Assembly (NCBI GenBank): GCA_027006175.1
Contig: JALTKS010000096.1
Span: 1-42,083, forward strand
Reading direction: 5' to 3'
Origin: Gammaproteobacteria bacterium
GTDB lineage: Bacteria; Pseudomonadota; Gammaproteobacteria; AKS1
DNA length: 42,083 bases
In this document: positions 1 to 42,083 of the stretch, in pieces
How positions within the stretch are numbered: position 1 is the first letter of the stretch
Layout: every line of letters begins with the position of its first letter
Notes under the pieces: model-generated
Databases searched by the model: none
The model's input: only the letters and a program-made list of their open reading frames with translations
What the model was told of the DNA's origin: nothing
Made by a program: the position numbers and the translations under genes

Positions 1-91
1 ACTGATATGCTTAGGTAATTTATAACAAACGATTAACCCTTTTCCCTGAAATAAAAATTGATCATGTATCATGTGAAAAGGCTTTTGCTTT

Positions 92-727
92 TCATGCAAT
101 ACTCCGTTTGCTGTTTAACCAACGTGTGAGTGATTTCCATTGATCTAAATCTTGTTGTACGGCAGAAGGCGCCATTTCAAAAATGCTGATGCCACGTTCA
201 GCGGCACGAATATAATTTTGGGTATCACGTAATGTTGCGATGCGGGGGATTTTTAGGCGTTTGAGAAATTTCTCAAGGCTATGGAAGATAAGTGTGTTTT
301 CTTTGACGCGGTTAGCAACCACGGCAAGTTTGACTTCATCGCGGTTTACTTTACCAACGAGTAATAGTTCTTGAATAAAGTGTGCGGCTGCACGCATGTC
401 GATAGGGGATGGTAAGACGGGAATTACTAATGATTCTGCACGGCGTACTAAGGCGGTCAGTGTTTTACCGTGCACGGCGGCAGGGACATCGAGGATTAAA
501 ATGTCGATATTGCGCGGTGAGCGGAAACTGCCATCACCCGCATCAATGCCGAGTATCTCTGCGCGATTTTCAGGGCGTGCCTTTAGCCAGTCGAGGCTGG
601 AACCTTGTGGGTCAAAATCAGCAATAGCAACGGCATTGCCTTTATTGGCATAAAAGCCAGCAAGGTTGGTGGCGAGCGTGGTTTTACCACAGCCACCTTT
701 GGCATTAATAACCATGATTGTGCGCAT
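92..727 (-). CDS. Orphan ParA/MinD-family ATPase
   Basis: A 211-residue P-loop ATPase of the ParA/MinD superfamily, whose members dimerise on ATP and position DNA or protein cargo. The deviant Walker A motif KGGCGKTT is at residues 10-17 and includes the signature lysine K10. The switch DPQG is at 39-42 and a Walker B-like ILILD ends at D80. It is shorter than plasmid ParA (about 260-400 residues) and has no N-terminal DNA-binding domain, like orphan ParA proteins that position cellular cargo. No parB-like gene or parS repeat is visible. The ATG is preceded by AGGAG with good spacing. It is the last gene of the prlC-SH3-ubiD-mlaC run, 33 bases after mlaC. The fold is certain; the cargo is unknown. 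Confidence 0.85.
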   Translation of the reverse strand: MRTIMVINAKGGCGKTTLATNLAGFYANKGNAVAIADFDPQGSSLDWLKARPENRAEILGIDAGDGSFRSPRNIDILILDVPAAVHGKTLTALVRRAESLVIPVLPSPIDMRAAAHFIQELLLVGKVNRDEVKLAVVANRVKENTLIFHSLEKFLKRLKIPRIATLRDTQNYIRAAERGISIFEMAPSAVQQDLDQWKSLTRWLNSKRSIA

Positions 728-760
728 GGCGAGCTCCTAATTATTATTTTTGTTTACTGC

Positions 761-1462
761 TTATTGTGCAGAAACAGAATGATCTGTTTCAGTGGTATTA
801 CGCGATAAGACAGCTTTTTTATTACGAGCAGCTAATTTATTGATCAGCTTATCGAGTCCACCGCGTCTTATTTCACTCGCGAAGGAGCTGCGATAGGTGG
901 TTGCTAAACTAATACCTTCGACAGAAAGATCATAGATCATCCAATTAGAATCTTTAAGGTATAGGCTGTAGTGCACGGAGACAGGGGGTCTATCAGCCAG
1001 TTTAATTTCCATGCGCACGGTAACATCTTCCGGATCGTTATTGCGGAAGGGGAGATAACTAACATTATCTGCGTGCGAAATAATTTGATCGGAGAATTCG
1101 ACCATGGCAGTAACGTAGGTACGAACCAGGAAATTTTTAAATTCTTCGCTAAAGCGTTGACGTTGTTCTTCATTTGCGCGGCGCCAGTATTTTCCTAATA
1201 CTAATTGCCCAATACGGCGAAAATCGATATGTGGCAGAACGATATCTTCAACCAGACCAAAGGCGATATTAGCATCTTTCTTAATATCGCCATTATGCGC
1301 TTTTAATTCAGAAAGAAGTTTGACCGTGTTGGCTATCACTAGCTCTTGAGCCGGCGATGATTCTGCATTGACATTATTAGTGGTAATAAACAGTGAGCTT
1401 AAGACCAGTAACAGGCTGATATAAAATGAGTTATTTTTGTATTGAGACATAATTACCATCAC
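761..1462 (-). CDS. mlaC: MlaC/Ttg2D-family periplasmic phospholipid-binding protein
   Basis: About 230 residues with an N-terminal signal peptide (hydrophobic stretch, then a cleavage region near NVNA-ES). The body matches the MlaC/Ttg2D family: a helical start, a conserved segment around HIDFRRIGQLVLGKYWR, and the C-terminal signature SLATTYRSSFASEI followed by GGLDKLI. In characterised systems MlaC shuttles phospholipids across the periplasm between the outer-membrane MlaA complex and the inner-membrane MlaFEDB transporter. No mlaD, mlaE, mlaF or mlaB lies here, so this copy stands apart from the usual operon. Three candidate starts are close together: GTG at 1462, ATG at 1459 and ATG at 1450. 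An AAGGA lies about 13 bases before the GTG, so the exact start is open. Confidence 0.85.
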   Translation of the reverse strand: MMVIMSQYKNNSFYISLLLVLSSLFITTNNVNAESSPAQELVIANTVKLLSELKAHNGDIKKDANIAFGLVEDIVLPHIDFRRIGQLVLGKYWRRANEEQRQRFSEEFKNFLVRTYVTAMVEFSDQIISHADNVSYLPFRNNDPEDVTVRMEIKLADRPPVSVHYSLYLKDSNWMIYDLSVEGISLATTYRSSFASEIRRGGLDKLINKLAARNKKAVLSRNTTETDHSVSAQ

Positions 1463-1481
1463 AGTTAAATAGAGATCCTTT

Positions 1482-2969
1482 CTATTTGTCCATTATACCA
1501 ATATTTAGTTCAGACCAAAGGGCATCAACGCGTTTTTTTACAGATTCGTCCATACTAATCGCACTCCCCCACTCCCTATCGGTTTCCCCGGGCCATTTAT
1601 TGGTCGCATCGAAGCCCATTTTAGAGCCGAGACCGGAAACGGGTGAAGCAAAGTCCAGATAGTCAATTGGGGTATTTTCAACAATAGTGGTGTCACGGGC
1701 TGGATCCATACGGGTTGTCATTGCCCAGATGACATCGTTCCAGTCACGTACATTGACATCATCATCGGTGACGATGATGAATTTGGTGTACATAAATTGG
1801 CGTAAGAATGACCAGACACCAAACATCACGCGCTTGGCATGACCGGCGTATTGTTTTTTCATGCTGACGCATGCCATGCGATAGGAGCAACCTTCCGGTG
1901 GGAGATAGAAATCAACGATTTCCGGAAATTGTTTTTGCAGAATTGGTACAAAGACTTCATTCAGCGCAACACCCAGAATAGCGGGTTCATCAGGCGGACG
2001 ACCCGTGTAGGTACTGTGGTATATCGGGTCTTTTCGATGCGTAATACGATCAATGGTAAAAACAGGAAAACGCTCTACTTCATTATAATAACCGGTGTGA
2101 TCGCCAAAAGGCCCTTCATCCGCCATGTCGTCAGGGTGAATATGTCCTTCCAGAACAAATTCAGCACTTGCCGGTACTTGTAGATCGGAACCTATGCACT
2201 TAACCAGTTCGGTTTTACTGCCACGTAATAATCCAGCAAAGGCATATTCTGACAAGCTATCGGGAACAGGGGTCACGGCAGCCAAAATAGTCGCCGGATC
2301 AGCACCTAGCGCAACCGTAATTGGAAAAGGTTCGCCGGGGTGGGCTTGTTGCCAATCGGCAAAGTCGAGCGCGCCGCCTCTGTGCGCCAGCCAGCGCATG
2401 ATGACTTTGTTTTTAGCAATAACCTGTTGTCGATAGATACCAATATTCTGGCGATCTTTTTCGGGGCCTTTGGTGATCACAAGCCCCCAGCTAATCAAAG
2501 GTCCGGCATCGCCCGGCCAGCAGGTTTGCACCGGCAGTTTACCGAGATCAACATCGTCACCTTCAATAATCGTTTGTTGGCAATTGGCTTTATTGACCAC
2601 TTTCGGTGCCATATTCAGCACTTGTTTAAAGATGGGTAATTTATCCCAGGCATCTTTCATGCCCTTGGGTGGATCGGGTTCCTTGAGCATGGCGAGTAGC
2701 TTGCCAATTTCACGTAGCGCGGTGACAGACTCTTCACCCATACCCAGTGCAACGCGCTCTGGTGTACCAAATAGATTTCCCAGCACGGGTATGTCACTGC
2801 CTTTCGGGTTTTCAAATAAAAGTGCCGGACCACCCGCACGCAAGGTGCGATCACAAATCTCGGTCATTTCAAGATGTGGGTCAATTTCAACAGTGATGCG
2901 TTTTAGTTCACCACGTTGTTCAAGTAGCGAGATGAAATCGCGAAGATCGTTATATTTAAAAGAAGACAT
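1482..2969 (-). CDS. ubiD: UbiD, 3-octaprenyl-4-hydroxybenzoate carboxy-lyase
   Basis: 495 residues, essentially the length of E. coli UbiD (497). UbiD uses prenylated FMN, made by UbiX, to decarboxylate 4-hydroxy-3-polyprenylbenzoate in ubiquinone biosynthesis. Family hallmarks seen are [23 protein letters not shown] in the cofactor-binding region and the acidic active-site stretch [11 protein letters not shown]. No ubiX is visible in this window. It starts 6 bases after the SH3-domain gene stops and ends 19 bases before mlaC begins, so these genes are probably co-transcribed. Confidence 0.96.
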
Positions 2970-2975
2970 AATAAA

Positions 2976-3857
2976 TTAAATTCTAAACCCGCCATGTCGT
3001 TTAAGGTTACGCCAGTCAAGCCATTTTATACCGGCGATGAAACCACTGATGGCTAATATGACCGAGCCAAGCAGTAACCAGAGTAATTTCAGTGTAATAC
3101 CTTCTTCGGAATTAACAGAGATGGAGGAAGCAGGAAGATTCAAGGCGTTACGCACCTGATTTAAAGTCGTGGTTAATTGCTTGTTTTGTGCGCGCAGGGA
3201 TATTAATTCTTTGTTATCTGTTTCGGGAGTAATATTTTTTTCTGCTGTTGGACTTTTAGCCGGTGCCACGGCAGGAGCTGCGGTTTTCTTTTTACGTAAG
3301 GCAATAATTGTTTCCTGGAGTTGTTTATTTTGCTTTACTACAGCGATATGTTGTTGCGATTTGTTTTGTAATTGTTTTTTTACCGCCGCCAATTCTTTTT
3401 TAAGTTTATTGGTTTTGTTCTGTAAGTTGCCGATCTCTTTATTTAATTTTTTATTTTTATCACTGGCATCATTTGATGTTTTAGCATTCACGTCAGCCAG
3501 TTGTTTTTGTGTCGCTTCTAGTTCTGCCTGAGCAAGGCTTAGTTTTTCATTCAATTGTTTTTGTTGGTCAGTTAAATCCAGCACAACAAGCTGTGCAGGT
3601 TTGCGATCAATAAGGTAAGAATTTTCAACCCAACCGGTGGTGCCATCGGGACTACGCACTTTTGCATATTCACCATTGCGTTCTAATACTTCAATGGGGG
3701 TGCCGGTTGGTAAGGCTTTAATTAAATTACTATCTGTTGAGGCTTGCTCATAAACACCCACTAATACTTTGTCTGTTACATAAAATGTTTTTGCCTGTAG
3801 CGTGGGCAGATAAAAAAGCAAGCTAAACAAAATCAGAACAAGCGCATTATTTTTCAT
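2976..3857 (-). CDS. SH3b-domain, coiled-coil, C-terminally anchored envelope protein (TIGR04211/YgiM type)
   Basis: 293 residues. The N-terminus is a signal peptide (about 1-22, ending LQA). A bacterial SH3 domain follows at about 24-87 (GVYEQASTDSNLIKALPTGTP then VRSPDGTTGWVE). A long lysine/glutamine-rich coiled coil spans about 95-190, then a low-complexity Ala/Pro/Lys stretch, a second short coiled coil and one transmembrane helix near 255-277. It ends with a basic tail. This order matches the TIGR04211 family, of which E. coli YgiM is the shorter relative. It is likely exported and inner-membrane anchored with the SH3 domain in the periplasm. SH3b domains often bind peptidoglycan, but the exact function is not established. 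Confidence 0.8.
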   Translation of the reverse strand: MKNNALVLILFSLLFYLPTLQAKTFYVTDKVLVGVYEQASTDSNLIKALPTGTPIEVLERNGEYAKVRSPDGTTGWVENSYLIDRKPAQLVVLDLTDQQKQLNEKLSLAQAELEATQKQLADVNAKTSNDASDKNKKLNKEIGNLQNKTNKLKKELAAVKKQLQNKSQQHIAVVKQNKQLQETIIALRKKKTAAPAVAPAKSPTAEKNITPETDNKELISLRAQNKQLTTTLNQVRNALNLPASSISVNSEEGITLKLLWLLLGSVILAISGFIAGIKWLDWRNLKRHGGFRI

Positions 3858-3880
3858 TATTATTCCTTGGTGCTTAATGT

Positions 3881-5920
3881 TTATGCGGCAATACCACTGT
3901 GACGCAGTAATGCGTCAATATTAGGCTCGCGACCTCTGAACTGAACAAACAATTCCATGGCATTGTGAGAGCCACCCTGCTCTAACACACTCGTCAGGAA
4001 ACGCTGTCCTGTTTCAGCATCAAATATATCGGTTTCTTCAAAGGCAGAAAAGGCATCGCTGGAAAGCACTTCAGCCCATTTATAGCTGTAATACCCTGCT
4101 GCATAGCCGCCCGAGAAGATATGCGTAAAACTGTTTGCAAAGCGGTTGAATGCAGGTGGAGTCACAACAGAGACATTTTTTCGTACATCGGCAATGAGTG
4201 CTTGCACATCGGTTGCTTTGTCAGGGTTAAATTCCATGTGCATTCTAAAATCGAACAACGCAAATTCTATTTGACGAACCATCTGCATACCGGACTGAAA
4301 ATTCTTCGCTGCATTTAAACGTTCAAACATGTCATCAGGTAAATGCTCATCGGTTTTGTAATGACGGGCGAACATCGCTAATGCGGGTTTTTGCCAACAC
4401 CAATTTTCCATAAACTGGCTTGGTAGTTCAACCGCATCCCATTCAACGCCATTAATACCCGACACGCCCATGTAGTTAATTTTAGTGAGCATGTGTTGTA
4501 GGCCATGACCAAATTCATGGAACAACGTAATGACTTCATCATGTGTAAATAATGCAGGATCATTCCCAACGGGAGGTGAAAAGTTACAGGTTAAATAGGC
4601 AACCGGTAACTGTACTTGATTGTCATGGCAGGTACGCACAATGCATTCGTCCATCCATGCACCACCGCGTTTTTTATTACGGGCGTAAAGATCTAAATAA
4701 AACTGTCCACGCGCCTCACCTTGTTTATCCTGAATTTCAAAGAAGCGCACATCTTTATGCCAGGTATCAACATCGTTACGTTCGATAACGTTCATACCAT
4801 ATAACTTGTTGATAACGGCAAACATGCCATCTAGCACGCGGTTTTCAGGGAAGTAGGGTTTTAGTTCTTCTTGAGAAATTGAAAATTGATGTTCGCGTAA
4901 TTTTTCACTGTAATAGGCATTGTCCCAGGCTTCGAGTTGCTCTATACCATCTGTTTCTCGGGCAAAGTCTTGTAGTTCTTTGTATTCTTCGCGCGCCATT
5001 GGTAATGAGCGTTCGGCAAGGTCGCTAAGAAAATCGATAACTTGTTTTGTGTCTGTGGCCATTTTTTTAGCAAGCGATCGTTCAGCGTAATTATTAAATC
5101 CTAATAATTGAGCTGCTTCATGGCGACGCTTAAGAATATCCTGAATTAAGCCAGCGTTATCCCATTTACCCGCTTGAGGACCTTGATCGGAGGCGCGCGT
5201 GACGTAGGCAGTGTACATTTCTTCACGTAAGGCACGATCATCGGCATAGGTCATAATGGGGAAGTAGGAAGGAAACTCAAGACTGAATAACCAACCCGAC
5301 TTGCCTTCTTTCTTGGCGCTTTGTCTTGCTAAGGCAATGGCTGTTTCAGGCAGTCCTGCGAGCAGTTTTTCATCATCGATGTATTTATCCCAACCATGGG
5401 TGGCATCGAGCACATTTTCTTCAAATTTTGAGGTTAGTTTTGAGAGTTCCTGCATTAAGGTTTTGTAACGTTGTTTGTCATCATTATCTAAACCAATCCC
5501 GGAAAGCTCAAAATCACGCAGGGCATTGTCAATAATTTTTTTCTGTGCGGCATCAAGTTGTTTGAAGCCTTCACTATGACGAACATATTGGTAGGCAGCG
5601 AATAGCTCGGCGTTTTGCCCCATCTCGGTACCGTACTCACTCAGCTTGGGCAAGCAGGTGTTGTAGGCTTCACGCAGTGCATCTGAATTCACAACTGAAT
5701 TCATGTGACTCACGGGTGACCAGGTACGTGAAAGTTTTTCATCTATATCTTCAATCGGTTTAACAAGATTATCCCAGCTGTAGTCATCGGTGGCACTGAG
5801 TAAGTTGGCGACTTTCTGGCGAGATTCTGCCAACAGGGTATCGATCGCCGGTTCGACGTGTTCGGCTTTAATCTTGGAAAAAGGGGGCAGGCCATTGATA
5901 GATAGCAGTGGATTACTCAT
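3881..5920 (-). CDS. prlC: Oligopeptidase A (M3 zinc metallopeptidase)
   Basis: 679 residues, the usual length of PrlC/OpdA (E. coli 680). The zinc motif HEFGH begins at H468, and the downstream conserved region around VEWDAVELPSQFMENW carries the third zinc ligand glutamate. Oligopeptidase A is a cytosolic thimet-type peptidase that degrades short peptides, including cleaved signal peptides. The ATG at 5920 gives the family N-terminus (MSNPLLSINGLPPF). It heads a minus-strand run of five closely spaced genes and diverges from srkA. Confidence 0.97.
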   Translation of the reverse strand: MSNPLLSINGLPPFSKIKAEHVEPAIDTLLAESRQKVANLLSATDDYSWDNLVKPIEDIDEKLSRTWSPVSHMNSVVNSDALREAYNTCLPKLSEYGTEMGQNAELFAAYQYVRHSEGFKQLDAAQKKIIDNALRDFELSGIGLDNDDKQRYKTLMQELSKLTSKFEENVLDATHGWDKYIDDEKLLAGLPETAIALARQSAKKEGKSGWLFSLEFPSYFPIMTYADDRALREEMYTAYVTRASDQGPQAGKWDNAGLIQDILKRRHEAAQLLGFNNYAERSLAKKMATDTKQVIDFLSDLAERSLPMAREEYKELQDFARETDGIEQLEAWDNAYYSEKLREHQFSISQEELKPYFPENRVLDGMFAVINKLYGMNVIERNDVDTWHKDVRFFEIQDKQGEARGQFYLDLYARNKKRGGAWMDECIVRTCHDNQVQLPVAYLTCNFSPPVGNDPALFTHDEVITLFHEFGHGLQHMLTKINYMGVSGINGVEWDAVELPSQFMENWCWQKPALAMFARHYKTDEHLPDDMFERLNAAKNFQSGMQMVRQIEFALFDFRMHMEFNPDKATDVQALIADVRKNVSVVTPPAFNRFANSFTHIFSGGYAAGYYSYKWAEVLSSDAFSAFEETDIFDAETGQRFLTSVLEQGGSHNAMELFVQFRGREPNIDALLRHSGIAA

Positions 5921-5933
5921 GCAGTGTGTTACC

Positions 5934-5961
5934 TTGTGTTATATGAATTCTTATCTATTAT
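5934..5961 (+). promoter_or_regulatory. Possible sigma-70 promoter for srkA
   Basis: TTGTGT at 5934-5939 and TATTAT at 5956-5961 are 16 bases apart in the 83-base gap between divergent prlC and srkA. The -10 matches consensus at five of six bases; the -35 is weak. The predicted transcript would begin about 35 bases before the srkA ATG. This is a pattern match only. Confidence 0.3.
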
Positions 5962-6003
5962 GCCTAGCTTCTTTGTATAAGGCTAAAGCGTTACTGAAAA
6001 ATA

Positions 6004-6999
6004 ATGAAAAACCCAGACGAAATATCAGACTTTTATGATCTTGGTCCAGGCGCGATCCTGGATGCGGTTGAAATGTTAGGTTTAAAGGTTGATGGTAGTT
6101 TATTAGCGCTGAATAGCTATGAAAACCGTGTTTATCGAGTCGGTATTGAATCGGATGCGCCGGTTGTTGTTAAATTTTATCGTCCTCAGCGTTGGAGTGA
6201 CGAGACTATTTTGGAGGAACACGCGTTTGCCAGAGAACTCGCTGAGGTTGAAATACCCGTTGTTGCCCCCATCACAGGTGATAGTGGTTCAAGTCTTTAT
6301 TTTCATGCTGGTCATCGTTTTGCTGTGTTTCCTTGTTTAGGTGGACGCACACCGGAATTAAATGGAGGCGATGACTATGTTTTGATGGGACGCTTTATTG
6401 GCCGGATACATGCGGTTGGTGGCTTGCGTCCATTTCAACATCGCCCCAGTGTCGATATTGACAGTTACGCAAGACAGTCATATCAGTTTGTGCTGGAAAA
6501 TGGCTTTATTCCAAAAGAACTGGAGTTGGCCTACCGTAGTCTGGTAGAGGATATTTTACCAATACTCGATGCGGGTTATGAACAGGCAGGTACTATCCGA
6601 AACATACGATTGCACGGCGATTGTCATGCAGGAAATATTCTCTGGACAGACACAGGCCCTCATTTTGTTGATCTGGATGATTGTCGAACGGGCCCGGCTA
6701 TTCAGGATCTATGGATGTTATTGAATGGTTCGAGGCAAGATATGACCATGCAAATTGCTGATTTACTGGATGGTTATACCGAATTTTGTGAATTTGAGCC
6801 GCGTGAGTTGCACTTGCTTGAGGTGCTGAGAACAATGCGTTTACTGCATTATTCGGCCTGGTTAGCGAGGCGTTGGGATGATCCGGCCTTTCCGAGGACA
6901 TTCCCCTGGTTTAATACCAACCGTTATTGGGAAGAGCAAATACTTGCCTTGCGTGAGCAATTTGCGATGTTGCAGGAACCGGCGTTGGTGTGGAATTAA
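6004..6999 (+). CDS. srkA: SrkA/YihE-family stress response Ser/Thr kinase
   Basis: 331 residues (E. coli SrkA 328). It belongs to the aminoglycoside phosphotransferase/choline-kinase fold. The catalytic loop HGDCHAGN starts at H204 and the metal-binding DLDDC begins at D223, so the kinase active site is intact. SrkA is a cytosolic protein kinase that in E. coli counters MazEF-linked and Cpx-related stress death. In E. coli yihE sits upstream of dsbA; here it is a single gene divergent from prlC. No strong ribosome-binding site is visible before the ATG, but the N-terminus fits the family. A hairpin follows the stop at 7009-7030. Confidence 0.92.
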   Translation: MKNPDEISDFYDLGPGAILDAVEMLGLKVDGSLLALNSYENRVYRVGIESDAPVVVKFYRPQRWSDETILEEHAFARELAEVEIPVVAPITGDSGSSLYFHAGHRFAVFPCLGGRTPELNGGDDYVLMGRFIGRIHAVGGLRPFQHRPSVDIDSYARQSYQFVLENGFIPKELELAYRSLVEDILPILDAGYEQAGTIRNIRLHGDCHAGNILWTDTGPHFVDLDDCRTGPAIQDLWMLLNGSRQDMTMQIADLLDGYTEFCEFEPRELHLLEVLRTMRLLHYSAWLARRWDDPAFPRTFPWFNTNRYWEEQILALREQFAMLQEPALVWN

Positions 7000-7008
7000 A
7001 ATAGCACC

Positions 7009-7030
7009 GAGTCGGTATCCGTACCGACTC
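7009..7030. terminator. Hairpin between convergent srkA and a small ORF
   Basis: A perfect 9-base inverted repeat GAGTCGGTA / TACCGACTC with the 4-base loop TCCG begins 10 bases after the srkA stop and lies 25 bases beyond the stop of the minus-strand small ORF. It is preceded by AAAAT and followed by CTTTGG on the plus strand, so the U-tract is short in both directions. It is probably a two-way transcription terminator, but the weak T-run lowers confidence. Confidence 0.55.
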
Positions 7031-7054
7031 TTTGGTACTACTGAGGACCCGGTA

Positions 7055-7168
7055 TTAGCCGATCATGTTGGCGAGAAAGATTAAACCAACGGTTAGAACG
7101 ACTAGAACAATGATTGGCTTACTTAACATGTCGGTAATGCTGTCATTTTGCATAGGTTGATGGTGCAT
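7055..7168 (-). CDS. Small single-pass membrane protein, 37 aa, unknown
   Basis: An open frame of 37 codons plus TAA. It starts at an ATG preceded by AGGAG with 6 bases of spacing, the best ribosome-binding site nearby. The product begins MHHQPMQNDSITDML, a polar and histidine-containing head, followed by a hydrophobic segment at about residues 19-36 (PIIVLVVLTVGLIFLAN), ending MIG. It resembles the many single-helix small proteins that sit in the inner membrane and modify a larger complex. I do not recognise the family. A perfect FNR-type site lies 72 bases upstream with a -10-like TAATCT at the class II distance, and a hairpin follows the stop. The signals at both ends make a real gene likely. 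Confidence 0.65.
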   Translation of the reverse strand: MHHQPMQNDSITDMLSKPIIVLVVLTVGLIFLANMIG

Positions 7169-7212
7169 GGCGCTCTCCTACTGGATGAATGATTATGTTA
7201 ATAGTGACTGCG

Positions 7213-7254
7213 AGATTAGCCCTATGAGTTGTGCGGGTAATTGATCTAGATCAA
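7213..7254 (-). promoter_or_regulatory. Perfect FNR/Anr-type box with class II promoter geometry
   Basis: TTGATCTAGATCAA at 7241-7254 is an exact match to the FNR consensus TTGAT-N4-ATCAA. On the minus strand, placing the box centre at -41.5 puts TAATCT (7213-7218) exactly at -12 to -7 and the start of transcription near 7206, leaving a 38-base leader before the small membrane protein. On the plus strand the same box could act on gor, with a TATCTT (7276-7281) near the expected -10. FNR-family regulators act at low oxygen. The match is direct; the use is inferred. Confidence 0.6.
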
Positions 7255-7372
7255 TAAAATGCGGAATAGTATTTTTATCTTTTATTTTCAGTTAGTTATG
7301 TTGTATTGTGGGTTTAATAATAGCTAGCTAATATCGTGTAAGAAGTTTGTTTTATTTATTTCGGAGTAAAAA

Positions 7373-8722
7373 ATGTCCAAACATTACGATTTGATCGCCA
7401 TTGGTGGCGGTAGCGGTGGTTTATCTGCAGCGGAACGCGCAGCAAAATACGGCGCTAAAACCGCCGTAATAGAAAAAGGGTTGATGGGGGGCACCTGCGT
7501 TAACGTGGGCTGTGTACCGAAAAAGATCATGTGGTATGCCGGAATGCTCTCGCATGCACTCGATGATGCCAGGGGCTACGGGTTTGGTGTAAAGCGCCTC
7601 GGCCATGACTGGCAAAAATTAGTCGATGGCCGTCAGGAATATATTAAGGGCATTAATGACTGGTATCACACCTATTTAAAAGACTCGAATATTGACGAGA
7701 TTACCGGTGAAGCACGCTTTGTTGATGCAAACACGCTTGACGTAAATGGTGAACAGTTCACGGCAGATCATATTGTGATTGCACCGGGAACAACGCCGGT
7801 TATACCCGATATTCCCGGTGCCGAGTTAGGCATGACCTCGGATGGCTTTTTTGCATTGAATGAGCCACCTCGCCGTATTGCCGTGGTTGGCTCAGGTTAT
7901 ATTGCCGTAGAAATCGCTGGTTTATTACGCGCACTGGGTTGTGACGTGACTTTAATTATTCGTAGTGAAACAGTATTACGAGGGTTTGATGCCATGCTGC
8001 GAAATGTATTGATGGAAGAAATGATTACGGCAGGTATCAATATGATGTCGAGCATGCAAATTGAAAAGGTTGTTAAAGAAGACGATGAAAGCCTTACCTT
8101 GCATTGCGATCATGGTCACGTTATTAGCGGGTATGATGAAGTGTTATGGGCAATTGGACGTGAGCCACTGACAGCAGATTTAAACCTGTCGGCGGCGGGC
8201 GTAGAAATGGATACGCGTGGCTATATTCCTACAGATGCCTTTCAAAATACCAATGTGAATAATATTTATGCGGTGGGCGATGTCACAGGACAAGCTGCAC
8301 TGACGCCTGTCGCGATTGCTGCTGCACGCCGTTTGTCTGATCGGTTATTTGATAATCAAGCGGATCGAAAACTGGATTACACGGATATACCAACCGTGGT
8401 ATTTAGTCACCCACCGATTGGTACCGTGGGTTTAAGTGAAGAGCAGGCGCGCAAAGAACATGGTGAAGCCGTGAACGTATATACATCACAATTTACGCCA
8501 ATGTATAACGCCTTAACGGAACACAAAACCCAAACAGCCATGAAGCTGGTCTGTGTGGGTGCACAGGAAAAAGTGGTGGGCATACATATTATAGGTTTGG
8601 GTGCGGACGAAATGTTACAGGGTTTTGCGGTGGCGTTAAAAATGGGTGCAACGAAGAAAGATCTTGATGATACGGTTGCTATTCACCCAAGTAGTGCGGA
8701 AGAATTTGTGACCATGAGGTAA
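7373..8722 (+). CDS. gor: Glutathione-disulfide reductase
   Basis: 449 residues (E. coli Gor 450). The FAD-binding GGGSGG is at 11-16, and the redox-active pair C42/C47 in [13 protein letters not shown] is at the same positions as in E. coli. A second dinucleotide-binding motif [11 protein letters not shown] follows, and the C-terminal [12 protein letters not shown] carries the catalytic histidine-glutamate pair. The enzyme reduces glutathione disulfide with NADPH in the cytosol. GGAG lies upstream of the ATG at 7373. The gene probably forms an operon with the downstream gamma-carbonic anhydrase gene and shares its upstream region with the FNR-type site. Confidence 0.96.
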
Positions 8723-8725
8723 TAC

Positions 8726-9256
8726 ATGGCTATACGAGATTTTGAACAGAGTTCACCAACAATTGCTGACTCTGCCTTTATTGATGAGTCAGCAATCGTT
8801 ATTGGCAATGTGAACATTGCCGAGGATGTGTCTGTATGGCCCTTAACCACGATTCGTGGTGATATTAATACGATTAGCATTGGTGCACGTACCAATATTC
8901 AGGATGGGTCGGTATTGCACGTTACCCATGACAGTGAGTTCTCACCGGGTGGTTTTAAATTGACGATTGGCGAGTCTGTGACGGTGGGGCATAAAGTTAT
9001 TTTGCATGCCTGCACAATAGGAAATCATTGCCTGGTTGGAATGGGCTCAACCGTTTTAGACGGTGCGGTTCTGGAGGATAATGTCATGCTGGGGGCAAAC
9101 AGTCTGGTGTCGCCGGGAAAACGTCTGGAAAGTGGCTATCTCTATTTGGGCAGCCCTGCGAAACAAGTCAGAGCGTTAACAGACAAAGAAAAACAATGGT
9201 TAGTGTACTCTGCCTCTCATTATGTTGATTTAAAAAATCGTTATAAAAATAGTTAA
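8726..9256 (+). CDS. yrdA: Gamma-class carbonic anhydrase-like protein
   Basis: 176 residues, a left-handed beta-helix protein of the gamma-carbonic anhydrase/YrdA family. Hexapeptide-repeat periodicity runs through residues 12-150. The expected metal ligands are present: H65 in LHVTH, then H89 and H94 in GHKVILHACTIG. Homologues bind zinc or iron as trimers; many YrdA proteins have weak or no measured carbonic anhydrase activity. The start is 3 bases after the gor stop, and its ribosome-binding sequence GAGGT lies within the last codons of gor, so translation is probably coupled. Confidence 0.93.
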   Translation: MAIRDFEQSSPTIADSAFIDESAIVIGNVNIAEDVSVWPLTTIRGDINTISIGARTNIQDGSVLHVTHDSEFSPGGFKLTIGESVTVGHKVILHACTIGNHCLVGMGSTVLDGAVLEDNVMLGANSLVSPGKRLESGYLYLGSPAKQVRALTDKEKQWLVYSASHYVDLKNRYKNS

Positions 9257-9278
9257 TTCACTATAACGTCAGTATATG

Positions 9279-9294
9279 CTTACAGGCTTGTAAG
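9279..9294. terminator. Short hairpin after yrdA
   Basis: CTTACA-GGCT-TGTAAG forms a 6-base-pair stem with a 4-base loop 23 bases after the yrdA stop. There is no T-run, so it may be a 3'-end stabilising hairpin or a protein-binding palindrome rather than an intrinsic terminator. Confidence 0.3.
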
Positions 9295-9335
9295 ATATGC
9301 ACCATGACTGCTGCACGCTTTATCTGAAAAACCCC

Positions 9336-9377
9336 GCCACTGGTCAAGAGGGTCTTGTTTGCTGAACCAAACGTGGC
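9336..9377 (+). promoter_or_regulatory. Potential folded 5' leader of the RRM-protein gene
   Basis: GCCAC (9336-9340) can pair with GTGGC (9373-9377). Inside it, CAAGA-GGG-TCTTG (9345-9357) and GTTTG-CTGAAC-CAAAC (9357-9372) form two hairpins, with the second stacked directly on the outer stem. An alternative pairing is TGGT (9341-9344) with ACCA (9366-9369). The structure ends 33 bases before the ATG. The pairing is read directly; a regulatory role is inferred. Confidence 0.4.
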
Positions 9378-9410
9378 ATTATGGGTCTCATATTATATGG
9401 AGGTGTCGCC

Positions 9411-9791
9411 ATGGAAATTTATGTAGGTATTCTTGAAAAAGATATTGATGATTACGACTTACGCAAGTTTTTTAATATTGTTGGTAATCAGGCACGTTTC
9501 AAGGTGATCACACATGATCACGGCAATGGCATTAAATCACATTATGGTCTCGTTGAAGTTGATTCAGAAAAATTAGGCTTTCAACTTATCGCCCGCTTTA
9601 ATGGCAGGTCTATTAAGGGCTGCAAGGTTGTTGTTCGTGAATATATCCGTCGTAATTACAGCAATGACCAACGTGCGATTAATTGGCGTGAAGTAGATTG
9701 GCAAAAGGATGAACGTCGTAATGACGATAGACGCGGAAGTTTGATGCGTGAAGCCGTTGCTAACCAACCTATGTTGGCTGTACGCGTTTAG
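9411..9791 (+). CDS. RRM-type RNA-binding protein
   Basis: 126 residues from the ATG at 9411, chosen because a near-perfect GGAGGTG lies 6 bases upstream; the earlier in-frame ATG at 9381 has no such site. The fold is RRM-like. A first strand IYVGILEK carries the RNP2 pattern, a helix DDYDLRKFFNIVG follows, then strands FKVITHD and YGLVEVD (RNP1 position), a second helix and the typical ending FNGRSIKGCKVVVREY. A basic/acidic tail rich in R, N and D follows (residues 80-115). Bacterial single-RRM proteins bind RNA and are often cold- or stress-linked, but the targets are unknown. Its TAG overlaps the aroE TAA on the other strand by 4 bases. Confidence 0.75.
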   Translation: MEIYVGILEKDIDDYDLRKFFNIVGNQARFKVITHDHGNGIKSHYGLVEVDSEKLGFQLIARFNGRSIKGCKVVVREYIRRNYSNDQRAINWREVDWQKDERRNDDRRGSLMREAVANQPMLAVRV

Positions 9792-10609
9792 TCTGAATCT
9801 CTTAGTTGTTTAATGACAGAGCTAGTCTCTGGTTGCACACCACGCCAGAGCTTAAAAGACTCTGCGGCCTGTTCAACCAACATTCCTAAACCATCCACAG
9901 ATTGTATTGCACCCTGTTCTTTACCCCAACGAACAAAAGCAGTGGGTTCGGTACTGTACATCATGTCATAGCACCAGCTATCTTGATTTAAAATCCCGTC
10001 AGGCAACGGAGGCACTTCACCTTGTAAACTTGCTGCTGTGCCATTAATAATGCCATCAAAGGTTTGCCCTTCAAGTGCGTCAAAACGACTCGCAGAGAGA
10101 TTTCCATAATCAGAAAACTTTTCACAGAGCGCTTCAGCTTTAGACACAGTCCGGTTTGCGATAACAATTTCATTGGGGTGTTGTTGCAATAGTGGTAATA
10201 AAACACCTTGTACCGCACCGCCTGCACCAAGTAAAAGAAGACGTTTATTTTTTAAGTTAAAACCATGGTTGTTAGTGAGATCACGAACGAGTCCGATACC
10301 ATCGGTGTTATCGGCGTGTAAACTTTCATCATCGTTTAAGACCAGTGTGTTAACTGCACCAGCAAGTTGCGCGCGTTCAGTGAGTGTATCAGCAAGATCA
10401 AAAGCATCGTTCTTAAAGGGAACAGTAATGTTTAAGCCCTTACCATGTTTGGATCTGAAATCAGCAACTGCCTCGGGTAATTTACCTTGCTCAACAAGAA
10501 GTCGATCATAATGAATATCTTGCTGAGTCTGAGAAGCGAACGCCGCGTGAATACGCGGCGATTTACTGTGAGCAATCGGGTTGCCAATAACGGCGTACTG
10601 ATCGGTCAT
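9788..10609 (-). CDS. aroE: Shikimate dehydrogenase
   Basis: 273 residues from the ATG at 10609 (E. coli AroE 272). Longer upstream readings in this frame lie inside the transporter gene and are rejected. Substrate-binding SKS at 15-17 and the catalytic pair K66 (NITVPFK) and D103 (DNTDG) are present, as is the nucleotide-binding GAGGAVQGV. It reduces 3-dehydroshikimate to shikimate with NADPH in aromatic amino acid synthesis. Its ATG shares one base with the TAA of the phosphate transporter gene (TAATG), so the two are likely translationally coupled. Confidence 0.96.
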   Translation of the reverse strand: MTDQYAVIGNPIAHSKSPRIHAAFASQTQQDIHYDRLLVEQGKLPEAVADFRSKHGKGLNITVPFKNDAFDLADTLTERAQLAGAVNTLVLNDDESLHADNTDGIGLVRDLTNNHGFNLKNKRLLLLGAGGAVQGVLLPLLQQHPNEIVIANRTVSKAEALCEKFSDYGNLSASRFDALEGQTFDGIINGTAASLQGEVPPLPDGILNQDSWCYDMMYSTEPTAFVRWGKEQGAIQSVDGLGMLVEQAAESFKLWRGVQPETSSVIKQLRDSD

Positions 10610-11862
10610 TAACTGAACATACCCTTCAGTGTGTAGAAGAAGAAAATCGACATCAATGCGCCAGCCGGTAAGGTAATGATCCATGACATAAAGATAGTTC
10701 TGACAACATTAAGGTTTAAAGCGCCGATACCGCGTGCCATACCTACACCGAGTACGGCACCTACTAATGTGTGTGTCGTTGAGATCGGTAAACCTGTACC
10801 GGATGCAACCACAACCGTTGTGGCGGCCGCCAGGGTGGCAGCAAAGCCTCGGCTGGGTGTTAATTCGGTAATATTTTTACCAATGGTTGCCATCACACGG
10901 CGACCATACATAAGCAAGCCAGCAACAATACCCGCGCCACCTAATAATAGTATCCATACTGGCAGGATAGATTTTTGCGTTATTTCACCACCGGAATCAA
11001 CAATGCTAACAACGGCAGCAACGGGGCCAATAGCATTAGCAACATCATTTGAGCCATGAGCAAATGCCATGGCACAAGCGGTAAAGACCATTAGGATGGC
11101 AAACACTTTTTCTACGTTAGCAAAATGAAAATCACGATCGGCTTCGGGATCAATTCTGACTTTATTAATATAAACCTTACCGATAACCATCACGATAAGT
11201 CCGATAATAAAAGCCATGCTGTAGTTTTGCATAACAGTTGTTTCAAGACCAACGTGTTTAAGACCTTTAAACATGGTCACAAGCGCAATAACAAAACCGG
11301 TCAAGAAAATATAAAAGGGTACAAATCTTTTTGCATTTTCAAAAGGGTGTTTAGTATTGAGAATAAGCGACTGTACACTGCGGAATAACCAGTAAGAAAG
11401 CACACCTGAAATGGCGGGGGAAACGACCCAGCTAGCCACGATAGAACCGACTTTATCCCAGTGAACTGAGCTCATGCCAATACCTACCGCGGCAAAGCCT
11501 ACAATAGCACCCACAATCGTGTGAGTGGTTGATACCGGCCAACCCAGACGAGAAGCAACGAGTAACCAGATACCCGCAGCAAGTAATGAAGCCAGCATGC
11601 CGTAAACTAATAACTCGGGTGAGCCAGATAAAAGATCTGCATCAATAATGCCTTTACGAATCGTTTTTGTTACCTGCCCACCTGCTAGAAAGGCGCCTGC
11701 AAATTCAAAAATAGCTGCGATAATAACGGCTTGTTTAATCGTAATAGCACCTGAACCAACCGAGGTGCCCATGGCATTGGCAACATCGTTTGCACCAATA
11801 CCCCATGCCATGAACAGACCAAAAATACCGGCCATAACAAGTAAAATAATTGCGTATTCCAT
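10609..11862 (-). CDS. PiT-family inorganic phosphate transporter
   Basis: 417 residues with about ten hydrophobic segments. The two duplicated PiT signatures are present, GANDVANA at 23-30 and GSNDVANA at 270-277. This length is typical of the shorter PiT proteins (about 420) rather than E. coli PitA (499). The family moves phosphate, often as a metal-phosphate complex, across the inner membrane with protons or sodium. It follows the DUF47 gene by about 22 bases; DUF47-PiT pairs are common in bacteria and point to joint control of phosphate uptake. Confidence 0.95.
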   Translation of the reverse strand: MEYAIILLVMAGIFGLFMAWGIGANDVANAMGTSVGSGAITIKQAVIIAAIFEFAGAFLAGGQVTKTIRKGIIDADLLSGSPELLVYGMLASLLAAGIWLLVASRLGWPVSTTHTIVGAIVGFAAVGIGMSSVHWDKVGSIVASWVVSPAISGVLSYWLFRSVQSLILNTKHPFENAKRFVPFYIFLTGFVIALVTMFKGLKHVGLETTVMQNYSMAFIIGLIVMVIGKVYINKVRIDPEADRDFHFANVEKVFAILMVFTACAMAFAHGSNDVANAIGPVAAVVSIVDSGGEITQKSILPVWILLLGGAGIVAGLLMYGRRVMATIGKNITELTPSRGFAATLAAATTVVVASGTGLPISTTHTLVGAVLGVGMARGIGALNLNVVRTIFMSWIITLPAGALMSIFFFYTLKGMFS

Positions 11863-11884
11863 ATTTTTAGAAACCCTGTATCAA

Positions 11885-12562
11885 TTAACGCGCGAGCATT
11901 AGTTCAAGACGACTACCAACGCGTTGCGATAAATCAGCGAGTTCACCGATCCAATCTATAACACGGTACAAAAACATCACTTGTACAGGTGGGAGGTCAT
12001 TTTCAAGTTTAAACAGTGCGCTACGAATTTTAACTTCAAGTTTATCGTTATCACTTTCGATTGAATCAAGTTCTTTAATCATTGATTGCACGAGTTTCAC
12101 TTCACGACCACCAAAACCTGTTTCAACAAGTTCATCTAATTCATTAATGGCAGTTTGAGCTTGGGCAGAGGCATCAATAGCGCGTTTGACGAAGGCAATT
12201 AATTGTTCATTGACGGTTTCAGGGAATTCAATTTTCCGACCGGTAATCAGGCCTGCAATATCTTTTGCTTTATTGGCAATTTTATCCTGCATTGTGAGTA
12301 CTTCAAGCAAGTCACGACGCGAGACGGGCATGAACAGACTTCTTGGTAATTGCATGCGTAGTTTGCGTTTGTGTTTATCAGCCGCATTTTCCAGTTTAGA
12401 TATTATTTTTTGTTGCGCTTTTGCTGCTTTCCAGTCTTGTTCAATAACGGCTTCAAAAAAGGGCACAAGTTCAACGATACATTCTTGTACGCTGGCCATA
12501 TGTGTTTGAAGGGGTTTAACTGGCGAGTTGCCAAAAAGACTGGAGATAGTTGTTCGTGCCAT
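11885..12562 (-). CDS. DUF47 (PhoU-like, TIGR00153) protein
   Basis: 225 residues, all-helical and PhoU-related. The start is the ATG at 12562, chosen because AAGGAAG precedes it; upstream in-frame starts lack a site. Typical segments are SLFGNSPVKPLQTHM at the N-terminus, LPRSLFMPVSRRDLLEVLTMQDKIANKAKDIAGL in the middle and VIDWIGELADLSQRVGSRLE at the end. DUF47 proteins co-occur with PiT transporters and probably modulate them or metal-phosphate homeostasis; a molecular activity is not settled. It is the first gene of a DUF47-PiT-aroE run. Confidence 0.92.
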   Translation of the reverse strand: MARTTISSLFGNSPVKPLQTHMASVQECIVELVPFFEAVIEQDWKAAKAQQKIISKLENAADKHKRKLRMQLPRSLFMPVSRRDLLEVLTMQDKIANKAKDIAGLITGRKIEFPETVNEQLIAFVKRAIDASAQAQTAINELDELVETGFGGREVKLVQSMIKELDSIESDNDKLEVKIRSALFKLENDLPPVQVMFLYRVIDWIGELADLSQRVGSRLELMLAR

Positions 12563-12654
12563 AGTGCTTCCTTTGATATCGCTTTCGATACCTATTCCCA
12601 ACGTTGCTTATTCAGCGTCAGCGTTTGTGTAAATGACTCTATAAAGTTGCGCGC

Positions 12655-12696
12655 AGTATATCGACAGATGTTTTTTATGCAAGCACTTTATGACAG
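12655..12696 (-). promoter_or_regulatory. Promoter with Pho-box-like half sites before DUF47-PiT
   Basis: Read on the minus strand, CTGTCAT (12690-12696) is a perfect Pho half-site. CTTGCAT (12677-12683) and CTGTCGA (12661-12667) follow, then the -10-like TATACT (12655-12660). A TTGCAT (12677-12682) lies 16 bases from TATACT. Half-site spacings are 13 and 16 bases, not the 11 of a classical Pho box, so PhoB control is only suggested, partly by the phosphate-uptake genes downstream. Confidence 0.35.
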
Positions 12697-12762
12697 TTAT
12701 ATTACAATTTTTTTATTGTATAGATAGCATCATTTTATAAAGATATTACTGGAGTCTTTATC

Positions 12763-13794
<1,032 letters not shown>

Positions 13795-13851
13795 CTAATG
13801 TTTTCAGGCAATCATCCTACCCGAGCCGCGCCAGTTAGCAAAGTGATTAGG

Positions 13852-14022
13852 TTAGTGAGTAAATTGGTAAATCACCCAGGGTTGTATGAAAAGCGAGATG
13901 AGAATAATTTTAGTGATCTCATTTAACATTGCCGGATTCATGTCGGTAAATTCAATAAGCATGACATGGGCAAAGATGACCACCACAACGAGTTGTAATG
14001 TCTGTTTAATGATATATCGCAT
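13852..14022 (-). CDS. Small two-helix membrane protein, 56 aa, unknown
   Basis: 56 residues from the ATG at 14022, chosen because AAGGTGG lies 8 bases upstream; a GTG 12 bases earlier falls inside that ribosome-binding site. Two hydrophobic segments, about 9-25 (LQLVVVVIFAHVMLIEF) and 37-54 (ITKIILISLFIQPWVIY), are joined by a short polar loop, suggesting a hairpin in the inner membrane. I do not recognise the family. It reads toward hemB with a 72-base gap, so co-transcription is possible, and it diverges from the symporter-like gene. Confidence 0.6.
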   Translation of the reverse strand: MRYIIKQTLQLVVVVIFAHVMLIEFTDMNPAMLNEITKIILISLFIQPWVIYQFTH

Positions 14023-14146
14023 GTTGCTACCCACCTTTATTTGTTAACTTGATACTATTAACGGCTAAAAAAGGATTTTTTGGCGGAAACGGTTGGCAAT
14101 CTGACTGAGACGTATTTCACAAAATAATAAAGATAAGCATAACACT

Positions 14147-15073
14147 ATGATTATATTCAGATTAATTACATCATATATGGCGATTTTAACCTTGATTGGC
14201 GCAGCCATTGGCTACTTTTGGCCACCTGTCATGCTGGTATTTAAGGATGTTTTTCTCTGGATGTTTGCCGCTACTATGTTTGCCCTGGGTATTGTGTTGC
14301 AGCCACCAGAGCTTAAACAAACTTTACGAGAACCCAGGGCTATCGCCTTAGGGGTTTTAACCCAATATACCGTTATGCCGCTGCTCGGATTTGCTGCGGC
14401 AACGTATGGTGGTTTGTCACCCGAACTGGCATTGGGCTTTGTGATTGTCGGTAGTGCGCCAGGCGCCATGGCAAGTAATGTTATTGTTTATCTTGCCGGG
14501 GGAGCACTGGCATTTTCAATAGCCTTGACGACTGTTGCAACGATGTTATCTCCTTTACTGACACCTTTACTGGTACAGCAGCTTGGTGGTGCTTTTTTAC
14601 CGGTTGAATTCATACCATTGATGAAAACAATTTTAATGACAGTGTTGTTGCCGTTGTTATTAGGTATGTTATTGAGAACCCGCTTAAAACAATCCCTCGT
14701 CACCGTTGAGGAAATTGCACCGGCGGTAGCGGCATTGGCAATTATTATTATTTGTAGTTATGCCGTGGCAGCAAACCATGATCGAATTGCCGAGGTAGGT
14801 AGTACCGTGATTGTTCTGGTTATTTTGCTTAACGCGCTGGGTTATCTTATTGGCGGGCTGCTGGCTCGAATTTATAAATTTGACCGGCGACATCAGCTAA
14901 CATTAGCGATAGAAATTGGAATGCAGAATGCCGGCTTAGGTGTGGCGCTGGCATTAAAGCACTTCCCTGCCGAAACGGCACTTCCTGGCGCATTGTTTGC
15001 GGTATGGTGTATTGTGACGGCTGCCGGTGCTTCGGCATGGTATCGCCGCCAATATAATCCAGTGATCGTTTAG
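14147..15073 (+). CDS. Bile acid:sodium symporter (BASS/SBF) family transporter
   Basis: 308 residues with about nine to ten hydrophobic segments. Conserved BASS features include FALGIVLQPPELKQ near 48-61, the glycine/proline-rich segment VIVGSAPGAMASNVIVYLAGG (about 104-124) and EIGMQNAGLGVALALKHF late in the protein, where the sodium- and substrate-binding helices cross. Bacterial members carry organic anions such as pantoate, pyruvate-type acids or sulfur compounds; the substrate cannot be told from sequence. No clear ribosome-binding site precedes the ATG. It stands alone between divergent and downstream genes. Confidence 0.88.
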   Translation: MIIFRLITSYMAILTLIGAAIGYFWPPVMLVFKDVFLWMFAATMFALGIVLQPPELKQTLREPRAIALGVLTQYTVMPLLGFAAATYGGLSPELALGFVIVGSAPGAMASNVIVYLAGGALAFSIALTTVATMLSPLLTPLLVQQLGGAFLPVEFIPLMKTILMTVLLPLLLGMLLRTRLKQSLVTVEEIAPAVAALAIIIICSYAVAANHDRIAEVGSTVIVLVILLNALGYLIGGLLARIYKFDRRHQLTLAIEIGMQNAGLGVALALKHFPAETALPGALFAVWCIVTAAGASAWYRRQYNPVIV

Positions 15074-15185
15074 GGTAAATGTTGGAAAGAAATGAAAATG
15101 TAACGATAGCGAAGCTAATAGATCTGGTATTGACTTATATGAATACATTAAACACGAAATTTTATTTTAATCGTTTAAATCTAAA

Positions 15186-16431
15186 ATGAAAAAATATATA
15201 TGCTTCGTATTATTACTTTGCATCAGTAGCCTTATTCAGGCTGAGACAAAGCAAACCATTGAATTAGTCGATGGCACTGAAATTTCCTATTATCACTATC
15301 CTGCTAAAGGTAAACAGCTATATATCTGGTTAGCTCCGGAAGCAGGTTTACAACAGAGCGAAAGAGATATTGCAAAACAATTGGCTGCTAAAGGTGTTGA
15401 GGTCTGGTACCCGGATTTATTTGAAACTAATTTTTTGCCGATTGCCGCAAGCAGTGTCGAACGATTTCCAGTTGAGCAGATAAAGGCACTAATTGCATCT
15501 GCAAATAAAGGCAAAGACATCTATTTGATTACAAGTGGACGGGGTGTCGTCCCTATGCTGAAAGGCTTACGACAGTGGCAGATTGAAATGCCAGCAAGCA
15601 CCGCAATCAAAGGTGTTATTTTACTTAGTGCCAAGTTTTTTGTTGAAACACCTGAGCCAGGACAAGCCGGTAAGTTGTTGCCGATTGTTCGGGCTACCAA
15701 TATTCCTGTTTACCTGTTTCAGCCAGCACAATCACCGTGGCGCTGGAAGCTGGATGAAACCATTCCCGCTTTACAGCAAGGTGGCAGTGAAGTGTTTTTA
15801 CAAATTCTTAATAATGTGAGAGACCGTTTTTACTATCGCCCCGATGCCGTGGCAACAGAATACCAGCTTGCGGGTGAGCTGCCACGGTTAATAATAAGGG
15901 CAGCAAATGTACTGGCAAGTTTATCTGCCAGGCGAACGGTGGCTAAATTAAATGAGGTTTCGACAGCTGAGAGTGCGAGATCGAAGAAAGCACGTAAACT
16001 AACAGCCTATTTAGACAGACCTGCCACAGCAGAATTACAATTAAAAGATCTTAATGGAAACAGTGTTAATTTAAATGACTTTAAAGACCAGGTCGTTATG
16101 GTGAACTTTTGGGCATCATGGTGTCCGCCCTGTGTCTACGAGATGCCATCAATGCAGCGACTAAAAGAAAGCATGAAAGGCAAACCATTTCAGATTATTG
16201 CAGTGAATATGGCTGAAGAAAGATCAACAATAGAAAAATTTCTAAAAGAAAATGTGAAAGTTGATTTTACTATTTTACTTGACAGTAATGGCAAGGCATT
16301 AAAACGCTGGAAAGTATTCGCTTTCCCTACCACTTATTTTGTTGGTAAGCAGGGACGCTTGCGTTATGGTTTTTTTGGCGGACGTGAATGGGATAAACCG
16401 GATGTACAACATGTTATTGAGAAATTAATTA

Positions 16432-16439
<8 letters not shown>
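15186..16439 (+). CDS. Secreted fusion: degenerate alpha/beta-hydrolase-like domain plus TlpA-type thioredoxin domain
   Basis: 417 residues. Residues 1-19 form a signal peptide ending LIQA. Residues about 20-235 resemble an alpha/beta-hydrolase fold: strand KQLYIWLAP, helix, strand VEVWYPD, and a nucleophile-elbow region IYLITSGRGVVPML. Where an active enzyme has GxSxG, this reads TSGRG (116-120) with glycine at the nucleophile position. After a basic linker (about 250-280), residues 280-417 are a TlpA/ResA-like thioredoxin domain with WASWCPPC; the redox cysteines are C313 and C316, and the cis-proline region is FAFPTTYFV. It is probably a periplasmic thiol-disulfide protein with a binding rather than hydrolytic N-domain. 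The last 8 bases overlap the DUF1499 gene. Confidence 0.82.
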
Positions 16440-17831
<1,392 letters not shown>

Positions 17832-17867
17832 TTAAACCACAGATGATCGGTCTATGACGAGTGTTGT

Positions 17868-18422
17868 TCAGGCCGGGCGAATGATCTGGCCAGTTTTAAG
17901 ATCACGGATGATACTGGGATTCGCGTTGCTATCTGTTTTGCCACTGACAATGACATCGAGATAGTGGCCGAGTTGTTGACGTACCTGCAAACTGGTTCTA
18001 GCGGGATGATGCCCTGCCAGATTGGCACTCGTTGAGACAATGGGCATTTTAGCAGCATGACAAAGTGCAGCGGCAACAGGGTGGTTGGTAACACGTACGG
18101 CGAGAGTACTATGCCAGCCAGTTAACCAGAAGGGTACCCAGTCTTGTGCAGGAATAAGCCAGGTTGCAGCGCCTGGCCAGGTTTTATTGAGTTTATTACG
18201 TTCTGTTTTGCTTAAAGGTTTAAGAAAAGGCGCAAGTTGGCTGAGGTTGTCAGCAATGAGAATCAAGCCTTTGCCAGGATCACGATGTTTGATTTGTAGT
18301 AGACGATGGACTGCTCTTTCATCAAGTGGATGGCAACCGAGGCCATAAACGGCCTCGGTTGGATAAGCAATGATGCCGCCCTTTTGGATTACTTTGGCAG
18401 CTTGGCGTAACGACCAGCGCAT
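17868..18422 (-). CDS. tsaC: Threonylcarbamoyl-AMP synthase
   Basis: 184 residues (E. coli TsaC 190), YrdC/Sua5 fold without the extra Sua5 domain. The N-terminal PTEAVYGLGCHP, IKHRDPGKGLI and the later VSTSANLAGHHPA are family signatures. It makes threonylcarbamoyl-AMP from threonine, bicarbonate and ATP for t6A37 modification of ANN-decoding tRNAs. In many gammaproteobacteria tsaC sits near aroE, hemF and topA/dprA/smg, as here. It starts 9 bases after purE stops. Confidence 0.95.
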   Translation of the reverse strand: MRWSLRQAAKVIQKGGIIAYPTEAVYGLGCHPLDERAVHRLLQIKHRDPGKGLILIADNLSQLAPFLKPLSKTERNKLNKTWPGAATWLIPAQDWVPFWLTGWHSTLAVRVTNHPVAAALCHAAKMPIVSTSANLAGHHPARTSLQVRQQLGHYLDVIVSGKTDSNANPSIIRDLKTGQIIRPA

Positions 18423-18431
18423 GAGATTGAG

Positions 18432-18938
18432 TTATACGTCAAGTTTTTCCATTAAGCCGTCATTCTTGGCAATTACCGCTTCACCGTTAGCAATACGTTC
18501 GTCTTTAACACGCTGTGCAAGATCAGCATCACTGATTGAAAGCATTTGGGCAGCAAGGTAGGCGGCATTTTTAGCACCGGCTTTACCGACAGCAACCGTG
18601 GCGACAGGGATGCCGGCAGGCATTTGTACTGTTGCAAGTAGGGCGTCCATCCCTTGTAATGGACCGGCATCAATCGGTACACCGATAATTGGCTTAGTGG
18701 TTAACCCTGCGACAGCACCGGCAAGGTGTGCAGCCATACCCGCAGCACAAATAAATACAGCACAGCCATCTTCTTCTGCTTTAGTAACATAAGCATGGGT
18801 AGCGGCTGGTGTACGGTGCGCAGAGGTTACACGTACATCAAAGGGAATATCGAGTGATCTTAAAACATCCACGCAACCTTGCATGGTACCAAGATCAGAA
18901 TCGGATCCCATTAAAATAGCAACGAATGGTTTTTTCAT
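18432..18938 (-). CDS. purE: N5-carboxyaminoimidazole ribonucleotide mutase
   Basis: 168 residues from the ATG at 18938. A GTG 12 bases earlier lies inside the GAGG ribosome-binding site and is rejected. The conserved [11 protein letters not shown] at the N-terminus, SAHRTPA and [10 protein letters not shown] motifs identify class I PurE, which converts N5-CAIR to CAIR in purine synthesis. No purK is seen beside it. It lies between topA and tsaC on the same strand. Confidence 0.96.
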
Positions 18939-18992
18939 AATAAACCTCACAAAAAATTTAGATTTTAAAAATAAATAGAAAATTAAATGTTA

Positions 18993-21308
18993 TTAACTGT
19001 CTTCGCTATCTGTTTCTGATGATTCTTTTGCCGGTGGATCATAAGGCTCAGAGAAACGGCAGTCCTTTTGTGGGCAAACTTTTTCTGTGCCACGTTTCTT
19101 GGTGGTCTTAACAGATAAGATAGGCCAATTACATTTAGGGCAAGGTTCTGCTAAAGGCTCATTCCAGATAGCATAGGTACAGTCCGGGTAACGCTGACAG
19201 GAATAAAAGATTTTTCCATAACGTGATTTGCGTTTAAGGATAGTCCCTTTATGACACTCTGGACATTCAACGCCCGTATCAGCCGGTTTTTCAAGAGGTT
19301 CGATATGTTTACAGTTTGGATAATTACTGCAGCCAATGAACTTGCCGTAGCGACCATGTTTAATGACTAAGTCATGTTCACACTCAGGGCACTTACGGTC
19401 TTTAATGATTTCGGCATCTTTTTCATCATCATCGCCATTTAAGTTACGCGCGTAGTCACACTCGGGATAACTCATACAGCCAATGAAACGACCACGACGA
19501 CCGAGGCGAATAGAAAGTTCACCACCACATTTGGGGCATTTTTCTTCAATCTTTTCATGGGTGACATCACGACGATCAACGTTCTTGTCGGTGTGTTCGA
19601 CTTTGTCTTTGAAAGGACGCCAGAAGTCTTTCATTAATGGCACCCAGTCTTTTTCGCCACGTGCTACGGCATCCAGATCGTTTTCAAGTTTCGCGGTGAA
19701 ATCGTAATCAACGTAGTCGGTGAAATATTTGGTTAAGAAACCATTGACAACACGCCCGACATCGGTGGGCATGAAACGGCGTTTATCCATTTCAACGTAT
19801 TCACGATTTTGCAGGGTGGAAATAATCGAGGCATAGGTAGAAGGACGACCAATGCCGTGTTCTTCCAGGGTTTTAACCAGTGTGGCTTCGTTAAAACGCG
19901 GTGGTGGCTCGGTAAAATGTTGTTCCGGACGAATCTTTAATAATTTGACGGTATCGCCCTCTTCCATTGGCGGTAATAATTTTTCATCGTCTTCAGCGGG
20001 TGTGTCATCGACACCTTCCTGATAAACCGCCATGAAACCAGGATCAACAATAGTTGAACCATTGGCACGGAAAATATTGCCTTCACCCGCCTGAAGATTC
20101 GCGCCCACCGTATTAATTGTGGCGTGAATCATTTGACTGGCAACGGTGCGTTTCCAGATCAAGCCATAAAGTTTGTTTTGATCCGTTGAAAGCGATTTTT
20201 TAATGGATTCAGGATCACGCATTGCCGAAGTAGGACGAATCGCTTCATGGGCTTCTTGTGCATTTTTAGCTTTGGTTTTGAAGGTACGTGGTTCCTTGGG
20301 CACCTTGTCTTTGCCATAACGCCCGGCAATTGTGTCGCGTATTTCATCCAGTGCTTCCTGTGCCAGCGTCACGGAGTCGGTACGCATGTAGGTAATTAAA
20401 CCCACCGAGCCGTCACCGGTATCAATCCCTTCATAAAGTTGCTGGGCAATACGCATGGTGCGTTGTGTGGTGAAACCTAATTTACGCGAGGCTTCCTGTT
20501 GTAAGGTTGAGGTCGTGAACGGGGCAGACGGATTGCGTTTCCGTTGTTTCTTCTCAATCTTGACAACAGTCAAGGAGCCTTTGGAAACATCGTTAATGGT
20601 TTTTTCAATGTCGTGTGCCTGTTCGGTATTCTCAACACTGAATTGAGTAATTTTTTCACCGGCGTATTGCGTTAGTTTGGCAGAGAATTTTTTCTTCGAT
20701 GCCTCGGTGTCGGCTTCAATTGTCCAGTATTCACGTGGCTTAAATTTTTCAATGAGTTCTTCACGTTCCACGATCATGCGTAGTGCCGGGCTTTGTACGC
20801 GACCTGCTGAAAGACCACGACGAATCTTTTTCCAGAGCAGCGGCGATAAATTAAAGCCGACCAGGTAATCAAGTGCACGGCGCGCCTGTTGCGCATTGAT
20901 TAAGTCATAAGAAAGTTCGCGTGATTCATCAATAGCGTGTTGAATTGCCTTTTTAGTGATTTCGTGGAACACCACACGGGTCACTTCCTTGTCTTTCAGT
21001 AATTTCTTTTTCTTCAGAAGTTCGTATAAGTGCCAGGCAATGGCTTCACCTTCGCGATCCGGATCGGTCGCGAGATATAAAGCATCGGCTTTCTTGATTG
21101 CCTTGGCAATGGCATCGATGTGTTTTTGATTTCGCTCGATGGCTTGATACTTCATTTCAAAGTCGTGTTCGGTATCAACAGCGCCCTCTTTCGGCAGCAA
21201 GTCACGAACGTGACCATAAGAGGCAAGCACTTCAAAGCCCTTGCCAAGATATTTTTTAATGGTTTTTGCTTTTGCCGGAGATTCGACAATGACGAGTTTA
21301 TTACCCAT
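18993..21308 (-). CDS. topA: DNA topoisomerase I
   Basis: 771 residues, shorter than E. coli TopA (865). The Toprim domain begins KLVIVESPAKAKTI, and its acidic triad DPDRE is at D82-E86. The active-site tyrosine is Y307 in GLITYMRTDS. The C-terminus carries four Cys-rich zinc-ribbon-like repeats, starting CPKCGGEL, CPECEHDL, CPECHKGT and CPKCNWPI, then an acidic tail. It relaxes negative supercoils by nicking one strand. It follows smg by about 100 bases. Confidence 0.97.
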   Translation of the reverse strand: MGNKLVIVESPAKAKTIKKYLGKGFEVLASYGHVRDLLPKEGAVDTEHDFEMKYQAIERNQKHIDAIAKAIKKADALYLATDPDREGEAIAWHLYELLKKKKLLKDKEVTRVVFHEITKKAIQHAIDESRELSYDLINAQQARRALDYLVGFNLSPLLWKKIRRGLSAGRVQSPALRMIVEREELIEKFKPREYWTIEADTEASKKKFSAKLTQYAGEKITQFSVENTEQAHDIEKTINDVSKGSLTVVKIEKKQRKRNPSAPFTTSTLQQEASRKLGFTTQRTMRIAQQLYEGIDTGDGSVGLITYMRTDSVTLAQEALDEIRDTIAGRYGKDKVPKEPRTFKTKAKNAQEAHEAIRPTSAMRDPESIKKSLSTDQNKLYGLIWKRTVASQMIHATINTVGANLQAGEGNIFRANGSTIVDPGFMAVYQEGVDDTPAEDDEKLLPPMEEGDTVKLLKIRPEQHFTEPPPRFNEATLVKTLEEHGIGRPSTYASIISTLQNREYVEMDKRRFMPTDVGRVVNGFLTKYFTDYVDYDFTAKLENDLDAVARGEKDWVPLMKDFWRPFKDKVEHTDKNVDRRDVTHEKIEEKCPKCGGELSIRLGRRGRFIGCMSYPECDYARNLNGDDDEKDAEIIKDRKCPECEHDLVIKHGRYGKFIGCSNYPNCKHIEPLEKPADTGVECPECHKGTILKRKSRYGKIFYSCQRYPDCTYAIWNEPLAEPCPKCNWPILSVKTTKKRGTEKVCPQKDCRFSEPYDPPAKESSETDSEDS

Positions 21309-21411
21309 ATGATTTAAGAAGGTCGGTGAGACCTTACAGTTCCTTGTGTTAAATGCCTGCTCAAGGTGCGGCTAAATTAATAAAATAAATATTTAAAACT
21401 AAATTATACGA

Positions 21412-21891
21412 TTAATGCAGTAGAGAATAATTTTCCTCAAAAACAAAATCTTCCATCCATGCGTAGGCCGCTTCCTGTCCGGGTTGATTAAACAACACCA
21501 TCAGAACAACCCATTTCACTACGTCATGATCCACTTCATCGGCTTCAAGTGCCATGATACGATCAATGACTAACTCACGGCTGTGTTGATCCAATACACC
21601 GGCTTGTTCCAAGTGCAACAGTAAACCACGGCATTCAACATCAATACGCTCGGCTTCTTCTTCCGTATAGATACGAATGGAGCGAGGACTTTCGCGATCT
21701 TTATCTGCATCGTTTTCACGTAGCGTGGTTAAACCTTCAAGCCAATCAAATGCCTTGTTGATCTCACCCTGGCCGAAACCGGCTTGACTGAGTTCAGTTT
21801 GCAGGGACTGTTGGTCTTGAGGTGGTTCGATATCATCCACCATATAATTCTCGAAAAGATAGACTAAAACGTCGAGTACATTTTCTTTCAT
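21412..21891 (-). CDS. smg: Smg family protein (DUF494)
   Basis: 159 residues, matching the Smg/DUF494 family: the N-terminus MKENVLDVLVYLFENYM, a central GFGQGEINKAFDWLEGL and the C-terminal LVIDRIMALEADEVDHDVVKWVVLMVLFNQPGQE. The function is not established; the gene is almost always next to dprA and topA in gammaproteobacteria, as here. It begins 9 bases after the dprA stop. Confidence 0.95.
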   Translation of the reverse strand: MKENVLDVLVYLFENYMVDDIEPPQDQQSLQTELSQAGFGQGEINKAFDWLEGLTTLRENDADKDRESPRSIRIYTEEEAERIDVECRGLLLHLEQAGVLDQHSRELVIDRIMALEADEVDHDVVKWVVLMVLFNQPGQEAAYAWMEDFVFEENYSLLH

Positions 21892-21900
21892 AGCTGCTTT

Positions 21901-22998
21901 TCAGCTGCGACAATACCTTCCTCCCGGAAGAGCCACAATAGATCCTTGTATTTCCAATGAGGATAGCATCGCTGAAACCTGCTCTGCCGTCAATCCACAG
22001 CGGTAAATAAGTGTGTCAATATCGACGGGATCATGGTCAATAAAGTCCATTAAAGGCTCAATATTTGAGCTAGAAGCCTCATTTTTATTGGGTTTAGGCG
22101 GTATAATCAGTGAACCGAGCAGGCTGGCGAGTTCGCTGACGATATCGTGGCTTGATTCAACCAGACAGGCACCATCCCGAATTAAACGATGATTTCCCCG
22201 TACCATTGGGTTGTGAATTGAGCCAGGAATGGCAAAAACCTCTCTGCCTTGTTCGGCGGCGAGGCGTGCGGTAATTAATGAACCACTGCGAAACGCAGCC
22301 TCGATAACCAATATCCCGACACTCAGACCGCTAATAATTCGGTTACGGCGAGGGAAGTTAGCCGCAACGGGTGTTGAACCCGGCGGGAATTCACTGATGA
22401 CAGCACCTTGCTGGCTGATACGCCTGGCAAGGCGTATATTTTTAGTGGGATAAAGCATATCCAGACCGCTACCAATAACCGCAACCGTTTTTGCTTCCGC
22501 GTGCAAAGCACCGGTATGTGCAGCCGCATCAATGCCTAAAGCAAGACCACTGTTAATAGTTAAACCGCATTTAGCCAGTTCAAGCGCAAAATCATGAGCG
22601 GTTTCTAATCCACTTGCAGAGGGGTTACGACTGCCGACAATGCCAAGTTGCGGTAAAGACAGGCAGTGTGGATCGCCATTAACGTAAATAACCAGTGGCG
22701 GGTCGTTAATTGTTTTTAATAGTGGCGGATAGTCAGGATCAGCAAAATGAATAATGTGATGCGATTCGTTGCTAGCGAGCCAACTTAAATCATTATCAAT
22801 AGCTTGTTGCTTAGGTTGTGCTAAGGCATCACGGAGTGTTTTACTTGAAATTTCATGGCGATATTCAAGAATTTCACTGGCGGAACTAAAGTGTTGCAGT
22901 AATTTTTCGGCTGTTTTGGGACCAAAGCGTGGCGTATGAAAGAGTGTTAGCCAGGCAATCAGTTCTTTTGATCCGCATCCTTGCGGTGTCATCATCAT
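21901..22998 (-). CDS. dprA: DNA-processing protein DprA
   Basis: 365 residues. An N-terminal helical region (about 1-70) precedes the Rossmann-like DNA-binding core with VGSRNPSASGLETA, the block LALGIDAAAHTGAL, and the block IISGLSVGILVIEAAFRSGSLITARLAAEQGREVFAIPG. A C-terminal winged-helix domain (about 300-365) follows. DprA loads RecA onto incoming single-stranded DNA during natural transformation. The ATG cluster at 22998 is preceded by AAGGAGG, which sits inside a short palindrome. Confidence 0.96.
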   Translation of the reverse strand: MMMTPQGCGSKELIAWLTLFHTPRFGPKTAEKLLQHFSSASEILEYRHEISSKTLRDALAQPKQQAIDNDLSWLASNESHHIIHFADPDYPPLLKTINDPPLVIYVNGDPHCLSLPQLGIVGSRNPSASGLETAHDFALELAKCGLTINSGLALGIDAAAHTGALHAEAKTVAVIGSGLDMLYPTKNIRLARRISQQGAVISEFPPGSTPVAANFPRRNRIISGLSVGILVIEAAFRSGSLITARLAAEQGREVFAIPGSIHNPMVRGNHRLIRDGACLVESSHDIVSELASLLGSLIIPPKPNKNEASSSNIEPLMDFIDHDPVDIDTLIYRCGLTAEQVSAMLSSLEIQGSIVALPGGRYCRS

Positions 22999-22999
22999 T

Positions 23000-23039
23000 C
23001 AAGGCCTCCTTGCCTTGCCAAACGCGCTGATGCGTTCGG
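23000..23039 (-). promoter_or_regulatory. Two hairpins at the dprA ribosome-binding site
   Basis: CAAGG-AGG-CCTTG at 23000-23012 is a palindrome containing the whole dprA ribosome-binding sequence. Directly upstream in the transcript, CCGAACGC and GCGTTTGG (23018-23039) can form an 8-base-pair stem with one G-U pair and a 6-base loop. They could tune dprA translation or be chance; the first stem is short. Confidence 0.3.
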
Positions 23040-23058
23040 AATTTTTAATTAAACTATC

Positions 23059-24117
23059 TTATAGTTCAGGTGGGTTACGTACTGCATCATACAGGTGCAA
23101 TGGAGCGGTTGCATCCATTACCAGCGCAAAACTTACTTTTTCAAAGACACGGAAAACCATTAAGGTGCCAGCGCGTTCATCAGGTAATTTAACGGTATCA
23201 CCGCGTTCTGGTGAAACATCATCGCTTACAGTTTTACCGCGTGTGTATACAGCGAGAACCGTACCGACATCAATTTTTTCACGGCTGCCACTGTCAATAA
23301 CAACAAGTTGGTTTTGACCAATTTGAACAACACCATCAACAACTGAAATAATTGCTGCATCGATATTTGCGCGAGGCGCATGTGGCATAAAGTTTTCGTT
23401 TATATCATTTTCACTAAGAGGTAAGAGTCGATCCCCTTTATGCGATTCACGTTCAGTACTGGTGATAAGCAATGTTGAGATGTCACCAAATTGTGCAACT
23501 TTAGTTTCACCAACATAGATGGCTTCATAGCCAAGCACTTCAGGCTCTTCTCCATTCTTAGGCTTGCCATGTTTAACGTATTTGATGCCAGGGCGGAAAA
23601 CACTGTATTTGGCTTTGCCTTCTTCTTTCAGATTACGCACGTAAAGACGATCGCCGGCACCGGCAACAACATGCTCATCGGCTGGCTGTACAACATAGGG
23701 CGCTCGTTCTAAATCTTTTTCATCCACCGCAAGTGGCTTGGAAAGAAATTGCTGAATAGCATCAAGTGGGATAGTTGGAATCGCACGATCAAGGCGAGTA
23801 CGACGTAAACCCGGAGATAATTTCACATTAGGACGGGCACGTTTTGCAACAGTAATAACAGGGTTACCATTGACATCGTAACTCAGTACCAGCACATCAC
23901 CAGGATAAATGAGGTGCGGATTTTTTACCTGCGGGTTAACATGCCACACATCGGGCCAGCGCCACGGACTTTTGAGAAAGCGTCCAGCGATATCCCAGAG
24001 CGTGTCACCTTTAACAACCGTGTAACGGTCAGGGTGATCCGGATTCAGGGTCGGTGCTGCAAAAGTATAGCTTGTGAAAGTCAGCAGCAGGAGCACAAGA
24101 ATTTTTCTGGCTAACAT
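23059..24117 (-). CDS. LysM-domain exported protein
   Basis: 352 residues from the ATG at 24117, chosen because AAAGGGA lies upstream and it gives a clean signal peptide (about 1-20, ending TFAA). A LysM domain follows at about 30-80 (YTVVKGDTLWDIAGRFLKSPWRWPDVWHVNPQVKNPHLIYPGDVLVL), which binds peptidoglycan. The remaining 260 residues are beta-rich, with GTVLAVYTRGKTV and a C-terminal GTLMVFRVFEKVSFALVMDA block. This layout is typical of the LysM protein encoded before dprA in many gammaproteobacteria; its precise role is unknown. It heads the run to hemF and is divergent from def. Confidence 0.9.
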   Translation of the reverse strand: MLARKILVLLLLTFTSYTFAAPTLNPDHPDRYTVVKGDTLWDIAGRFLKSPWRWPDVWHVNPQVKNPHLIYPGDVLVLSYDVNGNPVITVAKRARPNVKLSPGLRRTRLDRAIPTIPLDAIQQFLSKPLAVDEKDLERAPYVVQPADEHVVAGAGDRLYVRNLKEEGKAKYSVFRPGIKYVKHGKPKNGEEPEVLGYEAIYVGETKVAQFGDISTLLITSTERESHKGDRLLPLSENDINENFMPHAPRANIDAAIISVVDGVVQIGQNQLVVIDSGSREKIDVGTVLAVYTRGKTVSDDVSPERGDTVKLPDERAGTLMVFRVFEKVSFALVMDATAPLHLYDAVRNPPEL

Positions 24118-24252
24118 GTGAGTCCCTTTTGTTATAATTAAAACCAAACATAGCCCTGTATTGAGTATAGCGCAAGTACTACGTTATCCAGTATGATCAT
24201 TATCTTAGCAGCATAACCTATGTAAATACTAGAATTTGTTGATGCAAATCAC

Positions 24253-24771
24253 ATGATGACATTAAAAATATTGAAATACCCTGATCCACGTCTCAGAACG
24301 GTGGCGAAACCCGTTACTGAAGTGACAGATGAAACTCGTGAACTTATCGATAATATGTTCGCAACCATGTATGCCGCGCCAGGCATAGGCCTGGCGGCAA
24401 CTCAGGTTGATGTGCATGAACGTATTGTAGTCATTGATATTTCAGCAGAAAAAGACGAGCCGCTGGTGCTGATAAACCCTGAAATCATCGCTAAAAATGG
24501 CACTGAAGTGTCTGAAGAAGGCTGTTTATCTGTTCCGAGTATCTATGAAAAGGTTGAGCGAGCTGAATCCATTTCAGTGCAAGCCCTTGATCGTAATGGA
24601 CAATCTATCAGCTTTGATACAGGTGGCATGCTGGCGGTGTGTATTCAGCATGAGATTGATCATCTGGATGGTAAGGTGTTTGTAGACTACTTATCGCCGC
24701 TTAAACAAAAAAGAATAAGTAAGAAAATAGAGAAAAATCAGAAGTTTGAAGAAAGTCACACGGCTTTCTAA
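24253..24771 (+). CDS. def: Peptide deformylase
   Basis: 172 residues. The three catalytic motifs are intact: GIGLAATQ (44-51), EGCLS with metal ligand C91, and HEIDH with ligands H133 and H137 and catalytic E134. It removes the formyl group from N-terminal formyl-methionine on new proteins. Two adjacent ATGs (24253, 24256) are possible starts; the second gives the usual [10 protein letters not shown]. It precedes fmt by 14 bases, so one transcript carries both formylation and deformylation functions. Confidence 0.97.
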
Positions 24772-24785
24772 GATAATATAGCCAG

Positions 24786-25751
24786 ATGCCAGAATCCTTA
24801 AAAATTATTTTTGCGGGAACACCGGATTTCTCGGTACCTGGTTTACAAACCCTGATTGACTCTCAGCATGAGATTATGGCGGTCTATACACAGCCCGATC
24901 GGCCCGCAGGTCGTGGTCGAAAATTAACCGCAAGCCCGGTGAAACAATGCGCTGAGCAAGCGGGCTTGCCCGTTGAGCAGCCAGAAAGCCTAAAAGATCC
25001 GGCTGCACAGCGGCGAATAGCGGAGTATAAGGCCGACATCATGGTGGTGGTCGCCTATGGGCAATTATTACCGCCGGTGGTTTTGGAAACGCCACGCCTG
25101 GGCTGTATTAACGTCCATGCCTCATTATTGCCTCGCTGGCGCGGCGCGGCGCCTATACAACGCGCGATAATTGCCGGTGACACCCAAACCGGAGTCACGA
25201 TAATGCAAATGGCTCAAGGTCTTGATACGGGTGATATGTTGGCAAAAGTGACAACGCCTATTGATCCGAATGAAACCGCTGCAGAACTACATGACCGATT
25301 AGCCGTGTTAGGTAATGATGCTTTGCTGGACGTGATTCAACAGTTACAAACAGACACGGCGAAGCCAGAGAAACAAGATGAATCTGAAACCTGCTACGCG
25401 GCTAAATTAAGTAAAGAAGAAGCCCCGTTAAACTGGGCGGCTCCAGTGGAAAGCTGTCAGCGTCAAATTAGTGCATTTAACCCGTTTCCTGTGGCAACCG
25501 CACAGCTTGGCGAACAAACATTGCGAATTTGGCGCAGTAAAATTATCGATCAAGATGCGATATTGGCGGAACCCGGTTGTATATTAAGTGGCGATAAACA
25601 AGGTATTAAAGTGCAAACAGGTGCTGGCGTATTATTAATTTTAGAGCTTCAAGCACCGGGTAAAAAACGCATGTCAGCGGCAGACTTTGTTAATGCGCGG
25701 CCTGCTCTACGTGAGCCAGGAAATCATTTTGATGTCGGCAGTCCGTTGTGA
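24786..25751 (+). CDS. fmt: Methionyl-tRNA formyltransferase
   Basis: 321 residues (E. coli Fmt 315). The N-terminal formyltransferase domain has IIFAGTPDFSVPGL and the active-site block NVHASLLPRWRGAAPIQRAI. The C-terminal OB-like domain has WRSKI and LELQAPGKKRMSAADFVN. It formylates initiator Met-tRNA with 10-formyl-tetrahydrofolate. Its TGA overlaps the rsmB start (GTGA). Confidence 0.97.
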   Translation: MPESLKIIFAGTPDFSVPGLQTLIDSQHEIMAVYTQPDRPAGRGRKLTASPVKQCAEQAGLPVEQPESLKDPAAQRRIAEYKADIMVVVAYGQLLPPVVLETPRLGCINVHASLLPRWRGAAPIQRAIIAGDTQTGVTIMQMAQGLDTGDMLAKVTTPIDPNETAAELHDRLAVLGNDALLDVIQQLQTDTAKPEKQDESETCYAAKLSKEEAPLNWAAPVESCQRQISAFNPFPVATAQLGEQTLRIWRSKIIDQDAILAEPGCILSGDKQGIKVQTGAGVLLILELQAPGKKRMSAADFVNARPALREPGNHFDVGSPL

Positions 25752-27073
25752 GCAATAGCATTAATGTTCGGGCACAAGCGGCGCGCTGTATCACGGCGGT
25801 GATTGGTGAAGGTGAGTCTTTAACCACCGCACTTGAGTTATCCCGCTCTGTGGTCGCGCCGCGAGATGTCGGGCTATTGTATGAGATGAGTTTTGGCGTA
25901 ATGCGCCATTATTATCAGCTTTACCACCTTGCACGATTACTACTGAGTAAAAATTTAAAACCGCGTGATAAAGATATTCTCGCCTTGATTATGGTGGGCT
26001 TGTATCAGCTAATTCATATGCGTATCCCTAATCATGCGGCATTGAATGAAACCGTTAGTGGTACTAAAAATTTATCAAAACCGTGGGCACGTGGGCTAGT
26101 TAATGCACTTCTTAGAAGGTATTTAAGAGAAAGTGAAGACTTACTTACAAAGTTAAAGAGCAAAGCCGATGTGGTCGCAGAAATGCCCGAATGGCTAGCC
26201 AGACGACTTAAAAAGGCATGGCCAGATGACTGGCAGTCAATTCAGCAAGCCAGCCAGTCACACCCGCCCATGACGCTGCGTGTTAATCGAGCCCAGCTTG
26301 ATCGGGCTGCCTATGTTGCGTTGTTGGATGAACACGATATTCCCGTTAATGTGATTGATTCAACGCCCGCCGGTGTGGCGTTAGTGTCGGCGGTGAATGT
26401 TGATAAGTTACCTGGTTTTGATGAAGGCAAGGTTTCGGTGCAGGATGCGGCAGCACAATTAGCCTGTGAATTACTCGCTCCGGTGGATGGTGATCGGGTG
26501 TTGGATGCTTGTGCGGCTCCGGGGGGTAAGACAGCGGCATTACTCGAATATGCCGCAGCACATAATGAACAAGCAAAAGTTGTCGCCTGGGATAATAGTG
26601 AACAACGTTTACAGCGATTAAAGGATGGCTTATCACGACTCGGCCATGAGGCAGAGGTCGCCTGTGTGGACGTGAGTGATGCAAAAGCGGTGAGTGCACA
26701 CGGTGAGTTTGAACGCATTTTATTAGATGCTCCGTGTAGTGCCACGGGGGTTATTCGTCGTCACCCGGATATTAAATTATTACGCCGCGAAACGGATATT
26801 GTACCTCTGGTAAAAACACAGGCAGCGATGTTAGATGCACTGTGGGCCGTGCTCAAGCCCGGTGGATATTTGTTGTACGCCACATGTTCTATTTTGCCAG
26901 ATGAGAATACACTGCAAATAGAGTCATTTCTTTCGCGTCAGGCAGATGCCAGTGAGGTGATGATTAAAACCAATTGGGGGCAAGCACAAGGTGTTGGTCG
27001 TCAAATTTTACCCGGGCAACAGGGCATGGATGGATTTTATTATGCATTATTGGAGAAAAGGAATATAAGTTAG
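25748..27073 (+). CDS. rsmB: 16S rRNA m5C967 methyltransferase
   Basis: 441 residues starting at GTG, overlapping fmt by 4 bases. The N-terminal NusB-like RNA-binding domain occupies about 1-140. The Rossmann methyltransferase domain has DACAAPGGKTAALLE for S-adenosylmethionine, C330 in DAPCSATGVIRRHPD and C380 in YATCSILPDEN, the two cysteines used by m5C enzymes. It methylates C967 of 16S rRNA in E. coli. Confidence 0.96.
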   Translation: MSNSINVRAQAARCITAVIGEGESLTTALELSRSVVAPRDVGLLYEMSFGVMRHYYQLYHLARLLLSKNLKPRDKDILALIMVGLYQLIHMRIPNHAALNETVSGTKNLSKPWARGLVNALLRRYLRESEDLLTKLKSKADVVAEMPEWLARRLKKAWPDDWQSIQQASQSHPPMTLRVNRAQLDRAAYVALLDEHDIPVNVIDSTPAGVALVSAVNVDKLPGFDEGKVSVQDAAAQLACELLAPVDGDRVLDACAAPGGKTAALLEYAAAHNEQAKVVAWDNSEQRLQRLKDGLSRLGHEAEVACVDVSDAKAVSAHGEFERILLDAPCSATGVIRRHPDIKLLRRETDIVPLVKTQAAMLDALWAVLKPGGYLLYATCSILPDENTLQIESFLSRQADASEVMIKTNWGQAQGVGRQILPGQQGMDGFYYALLEKRNIS

Positions 27074-27074
27074 C

Positions 27075-27659
27075 GTGATGCATGCAATAGATTCAATTTA
27101 CCCTTTTTGTTTTATACGCCAACGTGGTTTGTTGGCGTTATTACTGCTGCTATTACCGACATTGGGTCAGGCAGCGAGTGTGACGATTGAAAAAGCCAGT
27201 ACGCGCCTTCAGACGGGGGAATATCAGCTGAATGCAGATATTAAATACGAATTAAGCGAAGAAGTACTGGAAGCAATCAATAATGGTATTGCCGTCACCA
27301 TGTTGCTCAGTATTAAAATAGAGCGACCAAGAGTCTATTTATGGGATCAGCTGATTGCTGAAAAGTCACAAACGTATGAATTGAAGTATCATGCCCTGAG
27401 TGGCCAATACCTTGTTAAATCAAGTCTTGGTGAACAGCGTAGCTACCTGTCGCTGGCAAGTGCATTACGCGCATTAGGGCAAATAAGAGCATTACCCATT
27501 TTGCAACAAACGGAGTTACAGGATCCACAGGATGTCATGGTAAGAATAAAAACAGAATTAGATACCAATGCCCTGCCCGCCCCATTGCGTCCCGTTGCCT
27601 GGTTAAGCAAGCAGTGGACGCTCAGTAGTGAATGGTTTTCATGTCCTTTACGATACTAA
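27075..27659 (+). CDS. DUF4390 exported protein
   Basis: 194 residues with a hydrophobic N-terminus (about 18-35, LLALLLLLLPTLGQAA) that looks like a signal peptide. The mature part matches DUF4390: GEYQLNADIKYELSEEVLEAINNGIAVTMLL, then RPRVYLWD and the helix-strand segment YLVKSSLGEQRSYLSLASALRALG. The function is unknown; the family is nearly always encoded between rsmB and an NtrY-like kinase. Starts are GTG 27075 or ATG 27078. It overlaps ntrY by 19-28 bases, so expression is probably coupled. Confidence 0.88.
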   Translation: MMHAIDSIYPFCFIRQRGLLALLLLLLPTLGQAASVTIEKASTRLQTGEYQLNADIKYELSEEVLEAINNGIAVTMLLSIKIERPRVYLWDQLIAEKSQTYELKYHALSGQYLVKSSLGEQRSYLSLASALRALGQIRALPILQQTELQDPQDVMVRIKTELDTNALPAPLRPVAWLSKQWTLSSEWFSCPLRY

Positions 27660-29833
27660 AACGACTGACAACGGGCCCAATATCTGCGGCAGTGTTGTCA
27701 ATATTATTGCTGCTGTCACTGTATATCATGAGTGGCGCCACCGAAGATTCAGCGAGTTTTAACCGTCAATATGTATTGTTATTAATCACGATACTGATTG
27801 GTTTGACCATGCTGGTCGCAATGATTGCGGCCAATGTAATTCGACTTTATAAAAGCTATAAAGCCGGTGAGCCGGGTTCCCTATTAACATCGCGTTTGCT
27901 GGTTGTGTTTGTGATCATTGCGGTTATTCCTGTCAGTGTGGTTTATTATTTTTCGGTTGATTTCTTACATCGGGGAATTGATAGCTGGTTTGATGTCCGT
28001 ATCGAAAAAGCCCTGGATGATTCACTGGAATTATCACGTTCAACCCTGGATAGTCGTTTGCGAGACCTGTTAAGGTCAACTGAGCAGCTTGCCGTTGAAG
28101 TCGCCGATGAATCAGAAGCATCAGCAATCTTGAGGTTAGATGATTTACGTGCTCGTAGCGGTGCCAGTGAAATGACCTTGTTTGACGGGAATAGCATTGT
28201 CGCCTCAAGTAGTGCGGGCGATAAAATTGTGATTAATCCTAATCGGCCTGATGAAGCCATTTTTTCTGATATTAGTCGTGGTCGTAACTATGCCGGATTA
28301 GATACGATTCCCGGCGTGGGTTTGCAGATTCGCATTATGGTGCGAGTGCCATTGATTCGTGCCGATCTGGGTGTGCGTTCCTTGCAGGTTTTATACCCGG
28401 TTACTGCGCGGCAAACAGAATTGGCGGATTCAGTGCAGGAAGCTTTTTCTACCTATAATGAACTGGTTTATTTGCGTAGCCCGTTAAAATACAGCTTCAC
28501 CTTGACTCTAACGTTGGCGTTATTGTTGAGTATTTTAAGTGCAGTATGGGCAGCCTTTTACACAGCAAGAAAACTGGTCTCACCCATCAGCGATTTGGCA
28601 AAAGGAACTGCTGCGGTTGCTTCCGGTGATTATAGTAAGCGTTTACCGCTTCCGGCGAATGATGAATTGGGTTTTCTGGTGCAATCATTTAACCAAATGA
28701 CGCGACGAATTGAGCGTGCGCGTAATGATGCAGAATTGAGTCGCCATCAGGTTGATGAACAGCAGGCATATCAAGCATGTGTGTTGTCTAATTTAAGTTC
28801 GGGTGTTATTACCCTCGATGCTGAGCAGTGCCTGCAAACCTATAATGAAGCCGCGAGTAGTATTTTGTCGGTTGACCTTGAACCACTTTACGCTAAGCCG
28901 TTTAAAGAGCTCGCAACATTACACAGCAGCCTTGGGCGATTTGTAGAAATTGTACTTGAGCAATTAGAAAAGCATGAGCAATGGCGAGAAGAAATCACCT
29001 TGTTTGGTGCATCGGGCCGCCAGATACTGGTTTGTCGGGGCGTGCCCATGACAGGGGCATTGGAAGCATCAGGCGACACCCTGATTGTTTTTGAAGATGT
29101 CACTACACTTGTACAGGCACAACGTAATGCCGCATGGGGTGAAGTTGCACGCCGCCTGGCGCATGAAATCAAGAACCCGTTAACGCCGATTCAGTTATCA
29201 GCAGAGCGTCTGCGGCATAAATACCTTAAGACAATGGATAAAGAATCGGCAGAAGTGCTGGATCGTTCAACCCACACAATTGTGCAGCAAGTGGAAGCAA
29301 TGAAGGAAATGGTAAACGCTTTTTCTGAATATGCACGTGCACCGCAAATTAAGCTGGAAGCACTTAATTTAAATACATTAATAGGTGAAGTACTGGATCT
29401 TTATCGTGGAGAAGCATCTGGATTACGCCTTAATATATCGTTAGATCCAGTGATGCCGCATGTCGAGGCAGATGATGGTCGCTTACGGCAATTACTGCAT
29501 AATGTCATTAAAAATGCGATTGAGGCGATGCAGGGGCAAACTGATCACCCGGAAATTTCAATTCGCACTTTATGTATGCAAGAATCGAAATGCCGCTATG
29601 TCGAGTTACGCATTGAAGATAATGGCCCCGGCTGGTCATGTGATGTTCAATCTGAGCTATTTGAACCTTACGTCACGAGCAAGCAAGGCGGAACAGGTTT
29701 AGGCCTGGCGATTGTGAAAAAGATAGTTGAGGAACACGGTGGTATGGTCACCGCGGAAGATCGCAGTGGTGGCGGAGCCAGTGTCGTGATTCGTTTACCC
29801 GTTTTGCACAGTGATGGAAATGAAACGAGCTAG
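27632..29833 (+). CDS. ntrY: NtrY-like membrane sensor histidine kinase
   Basis: 733 residues. Three N-terminal transmembrane segments lie at about 14-33, 47-69 and 86-108. A periplasmic sensor region spans about 110-285, a fourth helix about 289-310, then a HAMP linker (to about 365), a PAS-like domain (about 375-490) and the kinase core. The phosphorylated histidine is H511 in LAHEIKNPLTPIQLSAERL; the ATPase part has NVIKNAIEAM, EDNGPG and GGTGLGLAI. It is the partner of the response regulator encoded next. NtrYX systems have been tied to nitrogen, oxygen/redox and envelope signals; the stimulus here is unknown. ATG 27641 is an alternative start. Confidence 0.93.
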   Translation: MVFMSFTILKRLTTGPISAAVLSILLLLSLYIMSGATEDSASFNRQYVLLLITILIGLTMLVAMIAANVIRLYKSYKAGEPGSLLTSRLLVVFVIIAVIPVSVVYYFSVDFLHRGIDSWFDVRIEKALDDSLELSRSTLDSRLRDLLRSTEQLAVEVADESEASAILRLDDLRARSGASEMTLFDGNSIVASSSAGDKIVINPNRPDEAIFSDISRGRNYAGLDTIPGVGLQIRIMVRVPLIRADLGVRSLQVLYPVTARQTELADSVQEAFSTYNELVYLRSPLKYSFTLTLTLALLLSILSAVWAAFYTARKLVSPISDLAKGTAAVASGDYSKRLPLPANDELGFLVQSFNQMTRRIERARNDAELSRHQVDEQQAYQACVLSNLSSGVITLDAEQCLQTYNEAASSILSVDLEPLYAKPFKELATLHSSLGRFVEIVLEQLEKHEQWREEITLFGASGRQILVCRGVPMTGALEASGDTLIVFEDVTTLVQAQRNAAWGEVARRLAHEIKNPLTPIQLSAERLRHKYLKTMDKESAEVLDRSTHTIVQQVEAMKEMVNAFSEYARAPQIKLEALNLNTLIGEVLDLYRGEASGLRLNISLDPVMPHVEADDGRLRQLLHNVIKNAIEAMQGQTDHPEISIRTLCMQESKCRYVELRIEDNGPGWSCDVQSELFEPYVTSKQGGTGLGLAIVKKIVEEHGGMVTAEDRSGGGASVVIRLPVLHSDGNETS

Positions 29834-29931
29834 CATTACAGATAGATTGTGGCTAATGTTAATTGAGCGTTACAATACAGAGAGTACCGAATGTTTACGG
29901 AAATACTAACAACCAACGAAACCGTCCATTC

Positions 29932-31317
29932 ATGAGCGCAACACACATTTTAGTTGTCGATGACGAGCCTGATATTCGAAATCTGGTTCAGGAAATTCTT
30001 GTTGACGAAGGTTATGAAGTCAGTGTCGCTGAAGATGCGGCTGCGGCTCGTGCGGCGCGCCGTGTTCACCGCCCCGATTTAACCCTGTTAGATATATGGA
30101 TGCCTGATGTGGATGGCATTACTTTACTTAAAGAGTGGCAAGAAGAAGGCAGTTTAACTGCCCCGGTCATCATGATGTCAGGTCACGGCACAGTCGAAAC
30201 AGCCGTTGAAGCAACGCGACTGGGTGCTTACGATTTTATTGAAAAGCCACTTTCCCTCGCCAAGTTATTACTGACCATAGAACGCGCACTCGAGTCAGAT
30301 AAGTTACAACGTGAAAATAGTGATATGCGTGAACATTTCCGCCCTGCCACGGAACCAATGGGCAAGAGTGTTTTGATGCAACAATTGCGTGAGCAAATTC
30401 GACGTATTGCCCAGCATGATACCTGGGTGTTGATTAGTGGTGAGCAAGGCAGCGGTAAGCACCAGTGTGCGCGATATCTGCATGCCAATAGTACACGAAG
30501 CAATGGTCCCTTTATTGAAGTGGGGGTTGCTTCAATGAGTAGTGAGCAGTCGGCTGTTGAGTTATTTGGCACAGAGATAGATGGCACCGTTCATTATGGT
30601 CGTTTGGAGCAGGCAAATGCCGGTATCCTGTTTTTAGATGATATTGCAGATATGGATTTGGCGACACAAGGCAAACTAGTCAGCGCACTCGAGTCGGGAT
30701 CTTTTTTAAGGATAGGTGGCAATGAGCCGGTTGCAATTGATGTGAGAGTGATTGCATCAACACGACATGATTTACAGCAGCGGGTCAGTGATTCAGTATT
30801 TCGAGATGACTTGTATTATCAACTTAATGTGGTGCCGTTAAAAATTCCGCCTTTGCGTGAACATAGCGAAGATATTTCTGAGCTTTTAAATTTCTTAATT
30901 GATCAATTTGTAACACAGGAACATTTAACGTATCGAAGTTTCTCGGTTGCTGCTCAAAACCGATTACGAAATTACACCTGGCCGGGTAATATTCGTGAAT
31001 TACAGAACCTGGTTCAACGAGTTTTGATTATCGGTGGCGATGGACAAGTTGAGCTTGATGAAATTGAATCAATGTTAAGCACTGAAGTAGCAAAAACCAG
31101 TGGTGCCGTTTCGATGCCTCCGGTCTTTGATTTACCATTACGTGAAGCACGCGAAGCATTTGAAAAAGCGTATCTGGAGCACAGATTAAAAGAAGCCGGT
31201 GGTAGTGTGGGTAAAGTTGCAAAATTGGCAGAAATGGAAAGAACGCATTTATATCGCAAGCTACGTGCCCTGGGGATTGATCCAAAAAAAGTAGCGGCTG
31301 GAGAGAACAGTAAATAA
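29932..31317 (+). CDS. ntrX: NtrX-like response regulator lacking the GAFTGA loop
   Basis: 461 residues from the ATG at 29932; a TTG at 29863 would add a non-conserved tail. The receiver domain (1-120) has acidic D10/D11 and phosphoacceptor D54 (LLDIWMPD). The AAA+ domain (about 145-380) keeps Walker A GEQGSGK (170-176) and a Walker B-like ILFLDDI. Where NtrC-type activators have ELFGxxxGAFTGA, this reads [18 protein letters not shown] (from E210): the sigma-54-contacting loop is missing. The C-terminal Fis-type helix-turn-helix ends [18 protein letters not shown]. It probably regulates without classical sigma-54 remodelling. The TAA overlaps the trkA ATG by one base. Confidence 0.92.
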
Positions 31318-32690
31318 TGAAAATTATTATTCTTGGTGCAGGGCAAGTAGGAACATCGGTTGCGGATAATCTGGTGAGCGAGGCAAATGATATTACGGTT
31401 GTAGATGTTGATTCGCAAAAGCTTGAAGAATTACAGGACAGGCTTGATTTACGAACCGTAGCCGGTCATGCATCACACCCTGAAGTACTTGCTCGCGCCG
31501 GCGCAGAAGATGCAGACATGATCATCGCGGTAACCAATAGCGATGAAACAAATATGATTGCTTGTCAGGTTGCTTATACTTTATTTCATACTCCAACAAA
31601 AATTGCCCGGGTACGTGCGGCTGAATATTTATCGCAGTCACAATTGTTTGCCCAGGAGGCATTACCTATTGATGTACTGATTAGCCCTGAACAATTAGTT
31701 AAAGATTATATTCAACGTTTGATTGAACATTCCGGTGCATTGCAAGTCCTCGATTTTGCAAACGGCAGGGTATCACTGGTTGCCGTGAAAGCTTATTACG
31801 GTGGTCCTCTGGTTGGGCATGAATTACGTGATTTACGTGAACATATGCCAAAAGTAGAAACACGCGTTGCGGCCATTTTCCGCCGCGGCCGCGCTATTAT
31901 TCCTGAGGGCACAACCGTTATTGAAGCAGACGATGAAGTCTTTTTTGTTGCAGCCAGAAAAGATATTCGTGCAGTGATGAGTGAGTTAAGAAAACTCGAT
32001 CGACCCTGTAAGCGGGTAATGTTAGCCGGTGGCGGTAATATTGGTTTTCGTTTGGCTCAGTCACTGGAGTCTCGCTATCAGGTTAAAATTATTGAACATA
32101 ACCTGAAGACATCGAAAGCACTTTCTGAAGAACTTGATCGTTCCATCGTACTTTATGGTGATGCGGCAGATGAAGAATTATTATTGGAAGAAAATATTGA
32201 GAACTGTGATGTTTTCTGTGCACTAACCAATGATGATGAAGCGAATATTTTATCTGCAATGCTTGCGAAGCGAATGGGTGCGAAAAAAGTCATGGCGCTG
32301 ATTAACCGTGCAGCATATGTAGACTTGGTTCAAAGCGGTATTATTGATATCGCTATTTCGCCACAACAAGCAACCATTGGTAGTTTATTAGCGCATATTC
32401 GCCGTGGTGACGTAGTCGTGGTTCATTCATTGCGCCGAGGTGCTGCCGAGGCAATCGAAGCGATTGCTCATGGTGATAGCAGAACATCGAAGGTGGTTGG
32501 TAAGGCAATTAGTGACATCCGGTTACCACCGGGCACAACGATTGGTGCGATTGTACGAGGTGATGAAGTCATTATTGCGCATCATGATTCGGTGATTGAA
32601 GAAGATGACCACGTCATTATGTTCCTTGTTGATAAAAATCGCATCGTTGATGTTGAACGTTTATTCCAGGTCGGGATTACTTTTATTTAA
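31317..32690 (+). CDS. trkA: Trk potassium uptake regulatory subunit TrkA
   Basis: 457 residues (E. coli 458). Two RCK modules are present: the first NAD-binding motif [13 protein letters not shown] at 7-19 and the second [13 protein letters not shown] in the middle, each followed by a TrkA-C domain. It sits on the cytosolic face of TrkH and gates it in response to nucleotides. The ATG overlaps the ntrX stop (TAATG), so translation is probably coupled. Confidence 0.97.
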
Positions 32691-32696
32691 CTTCCT

Positions 32697-34148
32697 ATGC
32701 AGCCAATAGCGATACAGCGAATCCTCGGTATTTTGCTGATGCTTTTCAGCATCACCATGTTGCCACCTGTACTGGTTTCCTTTGTTTATGATGATGGTGC
32801 ACGCGCATCATTCTTATTGGCTTTTCTGGTAACTTTTTTTACAGGGTTGGTTTGTTGGTTACCGGTGCATCGTTCACGTCGAGAATTGCGTTTACGAGAC
32901 GGTTTCCTGGTGGTGGTATTATTCTGGACAGTATTGGGTTTGTTTGGCGCCCTACCCCTGGTTTTGTATGAAGATCTGGGTATGTCGTTTACCGATGCGG
33001 CCTTTGAATCTATTTCAGGCTTAACTACAACGGGCGCAACGGTGATAACGGGTCTGGATCAGTTACCGCATTCTATTCTTTACTATCGCCAGCAACTTCA
33101 ATGGTTAGGTGGCATGGGTATTATCGTTTTAGCTGTAGCGATTTTACCGATGTTAGGTATTGGTGGCATGCAGTTATACCGTGCCGAAACGCCTGGGCCA
33201 ATGAAAGATTCTAAATTAACACCACGCATTACAGAAACGGCGAAAGCACTTTGGTATATTTATTTAGGTTTGACTGTTTTATGCGCCCTGGCATTCTGGT
33301 TAGCCGGAATGACTGGTTTTGACGCACTGTCACATAGCTTCTCGACTATCGCTATTGGTGGGTTTTCTACACATGATACAAGTATGGGGTTCTTTGACAG
33401 CACCCTGATTGAATCGATTACGATTATATTCATGTTGTTGGCGGGTATGAACTTTGCGTTGCACTTTATGTGCTGGCGAAGTTTTAGTATCAAGCCTTAT
33501 ATTCAGGATAGTGAAGCACGATTTTATTTGGTGTTGTTATTTATCATCTCGGTATTTACGTCCACGTATTTATATCTCAGCGGCACCATCAATGATGTGG
33601 GTAGCGCAATTCATCATGGTGTATTCCAAACGGTTTCTATTGGTACTACAACAGGATTTACAACGACGGGTTATGCATCATGGCCAGGAATGTTGCCGGT
33701 GCTACTTTTATTTATCAGTTTCATTGGCGGTTGTGCTGGTTCGACCGGTGGTGGCATGAAGGTGATCCGGTTTTTACTTTTAATTAAACAGGGCTTTCGT
33801 GAGATTGCACGGTTAGTTCACCCTAGTGCACAAATTCCAGTCAAGATTGGTAGTAAGGCGATGTCTGATCGCGTCATCAATTCTGTATGGGGTTTCTTTT
33901 CAGTTTATGTCGCGATGTTTGTGATTATTATGTTGATCCTGATGGCAACAGGCATGGATCAAATTACGGCATTCTCCGCTGTCGCTGCTTGCATGAATAA
34001 TATGGGTCCGGGTTTAGGTGATGTGGCAGCACATTATGGCGAAGTAACGGATGTGGGTAAGTGGGTTTTATGTTTTGCAATGTTATTGGGTCGTCTTGAG
34101 ATTTTCACTTTGCTGGTTTTATTAACACCGACTTTCTGGCGTAAATAA
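32697..34148 (+). CDS. trkH: Trk potassium uptake channel subunit TrkH
   Basis: 483 residues (E. coli 483), a polytopic inner-membrane protein with the four TrkH pore loops: GLTTTGATV, IAIGGFSTHD, TTTGFTTTGYA and MNNMGPGLGDV. GCAGSTGGGMKVIR is the intramembrane gate region. It moves potassium into the cell together with TrkA, whose gene ends 6 bases before. It follows directly from the NtrYX genes. Confidence 0.97.
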   Translation: MQPIAIQRILGILLMLFSITMLPPVLVSFVYDDGARASFLLAFLVTFFTGLVCWLPVHRSRRELRLRDGFLVVVLFWTVLGLFGALPLVLYEDLGMSFTDAAFESISGLTTTGATVITGLDQLPHSILYYRQQLQWLGGMGIIVLAVAILPMLGIGGMQLYRAETPGPMKDSKLTPRITETAKALWYIYLGLTVLCALAFWLAGMTGFDALSHSFSTIAIGGFSTHDTSMGFFDSTLIESITIIFMLLAGMNFALHFMCWRSFSIKPYIQDSEARFYLVLLFIISVFTSTYLYLSGTINDVGSAIHHGVFQTVSIGTTTGFTTTGYASWPGMLPVLLLFISFIGGCAGSTGGGMKVIRFLLLIKQGFREIARLVHPSAQIPVKIGSKAMSDRVINSVWGFFSVYVAMFVIIMLILMATGMDQITAFSAVAACMNNMGPGLGDVAAHYGEVTDVGKWVLCFAMLLGRLEIFTLLVLLTPTFWRK

Positions 34149-34153
34149 ATACA

Positions 34154-34735
34154 TTGACTGATCAGTTACAAACAATGTGGAATAAGCGTTATGCAAATAA
34201 TAACGATACACCACAAGCTTGTCAGGTATTGCGTGAATGTTCATATTTACTTCCTCCTTCAGCAACGGCACTTGATCTTGCGAGTGGTTTAGGTGGCAAC
34301 GCCCTACTGCTTTCCCAGCAAGGTTTAGAAACAACGGCATGGGATTTATCGTCTGTTGGTATAGAAAAGTTATCCTGTTTGGCTCAACAGCGATCTTTGT
34401 CGATTAATGCTCAAGTTAGAGATGTCATTCAAAATACACCTGAAGAAAATAGTTTTGATGTGATTGTTGTCAGTTATTTTCTTCAACGTGAGTTGTTCCC
34501 TGCCCTGTTAGCCGCACTTAAACCGGCTGGATTATTATTTTATGAAACGTTTATTGTAGAAAAACCAGCAGGCACGGGCCCTTCTAATCCGGATTATTTA
34601 CTTAAACAAAATGAGTTACTGTCGCTTTGTGATGGCTTGATTATCCGCGCTTACCGGGAAGAAGGCATGGTGGGTGATATGGCACAAGGCAGCCGCAATA
34701 TAGCCATGCTGGTGGGGCAAAAGCCAAATTGTTAG
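34154..34735 (+). CDS. Class I SAM-dependent methyltransferase (TehB-like)
   Basis: 193 residues if it starts at TTG 34154, 186 if at ATG 34175; the family often begins near the MWNKRY of the second. Motif I is LDLASGLGGNALLLSQQG, motif II-like AWDLSSVGIEKL follows, and motif IV-like FDVIVVSYFLQRELFPALLAALKPAG is clear. The FYETFIVE strand and SNPDYLLKQNELL block fit TehB-type small-molecule methyltransferases. The substrate is unknown. It follows trkH by 5 bases, and its TAG overlaps the DUF2007 gene stop by 4 bases. Confidence 0.85.
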   Translation: MTDQLQTMWNKRYANNNDTPQACQVLRECSYLLPPSATALDLASGLGGNALLLSQQGLETTAWDLSSVGIEKLSCLAQQRSLSINAQVRDVIQNTPEENSFDVIVVSYFLQRELFPALLAALKPAGLLFYETFIVEKPAGTGPSNPDYLLKQNELLSLCDGLIIRAYREEGMVGDMAQGSRNIAMLVGQKPNC

Positions 34736-34971
34736 TCCTCATCTTCTAATGTTTCTGAAAAATCAGTTTGCAGGATGACCAGTGCTCGCTCCGCATCGGC
34801 ATCCGCTACATTTAATTTTATACCGCCAACAGCAATACTATAAAGCCAGTCTGTCTGTACCAGGTGCTCATCGGCTAACCAGGACTCAATTCCTTCAGCA
34901 GCAAGTCGCCCCATGGCAATATGTGCCTCAGGCATGCCATCATAACGCGCTATAATTCTTCCTGTACTCAT
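34732..34971 (-). CDS. DUF2007 (putative signal-transducing) protein
   Basis: 79 residues matching the DUF2007 fold: RIIARYDGMPEAHIAMGRLAAEGIESWLADEH then GGIKLNVADADAERALVIL, a GlnB-like ferredoxin fold with a repeated beta-alpha-beta order. Family members are small and of unknown function. It stands alone on the minus strand with its promoter in the AT-rich gap to its right, and converges on the methyltransferase gene. Confidence 0.85.
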   Translation of the reverse strand: MSTGRIIARYDGMPEAHIAMGRLAAEGIESWLADEHLVQTDWLYSIAVGGIKLNVADADAERALVILQTDFSETLEDED

Positions 34972-35233
34972 TTTAGGTATTTCCCTTATTTCAATCTATA
35001 TTTCCACCATTTTACATAATAAGCTTTATTTTCGTATATTTTAACCACATATTGTGTATTCTTATTATTGTAAGTTCTTTTATGTCATTTTTATCATAAT
35101 GTGGGTTTATTTTATTTGTTTATCGCTACTTATAGAGATTTTTGGGTTTTTTTAAGCATTTATGGCTGTTATTGAATTATTTGTGGCGTTTTTTTAATAT
35201 TTATCATAAATAATTCATGTTTTGCCAATCTCA
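34972..35233. other. AT-rich intergenic stretch
   Basis: No open frame with a ribosome-binding site is visible. Positions 35041-35220 contain only about 41 G or C in 180 bases (roughly 23 percent), far below the surrounding genes. TTTATCATAA occurs twice, at 35090-35099 and 35200-35209. The stretch separates two divergent transcripts (DUF2007 and the stomatin-like gene) and may act as an upstream AT-rich promoter element or a nucleoid-protein site. Confidence 0.5.
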
Positions 35234-35271
35234 TTGACTCTCCCCGTGCTAGTCAGTCTATACTGAGTCAA
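35234..35271 (+). promoter_or_regulatory. Candidate promoter within an inverted repeat, before qmcA
   Basis: TTGACT (35234-35239) and TATACT (35259-35264) resemble sigma-70 elements but are 19 bases apart, longer than usual. TTGACTC (35234-35240) and GAGTCAA (35265-35271) are a perfect 7-base inverted repeat that brackets the -10, so a dimeric regulator could bind here. The start would lie about 40 bases before the gene. Confidence 0.45.
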
Positions 35272-35310
35272 ATTAAGAACAAGAATACATCTAATTTTAA
35301 GGAGAGGTTT

Positions 35311-36243
35311 ATGTCATTTGATTTAGGAAGTTCAGCAACACTTGCCGTGGTCATTCTCGTTTTAGGCGTTGTCATTGTAAAGATGGGGGTCACCGTTGTA
35401 TCACAGGGTATGGAATATACGGTAGAGCGCTTTGGTCGTTACACAAAGACCTTACGCCCTGGTTTCCATATCATCATCCCCATGATCGATTCTATCGGTA
35501 ATAAGGTCAATATGATGGAACGTGTAATGGAAGTACCATCACAAGAGGTGATTACTAAAGATAACGCCATGGTGACTGTGGATGGCGTGGTCTTTTCTCA
35601 GGTATTAGATGCGGCAAAAGCCTCTTATGAGGTTAATCAACTTGATTACGCAATTTTGAATCTGACGATGACCAACATACGTACGGTAATGGGTTCAATG
35701 GATCTCGATGAACTGCTTTCACAACGAGATACGATTAATGCACAATTATTAAGCGTCGTTGATGATGCCACTACCCCTTGGGGCGTCAAAGTAACGCGTA
35801 TCGAAATTAAGGATATTTCACCTCCTCGTGATTTGGTTGAATCGATGGCTCGTCAGATGAAAGCAGAGCGAGATAAACGCGCCAATATCCTTGAGGCAGA
35901 GGGTTTCCGTCAAGCGGCGATTCTTAAATCAGAAGGTGAGAAACAGGCGGCTATTTTATCAGCAGAAGGTGACAGAGAAGCGTCTTTCCGTGAAGCAGAA
36001 GCGCGTGAACGTTTAGCCGAAGCGGAAGCCAAAGCAACCATGATGGTGTCACAAGCGATTGCGAAAGGTGATGTGCAAGCAATTAACTACTTCGTTGCGA
36101 ATAAGTACATTGAAGCACTAACAACGATAGGTTCTGCAGATAACCAAAAAGTCTTCTTTATGCCGGTTGAAGCATCAAGTGTTATTGGTGCAGTCGGTGG
36201 TATTGCAGAGATTGCAAAGCAGGCATTTAATAAGTCGGAGTAA
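35311..36243 (+). CDS. qmcA: SPFH/stomatin-like membrane protein (QmcA type)
   Basis: 310 residues (E. coli QmcA 305). One N-terminal transmembrane segment (about 9-31) is followed by the SPFH domain (about 33-195: [26 protein letters not shown], then [14 protein letters not shown]). A charged Ala/Glu coiled coil (about 200-250, repeats of [17 protein letters not shown]) and a conserved C-terminal tail complete it. Such proteins form large membrane rings or microdomain scaffolds and can modulate FtsH protease. AAGGAGAGG lies just upstream of the ATG. It is paired with nfeD-like in the next position, a widely conserved gene pair. Confidence 0.94.
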
Positions 36244-36245
36244 AC

Positions 36246-36689
36246 ATGGATCTCTTTACTGAATTAAATAGTTGGCACTGGGGAATTATTGCCGTCATCC
36301 TTATTATTTTAGAGGTGTTCGCACCGGGTGCATTCATGATCTGGTTAGGGGTGGGCGCTGCCGTGGTGAGTGTGATTTTGCTGCTAGCGCCATCAATGAG
36401 CTGGGAGTTACAGTTTGTTATTTTTGCCATCGTATCGGTTGCCAGTATTTTTGGCTGGCGTACCTATGCCAGTAAAAACCCGACTAAAACCGATCAACCT
36501 AATTTGAATCAACGCGGCGAGCAATACGTCAATCGAGTTTTTACTTTAGATGAACCGGTTGTAAATGGATTAGGCAAGATTAAAGTTGATGACTCAACGT
36601 GGAAGATTGAAGGCGATGATTGTGAGCCTGGCACAAAGGTGAGAGTAACGGGTGTCGATGGCGTAGTATTAAAGGTTGAGCATGTTTAA
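36246..36689 (+). CDS. NfeD-like protein (YbbK/YbbJ type)
   Basis: 147 residues with two to three N-terminal hydrophobic segments (about 10-73) and a C-terminal OB-fold of about 60 residues (GEQYVNRVFTLDEPVVNGLGKIKVDDSTWKIEG to the end). Short NfeD proteins are encoded beside SPFH proteins and work with them in membrane quality control. It starts 2 bases after the qmcA-like stop, so the two are probably co-translated. Confidence 0.93.
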   Translation: MDLFTELNSWHWGIIAVILIILEVFAPGAFMIWLGVGAAVVSVILLLAPSMSWELQFVIFAIVSVASIFGWRTYASKNPTKTDQPNLNQRGEQYVNRVFTLDEPVVNGLGKIKVDDSTWKIEGDDCEPGTKVRVTGVDGVVLKVEHV

Positions 36690-36728
36690 CCGATAATCCT
36701 TATATAATGGGGTTTAAGGTGACATGGA

Positions 36729-37859
36729 ATGCATGAACTAGAAAAAACACTGGCAGAACAGCTAAAAATTACGCCACAGGAAATAGAAAAGCGTAAAAAG
36801 ATGCTGGATTTCACTGCCGCTGATGAAGAGATTTTAAAGGAGAATAAGCCTTTATTCGTGCGGTATCTCGATGGCATGATCAAGAATTTTTATGACCAAC
36901 AAATTTCTATTCCTGAAATAGCGCGTTTGATTGGTGATGCAGAAAGCATGCAACGTCTAAAGTTGGCAATGAGCCGGTATATTATTGAACTGTTTGATGG
37001 TAAATATGATGATATTTATGTTAACCGTCGACTAAGAATTGGTAAGGTGCATCATCGTATGGGCGTGTCGTCAACGCTGTATATCACGGCGATGCAGATG
37101 TTGCGGACAGCGCTTAACCAAACTGTCGATATGACTTTTTTCAAACAAAAAGATTTTATGACGGCTAATTTACTTAAAGCGGCAATCAGTAAAATTTTAA
37201 TGTTTGATATGCAGTTTGTATTTGATACTTATGTATCAAGTTTGGTCGATGAGGCAGATGCAGCAAAACAAGAAGTTAGTCGCTATGCTTCAAATCTTGA
37301 AGCAGAAGTTGCGAAACGAACCAAACAGTTAGAAGAGTTATCACTTAAAGATAGTCTAACAGGGTTATCAAATCAGCGTGCATTTTATGATCATTTGCGA
37401 AGAGAACTGTCAAGCGCTGAGCGTTATCAAGAATCATTGAGTTTATGTTATTTAGACTTAAATGGATTTAAAAAACTTAATGACACACAGGGTCATCAAT
37501 CAGGTGACAACCTCCTAGCGTTGGTCGGTAAAGCGATGTTAGCGGTAACAAGAGATTCAGATATTGCTTGCCGATATGGTGGAGATGAGTTTTGTATTAT
37601 TTTAGCGAAAACAAATCTGGATGATGCCGTTATTGTCGTTAATCGCCTAATAGAGAAATTTAAGAGTTACGATAACCAGGGTGTCAGTTTTAGTGTAGGG
37701 ATAACCAGCACAGAAAGAGAAATAGAATCAGATAAATACCATAACAGTGATAGTTTCGTTAAACAGGCAGACGAGTTGATGTATAAATCCAAGGCTGCCA
37801 GTAAGAAAAAACAGGGTTATTACATTACAACGGATAAGCAAAAAACTAAGCACATCTAG
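36729..37859 (+). CDS. Globin-coupled diguanylate cyclase (oxygen sensor)
   Basis: 376 residues. Residues 1-155 match the globin-coupled sensor domain: helix AADEEILKENKPLFVRYLDGMIKNFYD, then RRLRIGKVHHRMGVSS with the predicted proximal haem histidine H108. A linker coiled coil (about 175-205) leads to the GGDEF domain (about 208-368). The active site GGDEF is intact at 284-288, and the product-inhibition RxxD (RDSD) lies five residues before it. The architecture equals that of E. coli DosC. It would make cyclic di-GMP in response to oxygen bound at the haem. AAGGTGA precedes the ATG at 36729. Confidence 0.9.
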   Translation: MHELEKTLAEQLKITPQEIEKRKKMLDFTAADEEILKENKPLFVRYLDGMIKNFYDQQISIPEIARLIGDAESMQRLKLAMSRYIIELFDGKYDDIYVNRRLRIGKVHHRMGVSSTLYITAMQMLRTALNQTVDMTFFKQKDFMTANLLKAAISKILMFDMQFVFDTYVSSLVDEADAAKQEVSRYASNLEAEVAKRTKQLEELSLKDSLTGLSNQRAFYDHLRRELSSAERYQESLSLCYLDLNGFKKLNDTQGHQSGDNLLALVGKAMLAVTRDSDIACRYGGDEFCIILAKTNLDDAVIVVNRLIEKFKSYDNQGVSFSVGITSTEREIESDKYHNSDSFVKQADELMYKSKAASKKKQGYYITTDKQKTKHI

Positions 37860-37952
37860 CAAAAAGCCGGTAAAAGTAGAATTCCTGAGGCATATAATAG
37901 TGATTATGCTACAATTCCTGCCCGATATGACCTTATATAAGTAGTTAAGCCC

Positions 37953-40900
37953 GTGAAAAGTAATCGTACTGACCTCATTCATAAAGCGCTTGCTGAACGC
38001 ATCCTGATCCTTGATGGTGCGATGGGCAGCTTGATCCAGACATACAAACTTGAAGAAGCCGATTATCGTGGCGAGCGTTTTGCGGATTGGCGCTGTGATG
38101 TTAAAGGCAATAATGATTTATTGGTGTTGACCCAGCCACAGATTATTAAAGATATTCACAAGGCTTATCTGGAAGCGGGCGCAGATATCGTTGAAACCAA
38201 TACGTTTAATGCTACCTCCATTTCAATGGCTGATTATGAAATGGAAGAACTGGTTTATGAGATAAACCGCGAAGCTGCTGCAGTTGCTCGTGCCGCCTGT
38301 GATGAATTTGAAACAGACGACAAGCCACGCTTTGTAGCGGGTGTATTAGGACCAACAAATCGTACTGCCAGTTTATCGCCAGATGTGAACAACCCGGGTT
38401 ACCGAAACATCACCTTCGATCAACTCAAAGAAGCCTATACAGAATCAATGCGTGGCCTGGTTGATGGTGGTGCAGATATTATTCTGGTCGAAACCATATT
38501 TGATACATTGAATGCTAAAGCAGCTTTGTTTGCGATAGAAGAATATTTTGATGAACATCAAATAAAACTACCAATTATGATCTCGGGTACTATCACCGAT
38601 GCATCAGGGCGAACTCTTTCAGGTCAAACAGCAGAAGCATTCTGGAATTCCTTGCGCCATGTGGAACCGATTAGTTTTGGATTTAACTGCGCACTGGGTG
38701 CAAAAGAATTGCGTCAGTATGTTGAAGAAATAGCGGGCCTGGCGAATTGCCATATTAATACTCACCCGAATGCAGGTTTACCGAATGAGTTTGGTGAATA
38801 CGACGAAACACCGGATGAAATGGCGGGTGAAATCGAAGAGTGGGCAAAAAATGGTTTCTTGAATATTATTGGTGGTTGTTGTGGCACAACACCGGCACAT
38901 ATTACTGCCATTGCTAAAGCAGTGAGTAAATATCCACCCCGCCAACCCAAGGCCAATGATTTTACGACTCGTTTAAGTGGTCTTGAACCGTGCAATATTA
39001 CTAAAGATTCATTATTTGTGAATGTGGGTGAGAGGACTAACGTCACTGGTTCAGCAAAATTCAAGCGATTAATTCTTGAAGAGCAATACGATGAAGCATT
39101 AAGTGTAGCGCGTGAACAAGTAGAAAATGGCGCACAGATAATTGATATCAATATGGATGAAGGGATGCTGGATGGCGAACATGCCATGGTGACATTCCTG
39201 AATCTGATTGCTGGCGAGCCGGATATTTCACGTGTCCCAGTGATGATTGATTCATCCAAGTGGCCGATCATCGAGTCAGGTTTAAAATGTATACAGGGTA
39301 AGGGCGTTGTCAACTCGATCTCAATGAAAGAGGGCGAAGAAAACTTTATCAAACAAGCACATTTATGCCGCCGTTATGGTGCAGCGATTATTGTGATGGC
39401 ATTTGATGAAGAGGGGCAGGCGGATACTCAAGCTCGTAAAATAGAGATATGTACACGTGCATACAAGATCTTAACTGAGCAAGTTGGTTTCCCGCCAGAA
39501 GATATTATTTTTGATCCGAATATTTTTGCCGTTGCAACAGGTATCGAAGAACATAATAACTACGGTGTAGATTTTATAGAAGCGACACGAGAAATTAAAA
39601 ACACCCTGCCGCATGCCATGGTGAGCGGTGGTGTTTCAAATGTTTCGTTTTCATTTCGTGGTAATAACCCTGTTCGTGAAGCAATTCATGCTGCATTTCT
39701 TTACCATGCAATCAAAGCTGGTATGGACATGGGAATTGTGAATGCCGGTCAGTTAGCTATTTATGATGACTTGCCTGAAGAATTACGCGAAGCCGTTGAA
39801 GATGTTGTTTTAAACCGCCGAGATGATGCAACGGAAAGATTACTCGATATCGCTGATCGCTTTAAAGGCGATGGCAGTACCGTTAAAAAGGAAGAAGATC
39901 TTGCCTGGCGCGAAGAACCGGTTGCCAAACGTATTGCACATGCGATGGTAAAAGGGATTGATACCTTCATTGTGGAAGATACAGAAGAAGCACGCACACA
40001 ATTTCCACGACCAATTGAAGTGATTGAAGGTCCATTAATGGACGGCATGAATGTTGTGGGTGACTTGTTCGGTGATGGCAAGATGTTTCTGCCACAAGTT
40101 GTCAAGTCTGCGCGAGTAATGAAAAAAGCTGTTGCCCATTTATTACCGTTTATTGAAGCAGAAAAGACGGAAGATGCGCAGACTAACGGTAAGATTTTAA
40201 TGGCAACCGTTAAGGGTGATGTGCATGATATTGGTAAAAATATTGTTGCTGTCGTACTTCAGTGTAATAATTTTGAAGTAGTTGACCTTGGTGTGATGGT
40301 GCCTGCAAATAAGATACTGGAAGCAGCAAAAGAGCACGATGTTGATATTATTGGTTTGAGTGGTTTGATTACGCCATCTCTGGATGAAATGGTTCATATG
40401 GCAAAGGAAATGCAGCGTGGTGGTTTCGAGATTCCGATGATGGTGGGTGGCGCAACAACTTCCAAGGCACATACTGCAGTTAAGATTGATAAAAATTATG
40501 AGCATCCCACTGTTTGGGTAAAAGATGCCTCAAGGGCAGTGGGCGTGGCACAAAATCTAATTAGTGAGGATTTTAAAACCGATTTTGTTAGCGCTTTAAA
40601 AGATGAATACGAAGTGGTTCGTGTCAATCATGCAGGACGTAGGGCACAAATTAAATGGTTGAGCATGGAACAGGCGCGGGAAAACAAGGTGCCGATTGAT
40701 TGGTCAGCTTATCAGCCAACAGAACCGGGTTTCACAGGTCTGAAATCATTTGATAATTACCCCTTAGAAGAACTACGCGAGTATATTGACTGGACACCTT
40801 TCTTTCATACCTGGGAATTAAAAGGGCGCTACCCCAAAATTTTTGATGATCCTGAAAAGGGCGTGGAAGCGAAGAAATTATTTGCCGATGCACAAACGAT

Positions 40901-41639
40901 GCTGGATACCATTATTAAAGAACAATGGTTGACTGCTCGAGCTGTGATTGGTTTGTTCCCGGCAAATTCGATTGATGATGATATAGAGGTGTACACGGAT
41001 GATAGCCGCACGGAAGTAAAAACAGTGTTGCATAATTTACGCCAGCAACAGGAAAAACCACCGGGTAAACCTAATCTTTGCTTATCCGATTTTATTGCGC
41101 CCAAAAGCACTGGATTGAAGGATTATATAGGCGGCTTCGCAGTAACAACAGGGATTGGTATTGATAGTAAAGTGGCTGAATTTGAAGCCGATCATGATGA
41201 TTATAATTCGATTATGTTAAAAGCATTAGCTGACCGTTTAGCTGAGGCATTTGCCGAGCGTATGCACTTACGTGTACGGAAAGAGTTTTGGGCTTATGCA
41301 AAAGATGAATCTTTATCGAACCAAGAGCTAATAAAAGAGTCATATAAAGGGATACGTCCAGCAGCAGGTTATCCTGCTAGTCCAGACCATACGGAGAAAG
41401 ACATTTTATGGGAATTACTGGATGCTGAAAATCAGGCAGGTATCGTTCTGACAGAGTCAAAAGCGATGGTGCCTACCGCGGCGGTGAGTGGAATATACTA
41501 TTCACATCCGCAGGCAAGTTATTTCGCGGTGAGTAAAATTAACCGTGATCAGATTGAAGAGTACGCACAGAGAAAAAGCATGACAGTGGCTGAAGCTGAG
41601 CGTTGGTTATCACCTAATTTAGGATACGATTCAGAATGA
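37953..41639 (+). CDS. metH: Cobalamin-dependent methionine synthase
   Basis: 1228 residues (E. coli 1227), all four modules present. The homocysteine module (to about 330) has the zinc-binding GGCCGTTP. The folate module (about 350-620) has [10 protein letters not shown]. The cobalamin module has DVHDIGKNI with the cobalt-ligating H758. The activation module has [15 protein letters not shown] near 1180. It transfers methyl from methyl-tetrahydrofolate to homocysteine, needs vitamin B12, and is re-activated by S-adenosylmethionine. It starts at GTG 37953 without a clear ribosome-binding site; a TATAAT at 37893-37898 could be the -10. The 93-base gap is too short for a standard cobalamin riboswitch. 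Confidence 0.97.
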
Positions 41640-42083
41640 AAAATATTTATAGTGTAATTTTTATTAGTGCCGGATTATTGTTTTCATCATGGTCTATGGC
41701 AAGTCAGGAAATGACCGTTTATAAAAGTGCTACCTGTGGTTGTTGTAAAAAATGGGTTAGTCATTTAGAAAAAAATGGTTTTAAGGTAAACGCCATTGAT
41801 GTTAAAGACGTGATTCCCTATAAAATCAAACATGGTGTAACACCACAGTTAGCCTCATGTCACACAGGCATTATTGATGGCTATACTATTGAAGGCCACG
41901 TTCCTGCGGCAGATATCAAAAAATTGCTGAAAGAGAAACCGGCTGGCGTTGTTGGTTTATCAGTACCACAAATGCCTGTTGGCACACCGGGTATGGAACA
42001 TCCAAAACGTAAAGACCCTTACAAGGTTATTAGCTTTGATAAGCAAGGTAAGGGAAGTGTGTTTTCTGAGTATAAAAATTACT
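41636..42083 (+). CDS. DUF411 metal-binding periplasmic protein (3' end outside window)
   Basis: At least 149 residues, cut by the window edge, with no stop yet. A signal peptide spans about 1-22 (ending SMA). The DUF411 signature is clear: [12 protein letters not shown] (C34, C36, C37), then [27 protein letters not shown] and the C-terminal [16 protein letters not shown]411 proteins bind metals, and several are linked to copper handling. The family usually ends soon after this point, so little is probably missing. Its ATG overlaps the metH TGA by 4 bases (ATGA), so translation is likely coupled to metH. Confidence 0.9.

Follow-up and report, generated by a model that had tools for sequence, protein, structure and literature searches.

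The gap between srkA and gor in a gammaproteobacterial genome (AKS1; GCA_027006175.1, contig JALTKS010000096.1; here G000) raises the question of whether a further gene is hidden there, how it would be controlled and what its product would do. The window, that is, the whole stretch of DNA that was analysed, covers 42,083 nucleotides, and within it the gap is flanked by the gene for an SrkA-like kinase (6004..6999, plus strand; NF008738, 466 bits) and by gor, which encodes glutathione-disulfide reductase (7373..8722, plus strand; NF004776/TIGR01421). An earlier note had proposed that the gap harbours an oxygen-responsive small membrane protein. This proposal is supported by the conservation of a reading frame and an FNR box and by the presence of an Fnr homologue, and it is very probable, judging from the sequence comparisons described below, that the small ORF is translated and controlled by Fnr. 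Coding and regulation are thus well supported; the partner of the protein is proposed more tentatively.

A small membrane protein gene between srkA and gor

When both strands of the gap are read, a 37-codon ORF is found at 7055..7168 on the minus strand, convergent with srkA and divergent from gor, with the product MHHQPMQNDSITDMLSKPIIVLVVLTVGLIFLANMIG. The Shine-Dalgarno sequence AGGAG (7175..7179, minus strand) lies 6 nt before the ATG, and codons 7061..7120 (minus strand) specify a single hydrophobic helix at approximately residues 17-36, so that the previous description of a hidden ORF with these features is correct base for base. The Kyte-Doolittle maximum of the 37-residue protein is 2.7 over 19 residues, and a single-sequence AlphaFold2 model places a helix at residues 6-36 with a mean pLDDT of 85.5. 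The only lysine, K17, is on the N-side of the hydrophobic helix, and the C-side is devoid of lysine and arginine in all of the family members scored (16/16). Because positive charge is confined to the N-side, an N-in/C-out topology is predicted. With fewer than 50 residues, one hydrophobic helix and selection at the protein level (see below), the product has the characteristics by which single-pass small membrane proteins are defined.

No Pfam, NCBIfam or PHROGs family covers the small protein, a profile search of the PDB returned no credible match to it, and searches of the open-licence literature found no description of such a small-protein family. Pfam PF23815 (DUF7186) was considered as a possible family and rejected: its best score was 18.5 bits against a gathering cut-off of 27 bits, one of 17 members matched at E up to 0.01, and the member locus was matched in one of six genomes, below the cut-off.

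Promoter architecture and predicted transcript end

Upstream of the ORF is the FNR box TTGATCTAGATCAA (7241..7254), a full palindrome whose half-sites match the FNR consensus at 10/10 positions, followed after 22 nt by the -10 hexamer TAATCT (7213..7218, minus strand). The spacing of this hexamer predicts a transcription start at 7206 (minus strand), relative to which the centre of the box falls at -41.5. A TTGATNNNNATCAA-like dyad near -41.5 coupled with a usable -10 is the arrangement of a class II promoter, and both the exact consensus box and the class II distance to TAATCT had been pointed out before, with coordinates and distances that prove to be right. A sigma-70 consensus scan found no promoter at the small gene, as expected where a promoter depends on an activator. 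In E. coli, 19 of the 23 directly FNR-activated promoters with a known start have their site at -41.5 +/-4 (PMC3688515); given this norm and the conserved -41.5 geometry, activation of the small gene at low oxygen is to be expected.

The hairpin noted previously after the small ORF is also confirmed. It resembles an intrinsic terminator (7000..7042, core 7009-7030, minus strand) and sits immediately past the 3' end of the convergent srkA; the RNA from 7042 to 7000 folds with an MFE of -24.1 kcal/mol (z -4.3), and UAUUUU comes next on the minus strand. An Rfam scan of the window gave no match.

On the gor side of the FNR box, TATCTT is present at 7276-7281 (plus strand), with TATCTA or TATTAT in the three congeners, each at a distance of 21-22 nt. 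Transcription could thus be driven from the palindrome in both directions, towards gor and towards the small gene. A second exact FNR-type box in the window, TTGATGAACATCAA at 38548-38561, lies inside a 1228-aa ORF (37953-41639) and is probably there by chance.

Chance and conservation within the genus

A 10/10 half-site match occurs in approximately 0.085% of 90-bp windows in comparable DNA, and G000 (2.47 Mb) has 23 exact FNR-type sites against 7 for a reversed control pattern, so that the box alone could be a product of chance. However, the frame, the box, the 22-nt spacing and the location between srkA and gor are all retained in the four species of the genus (G000 and three others). The box of the other three varies in its spacer only, and their -10 hexamers, TAATGT, TACTGT and TAGCAT, all lie 22 nt from it. 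As judged from this comparison, it is not by chance that box, spacing and frame are conserved together. The protein of the fourth species is only 36% identical, and it was found by reading the srkA-gor gap after a single-sequence search had missed it.

Among the three closest congeners dS is 0.74-1.22 and dN 0.09-0.23, giving a dN/dS of 0.12-0.19. That dS is far above dN indicates that the small ORF is selected as a protein. This bears on the alternative that what is conserved is a small RNA under FNR control, with an incidental ORF. In either case one would see a short transcript ending at a strong terminator, and E. coli provides a precedent in FnrS, an FNR-activated small RNA with its site at -42.5 (PMC3688515). 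However, the dominance of synonymous changes argues against a small RNA, as does the finding that a protein profile detects members at unrelated loci amid otherwise dissimilar surroundings, and this alternative is considered extremely improbable.

A wider family in Gammaproteobacteria

Profiles built from four (A2), seven (A3) and seventeen (A4) sequences were run over 369 gammaproteobacterial genomes. Members were detected in approximately 20 genomes of eight gammaproteobacterial families (f1, f2, f44, f46, f122, f125, f137 and f147), with an alignment consensus close to MHxDDKxMAxNLGKTVLVLxGxMxxLIxxANxIA. In a phylum-wide sample only G000 matched, so that the family, though real, is not a common one. 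On the strength of these profile matches and the boxes described next, the small protein is a member of a family of FNR-linked small membrane proteins that has apparently not been described before. The expectation that frame and box would recur in relatives is borne out, both of them being kept in the four species of the genus and across the eight families.

The FNR box accompanies most of the wider family. Among the 16 members whose upstream DNA could be read, 13 have a box with at least 9/10 half-site letters, invariably at a distance of 59-72 nt from the start. A further member has the variant box TTGACTCAGGTCAA, bringing the boxed members to 14. A TAnnnT hexamer follows the box after 21-23 nt in 13 of these 14. 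By way of background, a box of at least 9/10 is present in 0.9% of 90-bp windows, and a TAnnnT hexamer is expected by chance in 3.3%; the conclusion on box and hexamer is unchanged when one member per family is counted. No FNR box was seen upstream of the GC-rich f122 members or of the member in G271.

Some members depart from the general pattern. Two of them (L188 in G046 and L194 in G048) have ATA or ATT in place of the ATG of their relatives, with the remaining frame, box and spacing kept; uncommon start codons, decay or errors in the sequence may account for this. At a third locus (L217, G355) the box TTGACCCAGATCAA is intact and the reading frame is apparently shifted relative to that of the congener G260, possibly through an assembly error.

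The loci of the members are unrelated. Neighbouring genes are common only within an order and differ between orders, examples being FemAB-like/aat/ate in f44, metH in f46 and htpG in f125 (names from sequence reading only), and no neighbours common across orders were found. This distribution is informative with regard to gor. Were the FNR box mainly for gor, the minus-strand promoter would be a by-product, and such control would be compatible with the TATCTT/TATTAT-type hexamer that all four species of the genus carry on the gor side, at 21-22 nt from the box. Outside the genus, however, the box stays with the small gene although gor is not adjoining, which makes a box that primarily serves gor very improbable.

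Fnr and its co-occurrence with the small gene

An fnr/anr homologue, the existence of which had been left as a point to check, is present in the source genome (L115), scoring 238.8 bits with NF008365, above the curated NCBIfam cut-off of 228. The encoded Fnr has the four cluster cysteines, in CESCGVRALC (CxxCx5C) and in EICELPF, which supplies the fourth. Elsewhere in the genus FNR boxes are located between the cco operon and the gene for a copper-type ATPase, and before norC/norB-like genes (G002). The cco operon of the genus is preceded by a conserved gene for a membrane protein of approximately 210 aa, and its FNR box is common to the operon and the divergent ATPase gene (L221, L226). A further FNR box, directly downstream of fnr (L222, G000:C25), precedes genes for a cytochrome c and a Tat-type molybdopterin oxidoreductase.

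Fnr is present in 18 of 19 genomes with a member of the small-protein family, as opposed to 19 of 37 genomes without one. True ccoN is found in 16 of the 19 member genomes and 16 of the 37 others, the three misses being MAGs of 80-91% completeness. When counted by family, cbb3 is present in 8/8 families with a member and 15/36 without (one-sided Fisher ~0.003, hand calculation). If only Fnr-bearing families are compared the figures become 8/8 and 13/18 (~0.13), and the association with cbb3 is therefore not separable from that with Fnr.

A possible role in low-oxygen respiration

The best single guess, which we hold tentatively, is that the product is an accessory subunit of a cytochrome c-linked respiratory complex, activated through an FNR class II promoter. 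As oxygen falls, Fnr would assemble its iron-sulphur cluster and dimerise on the box centred at -41.5, from where it would recruit sigma-70 RNA polymerase to the TAATCT hexamer by class II activation. The resulting transcript, of approximately 0.2 kb, would end at the hairpin, and the peptide would insert into the inner membrane as one helix, N-in/C-out. There it would most likely pack against a cytochrome c-linked low-oxygen complex as a small accessory or stabilising subunit, the candidate partners being the cbb3 oxidase or, beside it, a membrane cytochrome c donor or NO reductase. The earlier suggestion that the protein may tune respiratory complexes is an inference with which the co-occurrence with Fnr and cbb3 and the likeness to cytochrome anchors discussed below agree.

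A different possibility is that the protein, equally induced by Fnr, acts away from respiratory complexes as a regulator of a transporter, a protease or a membrane sensor while the cell shifts to low oxygen, much as other small membrane proteins induced by stress do. Induction by stress is frequent among small membrane proteins, which are often not bound to one complex (PMC12719787). In keeping with such a role, the genes are found at unrelated loci lacking a respiratory neighbour, and no linkage of the small gene to any respiratory operon was found at the member loci. On the other hand, the systems that have so far been seen to co-occur with the small gene are respiratory ones, and the best similarity outside the family is to cytochrome c anchors. 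A function outside respiration is accordingly rated as possible, if somewhat doubtful, and the accessory subunit of a respiratory complex is retained as the working proposal.

These findings have significance for the way in which Fnr regulons are described. Such regulons are usually mapped via annotated genes, and a conserved target of fewer than 40 codons is therefore easily missed. The family keeps its promoter geometry while moving between loci, which marks it as a strong candidate for a genuine component of low-oxygen respiration, and the profile combined with the box offers a direct route to members in cultivable species, in which the idea of a small oxidase subunit could be tested.

Comparison with known systems

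The best profile matches outside the family include the N-terminal anchors of c5-type cytochromes, from f45 (G187 and G047; L218, L219) and f18 (G020; L010), none of which genomes has a detected free-standing member. The two groups have in common an acidic N-terminus (EDRQ/DD), equal helix length and register, an A-N pair near the end and N-side charge, and a hand count gives 16/34 identical residues between the G238 member and the G187 anchor. They differ in that the small proteins end right after the helix, whereas c5-type cytochromes continue into a CxxCH heme domain. This resemblance raises the possibility that the protein is a headless relative of the c5 anchor and takes up the docking site of the latter, where it would serve as a spacer or assembly factor or else compete with anchored c5 and displace it at low oxygen. 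In its favour, the profile aligns from residue 1 with anchors in two unrelated families and ranks them above more than 650 other hydrophobic segments. However, the E-values (9e-4 to 4e-3 per genome, over 369 genomes) are marginal and partly circular, the c5 loci having been fetched because they matched the profile, and hydrophobic helices converge easily. Furthermore, the c5 cytochromes of Aeromonas, Legionella and Pseudomonas in a plasmid collection have no such N-terminal anchor. The likeness is suggestive, a lead rather than proof, and a headless anchor is deemed unlikely. It is more unlikely still that the sequences of approximately 34-37 residues form an undescribed family homologous to the c5 anchor which, switched on by Fnr in several gammaproteobacterial orders, serves as a headless cytochrome anchor and remodels cytochrome c docking on low-oxygen respiratory complexes.

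Among small oxidase subunits the small protein can be compared with CydX of the E. coli cytochrome bd oxidase and with CcoM. CydX is encoded within the oxidase operon. The small gene, by contrast, stands alone; the two proteins are alike in size and in having a single helix, and homology was rejected when a comparison with E. coli CydX gave no similarity. CcoM, a subunit of 36 aa in the cbb3 oxidase of Pseudomonas stutzeri (PDB 5DJQ chain N; PMC10433244), resembles the small protein in size, in its one hydrophobic helix and in a suspected low-oxygen role. Its basic residues are at the C-terminus, whereas those of the family are on the N-side only, which predicts the opposite orientation, and homology was again rejected (hhalign probability 1%; 5DJQ chain N absent from the A4 matches at E up to 10).

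The promoter has its counterparts in the FNR class II genes of E. coli such as dmsA, narG, nirB and ydfZ, in which the same TTGATNNNNATCAA-like site at -41.5 is placed before a sigma-70 -10 (PMC3688515). Unlike those genes, the one between srkA and gor encodes a membrane peptide of 37 aa that belongs to no known family.
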